From a virus: DNA of 51,148 bases. The position numbers were made by a program, and so were the translations under genes. The DNA is taken from positions 1-51,148 of the IMG/VR virus record IMGVR_UViG_3300011116_001170; one strand, written 5' to 3'. This document shows, piece after piece, positions 1-51,148 of this stretch (within the stretch, counting starts at the first letter, position 1; each line of letters starts with the position of its first letter). The notes beneath the pieces are model-generated. The model had not been told where the DNA came from, did not search any database, and saw nothing but the letters and a program-made list of their open reading frames with translations.

Positions 1-32
1 TTTAGCTGTTCTAAAAATTGTTTAAGTTTCAT
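1..32 (-). CDS. Hypothetical protein, N-terminal fragment cut by the window edge
   Basis: A minus-strand ATG at 30-32 opens a frame reading MKLKQFLEQL that runs off the left edge. It sits directly downstream of the 63-aa membrane protein gene in the same direction, as expected of the next gene in a packed operon. Only ten residues are visible, so nothing can be said about function. Confidence 0.4.
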   Translation of the reverse strand, partial: MKLKQFLEQL

Positions 33-40
33 AATTTTAA

Positions 41-232
41 TTATTTATAAGGTTCAAATCTTGGTCTACTTAATTCGCAACCAACAACGTAACCTAAATT
101 AATTCTCGATAATATTGATGTGTATTTGCAGCCATCGGGGGAATGCGCTGCCGCAATTCCTATTAGGAAACCAAAAAGAGCAGTAAATATAGCTGCGGCT
201 ATAAACAACTCTTTTAATAAAAATTGTTTCAT
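41..232 (-). CDS. Small membrane or exported protein (63 aa)
   Basis: Residues 5-29 form one hydrophobic segment rich in Ala, Ile and Phe. It could be a membrane anchor or an uncleaved signal sequence, and is followed by a short soluble tail with two cysteines. A strong Shine-Dalgarno (GGAGGAG) overlaps the end of yqaJ just upstream, which supports a real gene translated together with it. No family is recognised. At the other end of the window a different gene sits downstream of a yqaJ-like end, so this position seems variable in content. Confidence 0.6.
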   Translation of the reverse strand: MKQFLLKELFIAAAIFTALFGFLIGIAAAHSPDGCKYTSILSRINLGYVVGCELSRPRFEPYK

Positions 233-847
233 CTACTCCTCCTTAATTTTTGTTAATATCTCATCACGCATTGTTATTGTTTTTTGCGCCAGTTTTGCAA
301 GTTCGGCAATGAATTTCTCATCACGATCAACCCTAATAATAAAAAGCTGCTTTTCTTTAAAGTTTGGATGAAATGAAACAAAATCGCAGAATTTGCGACC
401 ACTAACCCAAAGCCCGCCTTGCACTTGTTGCCAATAATCAGTTGGCATTTTGTTATCTAGCAAATATTTGGCATGAGTTGTCGCCATTGGGCATTTAATT
501 TCAAGCAAACCATCATCACCAAGTAAGCCATCAGGCGAATATCCAAAATTACCACAATCGCTTTTAAACATTGTGATTTCTTCGACAATTTCAAAGGTTT
601 GCTCTGCGTAAGCTTGTCTTGCGATTGGTTCTAAATCATTGCCGCGTTGCATGGCTTCGTTTTTGTAGCTTGGATCTGGCTGGCTTAACAAAGATTGAGT
701 TGCAAGTTCTAAGGCATATTTCGGCAATGTCGCTGATTCTTTGCCCGTTGAAGTTATGATTTTATCAAAATTAGACGCTGTAGCAACGCCTAATCTTAAT
801 TGAAGCCATTCTTCCGATCCTTGGACTATGTGTCTAATTATTTGCAT
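233..847 (-). CDS. YqaJ-family viral recombinase (exonuclease)
   Basis: Phage-type nuclease of the lambda exonuclease/YqaJ fold. It resects double-stranded DNA ends to give single strands for the annealing protein encoded just upstream (RecT). Visible active-site pattern: Glu73 in RGNDLEPIA, Asp106 in YSPDG, Glu116-x-Lys118 in LEIKCP, then the YWQQVQ helix at about 138-143. The 204-aa length is normal. I chose the ATG at 847, not the upstream frame opening at 874, because it follows an AGAGG site and the protein then begins at MQIIRHIVQGSEEW, typical of the family. It overlaps recT by 14 bases, so the two are probably translationally coupled. A second, diverged copy of its last codons lies at the right end of the window. 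Confidence 0.9.
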   Translation of the reverse strand: MQIIRHIVQGSEEWLQLRLGVATASNFDKIITSTGKESATLPKYALELATQSLLSQPDPSYKNEAMQRGNDLEPIARQAYAEQTFEIVEEITMFKSDCGNFGYSPDGLLGDDGLLEIKCPMATTHAKYLLDNKMPTDYWQQVQGGLWVSGRKFCDFVSFHPNFKEKQLFIIRVDRDEKFIAELAKLAQKTITMRDEILTKIKEE

Positions 848-1727
848 CTTTAACCTCTTCTTTTTCAGCCGCAATTTCCTTAGCCTTATTTTCTAACCTA
901 GTTTTAGCTTCTTCAAATTTAGCAAAGGGAAGATCAATGATTGAATTGATTTTAAAAACCTTGCAAAATTTCTCTTTACTGATTAGTGCATTTTTTAAAA
1001 GATTCTCAATCTCAATTCCTTGCTCTGAATCAATAGTCTCAATTTCGGGGTTAACAACTTTTTCTAAATCATAGTCTTGATTATCAAATTCTGTAATTTT
1101 CTCAATCTGCTGAATCCCGCTAAAATGAATTTTGCAAGCTCGGCGAATGATTGCTACTTTTGCCTTTTCTTCAAACCATTCTTTCCATATAAAATCTTGT
1201 TTAGCTTTGCCTTTAATTTTGTTGATTTCTGCTAAAGACATAGTTTCGCAAAAAGAAACTAAGCGACCGCCAAGAGTGTATGAAATATGGCAATAACCGC
1301 CAATGATTTTATCTCTAGGCGCAAAAGGATTGCTAATTTCTAAAGAGTAAGTTGTCGTGTCGCCTTCGCTTTTTACCACAAACAAATCACCCTCATAAAC
1401 CAATTTACAATCAATATTTGCGTCAGGATAAGCTCGTTTAATTGCGTAAATAAAACCTCTATATCCGATTTGTAAAGTTGCGTTTGAACCATATTTGATT
1501 AAATGGCAATGTTGTCTTCCATCAATTTCAAGCTGTAAATCGCAGGCTTGTTTAATCGCGCTTTCAATACTTAATGGTGTGCATTTAGATAAATCTTTCT
1601 TATCATCGCCGATTGTTTTTCTGATCTCGTTAAGAACGCTAATTACATATTTAGAATGATTAGTTCCTAACTCTGATTTCAGAAGCGCAGAGTTGTTTAA
1701 ATTGTTTTCGATTAATTGAAGTGTCAT
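834..1727 (-). CDS. recT: RecT-family single-strand annealing protein
   Basis: 297-aa protein that binds single-stranded DNA and anneals complementary strands in phage recombination. The family core is clear: a conserved block around residues 60-110 (LEIDGRQHCHLIKYG, then TLQIGYRGFIYAIKRA), the YTLGGR strand and the WFEEKAKVAIIRRACK helix. The C-terminus is a charged Lys/Glu-rich tail. It is paired with the YqaJ nuclease just downstream and the two probably act as a two-component recombinase. No good Shine-Dalgarno precedes the ATG, so translation may depend on the small gene upstream. Confidence 0.9.
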   Translation of the reverse strand: MTLQLIENNLNNSALLKSELGTNHSKYVISVLNEIRKTIGDDKKDLSKCTPLSIESAIKQACDLQLEIDGRQHCHLIKYGSNATLQIGYRGFIYAIKRAYPDANIDCKLVYEGDLFVVKSEGDTTTYSLEISNPFAPRDKIIGGYCHISYTLGGRLVSFCETMSLAEINKIKGKAKQDFIWKEWFEEKAKVAIIRRACKIHFSGIQQIEKITEFDNQDYDLEKVVNPEIETIDSEQGIEIENLLKNALISKEKFCKVFKINSIIDLPFAKFEEAKTRLENKAKEIAAEKEEVKDANN

Positions 1728-1738
1728 GTCTTATTTTT

Positions 1739-1933
1739 TTAATTATTAATAATTTCCGTCTTATATCTCGGCTTCTCACCCTCTACCCAATCCAATCTCT
1801 TCTCGCCGTCTCTATCTTCTTGAATAGCCATAGCCCTAACAATTCTTTTAGCCTCCATATCATTGATAGCATTAACTTCTATTGTGTCAAAATTCTCAAT
1901 ATATTTGGTGATTTGTACTTTATATTTTGGCAT
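1739..1933 (-). CDS. Hypothetical protein (64 aa), DpnD/PcfM-like fold possible
   Basis: Small soluble protein opening with MPKYKVQITKY, then alternating strand-helix residues with EVNAINDMEAKRIV. This resembles the short DpnD/PcfM-like phage proteins, where a beta strand is followed by an 'EAxxxA' helix. A GGAGGAG site lies six bases before the ATG and overlaps the end of the YopX gene. A similar plan is seen in the 75-aa protein at 11858-12085. No function is known; the family resemblance is weak. Confidence 0.6.
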   Translation of the reverse strand: MPKYKVQITKYIENFDTIEVNAINDMEAKRIVRAMAIQEDRDGEKRLDWVEGEKPRYKTEIINN

Positions 1934-2374
1934 TTACTCCTCCGTTTCAGTTAATTCCAAATATTCTTTCAATAATTTAGGGTTTTCATAAATATTTCCA
2001 ATTACTTCAACTTTTTCATGAACTGCACCAAGATAAAAATCCATTCCTTTGATACCTTTGACAAAAAAACCAGCTTTATCATAGAATATTTCTGAAACTG
2101 TTGGATTTGGATCATAAATTTCAAAATGAAACTTACTTGGTTCTTTTTTTATTCTTTTAATAATATCGCCTTCATAAATTTCTTTTCCATTTTTATCGAG
2201 CAAGCCTGTGAATTGCATAACAATTGTTCCTAGTCCATCATTCAAATAATCGTCAAACCCAATAACATCATATCCACCATCAATATTTAATGATTTTTTG
2301 GTTTCAGTTATGTTATAGATCATTTTTCTATCTAAAGAATCCCAAGCCCTAAATTTGTATCGTGAATTTACCAT
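1934..2374 (-). CDS. YopX-family protein
   Basis: 146-aa member of the YopX family of small phage proteins of unknown role. Marks: the opening KFRAWDSLDRKM, the central MQFTGLLDKNGKEIYEGDII, and the closing VEVIGNIYENPKLL. These are the three most conserved blocks of the family. It sits between an HNH gene (overlapping by 26 bases) and a DpnD-like gene. A 29-aa piece carrying only the first and last blocks is found at 9507-9596. Confidence 0.85.
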   Translation of the reverse strand: MVNSRYKFRAWDSLDRKMIYNITETKKSLNIDGGYDVIGFDDYLNDGLGTIVMQFTGLLDKNGKEIYEGDIIKRIKKEPSKFHFEIYDPNPTVSEIFYDKAGFFVKGIKGMDFYLGAVHEKVEVIGNIYENPKLLKEYLELTETEE

Positions 2375-2579
2375 ATTTATCCTTCTGTTTATTTTTATAG
2401 CTAATTTTAGCGTGATTAGATTTGGTTAATATTTCTAAATTTTCAGGTCTATTATCCAATTTATTTTCGTTAAGGTGATGAACGTCTTCGTCTGGCAGTA
2501 TAAGTCTTACCATTTGCCTTTCAGCATCAATCCAAGCTTGATGAATTTCTGGTGTGATTTCTAATTTAAATTTGTTAAT
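2349..2579 (-). CDS. HNH-type endonuclease, short, start uncertain
   Basis: The frame contains PDEDVHHLNENKLDNRPENL, the hallmark His-His...Asn...Asn core of phage HNH homing-type nucleases, followed by EILTKSNHAKI. No ATG lies at the expected N-terminus. The frame is open from about 2606, and an AGAGGA site sits 7-8 bases before ATA/ATT codons at 2582-2577, so a non-ATG start near 2579 is possible and gives 76 aa. The only in-frame ATG (2513) would give 54 aa and still keep the HNH core. The 3' end overlaps the start of the YopX gene. It may be a free-standing homing nuclease or a remnant of one. Confidence 0.6.
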   Translation of the reverse strand: MNKFKLEITPEIHQAWIDAERQMVRLILPDEDVHHLNENKLDNRPENLEILTKSNHAKISYKNKQKDKYGKFTIQI

Positions 2580-2773
2580 TATTTCATTTCCTCTGGTTGT
2601 TCATAAGTTTTAGTAATTTTACCATTTTCATAAATATGCCAATAAGTCATTTTTTTTGTAAAATGAATTGCAATTTCTTTGCCAAGATATTTCCACAATT
2701 TTGACGTAGGCTTACGGCATTTACAGTAAGGTTGATTGGATGTGCCTTGAGATTGCATTCCTCCCCTTCCCAT
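2579..2773 (-). CDS. Hypothetical protein (64 aa)
   Basis: Basic protein with a Gly/Gln/Ser-rich N-terminus, a CKCRKP segment and a C-terminal part that looks like two beta strands (MTYWHIYENGKITKTYEQP). Its ATG overlaps the stop of the upstream 91-aa gene, so the two are coupled. Two Cys alone are too few for a zinc site. No family is recognised. Confidence 0.55.
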   Translation of the reverse strand: MGRGGMQSQGTSNQPYCKCRKPTSKLWKYLGKEIAIHFTKKMTYWHIYENGKITKTYEQPEEMK

Positions 2774-3048
2774 TACCCCTCCATTGATTCTTGTTGAGCG
2801 CGTCTTAATCCTTCGCTTTCAATTTCCGCCGTTTCGTGCCATTTTTTAACCCGATATTCAATATCTCTTTCAATATTCTTAACATAAGAAACGGTTAGTA
2901 AATCTCCGTGGTAGTCAATGTCGTTGATTTCAATTGAAATATCGGGATTTGAACTTGCGCTTACAATTGCATTCACAAATTTTGTTTTTGCTTCCAAAAG
3001 GCAATTCCCTTCAAAATCACCCCAGTCTTCTGTTTTGATAATTACCAT
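2773..3048 (-). CDS. Hypothetical protein (91 aa)
   Basis: Acidic soluble protein, predicted mixed strands and helices, with the repeated Ile-Asp pattern SIEINDIDYHGD. It is the first gene after the intergenic promoter region 3049-3193 and its stop overlaps the next ATG, so it probably leads a small operon reading toward recT. No family is recognised. Confidence 0.6.
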   Translation of the reverse strand: MVIIKTEDWGDFEGNCLLEAKTKFVNAIVSASSNPDISIEINDIDYHGDLLTVSYVKNIERDIEYRVKKWHETAEIESEGLRRAQQESMEG

Positions 3049-3079
3049 AAAAAATATAATTAATTAATATTCTTACCGC

Positions 3080-3107
3080 ATTAAAAAGATTTAATTTTTA
3101 CTTGCAA
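3080..3107 (-). promoter_or_regulatory. Candidate sigma70-type promoter, minus strand
   Basis: TTGCAA (3107-3102), 16-base spacer, TTTAAT (3085-3080), pointing to the 91-aa gene that starts at 3048. The spacing and hexamers are fair, not perfect. The 145-base gap here is one of the few gaps in the left arm, which fits a secondary early promoter. Confidence 0.45.
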
Positions 3108-3115
3108 CAATTATT

Positions 3116-3132
3116 TTTACTACGGTAGTAAA
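3116..3132. promoter_or_regulatory. 17-bp palindrome, possible operator
   Basis: TTTACTAC-G-GTAGTAAA, a perfect inverted repeat around one central base. It lies just upstream of the candidate -35 box of the promoter at 3080-3107, where an activator or repressor dimer would bind. No matching second copy was noticed in the window. Confidence 0.5.
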
Positions 3133-3193
3133 TAAATCTCTTGACATGAATTTAGCTTAGAGACTGTAGGGAAGAAATTTTCTCTCAATGATT

Positions 3194-3898
3194 CTAAATC
3201 TCTTTTTTTATTAATCGACCATCTAAACGAGTAGCTTTACCTCTTGCCACCGCTCCAAGCATTCTAGTTTTAAAGCATGAAGCAAGGCAGGTAAATATTG
3301 CAAGCATTGGATGTTGGTCTTGTTTAAAAACCTCAATTTCTTTTGCGCCATAGGCTGTTAAAATATTCTTTACTTGCCTTTGATCGTAAACACCACAAGT
3401 TTGCAATCCGTCTGGCCCGTTAGCTACTATTTCGCCTCTTTCATAACCATAAGAGCGCGCGAAACTTAAATCTTCCATGTGATAATCATCGGACTTAAAA
3501 GAAAGAGCCATTCTATCAGAAACATCAGAAATAACCCTAATTACATCATGACGCAGAGTTTGAGGGGCTATGGCTGATATTTTATCACCAAGCGCAATTG
3601 ATAGATCAAAGGGCGCGCTTGAATAAATGGCTTGCATCAAATATTCAGGCTTTGAGATAATATTAAATCTAAGATTGTCTTTGCTGAATACTTTTCCCTC
3701 CTGCTCAAAACCATTATCAAGCAAGAGTTGCTCGGCAATGACTGCGCTTCTGCGGTCAATAATAGTAACCTCAAGAGGTGCTGGATGCTCACTAGCTATT
3801 TCAATAAGCATAGGGATTGATGATCCATTGCCGCCGTCAAAGTCTAATATTCTGGTTTCTGTTTCTTGGTTTAAGTTTTGTTTAATTTTGTTTTTCAT
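3194..3898 (-). CDS. Putative SAM-dependent methyltransferase-like protein
   Basis: 234-aa protein whose N-terminal third looks like a Rossmann fold: a strand ending in ILDFDGGNGSS (residues about 17-27; compare motif I, D-x-G-x-G) and a second strand ending in VTIIDRR, where an acidic residue would bind the ribose of SAM. A later strand (APFDLSIALGDKI) could be motif IV. No NPPY or DPPY catalytic motif is present, so DNA N6-adenine methylation is unlikely. The C-terminus is basic. The substrate is unknown. It could be a degenerate methyltransferase or another Rossmann protein. Confidence 0.5.
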   Translation of the reverse strand: MKNKIKQNLNQETETRILDFDGGNGSSIPMLIEIASEHPAPLEVTIIDRRSAVIAEQLLLDNGFEQEGKVFSKDNLRFNIISKPEYLMQAIYSSAPFDLSIALGDKISAIAPQTLRHDVIRVISDVSDRMALSFKSDDYHMEDLSFARSYGYERGEIVANGPDGLQTCGVYDQRQVKNILTAYGAKEIEVFKQDQHPMLAIFTCLASCFKTRMLGAVARGKATRLDGRLIKKEI

Positions 3899-3910
3899 TT
3901 TTACCTCAAT

Positions 3911-4498
3911 TTAATTGTTAATAGCTTCAAAACTCACAACCCAAACCCAAGGATCAGCCTCAAACTTCTCTTTTGGTTTTTTGTGAGTTGCGTTCCAAAA
4001 TATTTCAAAATCTTGGTTAGCAGTTCTGCCCGGATTGTAAACAGGGTGTTGAAAACCAACAAAAGTATTTTTGAAGCCCTCCGCAATCGCATCCTCCTCA
4101 CTAATATCCGCAAGCCTCTCAACCTTAATTCCTGTAATGCGCAGGGTTAGGCGTGAGTGTTCTTGCTTCATGTGTTGAGCTGGTTTCCAATAAGTTTCAA
4201 AACAGTTCTGATCGGCTGCATAAATCGGCAATCCGTCAACCAAATGATTACTACATTTACAGGAAGCTCCCTTTAAATCCCAACAATCAAATTTATCAAA
4301 TATTCTAAAGCTCTCTTTGCAAAAAATCTTTTGTCCTACTTGGTAGGGGCATTTAATAAGTTCAGCCAGATAAGGCTCATCAGCTTTACACATAATCTTC
4401 TTTTCCAATTCAGAAAATTTAATCACCTCCCTAAACATCACTTTTGATCCTTTTAGTATTGCTTGCACTTCTTGTGCTGTGAAAACTTTACCTTTCAT
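3911..4498 (-). CDS. ASCH-like phage protein
   Basis: 195 aa. The pattern is that of the phage ASCH-like proteins often labelled 'morphogenetic protein': an N-terminal block that sets a limit (VQAILKGSKVMFRE), PYQVGQKIFCKESFRI, a middle CWDL...C.C segment, WKPAQHMKQEHSRLTLRI, VERLADISEEDAIAEGF, and a closing PWVWVVSFE. ASCH/PUA-like folds bind RNA or modified bases. The actual role in phages is not established. It follows a tiny membrane protein gene with a 4-base stop/start overlap and a GGAGG site. Confidence 0.65.
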   Translation of the reverse strand: MKGKVFTAQEVQAILKGSKVMFREVIKFSELEKKIMCKADEPYLAELIKCPYQVGQKIFCKESFRIFDKFDCWDLKGASCKCSNHLVDGLPIYAADQNCFETYWKPAQHMKQEHSRLTLRITGIKVERLADISEEDAIAEGFKNTFVGFQHPVYNPGRTANQDFEIFWNATHKKPKEKFEADPWVWVVSFEAINN

Positions 4499-4662
4499 AA
4501 TTTTTCCTCCAAAAGTTTGATAAATCTTTTTTCCAGCTCGATTCTGTATTTCGCTTCTCTTTCATAGTCTTTCTTCAAAAGATCGTATTTTTCATTCGTA
4601 ACTTTTACAAAAAATAAAAAAGACATAACAAAAGTTGCGGTTAGTAAATAATAGTAAATCAT
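4495..4662 (-). CDS. Small membrane-anchored coiled-coil protein (55 aa)
   Basis: Begins MIYYYLLTATFVMSFLFF, one transmembrane segment, then a charged helix of Lys/Glu heptads (EKYDLLKKDYEREAKYR). Its TGA overlaps the ATG of the ASCH-like gene. The shape resembles an inner-membrane Rz-like protein, but it lies in the early block, far from lysis genes, so I leave it as unknown. Confidence 0.6.
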   Translation of the reverse strand: MIYYYLLTATFVMSFLFFVKVTNEKYDLLKKDYEREAKYRIELEKRFIKLLEEKL

Positions 4663-4688
4663 ACCAAGCCCTTCATTTTAGAATTTAA

Positions 4689-5066
4689 TTAAATTTTTTT
4701 CAGTAATAAAAGTAAAAGACGCGCTGCGGTGTCTGCTAACGATTCGTTTTCTTCCTGTTCAAAAGTAAGTAGCTTGTCAAAACCATCGAAATTTTGATAG
4801 CCAATAAACACCTTGTTTTCGTGATACCAAATTCTAAGTTCGTAGTTACCAATTCCACGACTGAAAAAATCATGTTGTTTTGGCAAAGCCTTTAAAATTG
4901 TCTCGAGGTCGTAAGCCCCGACTTTTTCAATCAAAGCTGGTGTCTGTTCTTTTTCATGGACAAGTTCTGGTTCGCCCGTGTTCCATTTTACCCAATAAAA
5001 TTGAGTTTCAGCTTTAAAACCAGCTTCCGCAAGCTGTTTAGAAATTTCGTAATTAGTTGTTTTCAT
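4689..5066 (-). CDS. Hypothetical phage protein (125 aa)
   Basis: Soluble protein with the N-terminal plan ISKQLAEAGFKAET-QFYWVKW, then YDLETILKALPK and a run of leucines at the C-terminus (AARLLLLLLKK). This plan is common in uncharacterised phage proteins. It overlaps the upstream 145-aa gene by 14 bases. No function is assigned. Confidence 0.65.
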   Translation of the reverse strand: MKTTNYEISKQLAEAGFKAETQFYWVKWNTGEPELVHEKEQTPALIEKVGAYDLETILKALPKQHDFFSRGIGNYELRIWYHENKVFIGYQNFDGFDKLLTFEQEENESLADTAARLLLLLLKKI

Positions 5067-5490
5067 TTTCCACCTCTGCCATAAAAAATTGTTTGTTGTC
5101 TCGAAATATAGTTTTTGATTTTTCTTTTGACCGCGTAAATTCTTCGATTTTCACTAACCAACAAGCGTCTGTGTAATAATCAATTTTTCCCGTCATATGA
5201 TTTACAACGGGCATTACTTTTGTGAAAGAAAACCCGTCTGCGTCTAAATCTTCTTCTTTTGGCTGGAAAATATGTTCTGATTCTTTCGCAATAAAATACT
5301 TTGATTTTATTCTAAGTTTTTCTTCAAAAGTCTCTTTTTCTTCAGAAAGACCAACTCCTAAAAAACTACGCAACTGTTCTTCATCTTCTAAAATAAATTT
5401 GACTCCAAACTCTCGCGCCATGTAAATTGCCTTAATCGGGCAAGTAAAATAGAGTCGCTTAGCTGTGTATAATCGTTTAGTTGTTTTCAT
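5053..5490 (-). CDS. Hypothetical protein, paralogue of 5603-5983
   Basis: 145 aa. Shares with the gene at 5603-5983 the N-terminal block YFTCPIKAIYMAREFGVKF and the C-terminal block RDNKQFFMAEVE, with a diverged middle. At DNA level the ends of the two genes are nearly identical, so this is a tandem duplication within the operon. No known family is recognised. The shared blocks may form one small fold with a variable insert. Confidence 0.65.
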   Translation of the reverse strand: MKTTKRLYTAKRLYFTCPIKAIYMAREFGVKFILEDEEQLRSFLGVGLSEEKETFEEKLRIKSKYFIAKESEHIFQPKEEDLDADGFSFTKVMPVVNHMTGKIDYYTDACWLVKIEEFTRSKEKSKTIFRDNKQFFMAEVENENN

Positions 5491-5606
5491 TTTTTAATTT
5501 TATTAAATTTATCATTAATAATTGCGTCAATTTTATCTAACCTAGATTTCTGACCTTTTTTGCTCCAACACAGCCAAATAATTAATACAACTACAAAAGA
5601 ATTCAT
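5487..5606 (-). CDS. Tiny membrane protein (39 aa)
   Basis: MNSFVVVLIIWLCWSKKG opens with a transmembrane segment followed by a basic tail. The ATG overlaps the stop of the upstream paralogue and its TGA overlaps the ATG of the downstream one, exact 4-base couplings on both sides, which argue for a real gene. Function unknown. Confidence 0.55.
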   Translation of the reverse strand: MNSFVVVLIIWLCWSKKGQKSRLDKIDAIINDKFNKIKK

Positions 5607-5983
5607 TCCACCTCCGCCATAAAAAATTGTTTATTGTCTCGTTCAATAATTTTCCAATCTTTTTTGTGAGAATTTTCCCATCTTTGATGTTTCATATTAT
5701 ACCAAGCCCATGTGCCTGTTTTTTCAAAAATAGCTATAACTAAGCAAGAAAAAGGTAATTCTGGATTGATTGAAAATCCTGCATCGTAAAGTTGCGGCTC
5801 AAAAATATTCTCTGATTCAGTCGCAACGTAAATTTTTGTAATTTCAGGAGTCATGTTTTCATAAAAAATAAAATTATTTTCTTTCAGATCCGCTTCTATT
5901 TTTATTTCTGTTAAACATTTTACACCAAATTCTTTGTGCATGTAAATTGCCTTAATCGGGCAAGTGTAATAATATCTAGCCAT
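5603..5983 (-). CDS. Hypothetical protein, paralogue of 5053-5490
   Basis: 126 aa, sharing YYTCPIKAIYMHKEFGVKC at the start and IERDNKQFFMAEVE at the end with the neighbour at 5053-5490. The centre (residues 40-105) is different and shorter. The pair surrounds the 39-aa membrane gene. No family is recognised. Confidence 0.65.
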   Translation of the reverse strand: MARYYYTCPIKAIYMHKEFGVKCLTEIKIEADLKENNFIFYENMTPEITKIYVATESENIFEPQLYDAGFSINPELPFSCLVIAIFEKTGTWAWYNMKHQRWENSHKKDWKIIERDNKQFFMAEVE

Positions 5984-5986
5984 TTT

Positions 5987-6346
5987 TTACTCCTTTGTTA
6001 TTGTTAATTGATTACCAACCTTGACCATGATTTTTTTAACACAAATCGCGCCCGTGATTGGTTCTATGTAGTGTTCTTCTTTTTCAATCCATTGCTGCTT
6101 TGGAACAAAAACTTCTAGCCAATCGGCGGGAGCGGGCTTTTTACCATAACCATAAGCCTTGTTCCAATCCTCAAGCTTTGTTTCTTTTAAAATTGCATTA
6201 GAAATATATTTAAAATCGCTATCGCTTATCACATTTTTTAAAGATTCATAAACCACGTCAGAATAGCTTTCAGAATATTCAAAGCCGTAAATTTCTGAAA
6301 AAATAGCTAGTGTTTTTATGAAAATTTTAGGATTAAGCATTTTCAA
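5987..6346 (-). CDS. Possible helicase loader-like protein
   Basis: 119 aa, mostly helical: LNPKIFIKTLAIFSEIYGFE, then a 'YESLKN...ISNAIL' helix pair and PAPADWLEVF. Short helical proteins of this shape encoded directly after a phage replication initiator often act like lambda P or DnaI N-terminal domains and bring in the host helicase. The position (overlapping the initiator by 14 bases) is the main evidence; the sequence match is weak. Confidence 0.45.
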   Translation of the reverse strand: MKMLNPKIFIKTLAIFSEIYGFEYSESYSDVVYESLKNVISDSDFKYISNAILKETKLEDWNKAYGYGKKPAPADWLEVFVPKQQWIEKEEHYIEPITGAICVKKIMVKVGNQLTITKE

Positions 6347-7034
6347 CTCCGTGTCTATTTAAAAATTTTTCAGTAGAATCGGCGTTAGTTTGACGTCTTT
6401 TTTGGTCAGCAGTTAAAAACTGGCTTTGATTATTATTTTTAGGCTCAAAAACCCCCGTCCAGTTGCTTTTAATTGAATTTTCTAGTGATTGATTGGCATC
6501 CAAGCCTTTGTTGTGAAATTTTGTCAGCTCTTTGATTATCAACTCGATTGCTTTTTCTGTCGGCTTTGCTTTTTTTGATTTACGCATTTCTAAAAATGCA
6601 TTCCAAAGCGAAGCGTCAATAAAATTTGGGATTGTTATTTGTGATTTAGATTCTTCATTAAGATTATCATTTAGATTTACATTTACATTATTATTAGGGG
6701 TTACGCTAGGGGTTTTCTTGGGGTTAACTAGGGGTTTTCTTGGGGTTTTTTTACTTTTTGGACGACCTCCTTTAACCCCGTGTTTAGCACCTAGACAGCC
6801 ATTTTTAAATCTAGCCTTATTTGCTATCAATTGTGGTTCAATTAGCCTAAAAATTGTCTTTGGATAGCCAATTAAATCTATCAATTTTGTGTTAAGAGAA
6901 AACTCGCAAATTGCGCGATAAATTTGCAATTGATCAGCATCATCTAAATCACCAATCGCCTCAAAAAAAGAGCGATAAAAAATGAAGCTGTTGCGATTAT
7001 TTGTTGTGGTTGGTTTCATTTTTTGACATTCCAT
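6333..7034 (-). CDS. Replication initiation-type protein (DUF6291-like)
   Basis: Up to 233 aa. N-terminal domain with SFIFYRSFFEAIGDLDDADQ and FSLNTKLIDLIGY, typical of DUF6291 phage replication proteins, followed by KNGCLGAKHGVKGGRPKSKK, then a low-complexity Pro/Asn/Asp linker (residues about 110-135). The C-terminal part has LWNAFLEMRKSKKAKPTE and SIKSNWTGVFEPK, as in proteins that bind origin DNA and pass it to the helicase loader. ATGs at 7034 and 7019 are both possible. With no polymerase or helicase in the window, it probably hands replication to the host. Confidence 0.7.
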   Translation of the reverse strand: MECQKMKPTTTNNRNSFIFYRSFFEAIGDLDDADQLQIYRAICEFSLNTKLIDLIGYPKTIFRLIEPQLIANKARFKNGCLGAKHGVKGGRPKSKKTPRKPLVNPKKTPSVTPNNNVNVNLNDNLNEESKSQITIPNFIDASLWNAFLEMRKSKKAKPTEKAIELIIKELTKFHNKGLDANQSLENSIKSNWTGVFEPKNNNQSQFLTADQKRRQTNADSTEKFLNRHGVENA

Positions 7035-7197
7035 TATTTAACATTGCACAAATATTATTCTTAAAGTGGTAAAGTATTTTCTTAACCGAGGTTTTTTGAT
7101 CGGCATTAGCTTGCATCGACTCAAGAATTGGCATTATATATCCAACAAGCCTCTTGGTTTCGTCATTGATTAAGCCTTCGATTTGATTTTGATTCAT
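6997..7197 (-). CDS. Hypothetical protein (66 aa)
   Basis: Small helical soluble protein (IEGLINDETKRLVGYIMPILESM). It is the first gene downstream of the large non-coding RNA region and overlaps the start of the replication gene. It may be regulatory for replication by position only. No family is recognised. Confidence 0.5.
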   Translation of the reverse strand: MNQNQIEGLINDETKRLVGYIMPILESMQANADQKTSVKKILYHFKNNICAMLNNGMSKNETNHNK

Positions 7198-7249
7198 TGC
7201 ATGTTTGACATTAAATTAATTTCCACCACTCTCAATCTTTATTTCTAAA

Positions 7250-8288
7250 AGTCAAGAAAAAATTGCCTTTTTACAGAAGACTAACTGACTAGAACACGAG
7301 CAGCTTTCTAGCCACGTAAAACATGAATAGAAAAGCAAAGAAATTGGCTTTCGGTGCGCGCGCACCTACTCGCCAAATTACAACTATGTTCTGGAAGTTG
7401 CCTCCGAGCTTGGTTGTGTAATGAGCTACCCAAGCTTCCCTCCTGTTTAACGACCGTCTAAGTCACGTCATTACCGAGTTATGCCTTCTTCTTTAGCCAG
7501 GCTGGCTTTCAATAGTGTCGAATTCGACACCTTTAGAATTTGGTGGAGCGAGGCAAGGGAATCGAACCCTTCGCTTTAGCTTGGAAGGCTAAGGTATTAC
7601 CACTATACGAGCCCCGCAAAAATATTCTCTAAAAACAACACCTCAAAAGTTATCAGCGATTCTTTTGCGACGCGGCTAGATGTTGTTGGACTTCATAACC
7701 TAACGCCGTGATGTTGCTTTTAGAAAATATTAAACGAAACCAGCGGGAGTTTGCTCGAGCCTCCCGCCGACCGACTAAGCCAGTTGCAACTAACTTAGCC
7801 CTAGCTCCATCACTTACGTTTAAAAGGAGAGGAATCGCTAGTCTATCTCTTAAGCTGATAATTTGAATAGTCCCTATCGTAGTGTGCCCTCTTTTTCTAT
7901 ACCACAAGCGAGGTGGCTCTATCTAAAAATTTATGCATGGTATTGATAAGCAATCGCTTTTAGACTTTCGGCTGTCGAAGCTTTTTCTAACGATAGCAAC
8001 GCGTTAAAAAATTCCGAATTCAAATTATCAACGTTTTGAAACCCAAAAATCATGAAAAATCAGAGGAGTATCTTGGGCAATATTTTAAGCTGAAACGGTT
8101 GATTTTACAACATATCCCCGACTTTATGCCGATGGCTTTAATTAAGCTACTTTTTCAGCTTAATAAGTTGCCGCCCACTTTTCAATTCAGGCTCTGACGA
8201 ACCGACGGCAACTAATTAAAATGAAAGGGGCGGTGGATTAATGAAAAGAAACCACCGCCCAGCCGCATAAGGGCTACCCGAGGAAGGC
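7250..8288 (-). ncRNA. Large structured non-coding RNA, GOLLD/ROOL-like, with embedded tRNA
   Basis: About 1.04 kb with no convincing gene and visibly higher GC than the neighbours. A promoter (TTGACA, 17 bases, TTTAAT) at 8323-8295 places the start near 8288. Strong stems include a perfect 9-bp one (8228-8236 with 8252-8260), 8 bp (8166-8173 with 8206-8213), 8 bp (8141-8148 with 8157-8164), 7 bp (7743-7749 with 7761-7767), 7 bp (7407-7413 with 7430-7436) and a GC-rich hairpin at 7353-7366. tRNA-Gly lies inside. The 3' end (7263-7284) can form a hairpin followed by TTTTTT on the minus strand, like a terminator. GOLLD RNAs are known to be about 800 nt, phage-borne and next to or around tRNAs. 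Membership here is inferred from these traits, not from a matched model. A related smaller RNA is at 47887-48150. Confidence 0.6.
7544..7617 (-). tRNA. tRNA-Gly(TCC)
   Basis: Cloverleaf on the minus strand: 7-bp acceptor (GCGGGGC with GCCTCGC, one G-U), D arm GTAT-AGTGGTA-ATAC, anticodon stem TTAGC/GCTAA with loop CTTCCAA (anticodon TCC, reads GGA), T arm AAGGG-TTCGATT-CCCTT, and encoded CCA. All elbow bases are normal. It is embedded in the structured RNA region. GGA-type glycine codons are frequent in the late genes, so it may boost their translation, or serve as a processing point of the long transcript. Confidence 0.95.
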
Positions 8289-8294
8289 TTTTTA

Positions 8295-8323
8295 ATTAAA
8301 AGAACTTAACTTTCCATTGTCAA
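8295..8323 (-). promoter_or_regulatory. Promoter of the large structured RNA
   Basis: TTGACA at 8323-8318 (perfect consensus), a 17-base spacer, TTTAAT at 8300-8295. The expected start is near 8288, just at the edge of the first strong stems. A dedicated strong promoter here, behind a gene end and in front of no gene, is the best argument that the next kilobase makes an RNA. Confidence 0.65.
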
Positions 8324-8334
8324 TAGTTTTTTTT

Positions 8335-8511
8335 TCATTTTTTTAGATTTAAAGATTGCGTAAAAGTGTTATAAATTATCTCGTAATATTCAGGTTCTAT
8401 TTCAGGTTCTATTTCAGGCTCAATCTTAGGTTCATAAAAAATAAAGAATGCAAAGGCTGCCAGCAAAACTGCGCATATCATTATTTGTAAAATATTATTA
8501 GCTAAATTCAT
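8335..8511 (-). CDS. Small membrane protein with EPEI repeats (58 aa)
   Basis: N-terminal transmembrane segment (LQIMICAVLLAAFAFFIFY) followed by tandem EPEI repeats from a 12-base DNA repeat, then a short tail. The ATG overlaps the stop of the upstream gene (ATGA), supporting coupling. It is the last gene before the structured RNA. The repeat may act as a rigid spacer outside the membrane. Function unknown. Confidence 0.55.
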   Translation of the reverse strand: MNLANNILQIMICAVLLAAFAFFIFYEPKIEPEIEPEIEPEYYEIIYNTFTQSLNLKK

Positions 8512-8933
8512 TTTTCCACCTCGTTTTTTAAATTTTTTAAGTCTTTTTGATGTTCTTTAAAAGTTTTAAAAAGAAACAAATTTGGATCGGAAATATAATT
8601 GTCAAAATCTTTCTGCAATTCAAGATATCCGTTGCGCCCTGTTCTTTTTTCAAACTTTCTAATTTCGTAAATTTTAATTCTTAAAATTTCTTTTTCATCA
8701 TCATTTAAATGTTTTTTGCGATAATTGTAATCAACTTGTTCTTTCTTGATTCCAAGTTTTTTTAGAACTCTTTTCTTTATATCCTCGTTAAAACCTGGCG
8801 ATTTTAAGCCTAAATTTTGCAAGCTAAAACCATCCAAATAGTTTCCGATTTTATATCTACACGTTAAGCCTAGAGGTTTTATTTCGCGCTCTATGATTCT
8901 ATTGCAAAGCGTTTCTAATTCGTTATTTTCCAT
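8508..8933 (-). CDS. Hypothetical protein (141 aa)
   Basis: Basic, Lys-rich protein: ETLCNRIIEREIKPLGLTCRYK, then RVLKKLGIKKEQVDYNYRKKHL and a charged helical C-terminus. The frame could open at 8990, but the ATG at 8933 overlaps the stop region of the preceding gene in the usual coupling style, so I prefer it. DNA binding is possible from charge alone; no motif is recognised. Confidence 0.6.
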   Translation of the reverse strand: MENNELETLCNRIIEREIKPLGLTCRYKIGNYLDGFSLQNLGLKSPGFNEDIKKRVLKKLGIKKEQVDYNYRKKHLNDDEKEILRIKIYEIRKFEKRTGRNGYLELQKDFDNYISDPNLFLFKTFKEHQKDLKNLKNEVEK

Positions 8934-9507
8934 AATATTCTTTAAATTTGTTGAGCGGCGGCAAGTTAAAAAGGTCTTTATTATCTTCAATCAGCCTATT
9001 AATTTCTTCTTCTTGTTTTTGCCAAAATTCTTTGCTTGAGTCAAAAACTTCAACATCGTCAGAGCGATTCATATTTTTTAAAAGAATCGTTTGATTAGTT
9101 GGCTGGCTTTTTATTTCAGCTAACAATTCTTTTAACTGTTCAACGTTCATTGATTCAATTTTTAGAATTTTCGCGCCGATTTCAGAATTAAATTTTGCGT
9201 CAATTTCAAGCTCGATTGCTTTTCTTAATTCCAAAATTTCCAGTTCGGGCGTGCTTGTTAAGCCAGCTTGCAATAGTTCGATTTCTTGAAAGATTTCAGC
9301 GTTTATTTTTTCGTCAAGCGGGTTCTGATTGTAAGCTAAAATCAATCTATTTCTTTCTTGAATGATTGAGTTTATTGTATCTTCGACAGTGAAAGGCTGC
9401 AAAGCATGTTTGTTTTTTTTCAAGCTTTCAATTTGTAGAAGTGAAAGATGTTGTAAGCGTTCAATTAAATCGAGATATTGTAAGCGTTCAATTAAATAGT
9501 TTTTCAT
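8923..9507 (-). CDS. Hypothetical coiled-coil protein (194 aa)
   Basis: Acidic, nearly all helical. The N-terminus contains a near-perfect internal duplication (LIERLQYLD / LIERLQHLS) from a tandem DNA repeat near 9460-9500, suggesting recent slippage. Further on, long Glu/Leu/Ile heptads (ELRKAIELEIDAKFNSE). A GGAGG site precedes the ATG. Possibly a scaffold or oligomer-forming protein; family unknown. Confidence 0.6.
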   Translation of the reverse strand: MKNYLIERLQYLDLIERLQHLSLLQIESLKKNKHALQPFTVEDTINSIIQERNRLILAYNQNPLDEKINAEIFQEIELLQAGLTSTPELEILELRKAIELEIDAKFNSEIGAKILKIESMNVEQLKELLAEIKSQPTNQTILLKNMNRSDDVEVFDSSKEFWQKQEEEINRLIEDNKDLFNLPPLNKFKEYYGK

Positions 9508-9596
9508 TAAGCCTCCAAAAGTTTAGAATTTTCAAAAATATTGCCGACCACTTCGCCAGCTTTTTTATCCCAAGCTCTAAATTTTATTTCTTTCAT
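9507..9596 (-). CDS. Mini-YopX (29 aa), internally deleted
   Basis: Reads MKEIKFRAWDKK followed at once by AGEVVGNIFENSKLLEA: the first and last conserved blocks of YopX proteins with the whole middle missing. Compare the full YopX at 1934-2374, which opens KFRAWDSLDRK and closes VIGNIYENPKLL. A TAGGAG site precedes the ATG and its stop overlaps the next gene's ATG, so it may still be translated. It is either a deletion remnant or a very small functional derivative. Confidence 0.55.
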   Translation of the reverse strand: MKEIKFRAWDKKAGEVVGNIFENSKLLEA

Positions 9597-9788
9597 TTAA
9601 GCTCCTAAAATTTCATTAAGTTGCTCTTGAACTTTCACAATTTGATTTTGAAGAGCTTTCAAAGGTTTTTTATATTTGTTGTAAGCTTTCCTTCGCTCCG
9701 CATTTTTAAGATTGACTAGCGTTTGCTTTTTGAGTTCTAATTCTATTTTTTGCGCGTGAAGTTCTTTTGCTTTTTTTAAGTTTTTCAT
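9597..9788 (-). CDS. Lys-rich coiled-coil protein (63 aa)
   Basis: Almost entirely helical with Lys, Glu, Leu and Gln heptads (AKELHAQKIELELKKQ, QNQIVKVQEQLNEIL). It lies 4 bases after the methyltransferase gene and directly before mini-YopX, so it is co-transcribed. No family is recognised; a nucleic-acid-binding or dimerising role is only a guess. Confidence 0.5.
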   Translation of the reverse strand: MKNLKKAKELHAQKIELELKKQTLVNLKNAERRKAYNKYKKPLKALQNQIVKVQEQLNEILGA

Positions 9789-9792
9789 TTTT

Positions 9793-11373
9793 TTAATTTA
9801 ATAAAAGTTGAGGGTTGCTCGGTAAATGTAAAAAGTTTTTCTTAAAGAATTTTTCCGCTTCATTTTTAGAAACTTTCGAGTTTCCTTCAAATTCTTGCGC
9901 CGCTTCTTCTGGCGATTTAATCCATTTGTTTAATCTTGCCGCTTCGATATTTAAAACTTTGATAAAATCTTGGTTAAATTTGATGTGGACGTTGTTATTC
10001 TTAAAAATCTTAATCTCCGCAAGAGTTGCGCCGTTGCTTTCAAGATTAAACGGAACTCCAGCGGTTTGATATTTATTTCCATCCCATTTTGTCGGAAATC
10101 CCAAGTTATTAGCAACTGCCACAATATCCGCGATTAATTCACAAGCCACATTTGCCAAATATCTTTGAGAATAACCATCCCAACAGCTCCAGTATTCTAA
10201 AATAATTCGATAATCTAGCGTGTAATGCGTGAAGTCTTTCTTTGCATATCTCCAGCCATCTTTTTCCCAAGTTTTTTTGTTAGATTTATAATTTATCACG
10301 TTTTTTTCTTCCGTCATTGCGTGGTGCAATTCAATCAATTGCTGGTCATAATATTGGTTGGCATTCTTTATTGCCCAAATTACAACCGCGAAAATGTTAG
10401 ACTCGTTAAAATCGACAGAAACCTGATCCAGCATTTTTTCTAAAAGTGTTTTTTTCTGTCTAGTCGCCAGCCTACTAGTGATTTTGTCTAATTTATCAAA
10501 TAATTCTTTCCAATAAAGATTTTTAAGCCCCTTAATTTTGCTTTTTAAGCCCTTTTTAGCAATATCAAGGGTGATTCCCAATTCTTTGAGCAAATCCTCG
10601 TCCAATTCGCTTAATTTGCGGTAGTTTGAAAGCAAATTTTCAAGCTCTTTTGAATAAAGAGTTGTTAAAGTTTCAATCAAATTTGTAGCAACCTCAATTT
10701 CATTTTTTATTTTTTTTCTTTTGTCGCTTTCAAAATCGTAATTTGTTTTTTTGCTTGCTTTGATCTTAAATTCGGAATTAAACCAATAATCAAAGGGATC
10801 AACTGGTTTGTCGCTGCCATAGCTATTTTCTTCTCTTAAAATTATTTCCACCAAATCAACTTTTGCCCTTGCTGCCCTGTCTTCAGAATTTAAAAAATCA
10901 AAAGAATCAACAATTGAAACCGTGCCATTTCTTGATTTAATAGCCTCTTTTATTTCGATTGAGTCGCTCCAGCGAGTAGGAATTACAAGATAAATTTTCT
11001 TTGCAAAAGCTTCTTTGATTAGCTTTTCCGACCATTCCACAAATTCAGAATAAGGAGGGTTTGAAAAAATCACGTCAACTTGCTTGTCAATCAGTGATTG
11101 ATTCCAAAAATCAGTTCCCAAAATTACAACATCAGCGGGCAGTTGTGCAATTAAAATTTCTGATTGCTCAATTGCAAATTTTTCAAGTTGTAAATTTGGA
11201 TTAAATTCTTCTAATTTTCTAAAAACCTTCCCATTTCCAGCACCAATTTCCAAAATTGAAATTTTAGAATGAGTGCCAAGCTTTCCAGCCAATGCAAAAA
11301 TAATTTCGTTTGTGGTAGGATAAAATTCTTGGTCTTGCCCCGCTTGTTTTAAATTTTTTATTAAATTTTTCAT
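9793..11373 (-). CDS. DUF4942 protein with N6-adenine-type DNA methyltransferase domain
   Basis: 526 aa. Residues about 15-200 form a class I methyltransferase: motif I LEIGAGNGK (41-49) binds SAM and NPPY (105-108) is the catalytic motif of amino-methyltransferases acting on adenine or glutamine. The C-terminal half matches the DUF4942 plan (ATRQKKTLLEKMLDQVSVDF, ELHHAMTEEKNV, DYRIILEYWSCWDGY, WIKSPEEAAQEF). This two-domain form is seen in phages and mobile elements. It probably methylates phage DNA early in infection, perhaps to avoid host restriction; the target site is unknown. No restriction partner is visible nearby. An ACGAGG element precedes the ATG. Confidence 0.8.
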   Translation of the reverse strand: MKNLIKNLKQAGQDQEFYPTTNEIIFALAGKLGTHSKISILEIGAGNGKVFRKLEEFNPNLQLEKFAIEQSEILIAQLPADVVILGTDFWNQSLIDKQVDVIFSNPPYSEFVEWSEKLIKEAFAKKIYLVIPTRWSDSIEIKEAIKSRNGTVSIVDSFDFLNSEDRAARAKVDLVEIILREENSYGSDKPVDPFDYWFNSEFKIKASKKTNYDFESDKRKKIKNEIEVATNLIETLTTLYSKELENLLSNYRKLSELDEDLLKELGITLDIAKKGLKSKIKGLKNLYWKELFDKLDKITSRLATRQKKTLLEKMLDQVSVDFNESNIFAVVIWAIKNANQYYDQQLIELHHAMTEEKNVINYKSNKKTWEKDGWRYAKKDFTHYTLDYRIILEYWSCWDGYSQRYLANVACELIADIVAVANNLGFPTKWDGNKYQTAGVPFNLESNGATLAEIKIFKNNNVHIKFNQDFIKVLNIEAARLNKWIKSPEEAAQEFEGNSKVSKNEAEKFFKKNFLHLPSNPQLLLN

Positions 11374-11390
11374 TTTTGAACCTCGTTTTT

Positions 11391-11549
11391 TTAAAGATTA
11401 ATGCACTCGCGCACTTGTTGATAATTGACAGCTTGCGCTTTGCACTTGTTTATTGCTTTGTGAGTCAGCCAACCAACAAGAGCGATTGCGATTGAAATAA
11501 AAATTACAAAAGCAATGTCAGTAATATATTTTTTGAAATTTAGGTTCAT
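11391..11549 (-). CDS. Small membrane protein (52 aa)
   Basis: One transmembrane segment (IAFVIFISIAIALVGWL) with a short N-terminus and a C-terminal tail containing two cysteines (NKCKAQAVNYQQVRECI), which could form a disulphide outside the membrane. It fills the gap between the methyltransferase and the HTH-like gene. Function unknown. Confidence 0.5.
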   Translation of the reverse strand: MNLNFKKYITDIAFVIFISIAIALVGWLTHKAINKCKAQAVNYQQVRECINL

Positions 11550-11580
11550 AGAAAATAATAACTTTTTGATTTAAAATAAA

Positions 11581-11838
11581 TTAGGTTGTTTCATTTTGGG
11601 ATTTTTCCAACTCTTCAAAAGAAATTTCTTTGCCAGCAATAACAATTTTTTCTTTTAAAAACATTTTGACTTTTGGGCGTCCGCGTTTTTGAAACGGGCT
11701 TTCAAGATTGTTTTTGAGGCAAAACTTTCTAACTTTTGATTGCAAAGTAAGAGGTTTTAAGTTGAAAAATAGATCCGCGGCTTGCGCGATTGTTAACTTT
11801 TCGTTTTTAATTTTGTTGATTATTTCAAGGTTTATCAT
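11581..11838 (-). CDS. Putative small DNA-binding protein (85 aa)
   Basis: Helices that could form a helix-turn-helix (EKLTIAQAADLFFNLKP, then LQSKVRKFCLKNNLE), followed by KRGRPKVK, an AT-hook-like basic stretch for minor-groove binding. The ATG at 11838 gives the natural helix start; an upstream ATG at 11871 would overlap the preceding gene. Being one of the first genes behind the early promoter, it is a candidate regulator. Evidence is pattern-level only. Confidence 0.5.
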   Translation of the reverse strand: MINLEIINKIKNEKLTIAQAADLFFNLKPLTLQSKVRKFCLKNNLESPFQKRGRPKVKMFLKEKIVIAGKEISFEELEKSQNETT

Positions 11839-11857
11839 TTTTCTAATGTTTAAGTTA

Positions 11858-12085
11858 TTAAAATTCGTCAACTATAGCAATTCCAGCCTTAGTTTTTGAA
11901 TCAAAAGCCGCGTCTATGTCTTTAAATTCATAGCCTTCTAATTCCTTAATTTCAATATTTTCGCCATCGTTTTTTTCAAACGCTTTCAAGGCTTTTTTTT
12001 TGGCTTCTGATTCGTTTTTAGCTTTGACATCAACTTGCCAATTGGCAGGAATTCTTATTGCTAAGCTAACAGTGTAGTTTTTCAT
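11858..12085 (-). CDS. Hypothetical protein (75 aa), DpnD/PcfM-like plan
   Basis: Begins with a strand (YTVSLAIRIPANWQVDV), then a helix KNESEAKKKALKAFEK, then acidic strands. This beta-alpha plan is like the 64-aa protein at 1739-1933. An ACGAGG element lies before the ATG, shared with the neighbouring early genes. Function unknown. Confidence 0.55.
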   Translation of the reverse strand: MKNYTVSLAIRIPANWQVDVKAKNESEAKKKALKAFEKNDGENIEIKELEGYEFKDIDAAFDSKTKAGIAIVDEF

Positions 12086-12128
12086 TTTTTAAATCCTCGT
12101 TTTAATTGTGAAATTGTTTTTTTTGATT

Positions 12129-12374
12129 TTAAAGATTGGCAAAATCATAAATTATTTGATTTTCAACTTGAACAAGTGCATAATCATCATCGCGACCAGT
12201 TATTTTGCCTTGTGCAATAAAGATTTTCTTCATTTCCACAAGTATTTTTGAATTTTCGCGCAATAATTCGTTAGCCAAATAGTTCATTCCGCCCGCGTTG
12301 AAATACATAGCAGCATTGTTTTTATTTGCTAAAAATTCGCCTTTTAAAGTTTTTAAAGTTTTTAAAGTTTTCAT
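12129..12374 (-). CDS. First early protein (81 aa), hypothetical
   Basis: Soluble protein starting with a triple KTL repeat, encoded by a tandem 9-base repeat at about 12345-12372, probably slippage. The rest (MNYLANELLRENSKILVEMKK, then GKITGRDDDYALVQVENQIIY) looks like a small alpha/beta fold. It is the first gene downstream of the strong early promoter at 12430-12458, so it should be among the first made after entry. First early genes often act on the host, but I recognise nothing specific. Confidence 0.6.
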   Translation of the reverse strand: MKTLKTLKTLKGEFLANKNNAAMYFNAGGMNYLANELLRENSKILVEMKKIFIAQGKITGRDDDYALVQVENQIIYDFANL

Positions 12375-12429
12375 TTTTGAACCTCGTTTTTAGTTGTTAA
12401 AATCAAATTGTCTTTACTCGATAAAAATG

Positions 12430-12458
12430 ATTCTAAAGAAGCGTTTCTTAGCAGTCAA
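12430..12458 (-). promoter_or_regulatory. Strong early promoter
   Basis: TTGACT (12458-12453), exactly 17 bases, TAGAAT (12435-12430): ten of twelve consensus positions for a sigma70-type promoter, facing the left arm. The start is expected near 12423. Nothing else in the 342-base divergent gap is as close to consensus on this strand. Recognition by unmodified host polymerase is the natural reading. Confidence 0.7.
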
Positions 12459-12716
12459 GTAATAAATTAAAATAAATTAAAATAATTTTAATCAAGTGTT
12501 TCTAGGATTCATGGCTTTTTCAAAAAATATGTATTGATTTTGAAAAAATTTATAAATACTAATTTGGAGAAAAACTTAGAAACCTCTTAGAGAGCTTCTT
12601 TAAAAATAGAAAATTACTAAAAAAATAACACATAGGTTATTTCGCAAGAAATAATCGTTCCCCCTTAGGGGGCGGAGGGGGGTAAGCGATCTTGAAACGA
12701 AGTAAAAACTTTAATT
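12459..12716 (+). promoter_or_regulatory. Divergent control region and structured leader of the late block
   Basis: This half of the gap between early and late blocks holds short A/T repeats (AAATTAAAAT, 12465-12485), a weak plus-strand promoter candidate (TTGATT at 12534, 17 bases, TACTAA at 12557) and two hairpins just before the small terminase gene: TTATTTC-GCAA-GAAATAA at 12637-12654 with a GNRA-type loop, and CCCCC-TTA-GGGGG at 12660-12672 followed by a G-run. The hairpins would form in the leader mRNA and could control read-through or translation. No clear Shine-Dalgarno follows. Confidence 0.45.
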
Positions 12717-13247
12717 ATGGAAGAACAAAAGCTAACGCGAAAAGAAAAAAAAGAGATTAACAAGAAATTATGGCGAGATTCTACTAATGAAGCTCGAGCT
12801 TTGGTTAAAAGCGAAAGAAAAGAGATTATTGCAAGCTTACGTGCAGATGAAGAATTGACATGGCAAGAGAAATTTCTGGAAGCAATAAAACTAGGTTTGA
12901 ATATGGTTGAATGTGCTAATGCTTGTGCAAAAGGATTGGGTGATATTTATCAGGAGTTTGATGAGAATGAGGATTTTAATAAAAAATACACACGCGCGCG
13001 AGAAATAGCTAATGATTTAAAAGCCGAGTTTTTAGAAACAATAAATGAAGAACCTCCGCGTGAAGGATTTGATGCGCAAGGCAATAAATTTTACGATAAA
13101 ACAGAATTGCAATGGCGGAAAGCAAAAGAGGATACAACAAAATGGTTGCTTGCAATTAGAGATCCAAAGAAATTTGGGAATAATAGCAAGGTAGATACAA
13201 CTGTTAGCGGCGTTATGACAACTAAAATAATCCGCGACGATATTTAA
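12717..13247 (+). CDS. terS: Terminase small subunit
   Basis: 176 aa, highly charged and helical. The first 45 residues are Lys/Glu-rich. The centre (WQEKFLEAIKLGLNMVECANACAKG, then IYQEF) is a helix-turn-helix such as small terminases use to bind the packaging site. The end (WLLAIRDPKKFGN) is the conserved 'RDPKKYG' signature of this family. It opens the late block, and the large subunit follows after a tRNA. It recognises phage DNA and hands it to the motor. Confidence 0.75.
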   Translation: MEEQKLTRKEKKEINKKLWRDSTNEARALVKSERKEIIASLRADEELTWQEKFLEAIKLGLNMVECANACAKGLGDIYQEFDENEDFNKKYTRAREIANDLKAEFLETINEEPPREGFDAQGNKFYDKTELQWRKAKEDTTKWLLAIRDPKKFGNNSKVDTTVSGVMTTKIIRDDI

Positions 13248-13255
13248 TCAATAAC

Positions 13256-13330
13256 GCCGTAGTAGCACAACAGTAGTGCATCATTCTTGTAAAATGGAGG
13301 TTCTGGGTGCAAATCCTAGCTACGGCACCA
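13256..13330 (+). tRNA. tRNA-Thr(TGT), unusual elbow
   Basis: Acceptor GCCGTAG/CTACGGC (7 of 7 pairs), D arm GCAC-AACAGTA-GTGC, anticodon stem TCATT/AATGG with loop CTTGTAA (anticodon TGT, reads ACA), T arm CTGGG-TGCAAAT-CCTAG, then ACCA encoded. Two conserved elbow bases differ: the D loop has one G rather than GG, and the T loop has G at the usual pseudouridine-55 position. It lies between terS and terL, 9 bases before the terL start. ACA/ACT threonine codons are abundant in the tail and fibre genes. Confidence 0.85.
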
Positions 13331-13339
13331 AAAATATAA

Positions 13340-14638
13340 ATGATAAAACTAAGCGAAAAAATCGCACCAATATTTCATCCAGTCCACCGCGCCATTCGCG
13401 ATAAAACTGCCGATGAATTTTGGATAAAAGGCGGGCGTAATTCGACTAAATCAAGTTTCGTTGCTTTGGAAATAGTTTTGGGCATCATGCAAGACCCTGA
13501 CGCTAACGCTGTTTGTTTTAGAAAAGTTGGGGCATTTATCAAAGACTCAATTCAAGCGACTATTCTTTGGGCGATTGATGAACTTGGCGAGACAGAAAAC
13601 TTTGCATCGATTAATTCACCGCATGAAATAACCTACTTGCCAACTGGTCAAAAAATCTTGCTTAGAGGCTTAGATAAGCCAACTAAAATCAAATCAATTA
13701 AATTGCGCCGTGGTTATTTCAAATTTTTGTGGTTTGAAGAAGCTGACGAATATTCTGGTGATGATGAGATTAGGAGCGTTGAACAATCTGTTTTGCGCGG
13801 TGATAAATCAAAAAAGTTTGTGGAGTTTTTAACTTATAACCCGCCAAAAAATTCTAAGCACTGGATAAATAAATTGTCTGAAGAAAATGTTGATGAAAAA
13901 TTTATTCATCATTCGACTTATTTAGACATACCGCCCGAGTGGTTAAGTGAAAAAACATTGCAAAAGATTAATCGCCTGAAAGAAAACAACTATGAAGCCT
14001 ACGTTCACGAGTATTTAGGCAAATGCGTTGGCAATCCAAAAGAAATTATTTTTAGCGGCAAATTTGAAGAAGCTGAATTTGAAACGCCGCCGCTTAATCA
14101 ACTTTATCAAAGCCGTTTCTTTTTTGGTGCCGATTGGGGTTTTGCCGCAGATCCCAGCGTATTGATTAGAATGTTCATAAAAGACGATTGTCTTTGGATT
14201 GATTATGAAGCTTACGCGGCACAAGTTGAAATTGACCATATTGGGCAAGTTATTTTTGATAAAATACCCGAATCAAGAAAATGGCAAATAAAAGCCGATA
14301 ATTCAAGACCTGAAACTATAAGTAATTTAAGACGGCAGGGCTTTAATATAAGCGGTGCAAAAAAATGGGGCGGTAGTGTTGAAGAAGGCATTGAATACAT
14401 CAAGTCTTTTAAAAAAATCATAATTCACAAACGCTGTCCTAGAATTTTACGCGAGTTTGAGACTTACAATTACAAAATCGACAAAAACACACGCGAAATA
14501 TTGCCTGTGATTGATGATACAAAATCGCGGATTTATGAGAAGGGTGATAAGATTGGCACTAAAGATGATGGAATTGACGCTTGCAGATATGGATTAGCTG
14601 ATTACATTCGCGGCGTGACTGATATTATTGCTTTTTAA
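13340..14638 (+). CDS. terL: Terminase large subunit (PBSX/Terminase_3 type)
   Basis: 432-aa packaging motor. ATPase domain: Walker A-like GGRNSTKSS (31-39), Walker B LWFEEADE (130-137), and TYNPP at 165-169 as the coupling motif. Nuclease domain: Asp265 in GADWGF, Asp320 in KADNSRPE and Asp413 in DDGIDACRYG, the three-acid metal site of the RNase H-like fold. Length is normal. It pumps DNA through the portal encoded 0.6 kb downstream. No Shine-Dalgarno is visible before the ATG. Confidence 0.95.
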   Translation: MIKLSEKIAPIFHPVHRAIRDKTADEFWIKGGRNSTKSSFVALEIVLGIMQDPDANAVCFRKVGAFIKDSIQATILWAIDELGETENFASINSPHEITYLPTGQKILLRGLDKPTKIKSIKLRRGYFKFLWFEEADEYSGDDEIRSVEQSVLRGDKSKKFVEFLTYNPPKNSKHWINKLSEENVDEKFIHHSTYLDIPPEWLSEKTLQKINRLKENNYEAYVHEYLGKCVGNPKEIIFSGKFEEAEFETPPLNQLYQSRFFFGADWGFAADPSVLIRMFIKDDCLWIDYEAYAAQVEIDHIGQVIFDKIPESRKWQIKADNSRPETISNLRRQGFNISGAKKWGGSVEEGIEYIKSFKKIIIHKRCPRILREFETYNYKIDKNTREILPVIDDTKSRIYEKGDKIGTKDDGIDACRYGLADYIRGVTDIIAF

Positions 14639-14656
14639 TTCTTAACTTTTATTTTT

Positions 14657-14779
14657 ATGCTTGCGTTTATTCTAATTTTTGTTTTTATAATTTTACCAAT
14701 TTTAGTAACTATTGGCTCTTTGCGCGCTGGTTGGATAATTGGTAAAAAGTTAGGAAATAATGAAAAAACTATCAAATAA
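14657..14779 (+). CDS. Tiny membrane protein (40 aa)
   Basis: A long hydrophobic stretch (MLAFILIFVFIILPILV) followed by a basic tail. It is in the plus frame, directly after terL and before the 94-aa gene. Three small genes (this, 14786 and 15063) fill the terL-portal gap; two are membrane proteins. Function unknown. Confidence 0.45.
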   Translation: MLAFILIFVFIILPILVTIGSLRAGWIIGKKLGNNEKTIK

Positions 14780-14785
14780 ATAACT

Positions 14786-15070
14786 ATGATAAAACTGCCA
14801 TTTTCAAAAAGCATAGCAAAAAAACCAATATATGACCAAGTTATTCTTTTTTCAGAAACTTTACTTCCGAATGAAAAAATAATTGTTTCAAGAGAAGATT
14901 TTATAAAAATAGTCAAATGTAAAAATGAATATGGTCATCATATCGGGCATTGGGATCGCGGATATAATGTATCAGGATTTAAACTTGAAAAAGAAATAAT
15001 AAATAATTTTTTTAGAGTTGAACTTGGCGAAACAAAAACTAATCGCAATTTTGAATTAAAAAATGTTTAA
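14786..15070 (+). CDS. Hypothetical protein (94 aa)
   Basis: Soluble basic protein: LPFSKSIAKKPIYDQVILF, then SREDFIKIVKC and GHHIGHWDRGYNVSGF. The His/Trp cluster is striking, but I recognise no family. It overlaps the next small membrane gene by 8 bases. It is probably a non-structural passenger between terminase and portal. Confidence 0.55.
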   Translation: MIKLPFSKSIAKKPIYDQVILFSETLLPNEKIIVSREDFIKIVKCKNEYGHHIGHWDRGYNVSGFKLEKEIINNFFRVELGETKTNRNFELKNV

Positions 15071-15230
15071 AAACTTTTCACCATTAAAAATCTTGCAAAT
15101 ACTTCTTTTACTTCAAATCTTGATTTTAGTTTTTGCTTTACCATTTCTGCCAACCTACTTTGCTTGTTTTAAAGTAATCGCCACAATAGCGATCTCGATG
15201 ATATTAAGCTATTTTATCAATAATGTTTAG
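15063..15230 (+). CDS. Small two-helix membrane protein (55 aa)
   Basis: Two hydrophobic segments (ILQILLLLQILILVFALPFL and ACFKVIATIAISMILSYF) with a short loop, holin-like in shape but far from the lysis genes. The start overlaps the 94-aa gene and the end overlaps the portal start by 8 bases. Function unknown. Confidence 0.5.
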   Translation: MFKNFSPLKILQILLLLQILILVFALPFLPTYFACFKVIATIAISMILSYFINNV

Positions 15231-16605
15231 CAAAATCTTCAAGCCAAAAGAACTTAAGAGCTATGGCAATAATAGGCTAAGCTTATTGCAATTATTATCT
15301 GGCGATTATGAATACAAAAACAGCCCTAGCGAGTTCTTAAATTACTACACTGAAGCTTGTCCTGTTTTTACTGCGACAAAGATGATTGCTGATGCTAGTT
15401 CATCAATTAAATTGGTGATAAAAGATTACAAAAAAGATGAATTTATTTATAGCCACCCTTTTCTTGAGCGTTTAAAAAATCCAAATCCTTTTATTGATGG
15501 TGAGTTATTTTTAAAAGAGGTGATTAGTTATTACCTGCTAACTGGCAATAATTATGTTAATGTTGTTCAAAGTTTTAATAAAAAAGATTTAATTGAATTA
15601 AATGTTTTTGCACCAAATAAAATTACAATTCAAAAGAATCGGAATGATGGCTACGCTGGCGAGTATACTTACGCAAGTGGCAATCAAAATTTAATCTATA
15701 CAAGAAACGATCAAAAGAAATTTGTTGATAAAACGGGCAATGAATTAATTCACTTGCGAGATTTCAGCCCAAATTTCTCTTCTGACAATTTAGTTGGTTC
15801 TTCTGCCTTTTTGGGATGTCAATTAGAGATTAGCCAATATGTTGCAGCAAGTGTTCATAATAATTCATTGCTTAGAAATCAGGCGCGCCCAAGCGGGTTT
15901 TTGACTTACAAAGGAACTGATTTATTAATGGATACTCAGGTTGCTAAAATTCGTGAAATGATAGATAGCAAAATGTCTGGCGCAAACAACACTGGCAAAC
16001 CTGCTTTTTTAAATGGTAATTTTGAATGGCAGCAACTTTCCGAATCAATCAAGGACATGGATTTTCCGACACTTAAAAAGATGGTTGCCGAGTCTATTTA
16101 CAACGCAGTCAAAATACCTTTGCCGATGGTAAGTCCTGATAATATGAGCTTTGCTAATATGGACGCGGCAAAATATGCTTTCTATGACAATGCTGTGCTT
16201 CCCGTTCTTGGTAGAGTTTTAAAATTCTTTACAAAAAATCTTTTAAGCAAATATGCAGGCTCTGAAAATTTAGAATTGACTTTCGACCCTTGTTCAATTG
16301 ATGCTCTTGAATCGCGCAAAGTCGATAATGCACTGACAATTTCAAAGAGTGGAGTTTTAACAATAAATGAAATTAGAACGACGCTTGGCTACGAATCAAT
16401 TCAAAATGGCGACTCTGTTTATCAACCAGCTAATCTATTGCCAGTTGGTGCTGACAATTACACAATAGATAACCGCGAATCTCCAGCCTCTAAATCAGAA
16501 AAAGCCGAATACATACGTTTGATGACATCATTGAAAACAACTGATGGCAAGAGGCTTTACTCTGACGGTGTAATTAAAAAGCAGCTCGAAACTTTTTATG
16601 AGTAG
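15223..16605 (+). CDS. Portal protein (HK97 family)
   Basis: 460 aa. Typical HK97-type portal plan: FTATKMIADASSSI near residue 50, SHPFLERLKNPNPF, YYLLTGNNYVNVV, ELIHLRDFSPN, then NQARPSGFLT and a C-terminal INEIRTTLGYESIQNGD. It forms the 12-subunit ring at the head vertex through which DNA passes. It overlaps the MuF-like gene by 8 bases. The length is slightly above the usual 400 aa. Confidence 0.93.
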   Translation: MFSKIFKPKELKSYGNNRLSLLQLLSGDYEYKNSPSEFLNYYTEACPVFTATKMIADASSSIKLVIKDYKKDEFIYSHPFLERLKNPNPFIDGELFLKEVISYYLLTGNNYVNVVQSFNKKDLIELNVFAPNKITIQKNRNDGYAGEYTYASGNQNLIYTRNDQKKFVDKTGNELIHLRDFSPNFSSDNLVGSSAFLGCQLEISQYVAASVHNNSLLRNQARPSGFLTYKGTDLLMDTQVAKIREMIDSKMSGANNTGKPAFLNGNFEWQQLSESIKDMDFPTLKKMVAESIYNAVKIPLPMVSPDNMSFANMDAAKYAFYDNAVLPVLGRVLKFFTKNLLSKYAGSENLELTFDPCSIDALESRKVDNALTISKSGVLTINEIRTTLGYESIQNGDSVYQPANLLPVGADNYTIDNRESPASKSEKAEYIRLMTSLKTTDGKRLYSDGVIKKQLETFYE

Positions 16606-17458
16606 AAAAGAGGCGCAAAGGATTGATCTTGAGAAATTAAGAATTGAAGCCACAATCGCACCAAAATTTAAGACGATCTTCAATAATATTGCGCGAGATG
16701 CTGAAAGACTTTACAAAACCACTGGCAAACTTCCAGTGCAAGAATTAGCACAGAATTATTATCCTGAATTTGTCAAAGAAATTCGCGATGCGATGCGTAA
16801 GACGATTAAGTTATTCGGCTTTGATTTAAGAAAAGCTCTTGAATTGAAAGGCTTTAATTTTGACGCAGAATTTAAAAGCGGATTTATTGATTTAGAGAAA
16901 AAGCTAAAAATAATTGATGAAAATTTAGATCCAAAGCTCGAAGAAATTAATAATCAATTTTTAAAGAATGCGACTTTATTCATTGCTAATCAAAGCGAAA
17001 TACAGGCTGATTATATTACACAGACTAACGCGAAAGAGTTGGCGTTGGCAGTTTTGCAAGAGGAGACAGCTTATTTATCAAATCAAAAGGCAAATGAGAC
17101 TTGGGCAATTATTGCTAAAAATCTTTTCATAAATCTTTTGGACAGAAGGGATGGTAGGGTTGATTTAATTTCAAGCCAAGTTGTAGGGCTTGCGGAAGCG
17201 TGGAGTCGGCAAGAAGAGGCGCGCTTAATTAATCAAGCTGAATTACAATCTCAAAATAAACCTGTTAAAGTTCTTAAAACTTGGTGGGCAATTTTAGATT
17301 CAAAGACTCGAGGCAGCCATGTTGCGGCAGACCAGCAGCAAGTTAATGTTGACGAATTGTTTTATGTTGGCGGATTTTCTGCAATATATCCAAGAGACCC
17401 TAATTTGCCAGCCAGTGAGTCGATTAATTGCCGTTGTGTGAGCGTTAATTCTGTTTAG
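16598..17458 (+). CDS. MuF-like minor head protein (head morphogenesis)
   Basis: 286 aa. The N-terminal two thirds are helical. The C-terminus holds the Mu gpF signature: KTWWAILDSKTRGSHVAADQ, then FYVGGFSAIYPRDPNLP and the final SINCRCVS. MuF proteins sit with the portal in the procapsid and may be injected. In many phages the C-terminus carries a toxin domain; here it ends right after the MuF core, so no effector is attached. Confidence 0.88.
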   Translation: MSRKEAQRIDLEKLRIEATIAPKFKTIFNNIARDAERLYKTTGKLPVQELAQNYYPEFVKEIRDAMRKTIKLFGFDLRKALELKGFNFDAEFKSGFIDLEKKLKIIDENLDPKLEEINNQFLKNATLFIANQSEIQADYITQTNAKELALAVLQEETAYLSNQKANETWAIIAKNLFINLLDRRDGRVDLISSQVVGLAEAWSRQEEARLINQAELQSQNKPVKVLKTWWAILDSKTRGSHVAADQQQVNVDELFYVGGFSAIYPRDPNLPASESINCRCVSVNSV

Positions 17459-17784
17459 CAAAAAACTTTTCTAAATTCTGCAATATATTCTTTTGTTTTT
17501 TCTTCAAAATCATCAATAATTAATTTTTTGTCTAATTTTGCTTTTTCAACAGCTTCTTCATAAGTTTCGCGAAATATTTTCAAATCGCGAAGAGTATTAT
17601 TTACTTTTTCTTTTTCCAATTCTTTTTCCAATCTAATTTTTTGCAACTTTTCTTCTTGTTCAGCTTCCATAACATCTACAAGAGCATGCGCCGCATTTCT
17701 TAAGTCAGAAAAACTACAATCTTCTTCTTTTAGAGCATTTTTTAATTCTGCCAAAGCACTTTCAACTTTAAAATTTATCGTCAT
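17455..17784 (-). CDS. Coiled-coil protein of a minus-strand insert (109 aa)
   Basis: Glu/Lys-rich coiled coil. Residues 10-45 (ALAELKNALK...LRNAAHALVDVMEAE) resemble a block in the 271-aa protein at 44537-45352 (ALEKLKECVK...LREAAQNLVDVLEAD), so both carry one shared module. It is the last of three minus-strand genes set inside the plus-strand head operon, and its stop overlaps the end of the MuF-like gene by 4 bases. Function unknown. Confidence 0.6.
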   Translation of the reverse strand: MTINFKVESALAELKNALKEEDCSFSDLRNAAHALVDVMEAEQEEKLQKIRLEKELEKEKVNNTLRDLKIFRETYEEAVEKAKLDKKLIIDDFEEKTKEYIAEFRKVFC

Positions 17785-18299
17785 TTTTTCCTAATCTCTA
17801 TAATTTGTGCTTCACCAGAAGTCCACACATTCATTTGAACAGTTAAGTCAATCGCTTCTTTAACTGATTTTCCAAGGTGCATAGCCATATAAGCTTCTTT
17901 AAATCCAGCTCCATCGGTTGCAAAATCATTTTCTAAAATTTCTTGAACTGCACCACCTTGATAATGAAATAATTTTTTTTCAAAAACTAAAAAATAATGA
18001 TTTTCTACTTTTCCATTTGCTTCAATATTTTGTTCTTTTAACCATTTTCCAAAATCAATAAAGAATCTTTGAATACCTAACTGGTCGTTTCTTTCGGGCT
18101 TTCTTGTTTGGCAAAATAACGCAAAATTAACTTGTTCAGAATAAAGACCAGTTGAAGAAAAGACAATATCATTGACTGTTGCAATTTTTTGTTGGATTTG
18201 ATGATTGCTACAATGAAATTTATGATTGCCCATAAATAGCCCCGTGTCAGCTCCCAAGATTATTTTTTCTTTTGTATGTTGCGCGATTAATACTGTCAT
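17781..18299 (-). CDS. HslV/proteasome-like Ntn hydrolase
   Basis: 172 aa, the size of HslV-type beta subunits. Starts Met-Thr-Val, so removing Met would expose Thr as the N-terminal nucleophile. Asp18 in ILGADTG and Lys38 in QQKIATV sit where the catalytic Asp17 and Lys33 of proteasome subunits are expected. The C-terminal part (ATDGAGFKEAYMAMHLGKSV, EAIDLTVQMNVWTSG) matches the glycine-rich turn and helices of bacterial proteasome-like proteins. No HslU-like ATPase is nearby. It lies next to the prohead protease gene but on the opposite strand, so it may be a moron acting on host or phage proteins. Confidence 0.7.
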   Translation of the reverse strand: MTVLIAQHTKEKIILGADTGLFMGNHKFHCSNHQIQQKIATVNDIVFSSTGLYSEQVNFALFCQTRKPERNDQLGIQRFFIDFGKWLKEQNIEANGKVENHYFLVFEKKLFHYQGGAVQEILENDFATDGAGFKEAYMAMHLGKSVKEAIDLTVQMNVWTSGEAQIIEIRKK

Positions 18300-18583
18300 T
18301 TTTTCCTATTTTTAAATTCTTCTTTTAATTGCTCCAAAGTTCTTACATTCTCTTCTTTTATTTTTCCCATAAGTCGCGCAATTACTAAATCTTTATGTAA
18401 AGAGTTCCAAACGCGTGTAGGAACGCCGTAATGATTCCAATCATGGCACATACTTTTACAATAAGGCAATGATGCGCTAAATCTCAAAACTTCCCCGTTG
18501 TAAGGCAACGCCTCTTTATGCTTTTTGATTATCCATTTAAGCAATTCGTAATCGCCACTAAATCTAATGTTAAATAAGTCCAT
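18296..18583 (-). CDS. Hypothetical protein (95 aa), first gene of the insert
   Basis: Soluble, basic, with LFNIRFSGDYELLKWIIKKH and a Cys/His/Trp cluster (LPYCKSMCHDWNHYGVP). The stop overlaps the Ntn hydrolase start, so the three minus genes form one small operon. Its promoter must lie in 18584-18660, which also holds the late box on the other strand. No family is recognised. Confidence 0.55.
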   Translation of the reverse strand: MDLFNIRFSGDYELLKWIIKKHKEALPYNGEVLRFSASLPYCKSMCHDWNHYGVPTRVWNSLHKDLVIARLMGKIKEENVRTLEQLKEEFKNRKK

Positions 18584-18592
18584 TTTTTAAAA

Positions 18593-18647
18593 TCTTGGTT
18601 TTCGGATTGGCGATTTTTAGCCACAAATTTATTTAGATGCAAACATT
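18593..18647 (+). promoter_or_regulatory. Late upstream box, copy A
   Basis: TCTTGGTTTTCGGATT (18593-18608) followed, 33 bases after CGGATT, by AACATTTTTAAT. The same arrangement is found at 23835 and 30820 and partly at 33261, each time in a gap before a plus-strand structural gene. It fits a late promoter with an activator site. Because it covers 18637, the upstream ATG of the protease frame is unlikely to be used. Confidence 0.55.
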
Positions 18648-18666
18648 TTTAATAAAATTTTTGCAC

Positions 18667-19344
18667 ATGCAACAAAAAATAAAAGAAACTAAGAGCTTTT
18701 CGTTTGAAATCAAGGCTATGTCTGAAGAAGACAATAACTTTATTTTTGAAGGTTACGCCTCAACTTTTGGCAATGTCGATTTAGGCGAAGATGTTATCGC
18801 TGCTGGTGCATTTGCCAAAACGCTTATTGAAACCCCTAATGTCCCGATTTTATGGCAACATGAAATGGATGAGCCAATTGGAATTTCAATCACTTTAAGA
18901 GAAGACGCTAAGGGCTTATTTGTTCAAGCTAAATTACCAAAAGATGATACACAAGTAAGCGGTAAAGTAATTCCGCAAATGAGAATTGGCTCGGTCAGAG
19001 AAATGTCGATTGGTTATTTTGCAATCAATTGCGAATACCAAGATGAAATCAGAATTATCAAAGAAATTGAACTCTTTGAAATTTCTCTAGTTACCAAAGC
19101 CATGAATCCAAAAGCTTTAGTAACTGGCTTTAAATCTCTTGAGTCGCTAAGCGATGTCGAAAAATCACTCAAAGAAAGAGGGTTCTCAAATACCGAGGCT
19201 AAAACCCTAATTTCTAAAATCAAAGAATTTTCCAATCAGCGTGATGCTGAAGAAATAAAGGCTCTGCGCGATGCCGAGCAAAAAGCCGAATTGCTGGCTA
19301 AAATAAGCGAATTAACAAACTTTATTAAATCAAAAAAACAATAA
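18667..19344 (+). CDS. Prohead protease (HK97 family, S78-like)
   Basis: 225 aa from the ATG at 18667; the frame extends to 18637 but that ATG lies inside the conserved late box. Catalytic His65 in WQHEMDEPIG and Ser114 in REMSIGY are in place, with FEGYASTFGNVDLG at the start. The C-terminal 60 residues are a charged coiled coil that may act as the scaffold. It cuts the capsid delta domain and itself during maturation. The capsid gene follows after one base. Confidence 0.92.
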   Translation: MQQKIKETKSFSFEIKAMSEEDNNFIFEGYASTFGNVDLGEDVIAAGAFAKTLIETPNVPILWQHEMDEPIGISITLREDAKGLFVQAKLPKDDTQVSGKVIPQMRIGSVREMSIGYFAINCEYQDEIRIIKEIELFEISLVTKAMNPKALVTGFKSLESLSDVEKSLKERGFSNTEAKTLISKIKEFSNQRDAEEIKALRDAEQKAELLAKISELTNFIKSKKQ

Positions 19345-19345
19345 T

Positions 19346-20539
19346 ATGTCAGATATTAATCAACAAACAATGGAAGCCTTAAATTTCTTGCGCGAAGAAG
19401 TTAAATCAATTTCACCGCGTCAAGAAGTAATCGACAGATGTAACAAATTTTTAGATGTTCAAGAAGATTTGAACCAAAAAGATACGCAAGAAAAGAATGC
19501 TTTACGAGCAGAATTAAAAGAAGTGAAAGAAACTTTATCTGCTTTTGAAGCAAACTTAAAAAGACCAAATCTTGGTTCTGAAGAAAAGCAAAAAGCATCA
19601 GAAGAATTAAAAGCTTTTGAAAAGTTTTTGAAAATGGGTAAAGAATTTCAACATGAACCAGAAAGAAAATATCTAAGAACTGACGTTTCTACAGGCGGCG
19701 GATTTTTAGTTCATGAAACTTATGTTAATTCAATTCTTGAAGCAGTTGTTGAAGTTTCTCCAGTTCGTCAAGTTGCTAACGTTCAAACAACTACTAATGC
19801 TAAATCTTTAATTTTCACTAAAGAAACAGGACTTCCTACTGTTTACTGGGTTGGTGAAGGTCAATCTAATACTGCGAGTGATCCAACCTTTGGAACTGAA
19901 GAAATTTTCCTTAAAAAAATGGCTTTCAAAATTGAGCTTACTCGTGAGTTATTCGATGATTCAGCTTTTGACATGAAAGCAGTAGTTACTAAGCAAATTC
20001 TTAAACAAATTGCAAAAGGTGAAGGTACTGCATTTATTAACGGAACTGGAACTTTAGATCCTGAAGGCTTAATGACAAATGCAAGCGTTGGCTATACTGC
20101 AAGTGGTTACGCTTCAACTTTAGGAGCTGGTGAAGCTTTGCTTAAAGTTCAAGGTGATATTGTTAATCCAAGTGCTTACAACCTTTCTTTCATGTTCAAT
20201 CGTAAAACATTGCACCAAGGAATTAGAACTTTGCGCGGCACTACTAACGACAATTACTTGTTTCAACCTGCATTAAATGGCGGAACTCCAAACTTGGTTG
20301 CTGGCTTGCCTTACAATCTTGCTAACGATATGCCAGACATTGGAGCTAACACTTTCCCAATTATCTGTGGAGACTTCATGGAAGGTTATGTAATTGCCGA
20401 CAATAACAATCTTCGCATTATTGAAGATCAATATACTCAAGTTGGTAGCGACAAATTAGTTTATCACGTGTTCAAAAGAACTGGTGGCAAAGTAGTGCGT
20501 CCTGAAGTTTTGAAAAAAATCAAAATTGCAACTTCTTAA
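19346..20539 (+). CDS. Major capsid protein (HK97 fold)
   Basis: 397 aa. Residues 1-105 are a coiled-coil delta domain (EDLNQKDTQEKNALRAELKE) likely removed by the protease. The mature part begins near LRTDVSTGGGFLVHETYVN, then SPVRQVANVQTTTNAKSL, PTVYWVGEGQSN and the closing YTQVGSDKLVYHVFKRTGGK, all typical of HK97 capsids. It assembles the icosahedral shell. Confidence 0.95.
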   Translation: MSDINQQTMEALNFLREEVKSISPRQEVIDRCNKFLDVQEDLNQKDTQEKNALRAELKEVKETLSAFEANLKRPNLGSEEKQKASEELKAFEKFLKMGKEFQHEPERKYLRTDVSTGGGFLVHETYVNSILEAVVEVSPVRQVANVQTTTNAKSLIFTKETGLPTVYWVGEGQSNTASDPTFGTEEIFLKKMAFKIELTRELFDDSAFDMKAVVTKQILKQIAKGEGTAFINGTGTLDPEGLMTNASVGYTASGYASTLGAGEALLKVQGDIVNPSAYNLSFMFNRKTLHQGIRTLRGTTNDNYLFQPALNGGTPNLVAGLPYNLANDMPDIGANTFPIICGDFMEGYVIADNNNLRIIEDQYTQVGSDKLVYHVFKRTGGKVVRPEVLKKIKIATS

Positions 20540-20566
20540 TCAATATTAATTTAATTTTTTAAAAAA

Positions 20567-20959
20567 ATGGCTTCTGTAGATTTTAAAAATAGTTGCGTAG
20601 TTACTAACGCGCTAAATATTCAAACAATTGCAACCAACGCAACAACTGCTGGTTCTTCAATTGATTTGAACGCTTATGAATCAGCAACTTTCAATTTCAA
20701 ATTGGGAGTTAGAACCGATGGTTCTTACCTTCCAGTTATTACTGAAAGTGATGATGGTACGACTTTTACCGCCGTTGACGCTTCTTTCTTAATTGGAACT
20801 CCAACAGCTTTGACAGCTTCTCACGCTAGTCAAAGAATTGGCTACGTAGGAAAGAAAAGATATGTAAAAGCATCAATAACATCAACTTCTGTAACTTCAG
20901 GCTCTCTTGCAACTGCCGATGTTATTTTAGGCTCGCCTAGAACTACACCAACTGCTTAG
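20567..20959 (+). CDS. Probable capsid decoration or head-associated protein
   Basis: 130 aa rich in Ser, Thr and Ala with many short beta strands (ESATFNFKLGVRTDGSYLP, RIGYVGKKRYVKASITSTS). Proteins of this kind lie right after HK97-type capsid genes and bind the outside of the head. A strong terminator follows directly, so its mRNA ends here for part of the transcripts, in keeping with high-level expression together with the capsid. Confidence 0.6.
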   Translation: MASVDFKNSCVVTNALNIQTIATNATTAGSSIDLNAYESATFNFKLGVRTDGSYLPVITESDDGTTFTAVDASFLIGTPTALTASHASQRIGYVGKKRYVKASITSTSVTSGSLATADVILGSPRTTPTA

Positions 20960-20964
20960 CAATT

Positions 20965-20993
20965 AAAAGGGGGTTTTTATGCCCCCTTTTTTT
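20965..20993 (+). terminator. Rho-independent terminator after the capsid genes
   Basis: Stem AAAAGGGGG with CCCCCTTTT, 8-base loop, then a T run. It is the clearest terminator in the window. The downstream head-tail genes have no late box right after it, so it must be leaky or overcome, which would lower their expression relative to capsid. Confidence 0.85.
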
Positions 20994-21004
20994 AATCAAT
21001 TTAT

Positions 21005-21283
21005 ATGCAAATTAAAGTTTTAAAAACCACCAACGCCGCATCAAACCAAATAGGAAATTTCTCAAAAGAATATAAAGAAGGCGAAACTTACGAAATATTT
21101 GATGAATTAGCACAAGTCTTTATCAATGAAAAATGGGGTGTTTTGGTATCAGAAGAAAAGGCTTTTGATGAAACTTTAGAAAACAAAGCAATTCAAAAAG
21201 CTCCTGAAAATAAATTGTTTGGAAAAAAACAAAAAAAAATTGAAGTAGCTTCTGAAACTAAAGAAATTGAAGAAGAAAAATAA
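21005..21283 (+). CDS. Hypothetical head-region protein (92 aa)
   Basis: Starts MQIKVLKTTNAASNQIGNF, then KEGETYEIFDELAQVFINEKWG, a plan seen in small proteins encoded between capsid and connector genes. The C-terminus is a charged Lys/Glu tail. It may be a head-tail joining accessory; evidence is position only. Confidence 0.55.
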   Translation: MQIKVLKTTNAASNQIGNFSKEYKEGETYEIFDELAQVFINEKWGVLVSEEKAFDETLENKAIQKAPENKLFGKKQKKIEVASETKEIEEEK

Positions 21284-21284
21284 A

Positions 21285-21872
21285 ATGATTTTTAGCCAGC
21301 CAATCAATTACACTCTAATCACTGATGCCACCAGTGAACCAATAACTTTAAATGAAGTTAGAAATCATTTAAGAATTGATGGAATTGATTATGATGCTAT
21401 CTTAACGCCTTTGATTAAAACAGCCCGCCAAATCGCAGAAAAAACAACTGGGCGCGACATGATAAATAAAACTTGGCGCACTTACTTAGATTGTTTTCCA
21501 AGTTGCAATGGAATTGAGATAAAAAAAAGCAAACTACAATCAATCACATCAATAAAATATTACATAAACGATATTTTAACAACGCAGGACGCAAACAGCT
21601 ATTATTTCACTGATGAAGAGTATAGCTCAATTGAAATAAAAAATAGTTATTCTTGGGCTTCAACTGATGAAAGAAAACAAGCCGTTCAAATTACTTTTGT
21701 TTCGGGCTATGGTGCTGATTCAAGTTTTGTGCCACAAGCTTTAAAACAAGCAATGTTATCACACGTTGCTTATCTTTACGAAAATGCTGGCGATTGCATA
21801 GATGGTGGTGAGACTCAATTTAAAAAACTTTATTTTCCATATATTTTGCCACAATTATTGGTGAGTTTATGA
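21285..21872 (+). CDS. Head-tail connector (gp6/phiE125 gp8-like)
   Basis: 195 aa. EPITLNEVRNHLRIDGIDYD, then LIKTARQIAEKTTGRDMINKTW and YYINDILTTQD are the signature blocks of the phage connector family (HK97 gp6-like). A TTG start at 21267 is possible, but the ATG at 21285, 1 base after the upstream stop, gives the family N-terminus. It forms the ring under the portal. Confidence 0.82.
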   Translation: MIFSQPINYTLITDATSEPITLNEVRNHLRIDGIDYDAILTPLIKTARQIAEKTTGRDMINKTWRTYLDCFPSCNGIEIKKSKLQSITSIKYYINDILTTQDANSYYFTDEEYSSIEIKNSYSWASTDERKQAVQITFVSGYGADSSFVPQALKQAMLSHVAYLYENAGDCIDGGETQFKKLYFPYILPQLLVSL

Positions 21873-22261
21873 AGTGCCGATCAATTCAAAAAAACATCAA
21901 CAAAGTTTGCGTTGGCGATTTTAATAAAAGAATAAAAATTCAAACTAGCTCAATAAAAGCAAATAATTCACCAAATGCAGTTTCTTCGGTTGCTTTTCAA
22001 ACCCTTGTAAGCGTTTGGGCTTTGATTAAAACAACTTCAAATCGCGAATTTATCGATGGCGTAAATATTGAAAATGGATTGAACACTGACTTCTTTGTTA
22101 GATACATCCCAAGCCTTAATTATGAACAACAGCTTTGGATTGAATATGACAATAACCGCTTCAAAGTCAAAAACATCGAAAATATTGACCAAGAAAATAA
22201 AATAATTCGCATTCGTTGCGTTGAAAAAGGCGACAAATCAATTTTGGCAAACGCTAGATAA
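21869..22261 (+). CDS. Head-tail adaptor / head closure protein
   Basis: 130 aa. GDFNKRIKIQ near the start, FQTLVSVWALIKTTSNREF in the middle and FRVKYIPSLNYEQ-like strands match the SPP1 gp16-like head closure family. The stretch RFKVKNIENIDQENKIIRI closes the barrel. It overlaps both neighbours by 1-4 bases. It seals the connector and binds the tail. Confidence 0.78.
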   Translation: MKCRSIQKNINKVCVGDFNKRIKIQTSSIKANNSPNAVSSVAFQTLVSVWALIKTTSNREFIDGVNIENGLNTDFFVRYIPSLNYEQQLWIEYDNNRFKVKNIENIDQENKIIRIRCVEKGDKSILANAR

Positions 22262-22755
22262 TGTTTAGAATAATTAAAGACCCTCAAAACGAAAAAGCTA
22301 TGATGGCTAACGCAGCCTTGCCTAATCACATAACAAAAGGTATTAGAATGGGAGCTTATATTTCGGGCAAGCAATTAGTGGAGAATTTACGCAAAGACAT
22401 GAAGCTTAAAAAAAGCGGGCGTACTTACAAAGTATATGTTGGCGTTAGTGGAGCTTTGAAAAAAGCAAGGTTACACACCGCCTCCGCACCGAGTGAAACC
22501 CCCGCCGTGATTAGTGGCAAATTTAGAAAGTCCGTTGATTTTTTAGTGCGTGGAAATCGAACTTTAGAATTTGGTTCTGGCAATGAAGGTATAGCCAAAG
22601 AATACGCAAAAGTTTTAGAACTTGGAAGTTCAAAAATGGCAGCGAGAAAACCACTTGGGCGTACTGTTAAAAAACTAGAAAAGCAAGTTAAATCAAATCT
22701 TGAAACTGAAATCAATAAACAAATCAAAGCCGCTGGCTTCAAAAACTCAAATTAA
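22261..22755 (+). CDS. HK97 gp10-like tail completion protein
   Basis: 164 aa. MGAYISGKQLVENLRKDMKL, then APSETPAVISGKFRKSVDF and KEYAKVLELGSSKMAARKPLG are typical of the HK97 gp10 family at the head-tail junction. Strongly basic. It follows the adaptor as in most related phages. Confidence 0.8.
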   Translation: MFRIIKDPQNEKAMMANAALPNHITKGIRMGAYISGKQLVENLRKDMKLKKSGRTYKVYVGVSGALKKARLHTASAPSETPAVISGKFRKSVDFLVRGNRTLEFGSGNEGIAKEYAKVLELGSSKMAARKPLGRTVKKLEKQVKSNLETEINKQIKAAGFKNSN

Positions 22756-22757
22756 TT

Positions 22758-23834
22758 ATGCAAGCTATTGATGTTGTAAATAGACTAAAAGAAATATTGC
22801 CAAGCTTCACCGATGATTTTAGCGATATTAAAAGCGTTTCTTCTTTGACTCAATCAAGCGGCATAATTACAGCGACTACATTAAGCGCGCACAACTTAGC
22901 AACTGGAAACTACATCACAGTTAGAGGCGCAAAAAAACCAATCGCTTTAGTTTCTTTGACTCGTGTAGGAAATATTGTAACCGCTACATCTTTAACCGAT
23001 CATGAATTATCCGATCCATCTTTATTTTCTTTAGAAAATTTGCCGCTTTATGTTGAAATTGCTGGCGCAAGCACTGGATACAGCGGCAGTTTTGAACTTT
23101 TAAGCGTTCCGACAAGCTACATCTTTACTTTTAAAATTACAACAACGCCAACAACACCAGCGGCAGTTGCTGGCTATCTTTTGCTTGAAGACCAGACTAG
23201 CTACAATGGCTATAAACAAATTACAGTTACTTCACCAACTCAATTTACTTACGCAAGCTCAAACTCAAATCTTAACTCACCAGCGCAAGGCACAATTGAA
23301 ATAAGCAGTGGCACCCGTGTTGATTATGCAGCAACTGCTCAAAGAATTTTAGATTATTATTCGGCAAATTCTAATAAGATTTTTAAACCTTGGATGTTTG
23401 TTGTTTTGAACGCAAAATCAATTTATAAAAACGAAACAATCGCAAGCAATATTTCATCTGCTCAAAATAAAAATCAATCTTTTTATTTTGAAGCTCAACA
23501 AGATTTTTCTCTTTATGTTTTTTTACCAAGCAAAACTAGCACGTTAGGTGGTGAACAATCTGACACGGCGCGAATTTACGAAAAGCCAATTTTAAAAAGT
23601 ATTGCCAATCATATTTTTGATTCAAATTTAGTTGAAAGAACTTATCAACCTTGTGCCTATGTTGGCAATGAGTCTGATGATTATGTCGCTGCTTATTATG
23701 TTCATAGATTCGACTTTTTAGCTAAAGGATTTGTGCAATCTGGTGATACTGCTGATTTCAATAATGGAACTCCTCTAAAAATAATTAATGGAACTTTAGA
23801 CAGCGGATTAATTTTTAAACCAAATTTCCGTTAG
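22758..23834 (+). CDS. Mu gp37-like tail terminator with inserted beta domain
   Basis: 358 aa, about twice the normal size of the Gp37 family (often 150-200 aa). Residues 1-25 and about 180-358 look like the Gp37 fold (AQRILDYYSANSNKIFKPWM, then GEQSDTARIYEKPIL). Between them, residues about 28-180 are a Thr/Ser-rich beta insert with SAHNLATGNYITVRGA. A clearly related segment is found in the baseplate gp47 at 31324. The insert may be a surface-exposed Ig-like decoration. Confidence 0.7.
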   Translation: MQAIDVVNRLKEILPSFTDDFSDIKSVSSLTQSSGIITATTLSAHNLATGNYITVRGAKKPIALVSLTRVGNIVTATSLTDHELSDPSLFSLENLPLYVEIAGASTGYSGSFELLSVPTSYIFTFKITTTPTTPAAVAGYLLLEDQTSYNGYKQITVTSPTQFTYASSNSNLNSPAQGTIEISSGTRVDYAATAQRILDYYSANSNKIFKPWMFVVLNAKSIYKNETIASNISSAQNKNQSFYFEAQQDFSLYVFLPSKTSTLGGEQSDTARIYEKPILKSIANHIFDSNLVERTYQPCAYVGNESDDYVAAYYVHRFDFLAKGFVQSGDTADFNNGTPLKIINGTLDSGLIFKPNFR

Positions 23835-23890
23835 TCTTGGTTTTCGGATTTTTGTTTTTCTTTTTTAAAAATATTTTGATTTCAACATTT
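23835..23890 (+). promoter_or_regulatory. Late upstream box, copy B
   Basis: TCTTGGTTTTCGGATT at 23835-23850, and AACATTTAAT beginning 33 bases after CGGATT, in a 71-base gap before the DUF2635 gene. Same spacing as copy A. TTTAAT could be the -10 hexamer. It would serve the tail sheath operon. Confidence 0.55.
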
Positions 23891-23905
23891 AATTAAATTC
23901 TGTTT

Positions 23906-24091
23906 ATGAAATTAAAACTAAATCAAAATCTTTCCACACCGCAGGGTAAGCTGCTTAAAGACGCAATCATTGAAGTTGCCGCAGATGAAAATTCAATTCC
24001 TTTGGATTTATTTTGGCGCAGTCGTTTAGCTGATTCTGTTATTGATAATTGCGTTGAAATAGTTTCTGAAACCTTAAAATCAAAAAAATAA
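23906..24091 (+). CDS. DUF2635 protein
   Basis: 61 aa. LSTPQGKLLKDAIIEVAADENS then LFWRSRLADSVIDN reproduce the DUF2635 plan (a short strand, then 'YWRRRLADGDV'). In Mu-like phages this gene always sits between the gp37 gene and the sheath gene (Mu gp38 position), as it does here. Role unknown, perhaps sheath assembly. Confidence 0.75.
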   Translation: MKLKLNQNLSTPQGKLLKDAIIEVAADENSIPLDLFWRSRLADSVIDNCVEIVSETLKSKK

Positions 24092-24092
24092 T

Positions 24093-25646
24093 ATGGCTGC
24101 TTCTTTTCCAAATGTAACTACTAATATTCTTTCAGCTAAAACCCCACAAACCCCTGACGCTCGTTCAATTTTGATTGTTGGCGGCATGGTTTCGGGAACT
24201 GCTTCAAGTGGTGCTTTGGTTGACAATTTACTTTCTGCCACAGATTTTAATAATGCTTTTGGTAGAACTTCTCACATTGCTAAGGCTGGTCGCGCTTTAA
24301 TTGAACAACTTTCAATTTCAAGAATTAGACCAAAAGTTAGCGCAATTGGATTGACTGACAGCGGAAGCGGTGTTGCCGCAACTGGAATTGTCGCCTTTAC
24401 TGGAACTGCAACAGAAGCTGGCACAATTACAGTTTACATCGATTCAATTCGCAATGGTGTTTACAAAATTAATGTTGCAAGTGGTGCGACTGCCGCTTCT
24501 CTTGGAACTTTACTCGAAACCGCAATTAATGCAAATTTAGACAGACCAGTAAATGCGGTCAATACAACTGGAAGCGTTGCTTTAACTGCAATTAATAAAG
24601 GAACTGTTGGAAATTCAATTGGCTTAAAATATTCAGGATCTGTCGCTGGAATTACAACAACTCTTACAGCTTTTGCAAGCGGTGCAACTAACCCAACTTT
24701 GACAGCGGTATTTGACGCAATTGCAAGCACTCGTTATTCAACAATAATTTTCCCAGCAGAATGGGGCATTTCAACTTTAACAACTGAAACCGAATCCAAA
24801 TTCAATGTTGACAATAAAATTGTTCACGAGTTCGGTATTGTTTGTAAAAATGATACTTATGCTAACAGCAACACCGCTTTAGATGCTTTAAATCAAAAAA
24901 CACTCGGTTATATTCCAAATAAGCTGATTTCAGGAACTGCTCACAAAGGCGGTGCTATATTTGAGAATCCGATTGTTATTGCCGCCTATGCTGCCGCTTT
25001 GCGTGAATTAAGACTTACTGTAAATTCAAATACATCTTCAATCACAACCAACGGGCAATCATTAGGCGGTTCTTTCTTTGCTGCAATTCCTTATCATAAC
25101 ACTCCATTTAATTTATTGCCAATTATTGAAACTGGAAATGATTTTTCTGACGCGGAAGCTTTAGAATTACAAAATTCTGGTGGTTGGGTGCTTAGAAATA
25201 ATCCTGCAAATACTGTTATTATTTCAAATGAAGCGGTAACGACTTACAAAACCAACATGCTTGGAAATGCAGACGTAACCTTTAAATATATCAACTATTT
25301 TGATACTTTAACCTTAACCGCTGAATACATTTTTAATAATCTTAAAGCTGATTTCTCACAACATATTTTAACAACTGGACAACTTATTGCTGGTCGTCCA
25401 ATGGTCAATAAAGAAGGTTTTATCGCTGCTTTGATGGGCTACTATGCTACACTTTCGGGCATCAATGGCAATAACAATTATTGCTTGTTAAGAGCTGGCA
25501 CGGATCAACAAGCAGCTTTCAAAAAAGCTTTGACTGATTCTGTAGTTATCAATCTTGCAACTGGCACGCTAACAGCTGAAGCAATTGCAAATATTACAAC
25601 TCAAGTAAGAAATATTTTAGTTAATTTTACCCCAACTTTTGAATAA
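24093..25646 (+). CDS. Contractile tail sheath protein (Mu gpL-like)
   Basis: 517 aa. ILIVGGMVSGTASSGALVDN and the SATDFNNAFGRTSHIAKAGRAL block are N-terminal hallmarks of Mu-type sheaths. Residues about 90-200 are a Thr/Ala/Gly-rich beta insert. The C-terminus (GYYATLSGINGNNNYCLLRAG, then ITTQVRNILVNFTP) provides the interlocking arms. It contracts on adsorption to drive the tube through the envelope. Confidence 0.93.
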   Translation: MAASFPNVTTNILSAKTPQTPDARSILIVGGMVSGTASSGALVDNLLSATDFNNAFGRTSHIAKAGRALIEQLSISRIRPKVSAIGLTDSGSGVAATGIVAFTGTATEAGTITVYIDSIRNGVYKINVASGATAASLGTLLETAINANLDRPVNAVNTTGSVALTAINKGTVGNSIGLKYSGSVAGITTTLTAFASGATNPTLTAVFDAIASTRYSTIIFPAEWGISTLTTETESKFNVDNKIVHEFGIVCKNDTYANSNTALDALNQKTLGYIPNKLISGTAHKGGAIFENPIVIAAYAAALRELRLTVNSNTSSITTNGQSLGGSFFAAIPYHNTPFNLLPIIETGNDFSDAEALELQNSGGWVLRNNPANTVIISNEAVTTYKTNMLGNADVTFKYINYFDTLTLTAEYIFNNLKADFSQHILTTGQLIAGRPMVNKEGFIAALMGYYATLSGINGNNNYCLLRAGTDQQAAFKKALTDSVVINLATGTLTAEAIANITTQVRNILVNFTPTFE

Positions 25647-25651
25647 AACAT

Positions 25652-25993
25652 ATGACTATTTTAGATTACGGCAATTTAATAATTAATGGCAAATCAGTGA
25701 GTTATGAAGCTATTGAAATAACTCCGGGTTCAATAACTCGAAAGCCAAATCCACAAATTAATGGTAAGAATATTTTTACAACTGACGTTATGTCAAATTA
25801 TTCTACAATCAAGATTACTCAACGCGTTAGTCCTACATCAAATGAATTGTTTAATGGAATTTACAACAACGGTGACAATAATACAATTACTTATCGAAGC
25901 GAAAATTTTTCTAGTTGCACAATGGAAGCGTTGCCTGCTCGCAAAGACCAAGATACTGTCGATTATATAATATTTGGCGATCCTGCTGTTTAA
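25652..25993 (+). CDS. Tail tube protein (Mu gpM-like)
   Basis: 113 aa, the usual size. DYGNLIINGKSVSYEAIEIT, then NIFTTDVMSNYSTIKITQR and a closing DTVDYIIFGDPAV match the Mu tail tube family. It lies straight after the sheath, as in all such phages, and polymerises into the inner tube. Confidence 0.88.
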   Translation: MTILDYGNLIINGKSVSYEAIEITPGSITRKPNPQINGKNIFTTDVMSNYSTIKITQRVSPTSNELFNGIYNNGDNNTITYRSENFSSCTMEALPARKDQDTVDYIIFGDPAV

Positions 25994-26005
25994 TTTTTTT
26001 AAAAT

Positions 26006-26476
26006 ATGGAATCTTTAACTTTCGATTTATCAACACCAATTAAAGTTCAAATAAATGTTGATAGCAAAAATGACTTTGCTGATATTGATAAAATTTATTT
26101 ATCTGCGCCAAGTTTTAAACATCGCGATTTAACAATTGTTTTGAAAAAGAAATTTATTGAAGCCGTATTTGCAATGACCGCTTCGCTTCCAAAAGATGAA
26201 GCACAAAAGCAAGTACAAGTAAATGATGAAAATGGTAAATTAGAAGCAAAATCAATCAAGGCTATTTTATACGCGGCTAAGGATTTTGATATTGTTTCTT
26301 TCTTTAAAAGATTTGAAACATTTTTAATTTCTGACATCGCTTTTAAAGATGAAGAAAGAAAACAAAAGCTAGTTGCATTGGATTTACAAAAGCTTGATGA
26401 ATCTGATTTTGAGGAGCTATTGGCTAAATATTTAGAGGTTTTTTTTATTGTTTCTTGGATGAAAACACTAAGCTAG
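26006..26476 (+). CDS. Tail assembly chaperone, frame-0 product
   Basis: 156 aa, acidic/basic mixed helical protein (FDLSTPIKVQINVD, LTIVLKKKFIEAVFAMTA, AIKAILYAAKDFDIVSFF is similar in style). It sits between tube and tape measure genes, where nearly all long-tailed phages encode two chaperones from one mRNA by frameshifting. It would coat the tape measure protein before tail assembly. Confidence 0.8.
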   Translation: MESLTFDLSTPIKVQINVDSKNDFADIDKIYLSAPSFKHRDLTIVLKKKFIEAVFAMTASLPKDEAQKQVQVNDENGKLEAKSIKAILYAAKDFDIVSFFKRFETFLISDIAFKDEERKQKLVALDLQKLDESDFEELLAKYLEVFFIVSWMKTLS

Positions 26477-26619
26477 AATCTTTGATTTGCAATTTAGCTT
26501 ATTTTTACAAAGGCGCGGCAAGTTTTGAATGGTTAGAAAGTTTGCCAATTCCAAAACTTTTAAGACTCAATGAAGAAGCAACTAAAATCAACGAAGCAAT
26601 GAAATCAAAAGAGAAATAA
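26006..26619 (+). CDS. Tail assembly chaperone, -1 frameshift product
   Basis: Reading shifts by -1 at the T run 26439-26446. After the shift the frame continues ...FLDENTKLESLICNLAYFY, KGAASFEWLESLPIPKLLRL and ends at 26619, giving about 204 aa. The extension is clean, compact and ends 3 bases before the tape measure start, as in the G/GT pair of lambda and the matching Mu pair. The frame has no start of its own, so frameshifting is the only simple way to use it. Confidence 0.8.
26438..26447 (+). promoter_or_regulatory. Programmed -1 frameshift slippery site
   Basis: G followed by eight T and an A (G-TTT-TTT-TTA in relation to the codons GTT TTT TTT ATT). Two tandem Phe codons on a T run are a standard -1 slip site (X-XXY-YYZ with all T). 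The frame-0 stop lies 27 bases downstream. Confidence 0.8.
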
Positions 26620-26622
26620 AAG

Positions 26623-28014
26623 ATGTTTCAAATAAAATATGTCTACGATTTAGTTGATAAAATTAGCCCCAAACTTAAGACGATTCAAACTAATTTAAAA
26701 GCTACGGCCGATAAGGTTGAAGAGTCTGCTCTAAAGATGTCAAATGGATTTGATAAAGTAAAAAGCAATTTAGATAAAATTGGCAATAAATCTGCACAAA
26801 TTGGTAAAAATTTAATTTTAAAAACAACCCTTCCGCTTGGATTGCTTGGAAATAAGTTTATAAAAACCGCATCAGATTATCAAGAATCTTTAAATAAAGT
26901 CGAAGTTGCCTTTGGTGGTGCTGCAAATAGCGTTAAAAGCTTTTCTGAAAGTGCTGGAAAAAACTTTGGTATTGATCGAGGTTCTGCTTTAGATATGGCA
27001 GCAATGTTTGGTGATATGTCAACGTCAATGGGTTTATCGCAAACAAAAGCCGCAGATTTATCAACTAAGTTAGTTGGATTAGCTGGCGATTTAGCTTCAT
27101 TTAAAAATATTAATGTAAGCGAAGCAACTACGGCATTAGCTGGAGTTTTTACTGGAGAAACCGAGTCTTTAAAACGCCTTGGAATTGTAATGACAGAAGT
27201 AAATTTACAACAATTTGCTTTGAGTCAAGGAATTACAAAAAAGCTTCAAAAAATGAGTCAAGATGAGAAAGTTCTTTTGCGCTATAATTATATTATGGCA
27301 ATGACGAAGAACTCGCAAGGCGACTTTACTAGAACTCAAGCAGGCTTTGCAAATCAAACTAGAATTTTATCTTCTCGCTTTAAAGATTTAAGTATAACTC
27401 TCGGATCTATTTTACTGCCTTATGCAAATAAAATTTTGAGCGTAATAATTAATTTGATTGGAAAATTTCAAGCTTTAAGTCCAACAACTCAAAAAATAAT
27501 TCTTGTTTTGGGTGCTTTAGCTGTAATAATTCCGCCTCTTTTAATTGCTTTTGGTTTTATGGCTAATGGAATTGTAGCTATTGGTGCAGCGTTTGCGCTT
27601 TTAATTTCACCAGTTGGCTTAGTAATTGCTGGAATTGCTGCCCTTGCCGTTGCTGGCTATCTTTTAAAAGATAGTTTTATGATAGTTTTCAATTTTTTAA
27701 AAGACGAATTTCTTTCAATTTTTGATGCTATAGGTGCAAAGATTGACGTAGCAATTGCAAAGTTTAATTCTTTTAGAACTGATGCGGCAAGCGTGCTTTC
27801 TTTTGTTGGCTTAGATTCTTTAGCAAATAGCGTTGCGCCTTCACCAGTAAATCAAGCAGCTAGTCAAAATATTAACCAACAACAACAAGTAACCGCTGGC
27901 GGTCAAATGGACATTAACATTAAAGGCTTGCCAAAAGGTTCAAATACTAGTTTTGCCCCTGCGCCTAAAAACTTTATGAATGTTGGCGTCAATTCAGTTT
28001 ATGCGGGGAGCTAA
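26623..28014 (+). CDS. Tape measure protein
   Basis: 463 aa: short for the family, predicting a short tail (by the usual 1.5 angstrom per residue, about 70 nm). N-terminal coiled coil (DKISPKLKTIQTNLKATADK), then the TMP core SDYQESLNKVEVAFGGAA, a hydrophobic domain at residues about 285-350 (KIILVLGALAVIIPPLLIAFG) that can enter the membrane, and a Gln/Asn-rich linker before DINIKGLPKGSNTSF, as in Mu-like tape measures. It sets tail length and may help DNA cross the inner membrane. Confidence 0.9.
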   Translation: MFQIKYVYDLVDKISPKLKTIQTNLKATADKVEESALKMSNGFDKVKSNLDKIGNKSAQIGKNLILKTTLPLGLLGNKFIKTASDYQESLNKVEVAFGGAANSVKSFSESAGKNFGIDRGSALDMAAMFGDMSTSMGLSQTKAADLSTKLVGLAGDLASFKNINVSEATTALAGVFTGETESLKRLGIVMTEVNLQQFALSQGITKKLQKMSQDEKVLLRYNYIMAMTKNSQGDFTRTQAGFANQTRILSSRFKDLSITLGSILLPYANKILSVIINLIGKFQALSPTTQKIILVLGALAVIIPPLLIAFGFMANGIVAIGAAFALLISPVGLVIAGIAALAVAGYLLKDSFMIVFNFLKDEFLSIFDAIGAKIDVAIAKFNSFRTDAASVLSFVGLDSLANSVAPSPVNQAASQNINQQQQVTAGGQMDINIKGLPKGSNTSFAPAPKNFMNVGVNSVYAGS

Positions 28015-29207
28015 TGACAATTTTTAACATTGCTAGATTGCCAACTGCAAGTTTTAAAGATGTTGAATTTGCTTATCAAGACACAAGCGTTGATGGCGGA
28101 AGAAAAACAATTTCTCATGAATATCCAAACCGCAAAGAACGTTATGTTGAAGATTTAGGCGGAATTGAAAAGAAATTCTCGATTACCGCGTGGACTGATG
28201 ATAATGTTTCTTTTGGCGATAGAGATGCTTTAATTGAAGTCTTAGAAAGTTCGGGAATTGGAACTTTGATTCATCCTACTTTTGGCTCTCAAAACGTTGT
28301 TTGCGTTGGTTACAATGTAAGCGATAATGTAAAAGAGCTGGGCATTTCTAAATTTACTTTGAATTTTGAAGTTGCTTCTTTGAATATTTCGCCCTCTAAG
28401 TTAAAAGGCAATAAAGGGTTTTTAGCTAATTTAAAAAGTAAGATTCTTGGCAGCAATGAAGCTGTTTTTGATAAAGGATGGAAAAGCGTTGTCAAAGCCA
28501 AAGCAAAATTTGATTCTGCCGTTAAAACAACAAAGCAAGTTGCGAATCAAATAAATAGAGCTTCAAGATTAGTCCAAGGTGCGGCTGATTCAATTGGTGA
28601 TGCAACTACTGCCTTAAACCAAATTGTAAATTCTGCTAATTCTTTAGTTCAAAGCCCTTCAAAATTAGCTGCTAATTTAAGAACTTCTTTCGACAATCTT
28701 TCTGTTGGCTACAATTCGGCAAAAGATGTTTTTGTTGTTATGTCAAGTCTTTTTGGCTTTAATGAAAGAGACCGCGTTTCAAATGGCAATTCTCAATTGC
28801 AGCAAGATATAAAATCAAATCAAGATCAATTAAATAATTTTGTGAACGCTTCGGCGATGGCGATTGCTTACAATGCAGCTGCAAATATTGATTATGCGAC
28901 TTTGCAAGATTTAAATTCTGTAAATTCAAAACTTGAAGCTGGCTTTGCTGCTTTGCCTTCAAACTTAGATAAAGATATTTACCAACTTCTTTTAGATATG
29001 CGCGTTGAAGCTACTAATATTTTTTCGCAACTTTCAATTAGCTTGCCAAACATAATTGATTATGAACAAGTCAATCCAATTTCTTTGAATAATTTAGTTT
29101 ACTCTTTTTATGGATCACTTGATTTAAAAGAAAATATTCGAGAATTAAATCAATTTAGCGACACAAGCCGCATTCAAGGCAACATCAAACTTTTAAGCAA
29201 TGTCTGA
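28014..29207 (+). CDS. Mu gpN-like DNA circularisation / baseplate protein
   Basis: 397 aa. The N-terminal domain (ASFKDVEFAYQDTSVDGGRK, TISHEYPNRKERYVEDLG, KKFSITAWTDD, LIHPTFGSQNVVC) is the DNA_circ_N domain of Mu gpN. The rest is a helical, Ala/Asn/Ser-rich region. In Mu this protein is part of the baseplate hub that joins tail tube and tape measure; the name is historical. Confidence 0.88.
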   Translation: MTIFNIARLPTASFKDVEFAYQDTSVDGGRKTISHEYPNRKERYVEDLGGIEKKFSITAWTDDNVSFGDRDALIEVLESSGIGTLIHPTFGSQNVVCVGYNVSDNVKELGISKFTLNFEVASLNISPSKLKGNKGFLANLKSKILGSNEAVFDKGWKSVVKAKAKFDSAVKTTKQVANQINRASRLVQGAADSIGDATTALNQIVNSANSLVQSPSKLAANLRTSFDNLSVGYNSAKDVFVVMSSLFGFNERDRVSNGNSQLQQDIKSNQDQLNNFVNASAMAIAYNAAANIDYATLQDLNSVNSKLEAGFAALPSNLDKDIYQLLLDMRVEATNIFSQLSISLPNIIDYEQVNPISLNNLVYSFYGSLDLKENIRELNQFSDTSRIQGNIKLLSNV

Positions 29208-30306
29208 TTTAATCTTGGAAGTAAATGGCATAAAATACCAAGGATTTACTGACGCTGCTATTAATAAATCAATTGAAAATCTTGCAAGTCAATTTTCATT
29301 TTCAACAACAGTCAAAGATTCATTTGATTTTATGGCTGGAGTTTTTGGCAAAATTCAAAATGATTTAAAAGTTCAAGATTCTGTTAAAGTATTTATTGAC
29401 GATAATTTAGTTATGTCGGGCTTTATCGAAGATTTAGATATAAGCTATTCTTCAAGCAGTCACTCAATTTCAGTTTCAGGTCGCGATAAAACTGGAGATT
29501 TAATTGATAGCTCCATAATTCCAAAACAATATTTTCAACGAAATTTTGTTAGGCTTTTGGAAACAGTGTTGAAAGACAATGGACATTCGATCGCTGTTAT
29601 TAATGATGTTGCTGATTTAGGAACTTTAAGCGCAAAAGAAGTTATTGCCACAGAAAAAGGCGATACAATCGCTGCTTTTATGGATAGATACGCAAAAAAA
29701 TTACAAGTTCTTTTGATTACCAATGAAGATGGCGATTTAGTTATTACGCGCGAAGGCAGTGATTTAGCTGTTGGTGGATTGATTCAAGAAATTAATGGCA
29801 ATAATAACAATATTCTTTCTGCTTCAATTAATATAAGCACTACGGAACGTTATAGATTCTTTGAGATTTACTCTTCAAAAGGCAATGATGATTTTGTTGC
29901 TCAAACCGTTGGGCAAAGTGGAATTGCAATTGATAATTCAATTAGAGCAACGAGACGAAAACGCGTTAGTATGTCCGCCGATACTGAATCAGTTTCTTTG
30001 AAAAATTTAGCTAAATGGTATGTTAATATAAGACGTGCAAAAGGCTCGCGCTACAATTGCCGCGTTCAAGGATTTTATACGAATAGAAACAACGGTTTGC
30101 TTTGGCAACCCAACACTTTAGTTCAAGTAAAAGATGAGATGTGCCAAGTAAGCGGTCAATTCTTAATTCAAGGAGTTTCTTTTGTTAAGAATTTACAAGG
30201 TTCTTTTACTGATTTATCAATTGTTGAACAAGGTGCTTTTTCAATTGAAGGCGCAAATATTGCTGATGGAAGTAGTTTTGCCACCGATTTAATTGCTAAG
30301 CCTTAG
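29200..30306 (+). CDS. Mu gpP-like baseplate hub protein
   Basis: 368 aa. LILEVNGIKYQGFTDAAINK, FSFSTTVKDSF, SISVSGRDKTGDLIDSSI and the closing beta strands (NGLLWQPNTLVQVKDEMCQV) match the gp27/gpP hub family. It forms the trimeric ring that holds the spike (gp45). The next spike gene lies on the opposite strand. Confidence 0.88.
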   Translation: MSDLILEVNGIKYQGFTDAAINKSIENLASQFSFSTTVKDSFDFMAGVFGKIQNDLKVQDSVKVFIDDNLVMSGFIEDLDISYSSSSHSISVSGRDKTGDLIDSSIIPKQYFQRNFVRLLETVLKDNGHSIAVINDVADLGTLSAKEVIATEKGDTIAAFMDRYAKKLQVLLITNEDGDLVITREGSDLAVGGLIQEINGNNNNILSASINISTTERYRFFEIYSSKGNDDFVAQTVGQSGIAIDNSIRATRRKRVSMSADTESVSLKNLAKWYVNIRRAKGSRYNCRVQGFYTNRNNGLLWQPNTLVQVKDEMCQVSGQFLIQGVSFVKNLQGSFTDLSIVEQGAFSIEGANIADGSSFATDLIAKP

Positions 30307-30307
30307 T

Positions 30308-30814
30308 TTAAGGTGCAATAAGTCCATGCGCTCTAAGCATCACTAATATTGAGTCAACCGTTGCATGAAGTTCAGATAAACCAGCTAATGGGTTAGTAAT
30401 TGCGGGCTGCCGCTCTTTTAAAACTTGCACTCCATCAACTTTGTAAACTCCGCTTGTGTTGATATTGCCAACCGCATTAATCAAGCCAGAAAAAAGAGCA
30501 GAATTACAATTTATCTCAATATCACCATTCTTTTTAAAAGTAATTTTATTTCCAGCGGAAAAATTACCAATTGCTTTCTCGCCAGTTTCTAAAGTTGGCT
30601 GGAGAAGTGGATTATATGGCACGGCAAAGGCACTTGTTTTACTGCCCTGCGGATAGAAAAGCAAAACTAAGCTTCCTTTATCAATTATTGGATTGCTGGC
30701 TTCTCCATAAGGTTGTAAAATCAAAACCTTGTCCAAAATTTCACCTTCAAAAGTTTTTACCTTACATTTAAGCCCGCCATCGCTTGTGCTTAAAATTTGC
30801 GCTTTGCTAATCAT
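30308..30814 (-). CDS. Mu gp45-like baseplate spike/assembly protein, on the reverse strand
   Basis: 168 aa. OB-fold-like start (KVKTFEGEILDKVLILQPYG), then SLVLLFYPQGSKTSAFAVPY, KITFKKNGDIEINCNSA and a beta-helical end, as in Mu gp45 and related gpV spikes. All other tail genes run plus; this one runs minus, ends 2 bases after gpP and starts in the gap shared with the gp46 gene. It must therefore have its own promoter in 30815-30886. The frame is intact, so it is presumably expressed. Confidence 0.8.
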   Translation of the reverse strand: MISKAQILSTSDGGLKCKVKTFEGEILDKVLILQPYGEASNPIIDKGSLVLLFYPQGSKTSAFAVPYNPLLQPTLETGEKAIGNFSAGNKITFKKNGDIEINCNSALFSGLINAVGNINTSGVYKVDGVQVLKERQPAITNPLAGLSELHATVDSILVMLRAHGLIAP

Positions 30815-30819
30815 AAAAA

Positions 30820-30876
30820 TCTTGGTTTTCGGATTTTGTTTTTTGGGATTTAAAAAATACTTTTAATCAAACATTT
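30820..30876 (+). promoter_or_regulatory. Late upstream box, copy C
   Basis: TCTTGGTTTTCGGATT at 30820-30835 and AACATT starting 34 bases after CGGATT, before gp46. The gap is also the 5' side of the reversed gp45 gene, so this is a divergent control region. The box starts only 6 bases upstream of the gp45 start codon. Confidence 0.55.
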
Positions 30877-30886
30877 TTTGTAAATT

Positions 30887-31327
30887 ATGGCAATCGATTT
30901 AAAATTCAAGCAAGATTCAAACGGAGATTGGGATATTGATTTCGCTAATGGTGATTTTGAATTGACCGATGGTTTAGATACCGCTGTTTATATGTCTGTT
31001 TTTTGCGAAAAAAGAGCCTCTAGTTCCCAAATTTCAGAGCCTAATTTGCGACGGGGACATTTTACAAACGAATTTTCTAAAAAAGAAGGCTATCAAGTTG
31101 GCTCGCTTTTCTGGCTATATACAGAGCAAGCTAAAAATACTGACAGCAATTTAAGATTGCTTGAAGGCGCAATTACCGATGGCTTGGCTTGGATGATTGA
31201 AGACAATATTTTTTCAAAAACAAAAGTACAAGCGACTAGATTAAATACTCAAATTGAACTTCAAATCGAACTTGTAAATAAGCTTCAAAAAAATAGCCAA
31301 TATTATAATTTATTTGCCGCCACATGA
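30887..31327 (+). CDS. Mu gp46-like baseplate protein
   Basis: 146 aa. DWDIDFANGDFELTDGLDTAVYM near the start and EGAITDGLAWMIED in the second half are the conserved blocks of the GP46 family (W-lysozyme-lacking gp25-like wedge). Together with gp47 and gp48 it builds the baseplate wedges. It overlaps gp47 by 4 bases. Confidence 0.88.
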   Translation: MAIDLKFKQDSNGDWDIDFANGDFELTDGLDTAVYMSVFCEKRASSSQISEPNLRRGHFTNEFSKKEGYQVGSLFWLYTEQAKNTDSNLRLLEGAITDGLAWMIEDNIFSKTKVQATRLNTQIELQIELVNKLQKNSQYYNLFAAT

Positions 31328-32667
31328 CAATAAACTTTCCATCAATTACACAGATTCAAGAAAGGATTGTTAGTGATTTAATTTTAGCGATAAACGCTGG
31401 TCAATTAGATAGCTCGAAACATGTCGATCCAAATATTCGCAATAACGCAATTCGCGGTTTAACAAGTGCGATGTCCGCTGGTTTTGATGAAAACAATGAT
31501 TTAATCAAAGATCTTTTAAAACAACTTTTTCCGCAAACTGCGACAGATGAATATTTAGAAAATTGGGCTTCATTTTTTGGCATTACTCGCAAAATTGCCA
31601 TGCAAGCTTCTGGTTATGTTATTTTTGAAGGCACTGCGTCAACTTTAATTCCCGCCGCAACTGCAATTCAATCAGCAGATGGCACAGAATACGAAACCCA
31701 AGCAGCAGCGACAATTTCAACATCAACAATTGGATTGGCTTCACTAACTAGAAGCGGCGCAACGGCAACGGCAACCACTACTTCAGCACATAATTTAGCG
31801 ACTGGTGCAACCATAACTATTTCAGGTGCGTCTCAATCAGACTACAATATCACAACTACAATTGTAGTAATTTCAGAAACCTCTTTCACATTCCAAGTTG
31901 CTAATTCACCAGTAACGCCAGCAACTGGCACAATTTTGGCAACTTTCACAACTGCCAAAGTTCAAGTTTCAGCTGTTGAATACGGGGCAAATGGTAATTC
32001 GGGCGGTGGTTCAGAATTAACTTTAATAAGCCCGATTGTAGGCGTTGAAACTAGTTGTTATATTGATTATAGCGGATTTACAAATGGACTTGATTTAGAA
32101 GATGATGAGTCTTTACGCACAAGACTTTTGGAAAGAACTTCTAATTTTAGCGCGCCTTTTACTGCTAACGGATTGCCTGTTTTTATTAAAGAAAAAATAA
32201 GTGGCATTAATAGGGTCTGGGTTCAAACAGCAACGCCAGCCGCTGGGAAAGTTACAATTTATTTTACAAGGGATGGCGACGCAAATAATATTCCTACATC
32301 AGCACAAGCCTTAGCTGTTAAAAATGCAATTATTGATCCAGATAGCGGCATTACGCCAGCAAATACGCCTGACAGTTATGTAATTGTGAGTCCACCAACA
32401 GCAGTTCCAATAAATTTTAGCTTCTCTTCTTTATCGCCAAATACTGCTGCAATGCGTTCGGCAATTTCAACAACTCTTTATGATTATTTTAGAAGTGATT
32501 CGGTTGCGGTTGGTGGCGATTTAGTTGCTAATGAGTACAACTCTTTAATTTATAGCGTAATTGATGCAGACGGCAATTCTCCAACTTTTAGCTTAACATT
32601 GCCAAGCGGCACAATTTCAATTTCTGATTCAGAATTAGCAACTTTAGGTAATATTACATTTCCATGA
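31324..32667 (+). CDS. Mu gp47-like baseplate J protein with inserted beta module
   Basis: 447 aa. PSITQIQERIVSDLILAINA, LLKQLFPQTATDEYLENWAS, ASGYVIFEGTASTLIPA and DEYGANGNSGGG-like blocks define the baseplate J family. Residues about 135-210 (SLTRSGATATATTTSAHNLA, FTFQVANSPVTPATG) are an extra beta module that also occurs in the gp37-like protein at 22758. The C-terminus (VGGDLVANEYNSLIYSVI) is typical. It joins neighbouring wedges. Confidence 0.9.
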   Translation: MTINFPSITQIQERIVSDLILAINAGQLDSSKHVDPNIRNNAIRGLTSAMSAGFDENNDLIKDLLKQLFPQTATDEYLENWASFFGITRKIAMQASGYVIFEGTASTLIPAATAIQSADGTEYETQAAATISTSTIGLASLTRSGATATATTTSAHNLATGATITISGASQSDYNITTTIVVISETSFTFQVANSPVTPATGTILATFTTAKVQVSAVEYGANGNSGGGSELTLISPIVGVETSCYIDYSGFTNGLDLEDDESLRTRLLERTSNFSAPFTANGLPVFIKEKISGINRVWVQTATPAAGKVTIYFTRDGDANNIPTSAQALAVKNAIIDPDSGITPANTPDSYVIVSPPTAVPINFSFSSLSPNTAAMRSAISTTLYDYFRSDSVAVGGDLVANEYNSLIYSVIDADGNSPTFSLTLPSGTISISDSELATLGNITFP

Positions 32668-33266
32668 GTTTTTTAGAAAATAGAAGCATCGCAACGCAAA
32701 CAAATATTCTGGCTGGTTATTTACCAAACGACGATTTGCACCAACTTAAAAATTGCGAAGGTTCAAATTTAAGAAAAGTTTTGATCGGATTGGCTTCGCA
32801 ATGGCTAGAATTTAGAAATAAAATTAATGAAGTTTTCGACGAATATAACCCAAACAATACCACCGCGCTTTTAGAAGAATGGGAAGGTTTTGTTGGCATA
32901 CCTGATTTTTGCATTTCAAACGTTGGTACGATTGAACAAAGAAGATTGAATATTTTACTTAAATTGTCGGGCGTAAATGCGACGACTAAAAAACAATTTG
33001 AAAACATCGCGGCAATTTTAGGTTACAGTGTAGTCGTTCAAACTGGAGTTGATACCTCAACATTTCCGCTTACATTGCCATTTATTTTAATGAGTGAAGA
33101 AGAAGCCCCATTTATTATTGTTGTGAAACTTCCTGCTTCTTTGCAACCAAACGGCTTTCCTTTGACTTTACCTTTTACGCTAAGTTCTGGTGCACCTGAA
33201 ATTTTGAATTGTCTTTTTAATAAATTGAAGCCAGCAAATACAAAACTTTATTTTTTATACTCTTGA
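32664..33266 (+). CDS. Mu gp48-like baseplate protein (YmfQ/DUF2313)
   Basis: 200 aa. LLEEWEGFVGIPDFC, IEQRRLNILLKLSG and ATTKKQFENIAAILGY are hallmarks of YmfQ/DUF2313. The C-terminus carries two similar strands (FPLTLPFILMS and FPLTLPFTLSS). It links the wedge to the tail fibre, encoded next after late box D. Confidence 0.82.
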   Translation: MSFLENRSIATQTNILAGYLPNDDLHQLKNCEGSNLRKVLIGLASQWLEFRNKINEVFDEYNPNNTTALLEEWEGFVGIPDFCISNVGTIEQRRLNILLKLSGVNATTKKQFENIAAILGYSVVVQTGVDTSTFPLTLPFILMSEEEAPFIIVVKLPASLQPNGFPLTLPFTLSSGAPEILNCLFNKLKPANTKLYFLYS

Positions 33267-33326
33267 AATTCGGATTTTGTTTTTTTGTTAAAAAAAGCAC
33301 AATTTTTTTAAATTAAAACTATAATA
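33261..33326 (+). promoter_or_regulatory. Late upstream box, copy D (diverged)
   Basis: TCTTGAAATTCGGATT at 33261-33276, followed by a T-rich run as in copies A-C. The second element AACATT is missing, but TATAAT (a perfect -10) is present about ten bases before the fibre gene. It overlaps the last codon of gp48. Confidence 0.5.
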
Positions 33327-33333
33327 AAAAAAT

Positions 33334-34815
33334 ATGTCAAGTTTTATCACGTCAAAAGTAAATGGAAATCAAGTCGGCGCAGACGAATGGAATCAATTAG
33401 CTGATTACAACGCTCTTATTTCATCGAGCCGTCAAACTCCAAGCACATCAGATACAAACCAAAGCTCTATTGCTGCGGCAAGTTATGCAAGCGGTGGTCA
33501 ATTTTATTTAGACATTGGAACGGAAAATTCTTATGTTTTAAATACAGTTTTACCTTTTAAAGCTCCTGTCAATGCAACGCTTACCTACTTTGTTGGCATG
33601 ATAATTAAATTTCGCGCTGGCAATGCCAACACAGGTGCATCAACTGTCAACGTCAATTCCGCTGGAGTTAAAAACCTTAAAAAAGAAGACGGCATAACTG
33701 ATTTAGATGTTGGTGATATTTCAACAACTAATGATATAACATTTAGATATAATGGCACTTCGTTTGTTCGAGTGCTTGAAAAAAATCCTTTATTTTCAAA
33801 CAAAAACGCCATCATCAATGGCGATTTTAACATTTGGCAACGCGGAACTTCTTTTGCAAGTGTTGTGGATTCTACATATACAACCGATCGTTTTATTTAT
33901 AGAAAAACTGGCTCAATGGTTCACGATATTTCGCGTTCAACTGATGTTCCAACGCAAGCGGGCAGACTATTTAATTATTCTGCATTAGTTGATTGCCAAA
34001 CAGCAGATGCTTCAATTTCTGCAACAAAATTTTGTCATTTGACTCAAGCTGTAGAAGGTTTTAATTTTTTACCTTTGGCGCAAAAATCAATGACTTTGTC
34101 TTTTTATGTAAAAGCAACTAAAACAGGCATTTATTGCGTTTCTTTTAAAAACGCTGCAAACAATAGATCGTTTGTTGCCGAATACACGATAAACGCTTCT
34201 GACACTTGGGAATTTAAAACTGTTGTAATTGCCGCTTCGCCAAGCGCTGGAACTTGGGATTACACAAATGGTATTGGAATTGCTGTTGGTTTTACTTTAG
34301 CTTGTGGCTCAAACTTTCAAACAACAGCAAATTCTTGGCAAACTGGTGATTTTGTAGCGACAGCAAACCAAGTGAATGCTTGCGACAGCACTTCAAACAA
34401 TTTCAGAATAACTGGCGTTCAACTAGAAGCTGGCTCGGTTGCTACCCCTTTTGAAAATAGAACTATTCAAGAAGAATTAACTTTGTGCCAAAGATATTTT
34501 GAAATTTTAGGAGGAAGTGCTAATACTCCTTTGTGTACAGCTTTCGCATCATCAACTACAGGGGCGCAAGGGATTATCAATTATGTTGTTGAAAAAAGAG
34601 CAGCTGCTTCAATATCTTTTGGGGGGACTAATAAGTTTAGATTCAATAATGCAACTTCTAATTATGTGTCTTCAAATGTAGTTGCTAACAATTCCGCCAA
34701 TAATGTTAAAAGTTTTAATTTAACTTTAACAATTTCTGGGGTTACGGCTAATTCAGGAGGTGTTATCGATACCGTTGACACTTTAGGAACAATATCAATT
34801 TCTTCGGAATTATAA
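33334..34815 (+). CDS. Tail fibre protein
   Basis: 493 aa. N-terminal domain with FITSKVNGNQVGADEWNQLA and NANTGASTVNVNSAGVKNLK, usual in fibre shafts. The centre has NGDFNIWQRGTSFASV and YTTDRFIYRKTGSM, a jelly-roll module often found in phage fibres that bind sugars. VQLEAGSVATPFENRTIQEEL and LCQRYFEILGGSAN close that module, and the last 90 residues are beta-rich. It probably makes the first host contact. Confidence 0.85.
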   Translation: MSSFITSKVNGNQVGADEWNQLADYNALISSSRQTPSTSDTNQSSIAAASYASGGQFYLDIGTENSYVLNTVLPFKAPVNATLTYFVGMIIKFRAGNANTGASTVNVNSAGVKNLKKEDGITDLDVGDISTTNDITFRYNGTSFVRVLEKNPLFSNKNAIINGDFNIWQRGTSFASVVDSTYTTDRFIYRKTGSMVHDISRSTDVPTQAGRLFNYSALVDCQTADASISATKFCHLTQAVEGFNFLPLAQKSMTLSFYVKATKTGIYCVSFKNAANNRSFVAEYTINASDTWEFKTVVIAASPSAGTWDYTNGIGIAVGFTLACGSNFQTTANSWQTGDFVATANQVNACDSTSNNFRITGVQLEAGSVATPFENRTIQEELTLCQRYFEILGGSANTPLCTAFASSTTGAQGIINYVVEKRAAASISFGGTNKFRFNNATSNYVSSNVVANNSANNVKSFNLTLTISGVTANSGGVIDTVDTLGTISISSEL

Positions 34816-34818
34816 ACC

Positions 34819-35370
34819 ATGAAAATTACAAAAGTTCAAGAACAAAAAAATAGTTATCTGGTCAATGATTCAATATTTGTGCCAAATGCACAAGACAATT
34901 CTGATTATCAAGCTGTGCAAAAATGGATTGCTGATGGTGGAGTTGTTGAAGCTTTTGATTATTTGGCAGAAGCTAAATTAGCTAAAATAGCTCAAGTAAA
35001 AATTAATCGCAATGCAGCTTTGGAAAAAACTTGGGTTGCTTCTACAGCTCATGAATGGGAGAAAGAAGAAGAGCCAAAAGTATATTTTGAATTTAGCACA
35101 AAATCAACTGGAATTGTATTAACAGAGCCGCACACAATTGTTTTTGGCGCGCTTCTTAGTGTAGTGCCAATTAAGTATAGTTGTAAAATAATTGAAGGCG
35201 AGAGTAGGCGTGAAGGTTACATTATTTTGAATCAAGAAGTTGCTGGAAAATTATCTAATCATCTTAGAAATGATGGAACAACTTATGTTACTTTTGCAAA
35301 TGAGAAAGAAGCAGAAATAAATGCTTGCACAACTCTTGAAGAAATTGAAGCAATTGACATTACTTTTTAA
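34819..35370 (+). CDS. Possible tail fibre assembly or fibre-associated protein
   Basis: 183 aa. IFVPNAQDNSDYQAVQKWIADGG-style start and AEAKLAKIAQVKINRNAALEK in the middle are typical of proteins encoded directly after fibres (fibre chaperone or DUF4376-like). The C-terminus (YVTFANEKEAEINACTTLEE) is also like DUF4376 tails. Precise role uncertain. Confidence 0.55.
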   Translation: MKITKVQEQKNSYLVNDSIFVPNAQDNSDYQAVQKWIADGGVVEAFDYLAEAKLAKIAQVKINRNAALEKTWVASTAHEWEKEEEPKVYFEFSTKSTGIVLTEPHTIVFGALLSVVPIKYSCKIIEGESRREGYIILNQEVAGKLSNHLRNDGTTYVTFANEKEAEINACTTLEEIEAIDITF

Positions 35371-35372
35371 AT

Positions 35373-35741
35373 ATGACAGCTGGCATTTCAAACATTAATT
35401 GCGAAATTGGTGCAACTTTCGACCAGCTTTTAACATGCAAAGATAGCAGCGGGAATTTAATTAATTTTACTGGCTATACTGCAAAATTGCAAGTCCGCAC
35501 GAATAAATCAGACACACCAGCTATTTTAACTCTTACGACTGATGCTGGTGGCGGCATAACTCTTGGCGGAGCTTTAGGCACAATTGCAATTCATATTAAA
35601 AACACTCAAACAACTGCTTTAACTGCTGGCGTTTATTATTATGATTTGCTTACAAGTGTTTTTAATTCTGGTTTAAATGAAACCATTGCAACTAGATTAG
35701 TTGAAGGCACGTTTACAGTGATTGAAGGAGTTACTCGATGA
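35373..35741 (+). CDS. BppU-like N-terminal domain protein
   Basis: 122 aa. NCEIGATFDQLLTCKDSSGN, then INFTGYTAKLQVRTNKSDTP and AGVYYYDLLTS resemble the N-terminal domain of baseplate upper proteins, a beta sandwich that plugs fibres to the baseplate. It stands alone here and overlaps the next gene by 4 bases. Confidence 0.65.
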   Translation: MTAGISNINCEIGATFDQLLTCKDSSGNLINFTGYTAKLQVRTNKSDTPAILTLTTDAGGGITLGGALGTIAIHIKNTQTTALTAGVYYYDLLTSVFNSGLNETIATRLVEGTFTVIEGVTR

Positions 35742-36142
35742 CTGAGGTTATTTCTGATTCTGAAAATACAATTATTGAAGTTGAAATCGATAAAATCAAT
35801 GTTGAGATTTTAGAAAATAACATCGATTTAAACATACAGATTAACAAAAACATTGTCGAAATTGTTAATCAAACCAATGAAGTAATCGTAAATCTTCAAG
35901 GCATCCAAGGCGCAACAGGTGATTCAACAATTTTAGGCGATTCTCCAATCTTTTCTTACAACAACGATAAAACCCTAGCTCAAATTCTTTACACTTCAAA
36001 CAACGCGACAAAAACTACAACTTATGATGGCAAGTATTTAAAATATTTAGATTCAACAGTTAATAGCATAACTACGCGTAAAGAGTTCTTTTGGAATTTA
36101 GATAATACTTTGGAAAAAATTGTTAAAACAACCTTAAATTAA
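35738..36142 (+). CDS. Hypothetical fibre-region protein (134 aa)
   Basis: The first 45 residues are an Ile/Val/Asn/Glu-rich strand repeat (INVEILENNIDLNIQINKN), followed by one collagen-like turn (LQGIQGATGDS) and a beta-rich C-terminus (LAQILYTSNNATKTTTYDGK). It looks like a small fibre subunit or linker between the BppU-like protein and the 1308-aa adhesin. Confidence 0.6.
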   Translation: MTEVISDSENTIIEVEIDKINVEILENNIDLNIQINKNIVEIVNQTNEVIVNLQGIQGATGDSTILGDSPIFSYNNDKTLAQILYTSNNATKTTTYDGKYLKYLDSTVNSITTRKEFFWNLDNTLEKIVKTTLN

Positions 36143-36143
36143 A

Positions 36144-39100
36144 ATGGCTGCTATCACATCCGCACAGTCTGGCCTTTGGTCTGCAACCTCAACTTGGGTA
36201 GGTGGTGTTGTGCCGGGCATTGCGGATACAGTAACTATTGCAGCTACTCACATAGTCACGCTAGATGGAACAGTTGTAACAGGAGGTGATACGGCTACAG
36301 GCTTCGTGGTTCGTGGTACGGTGAAAGCATCGCGCACTGTCAGTTCCTCTCTCACGGTGCGGGCTAACATCAACGTAGCGCAAGCTGATGCTGGGTTAGA
36401 TTTCGGCACAAACAGCGACCCGATCCCGCAAGGCATCACCGCCGAACTTGTTGTTAATGCGAGTGCGACCCCAGCGGGTGGCAAATACAACATTTCGCAG
36501 ACTGTAAACGGCGTCTCCTTTCGCTTCTGCGGCGCACCAAAGACCCGCAACGCTTTCCTGACCGCGCCTGTGTCGGCTGGTGCTACATCCATCCAAGTGA
36601 CCAGCACATCGGGCTGGGTGGTGGGCGATAGCCTATTCTTGGAGCAGCCGACCAACGATGTTGCACAAACGCAAACCGTCACCATCACCTCAATCTCTGG
36701 TACGACTGTCGGTGTCTCTGCCGTCACGCTGGCCCGTGTGTCTGGTCTGGCTGTCAGCAACATCAGTTGCAACGTGCTTATTCGGTCGCAGGTAGACACA
36801 TCTGTTTCAGCCAATTATTTGCAGGTTTCTTCAACTGCTGCACCAAACGGACTTGTTGAGGTCAGAAATTGCGAAATTAGAAACATTGGATACTTGTACT
36901 TAAACTGGAATAGTGGTAGCTCTGTACCACCAGCAACTCCAGCTACATTCGATTCTTGTTATCTAAACAGCACAACATCAAGTATTAGTATGATTGGCTC
37001 TACCTTTGGTAGCCTTTCAATGCCATTTCAAAACAACATTTTAATCGGTGGTATTAACTATACGCAACAAAACTTGATTCACCCAAACAACTCTTCTCTG
37101 TCCGTTTTAAACTCTGTTTTCTATAATCTTAGTTCAAATTCATTTTCGGGCGCACTTGGTTACAATGGTTTATCTGAACTCAGACTAACAAATTGCCGTA
37201 TCAACAGTTATGTTAACTGCCTAACAATTGCCAATGCAAATTCACATATATATACAAATTGCAGATTTCGCTCCAAAACCGCAGAGTTAATATCAACAAC
37301 TCTTTGTAATGTGCAGACGATTGACTGCGACTTTTTATCGCAAGGAAGCATAAAATACTTAAAGTCATACGGTAATAGTGGTGGTGTATTTTCAATGCAG
37401 AACCCAATTGTTGATGACCCAAATAAGATAAACCCAAGCGCCGTTTATGGTTTGATGAGGAATCCTGCCTATAACATCAACAACGTGTTTACCTCTAACC
37501 GAGAGTACACATATAACTCCGCTGCGATTAATCAAAATACCGTATTGAATCGAGCTACTAGAAATATTGCTTTACAGAGAAATAATTCGCAGACAACAGG
37601 TACATACACATTCTCATTTCAAGGAGTATCAGGTGTAGCACAAAGAATTATTGGGTATCTTCGCCACGATACAACTTATGGAGCATCAAATCCGCCTTCT
37701 ATTTCATTCTCAGGGGCAGGTGTATCAGGCTCGTTTACTTCAAGCACAACGGTAAACATTTGGGAGAAATTTGATATTACTTTAACCCCAACATCAACCG
37801 GAACTATTACCGCAACGGTTACTTTTGCAGGAGCAACAAATGGAACGGCTTATCTTGATGGTGTTTATCAGTTTCCTTTTATTACTGAAAACTGGATTTA
37901 TGGTTTCCAAAAACTCGCACAAGTAAATTCAGTTATTGATTCAAATATTACATTATCTGAATCAGCGGTTGCGGCATTAAGTTCATCCGCCACGTTTGAT
38001 AATGTTTATGATTCAGCAACTTATTGGAGTGTAGTTAATGGACCAACTTTAGGTTCTTACATAATCATAGTGTCCGCATCAGGAACTGACTTAAACTTTG
38101 GCTCTAATAGTGTAGTAATAGATAATGGAGCAGCTTCTAATTTTAGTTACTCAGGCACAACTGCCACAATTAAATCATCGGCTTTGACTAAAGGTGCTAA
38201 GTTTGATAATTTAATAGCTTCATCTATTACAATGACCACGCCTATAACTAACGCCACTCTAACAAGTAATGTTAGTCAAGCAACGCCAACTAACTTAACA
38301 GGCGTGACAATCAATGGCGATCTGACTTACAATACCAACACGCCTATTACCATCACTTTGACCAACTGCGCCATCAGCGGCACGATCAGCAACAGCGGCA
38401 CGGGTTTGGTTACGATCAATTTAACTAACTCAATAATTGGCTCAACTGGCTCAAATGTTATTTCACGTCTAACAACATCTTTAACAATTAATGGTTTAGC
38501 TGCTGGTTCTCAAATTTACATTGCAACTGAAGCTGGCACGCAAGTCGATTATGTAGCTTCAAGTGGCACTAGCTATACGCTTGACACAACTGGTGGAACT
38601 GGAACGTGGATTTACAAAGTTGCGCGCTATGGCTATATTTCGCAAAGTGGAAATCATTTGCCAGCAAACGCAAACACTACTATTTCAATTAGCTTGATTG
38701 CTGATGTATTTATTACGCAAGCAACCAAAGCAACTGTTGGGTCATATACTACACTTGAAAATCCTGACAAGATTTATGATTACGCAGCCTATTTTGAAAC
38801 GACAAACGCGGGCATTGTAATTTCACGCGTTATTTCAAAAGCAGCAACTTTTGCAAGTGCTGGCTCTTACGCATTAGTTTTAAATAACACTGGCGCAGTT
38901 TGGGATTTAACAAGCGGAATTTTAACTTTAAGAATTACAAATAATTTTGTTGGTGGCTCTACAATTACAGGCGGTTTGCTCACAACTGGCGCGATTACTT
39001 TAAATGCTCAAGCTTCAAGTGCTGGCAATTATGCAATCATAAGCGGCAATTCAATTTCAATTTTTGCCGCAAATTATCAAAACCTTGTTGCCATAGCTTC

Positions 39101-40070
39101 TATTAGTGGCTTTCCAACTTTAGGCTCAATTTCTGCCGCTGGTTCAATTGATTTTGGTAACTCTACAATTGCGGCAACTGGTGATTTATCTGCAAGCAAT
39201 ACTTCTTTTGCTGGCGTGCTTAATATTACCACGTCAAGCAACAGAATTTTGAATTTAACGAATTGCTCAAGCTCTGGTTTTACAATCAATGCAAGTGGTG
39301 GCGGATCTATTTTAGTGCGTTGTCTCGGCACTACTTTAGCAACAGCGATTACAGCTGGAACTAATGTTACTATCATAAAAGTTGCCCCAATTACCGCGCC
39401 AAATCTTTTAAGTGGTTCAAGAGTTCGACTTTACAACATTACTGACAGCGTAGAGATTTATAACGATGTGCTTTCATCGGCTGGCTTTAGCTATGATTAT
39501 TCGTGGACAGAAAATAAAACAATGAAACTAACCGCAACTTATCAAAACGGCACAACAGCAAAATTGACAGTTGCAGCGGTTGGCGTAGTTACTTCAAGTG
39601 GCTTGCAATTTTTAGACTCACAAGTTGATGACGCAATTTACAATAGCTACGCACTCGATGGTTCAGCAATTACCAAATTTCAAGCTGATTATGTGAACGA
39701 TCAAATCGACTTAAGAATTGCAACTGACTTTTTAGCGACTGAACTTTATGCGTGGTGGGTATATAACCTTACCACTATCAATGGCATTCGTGATTTTGTA
39801 GGCGGCATAACCGCAGAAGACGCAGCTAATCTTAGAATCAATGCAAGTATTATTTCTGTAAAACTTGATAATATAACAGCGACAGATCTTATTCAAACTG
39901 ACAACATAAGAATTTATCGCTCTGATTCGGTTTATCCTGTCGTTCGCCCAACTTCAGGCGGTGGCGGAATTAATGTGAATTGGCAAAATCAAGTCTATGT
40001 AGCAGATCTTGATAGCAGTGCAATCGAAAGAATTTTGATAAATACTAATTTAATACCGGGACTTTTTTAA
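36144..40070 (+). CDS. Giant tail adhesin (1308 aa), mosaic, with G8-like N-terminus
   Basis: Starts with a G8-type block (SAQSGLWSATSTWVGGVVPG, ADTVTIAATHIVTLDG) known from extracellular beta-helical proteins. Residues about 220-470 are Asn/Ser-rich repeats like a right-handed beta helix, then a carbohydrate-binding-like stretch (about 490-600) and long Thr/Ser/Asn repeats. Base use changes along the gene: 36160-36800 is clearly GC-richer with different codons, 36800-38290 is intermediate, a short GC-rich patch lies at 38310-38415, and the rest is typical of the phage. It is therefore a patchwork from several sources. It probably determines host specificity. No peptidase or lyase motif is seen. 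Confidence 0.8.
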   Translation: MAAITSAQSGLWSATSTWVGGVVPGIADTVTIAATHIVTLDGTVVTGGDTATGFVVRGTVKASRTVSSSLTVRANINVAQADAGLDFGTNSDPIPQGITAELVVNASATPAGGKYNISQTVNGVSFRFCGAPKTRNAFLTAPVSAGATSIQVTSTSGWVVGDSLFLEQPTNDVAQTQTVTITSISGTTVGVSAVTLARVSGLAVSNISCNVLIRSQVDTSVSANYLQVSSTAAPNGLVEVRNCEIRNIGYLYLNWNSGSSVPPATPATFDSCYLNSTTSSISMIGSTFGSLSMPFQNNILIGGINYTQQNLIHPNNSSLSVLNSVFYNLSSNSFSGALGYNGLSELRLTNCRINSYVNCLTIANANSHIYTNCRFRSKTAELISTTLCNVQTIDCDFLSQGSIKYLKSYGNSGGVFSMQNPIVDDPNKINPSAVYGLMRNPAYNINNVFTSNREYTYNSAAINQNTVLNRATRNIALQRNNSQTTGTYTFSFQGVSGVAQRIIGYLRHDTTYGASNPPSISFSGAGVSGSFTSSTTVNIWEKFDITLTPTSTGTITATVTFAGATNGTAYLDGVYQFPFITENWIYGFQKLAQVNSVIDSNITLSESAVAALSSSATFDNVYDSATYWSVVNGPTLGSYIIIVSASGTDLNFGSNSVVIDNGAASNFSYSGTTATIKSSALTKGAKFDNLIASSITMTTPITNATLTSNVSQATPTNLTGVTINGDLTYNTNTPITITLTNCAISGTISNSGTGLVTINLTNSIIGSTGSNVISRLTTSLTINGLAAGSQIYIATEAGTQVDYVASSGTSYTLDTTGGTGTWIYKVARYGYISQSGNHLPANANTTISISLIADVFITQATKATVGSYTTLENPDKIYDYAAYFETTNAGIVISRVISKAATFASAGSYALVLNNTGAVWDLTSGILTLRITNNFVGGSTITGGLLTTGAITLNAQASSAGNYAIISGNSISIFAANYQNLVAIASISGFPTLGSISAAGSIDFGNSTIAATGDLSASNTSFAGVLNITTSSNRILNLTNCSSSGFTINASGGGSILVRCLGTTLATAITAGTNVTIIKVAPITAPNLLSGSRVRLYNITDSVEIYNDVLSSAGFSYDYSWTENKTMKLTATYQNGTTAKLTVAAVGVVTSSGLQFLDSQVDDAIYNSYALDGSAITKFQADYVNDQIDLRIATDFLATELYAWWVYNLTTINGIRDFVGGITAEDAANLRINASIISVKLDNITATDLIQTDNIRIYRSDSVYPVVRPTSGGGGINVNWQNQVYVADLDSSAIERILINTNLIPGLF

Positions 40071-40072
40071 TT

Positions 40073-40399
40073 ATGAATTTAACTTCTATTTATGAAATTA
40101 TTGGAATTGCTTCTTTTGTAATTGCTGGTGTAAATTTTATAGTTATTGTAATTGCAAAAACGTTTTGGAAACTTACTTTTGAAAAAAAACAGCAAGATGA
40201 TGAAAAAAGATTCCAAAAAATTGAGATAACATTAGAAAGACTTAATCAAAATGAGGAAAAAAATAAATTTTTTAGACATAATTTTAATTCTGTTACTAAA
40301 AATTTAGAATCTCTAATTTCATCTGAAATAAAACATTTTAGTAAATTAATTGAAGTTCAAATCCAAAATATTTTAGAAAAAATCAATGAAAAAAAGTAA
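40073..40399 (+). CDS. Membrane-anchored coiled-coil protein, lysis region (108 aa)
   Basis: One transmembrane segment (IIGIASFVIAGVNFIVIVIA) and then about 80 residues of charged coiled coil. It starts the lysis block. The shape fits a pinholin-like or phage hemolysin-type (XhlA-like) protein, but no motif decides between these and an Rz-like role. Confidence 0.55.
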   Translation: MNLTSIYEIIGIASFVIAGVNFIVIVIAKTFWKLTFEKKQQDDEKRFQKIEITLERLNQNEEKNKFFRHNFNSVTKNLESLISSEIKHFSKLIEVQIQNILEKINEKK

Positions 40400-40553
40400 T
40401 TTAGAAATAGCTCTTGAAGCTTTTAAATATTTTTTAAAATATTTAGACAACCATAAAATCCAAGCTAGAATTATTATTGCTGCTTTATGTTTTTATATAG
40501 TTGCAAAAAGCTGTTCAAATGAAATTGCAATTTTAATTCAAGCTTTTAAATGA
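40386..40553 (+). CDS. Small membrane protein (55 aa)
   Basis: A short helical N-terminus and one transmembrane segment (ARIIIAALCFYIVAKSC). It overlaps the preceding gene by 14 bases and its TGA overlaps the ATG of the next. It could be a holin accessory or antiholin. Evidence is context and hydrophobicity only. Confidence 0.5.
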   Translation: MKKSNLEIALEAFKYFLKYLDNHKIQARIIIAALCFYIVAKSCSNEIAILIQAFK

Positions 40554-40783
40554 AAAAACGCCTAATTGAATTTTTGCAAGATTCTGACAAGCAACTTTCC
40601 AGCAAAAGATTAGCTGGCTTAAGTGGTGCTTTAACTTTTATTTTGCTTGGAATTCTTGGAGGTGTTGTAATGTTAACAAAAGGAAATTATCAAGATTTTA
40701 TTAGATTATTAGATTCTATTGGTGTTTTTTCAATGACAATTTTAGGCGTTGGAATTTTTGAATATAAATATAAAAATAAATAA
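40550..40783 (+). CDS. Holin candidate (77 aa, two membrane helices)
   Basis: SSKRLAGLSGALTFILLGIL and IGVFSMTILGVGIFEYKYK are two hydrophobic helices with a short polar loop and charged ends, a class II holin layout. It is directly upstream of the spanin pair and near the M15 endolysin. It would open the inner membrane to let the endolysin out. Confidence 0.6.
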   Translation: MKKRLIEFLQDSDKQLSSKRLAGLSGALTFILLGILGGVVMLTKGNYQDFIRLLDSIGVFSMTILGVGIFEYKYKNK

Positions 40784-41037
40784 TGATTGATTTAAAATCA
40801 CTTTTAACCTTAATAACTAGTTTTCTTGGTGCAGTTGCTTGGTTTTTATATGGCAATAAAAAACAAGAACTTGAAAAACTAGAAAAAGAAAATTTAGAAA
40901 AAGACTTAATAAACAAAGACTTAATAAACAAAGACTTAATTCAAAATGCACAAATTAAAAAAGATGTTGCTACCACTTCTTTTCCTGAATTGTCTAGCCA
41001 GTTGCGAAAAAAATCAAGAACCAAAGTTGATAAATAA
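40783..41037 (+). CDS. Inner-membrane spanin (Rz-like)
   Basis: 84 aa: N-terminal membrane helix (LLTLITSFLGAVAWFLYG), then a charged periplasmic coiled coil with a tandem NKDLI repeat (three copies from a 15-base DNA repeat). The outer spanin starts inside its 3' part in another frame, the classical overlapping Rz/Rz1 arrangement. Confidence 0.7.
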   Translation: MIDLKSLLTLITSFLGAVAWFLYGNKKQELEKLEKENLEKDLINKDLINKDLIQNAQIKKDVATTSFPELSSQLRKKSRTKVDK

Positions 41038-41242
41038 TTTTTGCGATTTACAACCTGAATTTCCAATTGTAAGCGATCAAGTTTATGACTATTGGGAAGC
41101 AATTGAAACAAAGATTGCTAACAAAGAAAAATTAAAAACTCAACTAACATCAGAAGAAGCTTTTGCTAAAGTCTTTATTGAGTTTGCTGCGAAAAGCGAC
41201 AAAACAAGGCAATTAAAATGTAATGTTTATTCATCAAACTAG
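40946..41242 (+). CDS. Outer-membrane lipoprotein spanin (Rz1-like)
   Basis: 98 aa. Signal peptide KKMLLPLLFLNCLASC with lipobox LASC and lipidated Cys20. It overlaps the inner spanin by 92 bases in another frame. After infection the two would bridge the periplasm and fuse the membranes. At 98 aa it is longer than typical Rz1 and not Pro-rich; the acidic C-terminal helix may pair with the inner partner. Confidence 0.75.
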   Translation: MHKLKKMLLPLLFLNCLASCEKNQEPKLINNFCDLQPEFPIVSDQVYDYWEAIETKIANKEKLKTQLTSEEAFAKVFIEFAAKSDKTRQLKCNVYSSN

Positions 41243-41316
41243 GTGAGATAAATTAGAAAAAGTTAATAAAATGTTGAGACAAATGGCGTATAAATTTAAT
41301 TAATTTTACAATAAAA

Positions 41317-41637
41317 ATGAAAAAACTTTTAGAATATTTTAAAAAAAAATTAGAAATAAGAAAGTTAGTTTCTCAAATGGAATTATTATCTTACAATACG
41401 CCAAACATTTTTCGTTTTGCTCGTGAAAATGAAAATTTTAAGAAAAAATTTAATCCATCAGACTACGAAATAAAAGGCTTTACAAACCCATATAAGCCAG
41501 ATTTGAAATTTAAACCAAAAGGAAAAACAATTCCTATGAATCTTAAATTTTCTTATGGATTTACTAACCCAGCCAAAACTTTTAACAAAAACACTTTGCC
41601 AAAACCAAAGGGCGTTCCTTCAGGTTCAAAAATATGA
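41317..41637 (+). CDS. Hypothetical basic protein (106 aa)
   Basis: Lys/Phe/Pro-rich with a doubled GFTNP motif (KGFTNPYKPDLK and YGFTNPAKTF) and the tail PKPKGVPSGSK. It is predicted to be mostly disordered after a helical N-terminus. Overlaps the DUF1353 gene by 4 bases. Function unknown. Confidence 0.55.
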   Translation: MKKLLEYFKKKLEIRKLVSQMELLSYNTPNIFRFARENENFKKKFNPSDYEIKGFTNPYKPDLKFKPKGKTIPMNLKFSYGFTNPAKTFNKNTLPKPKGVPSGSKI

Positions 41638-42029
41638 AAAAATTTACAGACGAATTAATTGTAAAGTCTATTGGCAGCAAATGGGAACTTGTAGAGCCAT
41701 TTTGTTTTTATTACGAAAAACTAAATAAAAATACCTATCGATTTGCAGATTCTAACAACTATAATAAAATTGTAATTCCAAAAGGTTTTATTACCGATTT
41801 TGCTTCAACACCAAGAATTTTATATCCAATAATTCCACCAATCGGGATTTACAACAAAGCTTGCATAATTCACGACTATCTTTATCAAGAAAAAATCTTT
41901 TCAAGGAAAAATTGCGATTTGTTTTTTTTGCAAGTAATGAAAATTTTAGACGTTCCAAAGTGGAAAAGAAATTTAATGTTTGTAGTTGTTAGATTATTTG
42001 GGAAAAAATATTATGGAAAAAAATGTTAA
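41634..42029 (+). CDS. DUF1353 protein
   Basis: 131 aa. VIPKGFITDFASTPRILYPI and KACIIHDYLYQE, followed by KNCDLFFLQVMKIL, are the conserved blocks of DUF1353, a small phage family often beside endolysins or late genes. Its biochemical role is not known. It overlaps the endolysin gene by 7 bases. Confidence 0.8.
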   Translation: MKKFTDELIVKSIGSKWELVEPFCFYYEKLNKNTYRFADSNNYNKIVIPKGFITDFASTPRILYPIIPPIGIYNKACIIHDYLYQEKIFSRKNCDLFFLQVMKILDVPKWKRNLMFVVVRLFGKKYYGKKC

Positions 42030-42466
42030 CTAAAGAAAGCTTAAAAAGAGGCAATTTTACACCTGACGAGTTTTTTGTTTCTGAAAAAGCAAAAGAACTT
42101 GGCATTAATAATTATCCAAAACAAGAGCAATCAGTTTTGCCTTGTTTGATGGTAGTTGCTGACAAAATTCAAGAAATACGCAATATTTTACAACATCCAA
42201 TTAAAATTAACTCTGCTTATCGTTGCTTGGAAGTAAATCGCGCTATAGGAAGCAAAGATAGTAGTCAACACGTCCAAGGTTCTGCTATTGATTTTGTTTG
42301 CCCTTCATTTGGTAGTCCTTTGGAAATTGTAAAATTTTTAAAAAAAAATAAAATTAAAGTTGACCAATGTTTAGTTGAGTCAAGTTGGGTTCATTTATCT
42401 ATTAAACACTATAATAACCGCAATCAATTTGCCTCTTTATTAAAAGGAAAATTTACAATCATTTAG
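42023..42466 (+). CDS. Endolysin, peptidase M15 family (D-Ala carboxypeptidase-like)
   Basis: 147 aa. SAYRCLEVNRAIGS then SQHVQGSAIDF with His83 and Asp90, and SWVHLSI with His124, give the zinc-binding His-Asp-His set of the M15 (VanY/D-Ala-D-Ala) family used as phage endolysins. It cleaves peptidoglycan cross-links. No signal sequence, so it needs the holin. It begins inside the end of DUF1353. Confidence 0.85.
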   Translation: MLTKESLKRGNFTPDEFFVSEKAKELGINNYPKQEQSVLPCLMVVADKIQEIRNILQHPIKINSAYRCLEVNRAIGSKDSSQHVQGSAIDFVCPSFGSPLEIVKFLKKNKIKVDQCLVESSWVHLSIKHYNNRNQFASLLKGKFTII

Positions 42467-42601
42467 CAATTTGCAAAATTCAAATCAATCAATTTTGATT
42501 TTGCATCCAATATATTCGTTTTTTTAGAGTCAAAGAAGAGTCTAAAATCAAACCAAAAAAACGCAGTAAGTTAATTTATTATCCTAAAGTAAAATAAAAA
42601 T
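42467..42601 (+). promoter_or_regulatory. Gap after the endolysin with a hairpin
   Basis: An imperfect hairpin at 42473-42505 (GCAAAAT...ATTTTGC, plus inner CAAA/TTTG) lies just after the endolysin stop, followed some 15 bases later by a run of T. It may end or protect the mRNA. The remaining bases are A/T-rich without a clear promoter. Confidence 0.35.
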
Positions 42602-42778
42602 ATGAAAAAAGTTATAGTTCTTAACGGCGCAAATAAATTATATTTTCCATTTGCGTTAATATATGCATTTTTGATTATGCAACTATCTTTAATAGCAGCT
42701 TTTTTCATCTCATTATTTAGGTGGCAATTACCAAGTAATTTTCAGTTTATCAACAAAGAAATTAGCAAAGAAAAATGA
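42602..42778 (+). CDS. Small membrane protein (58 aa)
   Basis: Hydrophobic central segment (FALIYAFLIMQLSLIAAFFI) with basic ends. Its TGA overlaps the ATG of the nuclease gene, so the two are coupled. Possibly a superinfection or envelope factor; no family is recognised. Confidence 0.5.
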   Translation: MKKVIVLNGANKLYFPFALIYAFLIMQLSLIAAFFISLFRWQLPSNFQFINKEISKEK

Positions 42779-43218
42779 AATCTTCAATTTGTTTTTTATT
42801 TTTTTCGTTATGTTTTTTTAGCTATTCAATAACTTCCGCTTTGTCGGCAAAAATTGAGTTAAAAACCTTAAATTGGAAAATAATTGAAGCAGTTGACGGA
42901 GACACTTTAAGAATTGAAATACCTTCGATGTTGCCTTTGAAATACTCAATTAGAATCAATGGAATTGACACTCCTGAAAAAGCTGGTCGCGCTAAATGTG
43001 AAAAAGAAGCTTTGCTTGCAAAAAAGGCTTCCGAATTTACAAAGGTTTTAGTTAATAATTTAAAATCTTTTAAAATAACTAACGTCAAACATGATAAATA
43101 CGGCGGCAGATTACTTGCTGATGTTGAAATAAATAATGTTGACGTTGGTAGAACTTTAATAAAAGAAGGTTTTGCTAGAGTTTATCATGGCGATAAAAAG
43201 CTAAGCTGGTGTAATTAA
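42775..43218 (+). CDS. Secreted thermonuclease (SNase family)
   Basis: 147 aa with a signal peptide (ICFLFFSLCFFSYSITSALSA, residues about 5-25). Catalytic set of staphylococcal nuclease: Asp41 in VDGDT, Arg60 and Asp65 with Glu68 in RINGIDTPE, and Arg112 in YGGRLLADV. It cuts DNA and RNA outside the cytoplasm. In a phage it could degrade host DNA released at lysis or incoming DNA of other phages in the periplasm. It is the last plus-strand gene. Confidence 0.85.
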   Translation: MKSSICFLFFSLCFFSYSITSALSAKIELKTLNWKIIEAVDGDTLRIEIPSMLPLKYSIRINGIDTPEKAGRAKCEKEALLAKKASEFTKVLVNNLKSFKITNVKHDKYGGRLLADVEINNVDVGRTLIKEGFARVYHGDKKLSWCN

Positions 43219-43271
43219 CTCTTTTAATTACTTAAAATTTTATTCTGCTAGTTTTAATTTCATTAGTAACC

Positions 43272-43397
43272 TCATTTTTTTCTTAAGCCCTTCTTTGTTT
43301 TTTTTTGAATATAATCTGAAATATCTGCTAAAAACCATCCCACGCAAAAAAGAACCAAAAAAATTAACACAAACATAAAAGTTTCAAAATTAATCAT
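43272..43397 (-). CDS. Tiny membrane protein (41 aa)
   Basis: A transmembrane segment (FMFVLIFLVLFCVGWFLA) and a basic tail (QKKTKKGLRKK), 7 bases downstream of dut on the same strand. It is the end of the right-arm minus block; transcription from both sides converges here with no clear terminator visible. Function unknown. Confidence 0.5.
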   Translation of the reverse strand: MINFETFMFVLIFLVLFCVGWFLADISDYIQKKTKKGLRKK

Positions 43398-43404
43398 TTT
43401 TTTA

Positions 43405-43947
43405 TTAAACACCAGTTGAACCAAAACCACCCCTGCCAGTATCTTCAAAATCTTCTACAACTGTAAAATTTGATGGCGCAAGCTCTCTAATCAACATTTG
43501 AGCAATCTTATCGCCTTTTTTGATTGTGTAAGGCTTGTCTCCATGATTAATCATGATTACGCCAATTTCTTTGCGGTAAGAATTATCGATTGTGCCAGGC
43601 GAGTTAAGAACTGTCAATCCATAATTCAAAGCTAAACCCGAACGCGGTCGAATGTCGGCAACAGCATAACCAGTAATTTCAAATTCTTCTTTTATTATAT
43701 TTTCTAAAAGTTTGCTGCTTTCAAAATGAAAACCAAAATCTGCGCCTAGAGTTCCTTCGCAATATCTTTTAGGTAATTCAATTGCCAAGCCAGTTTTAAC
43801 TAAAACTCTTTGGTTTGGAAATAACTCAAACGAATCTTGCTCTAAATCATTAAAATTGTCTGCAAATAAGTCCCAAAGATCACCATCATTTGAACGTTCT
43901 GGCAGTTTTGCGGTTTCAGTTAGTTTTTTTATTTTGAAGGGAATCAT
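43405..43947 (-). CDS. dut: dUTPase (trimeric type)
   Basis: 180 aa, somewhat longer than the 140-150 aa norm owing to an insert around residues 60-95. Motif 1 is present at the start (GDLWDLFADN), motif 2 PRSGLALNYGL, motif 3 TIDNSYRKEIGVIMIN, motif 4 GDKIAQMLI and motif 5 GRGGFGSTG. It hydrolyses dUTP to dUMP, keeping uracil out of phage DNA and feeding dTMP synthesis. Confidence 0.93.
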   Translation of the reverse strand: MIPFKIKKLTETAKLPERSNDGDLWDLFADNFNDLEQDSFELFPNQRVLVKTGLAIELPKRYCEGTLGADFGFHFESSKLLENIIKEEFEITGYAVADIRPRSGLALNYGLTVLNSPGTIDNSYRKEIGVIMINHGDKPYTIKKGDKIAQMLIRELAPSNFTVVEDFEDTGRGGFGSTGV

Positions 43948-43962
43948 AAGTTTTAAATTAAG

Positions 43963-44148
43963 TTATTTATTTTCTGCACCGTTTAATGGTTGAGCAACTC
44001 CACTTACTGGTTTTAAATTTACAATTGTTTGGCATTGCCTATGAACGCCCAAATTATACATAATTGCAATCGCAATTGCGTAAAAAAATAGTATAGCTAC
44101 AAGAATTTTTATTAGTGTTTTTGAGTCTTCGCTTAAGTTATTGAACAT
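43963..44148 (-). CDS. Small membrane protein (61 aa)
   Basis: One transmembrane segment (LIKILVAILFFYAIAIAIMY), then a short exterior tail with a Cys and Pro/Gly residues. It overlaps the preceding RHH-like gene by 11 bases. Function unknown. Confidence 0.55.
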   Translation of the reverse strand: MFNNLSEDSKTLIKILVAILFFYAIAIAIMYNLGVHRQCQTIVNLKPVSGVAQPLNGAENK

Positions 44149-44293
44149 TTTGCTTTTCCAAAAAATCAGTTAAAATTTCACGAATTAAACAAGAGACGCT
44201 TTTTTTGCCTTTGCTTTCTTGAGCAATTTTTTTAAGAGCCTCTTTTTGTTCTTTTTCTATAATAACACAAAGCGCGGTTAGTTTTTCTTTCAT
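44138..44293 (-). CDS. Ribbon-helix-helix-like small protein (51 aa)
   Basis: Strand LTALCVIIEKEQKEALKKIA then SVSCLIREILTDFLEKQ is the RHH/CopG layout: a strand for the DNA groove and two helices. The frame opens at 44320, but the ATG at 44293, next to the upstream stop, gives the right N-terminus. Likely a dimeric DNA-binding regulator, target unknown. Confidence 0.6.
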   Translation of the reverse strand: MKEKLTALCVIIEKEQKEALKKIAQESKGKKSVSCLIREILTDFLEKQNVQ

Positions 44294-44294
44294 A

Positions 44295-44534
44295 TTATTT
44301 TTTATTAAAAAATTTAGCAATTTTACCGGTTGGATTTTGTTCTAAATGTTCTTTTCCTGCTTCATGTAAAGCAAAAATAAAAGAAGAACCTACAATCAAT
44401 AATAACATAACTATCCAATAGACAATATGGTTAAAATCAAAAATACTAGGCACAACTAATAATAGTGCTGCTGGCACAATTATAGGAACTATAACAATAA
44501 TTCCACAAATTAAATTTTTTAGTTTTTCTTTCAT
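44295..44534 (-). CDS. Two-helix membrane protein (79 aa)
   Basis: Two transmembrane segments (ICGIIVIVPIIVPAALLLVV and IVYWIVMLLLIVGSSFIFAL) and a charged C-terminus. Ends 2 bases before the RHH-like start. Function unknown. Confidence 0.55.
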   Translation of the reverse strand: MKEKLKNLICGIIVIVPIIVPAALLLVVPSIFDFNHIVYWIVMLLLIVGSSFIFALHEAGKEHLEQNPTGKIAKFFNKK

Positions 44535-44536
44535 AT

Positions 44537-45352
44537 TTATTTTAAATTAATTTTTTTTAACTCTTGAATATCTTTTTGCATTTGCTCAAAGGCGTTAAGA
44601 AAGTCGGTTAAGGTAGTAGCTTCTTTTATATTTTTGTCAATTTTTTTATCGCCAGTGAAAATTTTAGAAAGTATAGGCATAATAACTCTTCCATCTTTCA
44701 TTCTAACTAAAAATTGTGCATTTCGTTTATCTAATTCTTTTAACTCATTACCATCTTTCCAAATACTCACTGGCTCAACACATTCTTCTTTCGTATCGAT
44801 TTTAGGCTCTTCTTTCGACCCTTCAAGCCAAAATTCTGGGTGAACCTCTTCATTACCACCATTTTCATAAAGAGAAAACCATTTGTTTAAAAACCATTGA
44901 GCTTTAAATATTTTATGTCTTTTGTTGGCATTTTCCTTAACAATAATTGATGAGCCATCTTTAGGAGCGCAATTAATTGGTAACCATTGCTCTTCTTTCG
45001 ATGTAACAATTTTATTAACTTTTAAATCAGCTTCCAAAACATCTACAAGATTTTGCGCTGCTTCTCTTAATTCTTCATAATCAATACTTGTACGATAATT
45101 CATATAATTTATAGGCTTAACACATTCTTTCAATTTTTCCAAAGCCCTTTCAACTTCGCTGACTTTTTCTTTCTCAAGGTCAACTTTATTTTCTGTAAGT
45201 TCTTCAAACCAATCCCAAAAATATGAAATATGTATTCTCCAACCATTATCTATAAAAAAAAATTCATCATTTATTGAATTTACAGTTGCCTCCATTTTTG
45301 GAAAATTGCGATATCTATATCTCTGACCCACTACTGGCAATTTATTTGTCAT
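44537..45352 (-). CDS. Hypothetical protein with DUF551-like segment (271 aa)
   Basis: The N-terminal part reads like a small barrel (VGQRYRYRNFPKMEATVNSI, FFIDNGWRIH). Residues about 65-110 share a helical module with the 109-aa protein at 17455 (ALEKLKECVK...LREAAQNLVDVLEAD). The middle EEQWLPINCAPKDGSSIIV and AQWFLNKWFSLYENGG, PEFWLEG is DUF551-like, common in phage proteins that look built from interchangeable parts. Function unknown. Confidence 0.6.
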   Translation of the reverse strand: MTNKLPVVGQRYRYRNFPKMEATVNSINDEFFFIDNGWRIHISYFWDWFEELTENKVDLEKEKVSEVERALEKLKECVKPINYMNYRTSIDYEELREAAQNLVDVLEADLKVNKIVTSKEEQWLPINCAPKDGSSIIVKENANKRHKIFKAQWFLNKWFSLYENGGNEEVHPEFWLEGSKEEPKIDTKEECVEPVSIWKDGNELKELDKRNAQFLVRMKDGRVIMPILSKIFTGDKKIDKNIKEATTLTDFLNAFEQMQKDIQELKKINLK

Positions 45353-45707
45353 TTTTTTCCTTTTTTTTATATTTACTTAGCCCAGTTTCAATAAACATAT
45401 ATTCGGGATATTTAAACTGAAAAAGTTTTGCCTTAATTTTATAGCTTTCGGTTTTAAAACCTTTTGAATCTTCGGCAACCAAGCATTTAAATTTATTGTC
45501 AAAATAAACAAAATCTGGCGTGTATTCAATTTTTCTTACTGCTTTGCCTTGTTTGTTTTTAAAAGTTGGTTGTAGCTCAAAAACAACTTGTTCTTGAAAG
45601 TTTTTAATCTCACCAGCTCTTTGTAATAGTTTTAACTCGTTAGCGCGTTTGCATTCGGTTTTAGAGTCGTAGCCTTTGTATTTTTTGGTTTTAAAGTAGT
45701 TATTCAT
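45342..45707 (-). CDS. DUF1064 protein (putative phage endonuclease-like)
   Basis: 121 aa. KTKKYKGYDSKTECKRANEL, GEIKNFQEQVVFELQP, EYTPDFVYFDNKFKCLVAED and the SYKIKAKLFQFKYP helix are DUF1064. The conserved Glu, Asp-x-Val and Glu-Asp-x-Lys positions resemble a PD-(D/E)XK nuclease site, and family members are thought to be Holliday-junction or endonuclease VII/T7-like proteins; this is not proven. Overlaps neighbours by 4-11 bases. Confidence 0.8.
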   Translation of the reverse strand: MNNYFKTKKYKGYDSKTECKRANELKLLQRAGEIKNFQEQVVFELQPTFKNKQGKAVRKIEYTPDFVYFDNKFKCLVAEDSKGFKTESYKIKAKLFQFKYPEYMFIETGLSKYKKKEKNDK

Positions 45708-46009
45708 TTAGTTTGTAATTTTTTCTTTAATTCTAATGGGCAGAAATTTATTTTAAATACCAGTTTATCGTTTTCAAATTTTATATCATAAATTTTTAGA
45801 ATAGGCGTAATCATCACGCCTCTTTGCCAAATACTATATTCCCAGTAATCTAAGAATCTTCTTTGGTGCATTTTAATTCCATGCCAGCGCAATTTTCCTT
45901 TTGTAATTTCACCTTTGATTTTTGCTATAAATACAGCGCATCTTATCAAATCAGATTTTAGCTCTTCTTGCATATTATGAATTTTATGAATGTCTTGTTT
46001 GTAGTCCAT
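45704..46009 (-). CDS. Hypothetical protein (101 aa)
   Basis: Helical N-terminus (MDYKQDIHKIHNMQEELKSD), then aromatic and basic strands (KLRWHGIKMHQRRFLDYWEY, FKINFCPLEL). It starts exactly at the stop of the mini-ATPase. No family is recognised. Confidence 0.55.
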   Translation of the reverse strand: MDYKQDIHKIHNMQEELKSDLIRCAVFIAKIKGEITKGKLRWHGIKMHQRRFLDYWEYSIWQRGVMITPILKIYDIKFENDKLVFKINFCPLELKKKLQTK

Positions 46010-46566
46010 TATCTAATTTCCCCCCCGTTATCAATTAGTATCTGCAAATTTTTTCCTCTGTAATCGTCAACGTAATTTTTTTCTCCATCTTTATCGAGAC
46101 TAAAAACAACAAAATCTTTTTCGTCAATTGCGCCTTCTTGACAAACTTTAACTAGAGATTGAATCATTTCGCGCGAGTGAGTTGTAGCAAAAATTTGAAC
46201 ATCGTTTTCAATTGTTGCCGCAATAACATTAAGCCAAAAATCCTTCATAACGCTATGGTGCAAACCATTTTCAATTTCTTCAAATAAAAATATTTTTTCT
46301 TCTTTTTTAAAATAGTTCAAAACTAAATCGCGCGCTTGTGGCTTAAAACCAAGTTTTCTAAGGCTTCTATACTCCGAAACATCTTTGTAATATTCTTCAA
46401 AAATATCAGGAAAAATTACTTTGTTTTCATATTTTTTTTTTATGCTTTCAAGTATTGCGGTTTTTCCAGCTCCATTTTTACCAACCAGCAAATTAATGCG
46501 TTTGCAATCATTAATTTTTAGATCTTTAATGCTGTGATAATTTTGAATGTGAATGTCTTTAATCAT
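46009..46566 (-). CDS. Minimal AAA15/OLD-like ATPase, copy 1 (185 aa)
   Basis: A very small SMC/ABC-type ATPase: Walker A GKNGAGKT (29-36), Walker B IFLFEEIEN (92-100), and the switch His in FATTHS (127-131). There is almost nothing between the two motifs, so the usual coiled coil and the TOPRIM domain of OLD nucleases are missing. It starts with the sequence shared with copy 2 at 46793. It overlaps the 77-aa partner by 8 bases. Role unknown; it may regulate DNA or sense structures. Confidence 0.75.
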   Translation of the reverse strand: MIKDIHIQNYHSIKDLKINDCKRINLLVGKNGAGKTAILESIKKKYENKVIFPDIFEEYYKDVSEYRSLRKLGFKPQARDLVLNYFKKEEKIFLFEEIENGLHHSVMKDFWLNVIAATIENDVQIFATTHSREMIQSLVKVCQEGAIDEKDFVVFSLDKDGEKNYVDDYRGKNLQILIDNGGEIR

Positions 46567-46718
46567 AAGCTTTTAGTTTTCTCATTAATTCTAATTTTTC
46601 TTTTTCAAAATCTGTTTCTAAAATTTGCTTCCACCCTTCATTTCGCTTTTTTACATCAAGCCGAGCAAGAGTAAGAACTTGTTTAACATTTTTCCCCTCA
46701 ACTTCGACTTGAGCATTG
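46499..46718. repeat. 220-bp identical repeat, copy 1
   Basis: Bases 46499-46718 are identical to 47286-47505, with no mismatch seen. It covers the start of the ATPase gene and the 3' two thirds of the partner gene. Flanking parts of the paralogues differ clearly, so this block was recently copied or kept identical by gene conversion. Confidence 0.9.
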
Positions 46719-46792
46719 TTGTCAAAGTAATGGACCGTGATCTTGCGGTTAAGGCTGTCTTTGTAGTATTCGATTTTTGGATTTTTATTCAT
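46559..46792 (-). CDS. Partner of the mini-ATPase, copy 1 (77 aa)
   Basis: IEYYKDSLNRKITVHYFDNN then AQVEVEGKNVKQVLTLARLD and a charged helix. The last 52 residues are identical to the 67-aa copy at 47346. It begins 1 base after the end of copy 2 of the ATPase, so the pair order is partner-ATPase-partner-ATPase. Possibly a small regulator of the ATPase. No known family. Confidence 0.65.
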   Translation of the reverse strand: MNKNPKIEYYKDSLNRKITVHYFDNNAQVEVEGKNVKQVLTLARLDVKKRNEGWKQILETDFEKEKLELMRKLKAYD

Positions 46793-47353
46793 TCATTTTT
46801 TCTCTATAAATTTACAAAATTGTTCCGAACTAAATTCTGTTATATTGTGTAAGCAGGGGTCACCATCACGCATATTTCTTCCTTCTTTAATAAGCTGATC
46901 AGTTGCCCACGATTCAAATTTCATTACACCATTTCCTTCTTCGTTTTTATGAAGCCGATAAACCCTAATTTCTTCTTGCTCAATAAGATTGGTTTCTTCC
47001 GCTGCTTTAACCAAAGCCTCCATCATCTCGTGAGAATGAGTTGTAGCAAAAATTTGAAAATTATTAGCTAACGCCATTTTAATAATGTAACGCCAAAAAT
47101 CCTTCATAACGCTATGATGCAAACCATTTTCAATTTCATCAAATAAAATAATTTTTGAATCTTGGTTTGTTTTAAAAGCTCTCCACGAAGAATAAAATGG
47201 CGCATATTCTTTGTGGTAAGATTGTTTTATAAATTCTAAAACTGTTGTTTTTCCAACTTCATTTTTCCCGACTAGTAAATTAATCCGTTTGCAATCATTA
47301 ATTTTTAGATCTTTAATGCTGTGATAATTTTGAATGTGAATGTCTTTAATCAT
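46793..47353 (-). CDS. Minimal AAA15/OLD-like ATPase, copy 2 (186 aa)
   Basis: Walker A GKNEVGKT (29-36), Walker B IILFDEIEN (68-76), switch His106 in FATTHS. The first 31 residues are identical to copy 1 and the ENGLHHSVMKDFW block is also kept, but the rest has diverged, with an extra C-terminal tail. Both keep ATPase residues, so both may be active, perhaps as a heterodimer. Confidence 0.75.
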   Translation of the reverse strand: MIKDIHIQNYHSIKDLKINDCKRINLLVGKNEVGKTTVLEFIKQSYHKEYAPFYSSWRAFKTNQDSKIILFDEIENGLHHSVMKDFWRYIIKMALANNFQIFATTHSHEMMEALVKAAEETNLIEQEEIRVYRLHKNEEGNGVMKFESWATDQLIKEGRNMRDGDPCLHNITEFSSEQFCKFIEKK

Positions 47354-47505
47354 AAGCTTTTAGTTTTCTCATTAATTCTAATTTTTCTTTTTCAAAATCT
47401 GTTTCTAAAATTTGCTTCCACCCTTCATTTCGCTTTTTTACATCAAGCCGAGCAAGAGTAAGAACTTGTTTAACATTTTTCCCCTCAACTTCGACTTGAG
47501 CATTG
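47286..47505. repeat. 220-bp identical repeat, copy 2
   Basis: Second copy of the block at 46499-46718, offset 787 bases. It ends 17 bases before the left end of the MITE-like element. Confidence 0.9.
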
Positions 47506-47549
47506 CCGTTAAAGTTTTTATTAATATTCTCTAAAAGCGGCACTGGCAA
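47346..47549 (-). pseudogene. Partner of the mini-ATPase, copy 2, 5' end replaced
   Basis: The last 52 codons are identical to the partner gene at 46559-46792, but the N-terminus is different and the frame has no ATG (a TTG at 47549 is the only nearby start). The break falls at the left end of the inverted-repeat element 47523-47718; homology to the paralogue ends at about 47516. The element therefore probably cut off the original start. A shortened protein from TTG remains possible. Confidence 0.6.
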
Positions 47550-47718
47550 AGGACTTTCACCTTTGCATTTGCTTAGACAGCTTCACACTAGTATTATTGC
47601 CATCCACAAGAGTATTGCTTCTGTTTATCCTACTTTTTGCAGTTTTCGGATTGTGAGTCATCTTTCGAGCCTCTACATAGTGTCTTATTCCACCACAGTG
47701 CCGCCATTAGAAAATATT
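47523..47718. mobile_element. MITE-like element with 23-bp inverted termini
   Basis: Left end AATATTCTCTAAAA then GCGGCACTG; right end, read in reverse, AATATTTTCTAATG then GCGGCACTG: 20 of 23 matches. The inside (150 bases) holds a 6-bp hairpin CAAAGG/CCTTTG next to one end and a 34-codon frame with no known match. No transposase. No clear target duplication was seen. GGCACTG-type ends are known in several insertion sequence families, so this could be a non-autonomous derivative. It could instead be an RNA with a long closing stem. Confidence 0.5.
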
Positions 47719-47771
47719 GGTGGAAGGGGTAAGATTTTAACTTACTAAACCAAATCAATCTAAAATATTTA

Positions 47772-47818
47772 GGGTAATTAATCCAACATTTTAAACATGA
47801 TTAGCGGGTAATTAATCC
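47772..47818. repeat. Two copies of a 13-bp repeat
   Basis: GGGTAATTAATCC at 47772-47784 and 47806-47818, 34 bases apart start to start. The core TAATTA is self-complementary, and the second copy is extended to GCGG...CCGC. It may be a pair of protein binding sites (operator or iteron). The region around (47719-47886) has no gene I can support. Confidence 0.5.
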
Positions 47819-47886
47819 GCTTACTGGTGATTTGCCTACTGGTCGACCGCTGACAAATTGGCATTAACACTCGCCCACCCTTACCA

Positions 47887-47944
47887 TAAAAACGAAGCCA
47901 GAACGCGCCTAAACGACGCAATAACAAATGTGTCCTGACTTCGT
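47887..47944 (-). terminator. Terminator of the second structured RNA
   Basis: On the minus strand ACGAAGTCAG (47944-47935) pairs with CTGGCTTCGT (47901-47892), 10 pairs with one G-U, followed by TTTTTA. The loop of 33 bases can itself fold. It defines the 3' end of the RNA. Confidence 0.6.
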
Positions 47945-48150
47945 AGATTTGCCTTTTTACAGAAAGGCTAACTGGCTAATCTTGAACTTACGAAAGCGAT
48001 GATCGTAATTAGCTTGCTCGTATCAGAGGTTTTGCATTCAATATCACTAGCAAAACGTAACCGCTTGATGATTGAAGCCCTTTCGGGCAATTTAACTAGC
48101 TCAACTTGCGTCGTCTAATATTTCTACACTCTTCTTTAGCCGTGCCGATT
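47887..48150 (-). ncRNA. Second structured RNA, related to the 3' part of the large RNA
   Basis: About 260 bases on the minus strand between the spfh stop and a terminator. It shares with the large RNA: a 16-base identical run (47948-47963 and 7263-7278), the element GGCTAAAGAAGA at its 5' side, and the same closing stem (GGCTAA with TTAGCC here; GGCTAA with TTAGTC there, a G-U change that keeps pairing). Internal hairpins: GCCC-GAAA-GGGC with a GNRA loop, 7 bp GTTTTGC/GCAAAAC and 6 bp TTACGA/TCGTAA. It probably follows spfh in one transcript. Confidence 0.6.
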
Positions 48151-48152
48151 GA

Positions 48153-48968
48153 TTATTTGCCCAAAGGCAACATAATATTATTTCCGCCGCTAGTAATTAC
48201 AGTCGTTGGAGCTACACCATCCCATTTATCTGCAAATGCCGCATTTACTTCAACTTGTTTTAATTCAACAATTTTAGGATTGCTGGTAATTGCGTTAGCG
48301 GTAATTCTGATTGCTTCGGCATCAGCTTTTGATTTAATAATAGTTTGGTCGGCTTCTGCTTGAATTTGCTGCTTTTTAATTTCAGCAGTTTCGGCATCTT
48401 GTTTGGCAATTACTTTATTTTGAATTGATTGTTTCCACTGAGCATTTTCAAATTCAAAGCTAGTAATACTAATATCATCAATTACGGCTAAATGATTAAT
48501 TCTTTCAGCTAATCTTTCTTTGACATATTTGCTTACTTCCGATCGATTAGAAATAAGGTCTTCTGCTGAATATCTAGCCAAAGCATCTCTGATACTTTCG
48601 TTAGCTCTCGGTGCTATCAAAACTTGAAAAATATCACCTTTTATGGTTTTTAAATTATCAAGCACTTTGTCTTCTGGGATAGCGTAAAGAACTCGGTAAT
48701 TTACACTAACTGGTTGCAAATCTTTGGTTTGAGTTCCATTTAATTGAAAAGTTTCTTGATGTTGTCTTAAAGAGAAAATTTCGATAGTTTGAAAAAATGG
48801 TAATTTAAAATGAATTCCTTCTTCTAAAACAGAATTATGGATTACGCCCGCTGTTTTTCTAATCCCTACTTCAGAAGTTTTAATGATGCTAAATGTTGAT
48901 AAAAAAACAATTATACCAATGATAAGCTTTAACAATTTGTAGCGATTTTTTATGATTTGCATGAACAT
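48153..48968 (-). CDS. SPFH/prohibitin-like membrane protein
   Basis: 271 aa. N-terminal membrane helix (LLKLIIGIIVFLSTFSII), then the SPFH domain (VGIRKTAGVIHNSVLEEGIH, FKLPFFQTIEIFSLRQHQET, VSVNYRVLYAIPE, VLIAPRANESIRDALARYSA) and a long Ala/Glu/Lys coiled coil (KQDAETAEIKKQQIQAEADQ). Close in plan to prohibitin and HflC. In bacteria these ring proteins hold and restrain the FtsH protease. A phage copy could modulate FtsH or membrane state during infection. The second structured RNA follows directly. Confidence 0.85.
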   Translation of the reverse strand: MFMQIIKNRYKLLKLIIGIIVFLSTFSIIKTSEVGIRKTAGVIHNSVLEEGIHFKLPFFQTIEIFSLRQHQETFQLNGTQTKDLQPVSVNYRVLYAIPEDKVLDNLKTIKGDIFQVLIAPRANESIRDALARYSAEDLISNRSEVSKYVKERLAERINHLAVIDDISITSFEFENAQWKQSIQNKVIAKQDAETAEIKKQQIQAEADQTIIKSKADAEAIRITANAITSNPKIVELKQVEVNAAFADKWDGVAPTTVITSGGNNIMLPLGK

Positions 48969-48990
48969 ATATATTATGATTAGTTGTTAT

Positions 48991-49014
48991 TAAAAAAATT
49001 AATTTAATTGTCAA
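48991..49014 (-). promoter_or_regulatory. Candidate promoter before spfh
   Basis: A perfect TTGACA at 49014-49009, then A/T-rich sequence with TAATAA about 16 bases later. The -10 is weak. It would drive spfh and the second structured RNA. Confidence 0.4.
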
Positions 49015-49028
49015 TGACGAATACCATT

Positions 49029-49442
49029 TTAAAACGGCGGTTCTTCACCAAAATCTTCTTCAACATTATTACTTTGAGGTGCATAACCATTTCCTTTGTC
49101 TTTTGAATGTTGAGAAATCTCGCCTCTAGCCTCATTGATAATCATTTTAAAATAGCTAATATCTTTCCCAGTTTCTTTATCCGCAAAACTATCAACCATT
49201 ATATTAAAACTAGCTTGAAAAGGTTGGCTACCAGAATGAAGCAGGGTAGTAGTAGTTTCAGCGTCAATCTTTGATTTAAACGCTGTAAATGGGATTGGTT
49301 TAGAAATCCATTTATTACCTTTTTTGCTTGAGATTGACACTTTGCCGCTAATCGTTCCATCAGTTTCTCTTAGCTCAAATTTATCTTTGTCATAAGATTT
49401 AGATTGATTGTTCCAAGTGTTTTGTAATTTTAGTTTTTGCAT
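49029..49442 (-). CDS. SSB-like single-stranded DNA-binding protein
   Basis: 137 aa. A beta-rich body (GTISGKVSISSKKGNKWISK, FQASFNIMVDSF, ISYFKMIIN) and an acidic, Phe-ending tail (EEDFGEEPPF), the mark of SSB proteins that recruit partners through the C-terminus. The core is not a clear match to E. coli SSB, so it may be a phage-type SSB. It would protect single strands made by YqaJ and work with RecT. Confidence 0.65.
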   Translation of the reverse strand: MQKLKLQNTWNNQSKSYDKDKFELRETDGTISGKVSISSKKGNKWISKPIPFTAFKSKIDAETTTTLLHSGSQPFQASFNIMVDSFADKETGKDISYFKMIINEARGEISQHSKDKGNGYAPQSNNVEEDFGEEPPF

Positions 49443-49472
49443 ATTTTACTCCTTAATTATTTGTTTTATTCT

Positions 49473-49805
49473 TTATTTATCTGACTTAGTCATATAGCCC
49501 ATTGAAAAACCAGAAATATCACCATTTTTAAGGTTAGCATATTTCTCGACAGCCATAGGAACTAAAGTTGTTAATAATTCTGTAAAATATAAACCAATAT
49601 CGTCTTTTTCTATTTTTGCCCTACCAATTACTTTGTCATCTTTTTTGACTTCTATCTCATCCCCTACATTATCACAAAAGTCTTTGTCAAAAAGAATAAG
49701 GTCATTGCCACAAGAAGAATCGTTATTTGTAAATCTTAAAATATAATTTTTCACTTTTTTACTCCCGTAAATAGTTTTTTCACTTTCATTTACCTTTACT
49801 GCCAT
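49473..49805 (-). CDS. Hypothetical protein (110 aa)
   Basis: Beta-rich start (KTIYGSKKVKNYILRFTNND), EIEVKKDDKVIGRAKIEKDD, then a helix TELLTTLVPMAVEKYANL. An AAGGAG site lies before the ATG. It is encoded just upstream of the SSB-like gene, so a DNA-metabolism role is possible. No family is recognised. Confidence 0.6.
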   Translation of the reverse strand: MAVKVNESEKTIYGSKKVKNYILRFTNNDSSCGNDLILFDKDFCDNVGDEIEVKKDDKVIGRAKIEKDDIGLYFTELLTTLVPMAVEKYANLKNGDISGFSMGYMTKSDK

Positions 49806-49807
49806 TC

Positions 49808-50080
49808 TTACTCCTTAATTATTTTTTTTATTTGTTCTATTTTTTCTTGAGAAACTCCATGATGCCAGCTACAATATTCAATTCCTGATTTTTTAATTTT
49901 GGCGCAATAAATAAAAATCATGCAAAGAATTAAAAAATTTACAAAATAGCTTCCGCCAATGAAATTATGATTAAACCAGCAAAAAAATCCTAATATTCCC
50001 AGCGATGTAACATTTTTAGCCAAAGAAACTAAATAGCTTTCTTGATTAATTACGACTGAATATTTTTTTTGTTCTGACAT
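49808..50080 (-). CDS. Membrane protein (90 aa)
   Basis: Two hydrophobic helices (NVTSLGILGFFCWFNHNF and YFVNFLILCMIFIYCAKI) and a C-terminal WHHGVSQEKIEQIKKII. An AAGGAG site precedes the ATG. Function unknown. Confidence 0.6.
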   Translation of the reverse strand: MSEQKKYSVVINQESYLVSLAKNVTSLGILGFFCWFNHNFIGGSYFVNFLILCMIFIYCAKIKKSGIEYCSWHHGVSQEKIEQIKKIIKE

Positions 50081-50083
50081 ATT

Positions 50084-50398
50084 TTACTCCTTTATTTTAA
50101 AAGTTTCTTCAAGTAATTTTACTTTTTTATCCATTTCAGCGTAGTCTAAACAAATTTCTTTCCAATTTTCGCATTTTATTTTAAAATATTTTTGTCTGTC
50201 TTCTTGGATTTCGGCTTCTAATGATTTGATTTTTTTACCAATTTCTTTGATTTGTTTTCCCGTGATAAAAAATCTATCATTATCGTGAAGATTATCAAAG
50301 TTAGTTTCAGTTGGTGATTTAAAATTAGAAATTTCTTTAGAAGCAATTAAAGTTAAAAAAATAAGAAAACCAAATATTATGGGAACGAAAATTTCCAT
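50084..50398 (-). CDS. Membrane-anchored coiled-coil protein (104 aa)
   Basis: N-terminal membrane helix (EIFVPIIFGFLIFLTLIA), a linker with FDNLHDNDRFFITGKQ, then a charged coiled coil. An ACGAGG element before the ATG is shared with the early genes near 11-12 kb, suggesting common regulation or origin. Function unknown. Confidence 0.6.
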   Translation of the reverse strand: MEIFVPIIFGFLIFLTLIASKEISNFKSPTETNFDNLHDNDRFFITGKQIKEIGKKIKSLEAEIQEDRQKYFKIKCENWKEICLDYAEMDKKVKLLEETFKIKE

Positions 50399-50459
50399 GT
50401 TTTTATTCCTCGTTTGTTATTTTAGTTATTAGAAACTAATAAAAAATATTAGTCAAGAA

Positions 50460-50891
50460 TTATTTTTTAAAATAATTTTCTTGTTCGCGCAACTCTTCGG
50501 GCATAAGCTCATAGTTTTTTAAACCAAAAGTTTCGCACATAAAATAAAGTTTTTCAATCAATAAACTTATCTCTTCACTAGTAATTTTTGTTAAACTTTT
50601 TGGCAATGCGCCAGTTTTTGTTTTTAAGCAATACCCAGTGCTTATTTTTGCCAAATCGCTAACCATTTCTTTATCAAAGATTTGACCGTAGCTTTTTTGC
50701 AAGCAAGGCACTAACAAACCACAAAGCCGCCAATAACCTCGCAAACTTTTGCCTGATTTACTTTTGGCAACTTCTTTAAACTTAATTTCAAAATCTTTAC
50801 CACAAGCAAGATGTTTCATAATTGCATCAGAAAGCTCGACTTGCAATTTAACCCAGTTTGGTTTGTTGGATTGTAAAAATGTGAGTTTCAT
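50460..50891 (-). CDS. Possible NinB-like recombination protein
   Basis: 143 aa. Starts MKLTFLQSNKPNWVKLQ; central KSKSGKSLRGYWRLCGLLVP and ALPKSLTKITSEEISLLIEK, ending in a helical FGLKNYELMPEEL. The spacing of the basic loop, Trp helix and the 'S-T-x-x-x-E-x-x-x-L-I-E' helix is that of NinB, which binds single-stranded DNA and assists recombination. With RecT/YqaJ near the other end of the window (adjacent if circular), the context fits. Confidence 0.5.
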   Translation of the reverse strand: MKLTFLQSNKPNWVKLQVELSDAIMKHLACGKDFEIKFKEVAKSKSGKSLRGYWRLCGLLVPCLQKSYGQIFDKEMVSDLAKISTGYCLKTKTGALPKSLTKITSEEISLLIEKLYFMCETFGLKNYELMPEELREQENYFKK

Positions 50892-50892
50892 T

Positions 50893-51105
50893 TTAAATTT
50901 TAAATCCTTTAAAAAGACTTTTTAGCTCTTCTTTGTTTGGTTGCTCATCAAGAGATTTGCCAAGATGCCAATCAGTCCAATCTACACCTTTTGAACCGCT
51001 TACAACAATTTGAACAGTATCATCATCAGTAAGTTCAATTCTTAAATCGTCTTCGTCTTTCTTTGCTAATTTAATTATTTTAGTTAAATATTCTTCTAAG
51101 TTCAT
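50893..51105 (-). CDS. Hypothetical acidic protein (70 aa)
   Basis: LEEYLTKIIKLAKKDEDDLR, then VQIVVSGSKGVDWTDWHLGK and ELKSLFKGFKI. Acidic with a Trp pair. It lies 1 base before the NinB-like gene and directly after a yqaJ-like end. No family is recognised. Confidence 0.6.
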   Translation of the reverse strand: MNLEEYLTKIIKLAKKDEDDLRIELTDDDTVQIVVSGSKGVDWTDWHLGKSLDEQPNKEELKSLFKGFKI

Positions 51106-51148
51106 CTACTCCCCCTTAATTTTTGTTAATATCTCATCACACATTGTT
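51106..51148 (-). CDS. C-terminal end of a second yqaJ-like gene, cut by the window edge
   Basis: The last 43 bases match 235-277 except for two changes and encode TMCDEILTKIKGE-stop, against TMRDEILTKIKEE-stop in the yqaJ gene at 233-847. Either a second yqaJ allele follows, or the molecule is circular and the ends come from two variants of the same locus. Confidence 0.6.
   Translation of the reverse strand, partial: TMCDEILTKIKGE

Follow-up and report, generated by a model that had tools for sequence, protein, structure and literature searches.

What kind of RNA, if any, is made from the roughly 1.03-kb stretch that lies ahead of the replication genes of a contractile-tailed phage, and is it one molecule or several? 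The preliminary description of this locus proposed a single kilobase-scale structured RNA with a tRNA inside, comparable to the giant phage RNAs GOLLD and ROOL. The window analysed here is the whole linear IMG/VR virus record of 51,148 bases, in which the terminase, portal, capsid, sheath, tape measure and baseplate genes are encoded on the plus strand, while RecE/RecT-like genes and an O-like replication gene (6333-7034) are encoded on the minus strand. The RNA region (7256-8288, minus) is located upstream of a small ORF (6997-7197) and the O-like gene, on the same strand. The earlier view that it holds no believable gene was borne out: the sole ORF longer than 60 aa within 7250-8288 is an 84-aa ORF with a TTG start (7653-7907, minus), which we rejected as a gene because indels of 1 and 3 nt among the homologues of the module A described below, which run across part of this ORF, argue against coding. 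The region is also GC-richer than its surroundings (0.36-0.46 over about 7250-8250 vs about 0.25-0.35 on both flanks). A second canonical tRNA of the window, tRNA-Thr(UGU), was found at 13256-13330 (+), just before the terminase gene, and is also present in L004 and L005. The features of the region and of a second island of the same phage are collected in Table 1.

Table 1. Features of the two non-coding RNA islands in the window (positions are those of the window).
Feature	Position	Strand	Basis or remark
Promoter-like TTGACA-17-TTTAAT	8323-8295	minus	Sequence; predicted transcription start ~8288
5' hairpin domain, including the 9-bp hairpin GGGCGGUGG/CCACCGCCC	7860-8288	minus	Thermodynamics alone
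Module A, three consecutive covarying hairpins	7735-7843	minus	109 nt; alignment and covariation
Terminal-helix unit, directly before the tRNA	7621-7731	minus	Two ~22-nt paired arms around ~67 nt
tRNA-Gly (anticodon UCC), encoded CCA	7544-7617	minus	ARAGORN; Rfam RF00005, 56.9 bits
Perfect 16-nt palindrome GTGTCGAATTCGACAC	7515-7530	minus	Sequence; hairpin or self-pairing site
H-type pseudoknot AGCC-A-GCCU-GGCU-AAAGAAGA-AGGC	7483-7507	minus	Alignment, covariation, geometry scan
Candidate second pseudoknot GGAG-G-CAAC-UUCC-AGAACAUA-GUUG	7381-7405	minus	Same geometry, geometry scan
Hairpin GCUUUUCUAUUCAUG..CGUGGCUAGAAAGC	7303-7336	minus	Counterpart of the conserved hairpin of relatives
3' hairpin GUCUU..AAGGC, then UUUUUU	7257-7281	minus	Conserved element AGUUAGCCUUCUGUAAAAAGGC; possible terminator or processing site
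Promoter-like TTGACTTTTAGAAATAAAGATTGAGAGT of the next operon	7228-7255	minus	Conserved in relatives
Second island: terminal-helix unit	47523-47717	minus	Outer ends as in 7621-7731
Second island: 168-nt tRNA-like RNA	47718-47885	minus	Bulged acceptor stem and T arm around a long insert; ends in ACCA
Second island: ~200-nt pseudoknot RNA	47949-48150	minus	Homologous to L116 and L117

The limits of 7250-8288 that were originally drawn proved to be good, with an expected transcription start at about 8288 and a U-run at 7262-7257. The promoter-like sequence, which had been called near-perfect, agrees with the consensus at 11 of 12 bases. Four sites with 11/12 matches are present in the whole window, and because about 2.35 are expected by chance, this one is persuasive only by its position just before the folded region. 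At the other end, the hairpin before the U-run comprises 5 bp with -2.7 kcal/mol; such a weak hairpin makes a terminator no better than plausible, and transcription may therefore run on into the rep operon. The minus strand of the region folds to -323.7 kcal/mol compared with -278.9 ± 8.9 kcal/mol for 20 dinucleotide shuffles (z -5.0, none of the 20 as good), which agrees with its description as a structured RNA, and the plus strand folds to -272.0 kcal/mol (z -3.2). Locally, the minus-strand z reached -5.4 at 8151-8300 and -4.6 at 7651-7800 in segments of 150 nt, for which the 51 control segments per strand had a mean of about 0 and an sd of 1.1.

Twelve other virus contigs were found to carry related non-coding islands, which range in length from about 350 to 1300 nt. 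Most of these lie immediately ahead of early or replication genes and are closed by a conserved promoter-like sequence, TTGATTCTTAGAAATA..GAGAAT. The contigs represent fewer than 12 independent lineages, since some of them are close (L013 and L020 share most of the island). In L005, whose terminase is 97% identical, a GC-rich gene-free stretch occupies the corresponding place and 71 nt align to 7763-7833 of the window. L011 was found by a pattern from the shared block, and the hairpin common to L003, L005 and L011 brought the total to 11 virus contigs; L024 was added by a second pattern, and L025-L029 from the same records were also read out. Retrieval by exact patterns favours conserved modules, and the alignments obtained in this way comprise 3-13 sequences. 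The exact hairpin pattern had no match in the genome-contig collection, and in the annotated phage records matches were found around the tRNA and nothing else similar. L010 and L012, which were retrieved with the pattern GTTGCAACTN{4,12}GCNCTAGCTC, were recognised on inspection as chance matches. The content of the islands is a mosaic, i.e., modules differ in order and number across the 12 related contigs, and a canonical tRNA is absent from most of them.

Two further elements were observed in the relatives. Right behind the promoter-like TTGATTCTTAGAAATA, L005 (2340-2460, minus), L011, L015 and L020 have a putative small RNA, AACCAACGC..GCGUUGGUU, with a length of about 130 nt. Additionally, the leader of the gene that follows the island contains a hairpin in L003 (5975-6040), L015, L016 (4950-4990), L019 and L021 (10120-10230), the loop of which (e.g. 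CUGCAC or GUCCCC) is complementary to an upstream segment, and the same segment stands just before the start codon. This hairpin looks like a translational switch, reminiscent of the pseudoknot control of plasmid rep genes.

Compensatory change is most extensive in module A, for which eight divergent versions were aligned and a structure was derived from them using RNAalifold. Pairing was kept with both sides changed in 16 of the 24 pairs, 96.9% of the cells were paired, and the covariation score was 0.673 compared with 0.325 after shuffling and at most 0.174 with the partners slid, the last control being a favourable one since the structure came from the same alignment. Compensation across most of the pairs would be hard to explain without selection on the RNA. 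A covariance model built from the eight sequences recovered its inputs (97.7 bits for the window), with near-copies as the only new matches, and had no match in 344 genomes of the order of G018, the MAG introduced below, in a search run without a positive control. For the 5' domain of about 430 nt (7860-8288), no homologue was found among the related islands. Covariation can be seen on the minus strand in module A and in the pseudoknot, whereas the 5' domain is predicted from thermodynamics.

The pseudoknot has a fixed geometry (4 bp, 1 nt, 4 bp, 0 nt and an 8-nt loop), and both of its helices covary in an alignment of 13 copies, namely 7483-7507 of the window and 12 from islands, including the second island of the window. 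Helix 1 occurs as AGCC/GGCU, AGUC/GGCU, AGUC/GACU, ACCU/AGGU, CCUC/GAGG and CCUC/GGGG, and helix 2 as GCCU/AGGC, GCAC/GUGC and others. The covariation score of 0.611, which is lowered by the row of L019 being misaligned by one base, compares with 0.290 after shuffling and at most 0.106 with the partners slid. The copies were searched for with a geometry scan, a loose motif scan having given mostly noise; the exact geometry was found 11 times, in some cases by chance, compared with a mean of 0.85 and a maximum of five in shuffled islands. No homologue was found for the candidate second pseudoknot.

Between module A and the pseudoknot are the terminal-helix unit and the tRNA. The latter, a tRNA already recognised in the preliminary description, is a canonical cloverleaf. 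The arms of the former pair at 20 of 20 positions in an inverted-repeat scan, and units of like design were found in the second island of the window (47523-47717), at two places in L114 and at one in L026. All have the same or similar outer ends; their inner arms differ, yet still pair. Because shuffles of the AT-rich sequence also yield a few 19/20 inverted repeats, the helix alone is no proof of such a unit, and the argument is its recurrence with compensated arms.

The second non-coding island (47523-48152, minus) consists of three units, which had no Rfam match. Its pseudoknot RNA aligns with two loci of the genome G272 at a mean column identity of 82% in the core. The 168-nt RNA and its two homologues fold into an acceptor stem, bulged at position 3, and a T arm, and leave the terminal ACCA unpaired; in this alignment of three sequences, each of the two stems contains one compensated pair. 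The RNA was not called by ARAGORN or the tRNA model. It resembles tmRNA and viral tRNA-like structures in that acceptor stem, T arm and terminal ACCA are retained and enclose a large insert. However, it had no tmRNA match (ARAGORN, Rfam) and no clear tag reading frame, and it was rejected as a tmRNA. Odd tRNA-like units with a T arm and an ACCA end and no standard anticodon arm were also observed in L025 (about 455-535) and L027 (sense, about 1340-1490); these were not called by ARAGORN.

In the genome collection, the closest terminase (67%) is on L030, a 4.5-kb contig of a MAG titled Rickettsiales bacterium (G018). The 3' hairpin was found, together with related RNAs, in G018 and in G272, which belong to the same order. 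Because so few of the 344 genomes searched responded (G018, G272 and one marginal genome), a Rickettsiales-like host can be regarded as no more than a lead, and the contigs may be misbinned. The array of G018 begins with a promoter-like sequence, tRNA-Asn, tRNA-like units, a terminal-helix unit, a pseudoknot RNA and a small gene, after which tRNA-Gln, a terminal-helix unit, a pseudoknot RNA and a gene of the Acb2/Tad1 hairpin family follow. The islands resemble phage tRNA arrays in that they can hold an intact CCA-bearing tRNA, as the L114 array holds tRNA-Asn and tRNA-Gln; unlike such arrays, they consist mostly of structured RNA other than tRNA.

Size, phage setting and an embedded tRNA, which had suggested the likeness to GOLLD and ROOL, are indeed found here. 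GOLLD is a large structured RNA of phages and prophages, often longer than 800 nt, often near tRNAs and of unknown function, which self-assembles into a homo-oligomeric cage and whose expression rises at lysis (PMC12286853). ROOL is a large structured RNA of phages and prophages near tRNA islands, with an example of 659 nt solved by cryo-EM (PMC12286853), a length that resembles the 5' fragment of about 670 nt that is predicted here. The trait of a large phage or prophage RNA near tRNA genes thus holds for the region, which is likewise structured; the assignment to these families is not supported. Using permissive filters and E up to 10, neither covariance model matched the region. The best hit of GOLLD (RF02032, 416 positions) in the window scored 5.4 bits at 1241-1261 against a cut-off of 150, with no known bearer among the controls, and ROOL (RF03087, 574 positions) had no match at E up to 10, the control genomes, among which no known bearer was run, also being silent. 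The region differs from GOLLD in its mosaic of exchangeable modules, its pseudoknot of fixed geometry and the tRNA in its middle, and neither shared sequence nor shared structure was found with ROOL. The phages ICP1 and K offer another comparison: a gene-free stretch of about 0.8-1 kb with an abundant transcript (PMC7567579) and strongly transcribed long non-coding RNAs near tRNA genes (PMC9241854), which their authors likened to GOLLD and ROOL by size or position (PMC7567579, PMC9241854). These RNAs were seen to be transcribed in experiments, whereas the region described here is known from its sequence, and the comparison was made through the search of the phage collection. In the literature within our scope, which mostly did not extend to subscription papers, no description of these RNAs was found, and the module families appear to be new and part of no catalogued RNA family. 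The fallback proposal of a new, diverged class is therefore closest to the evidence.

That the region is one intact ornate RNA of about 1.03 kb, which behaves like GOLLD or ROOL, uses the tRNA as a structural domain and may form homo-oligomers, is in our opinion unlikely. Its size, phage setting, tRNA, promoter, possible terminator and strong overall fold would suit such a molecule, as would the pairing of the 5' and 3' ends in the minimum-energy fold. However, module order and length vary among the relatives, and the GOLLD and ROOL models found nothing. Moreover, a functional tRNA in the middle of a transcript is normally cut out, and excision should be the fate of the intact tRNA here. The long structured non-coding region on the minus strand was correctly recognised in the preliminary description, but a single molecule is doubtful because relatives shuffle their modules.

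It is also rather improbable that the region is a cis-acting long 5' leader, with the tRNA embedded, that regulates the small gene and the O-like gene at the level of transcription or translation. It does lie directly upstream of the rep operon on the same strand behind a weak terminator, and in L116 and L117 the related pseudoknot RNA or its 3' part is situated between a promoter-like sequence and a gene, i.e., in the position of a 5' leader. On the other hand, the operon is set apart from the islands by a separate conserved promoter-like sequence, island content varies strongly ahead of a downstream gene that changes little, and the RNA of the second island precedes other RNA units. The idea that the tRNA is the sole functional cargo, all else being debris of tRNA arrays at a recombination hot spot, draws on the mosaic structure, the RecE/RecT-like genes of the phage and the odd tRNA-like units in L025 and L027, but is very improbable given that structure has been under selection in module A and the pseudoknot, as their compensatory changes show, and that most islands lack a canonical tRNA.

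On balance, we consider it probable that the region encodes a minus-strand precursor of exchangeable RNA modules arranged around a tRNA. The fold, the covariation of module A and the pseudoknot, the reshuffling of modules and the intact tRNA favour this reading, as does the array of G018, where a single promoter-like sequence is followed by small genes interspersed with tRNAs, tRNA-like units and pseudoknot RNAs. Counting against it are the 5' 430 nt lacking a homologue, the weak terminator and the fact that L116 and L117 have related RNAs in the position of a leader. One non-coding unit would be composed of the 5' hairpin domain, module A, the terminal-helix unit, tRNA-Gly, the pseudoknot RNA and the 3' hairpin; its transcription would start near 8288 and end near 7256. 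RNase P and 3' processing would free tRNA-Gly, which may supplement or replace a host tRNA, and cleavage at the tRNA would leave two further RNAs, one of about 670 nt from the 5' side and one of about 285 nt, with the pseudoknot, from the 3' side. Once released, these could act in trans during infection, a step that, taken by itself, is doubtful at best. The most plausible role in trans would be host takeover or counter-defence, which we offer as a hypothesis from gene company alone. Genes of the Acb2/Tad1 hairpin family (PF24729) are found inside the island of L024 (4898-5131) and directly behind that of L114 (2603-2845), and this was counted in favour of the precursor reading; the small genes flanking the region in the window match no family, and the link is absent here.

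As a wider and more tentative possibility, these phages, and Rickettsiales-like bacteria in some of their mobile regions, might carry an undescribed system of interchangeable RNA cassettes. Transcribed together with tRNAs and the genes of small anti-defence proteins, the cassettes would act in trans against RNA-targeting defences of the host or on translation. The kinds of cassette would be pseudoknot RNAs, tRNA-like RNAs in which a large insert replaces the anticodon arm, and terminal-helix RNAs. We know of no function for the giant phage RNAs GOLLD and ROOL. The modules described here are small, turn up in many different combinations and covary, which makes single modules testable alone, and the tRNA-like units that are invisible to tRNA finders, together with the repeated neighbours of the Acb2/Tad1 type, provide a starting point on the role of such RNAs in infection.
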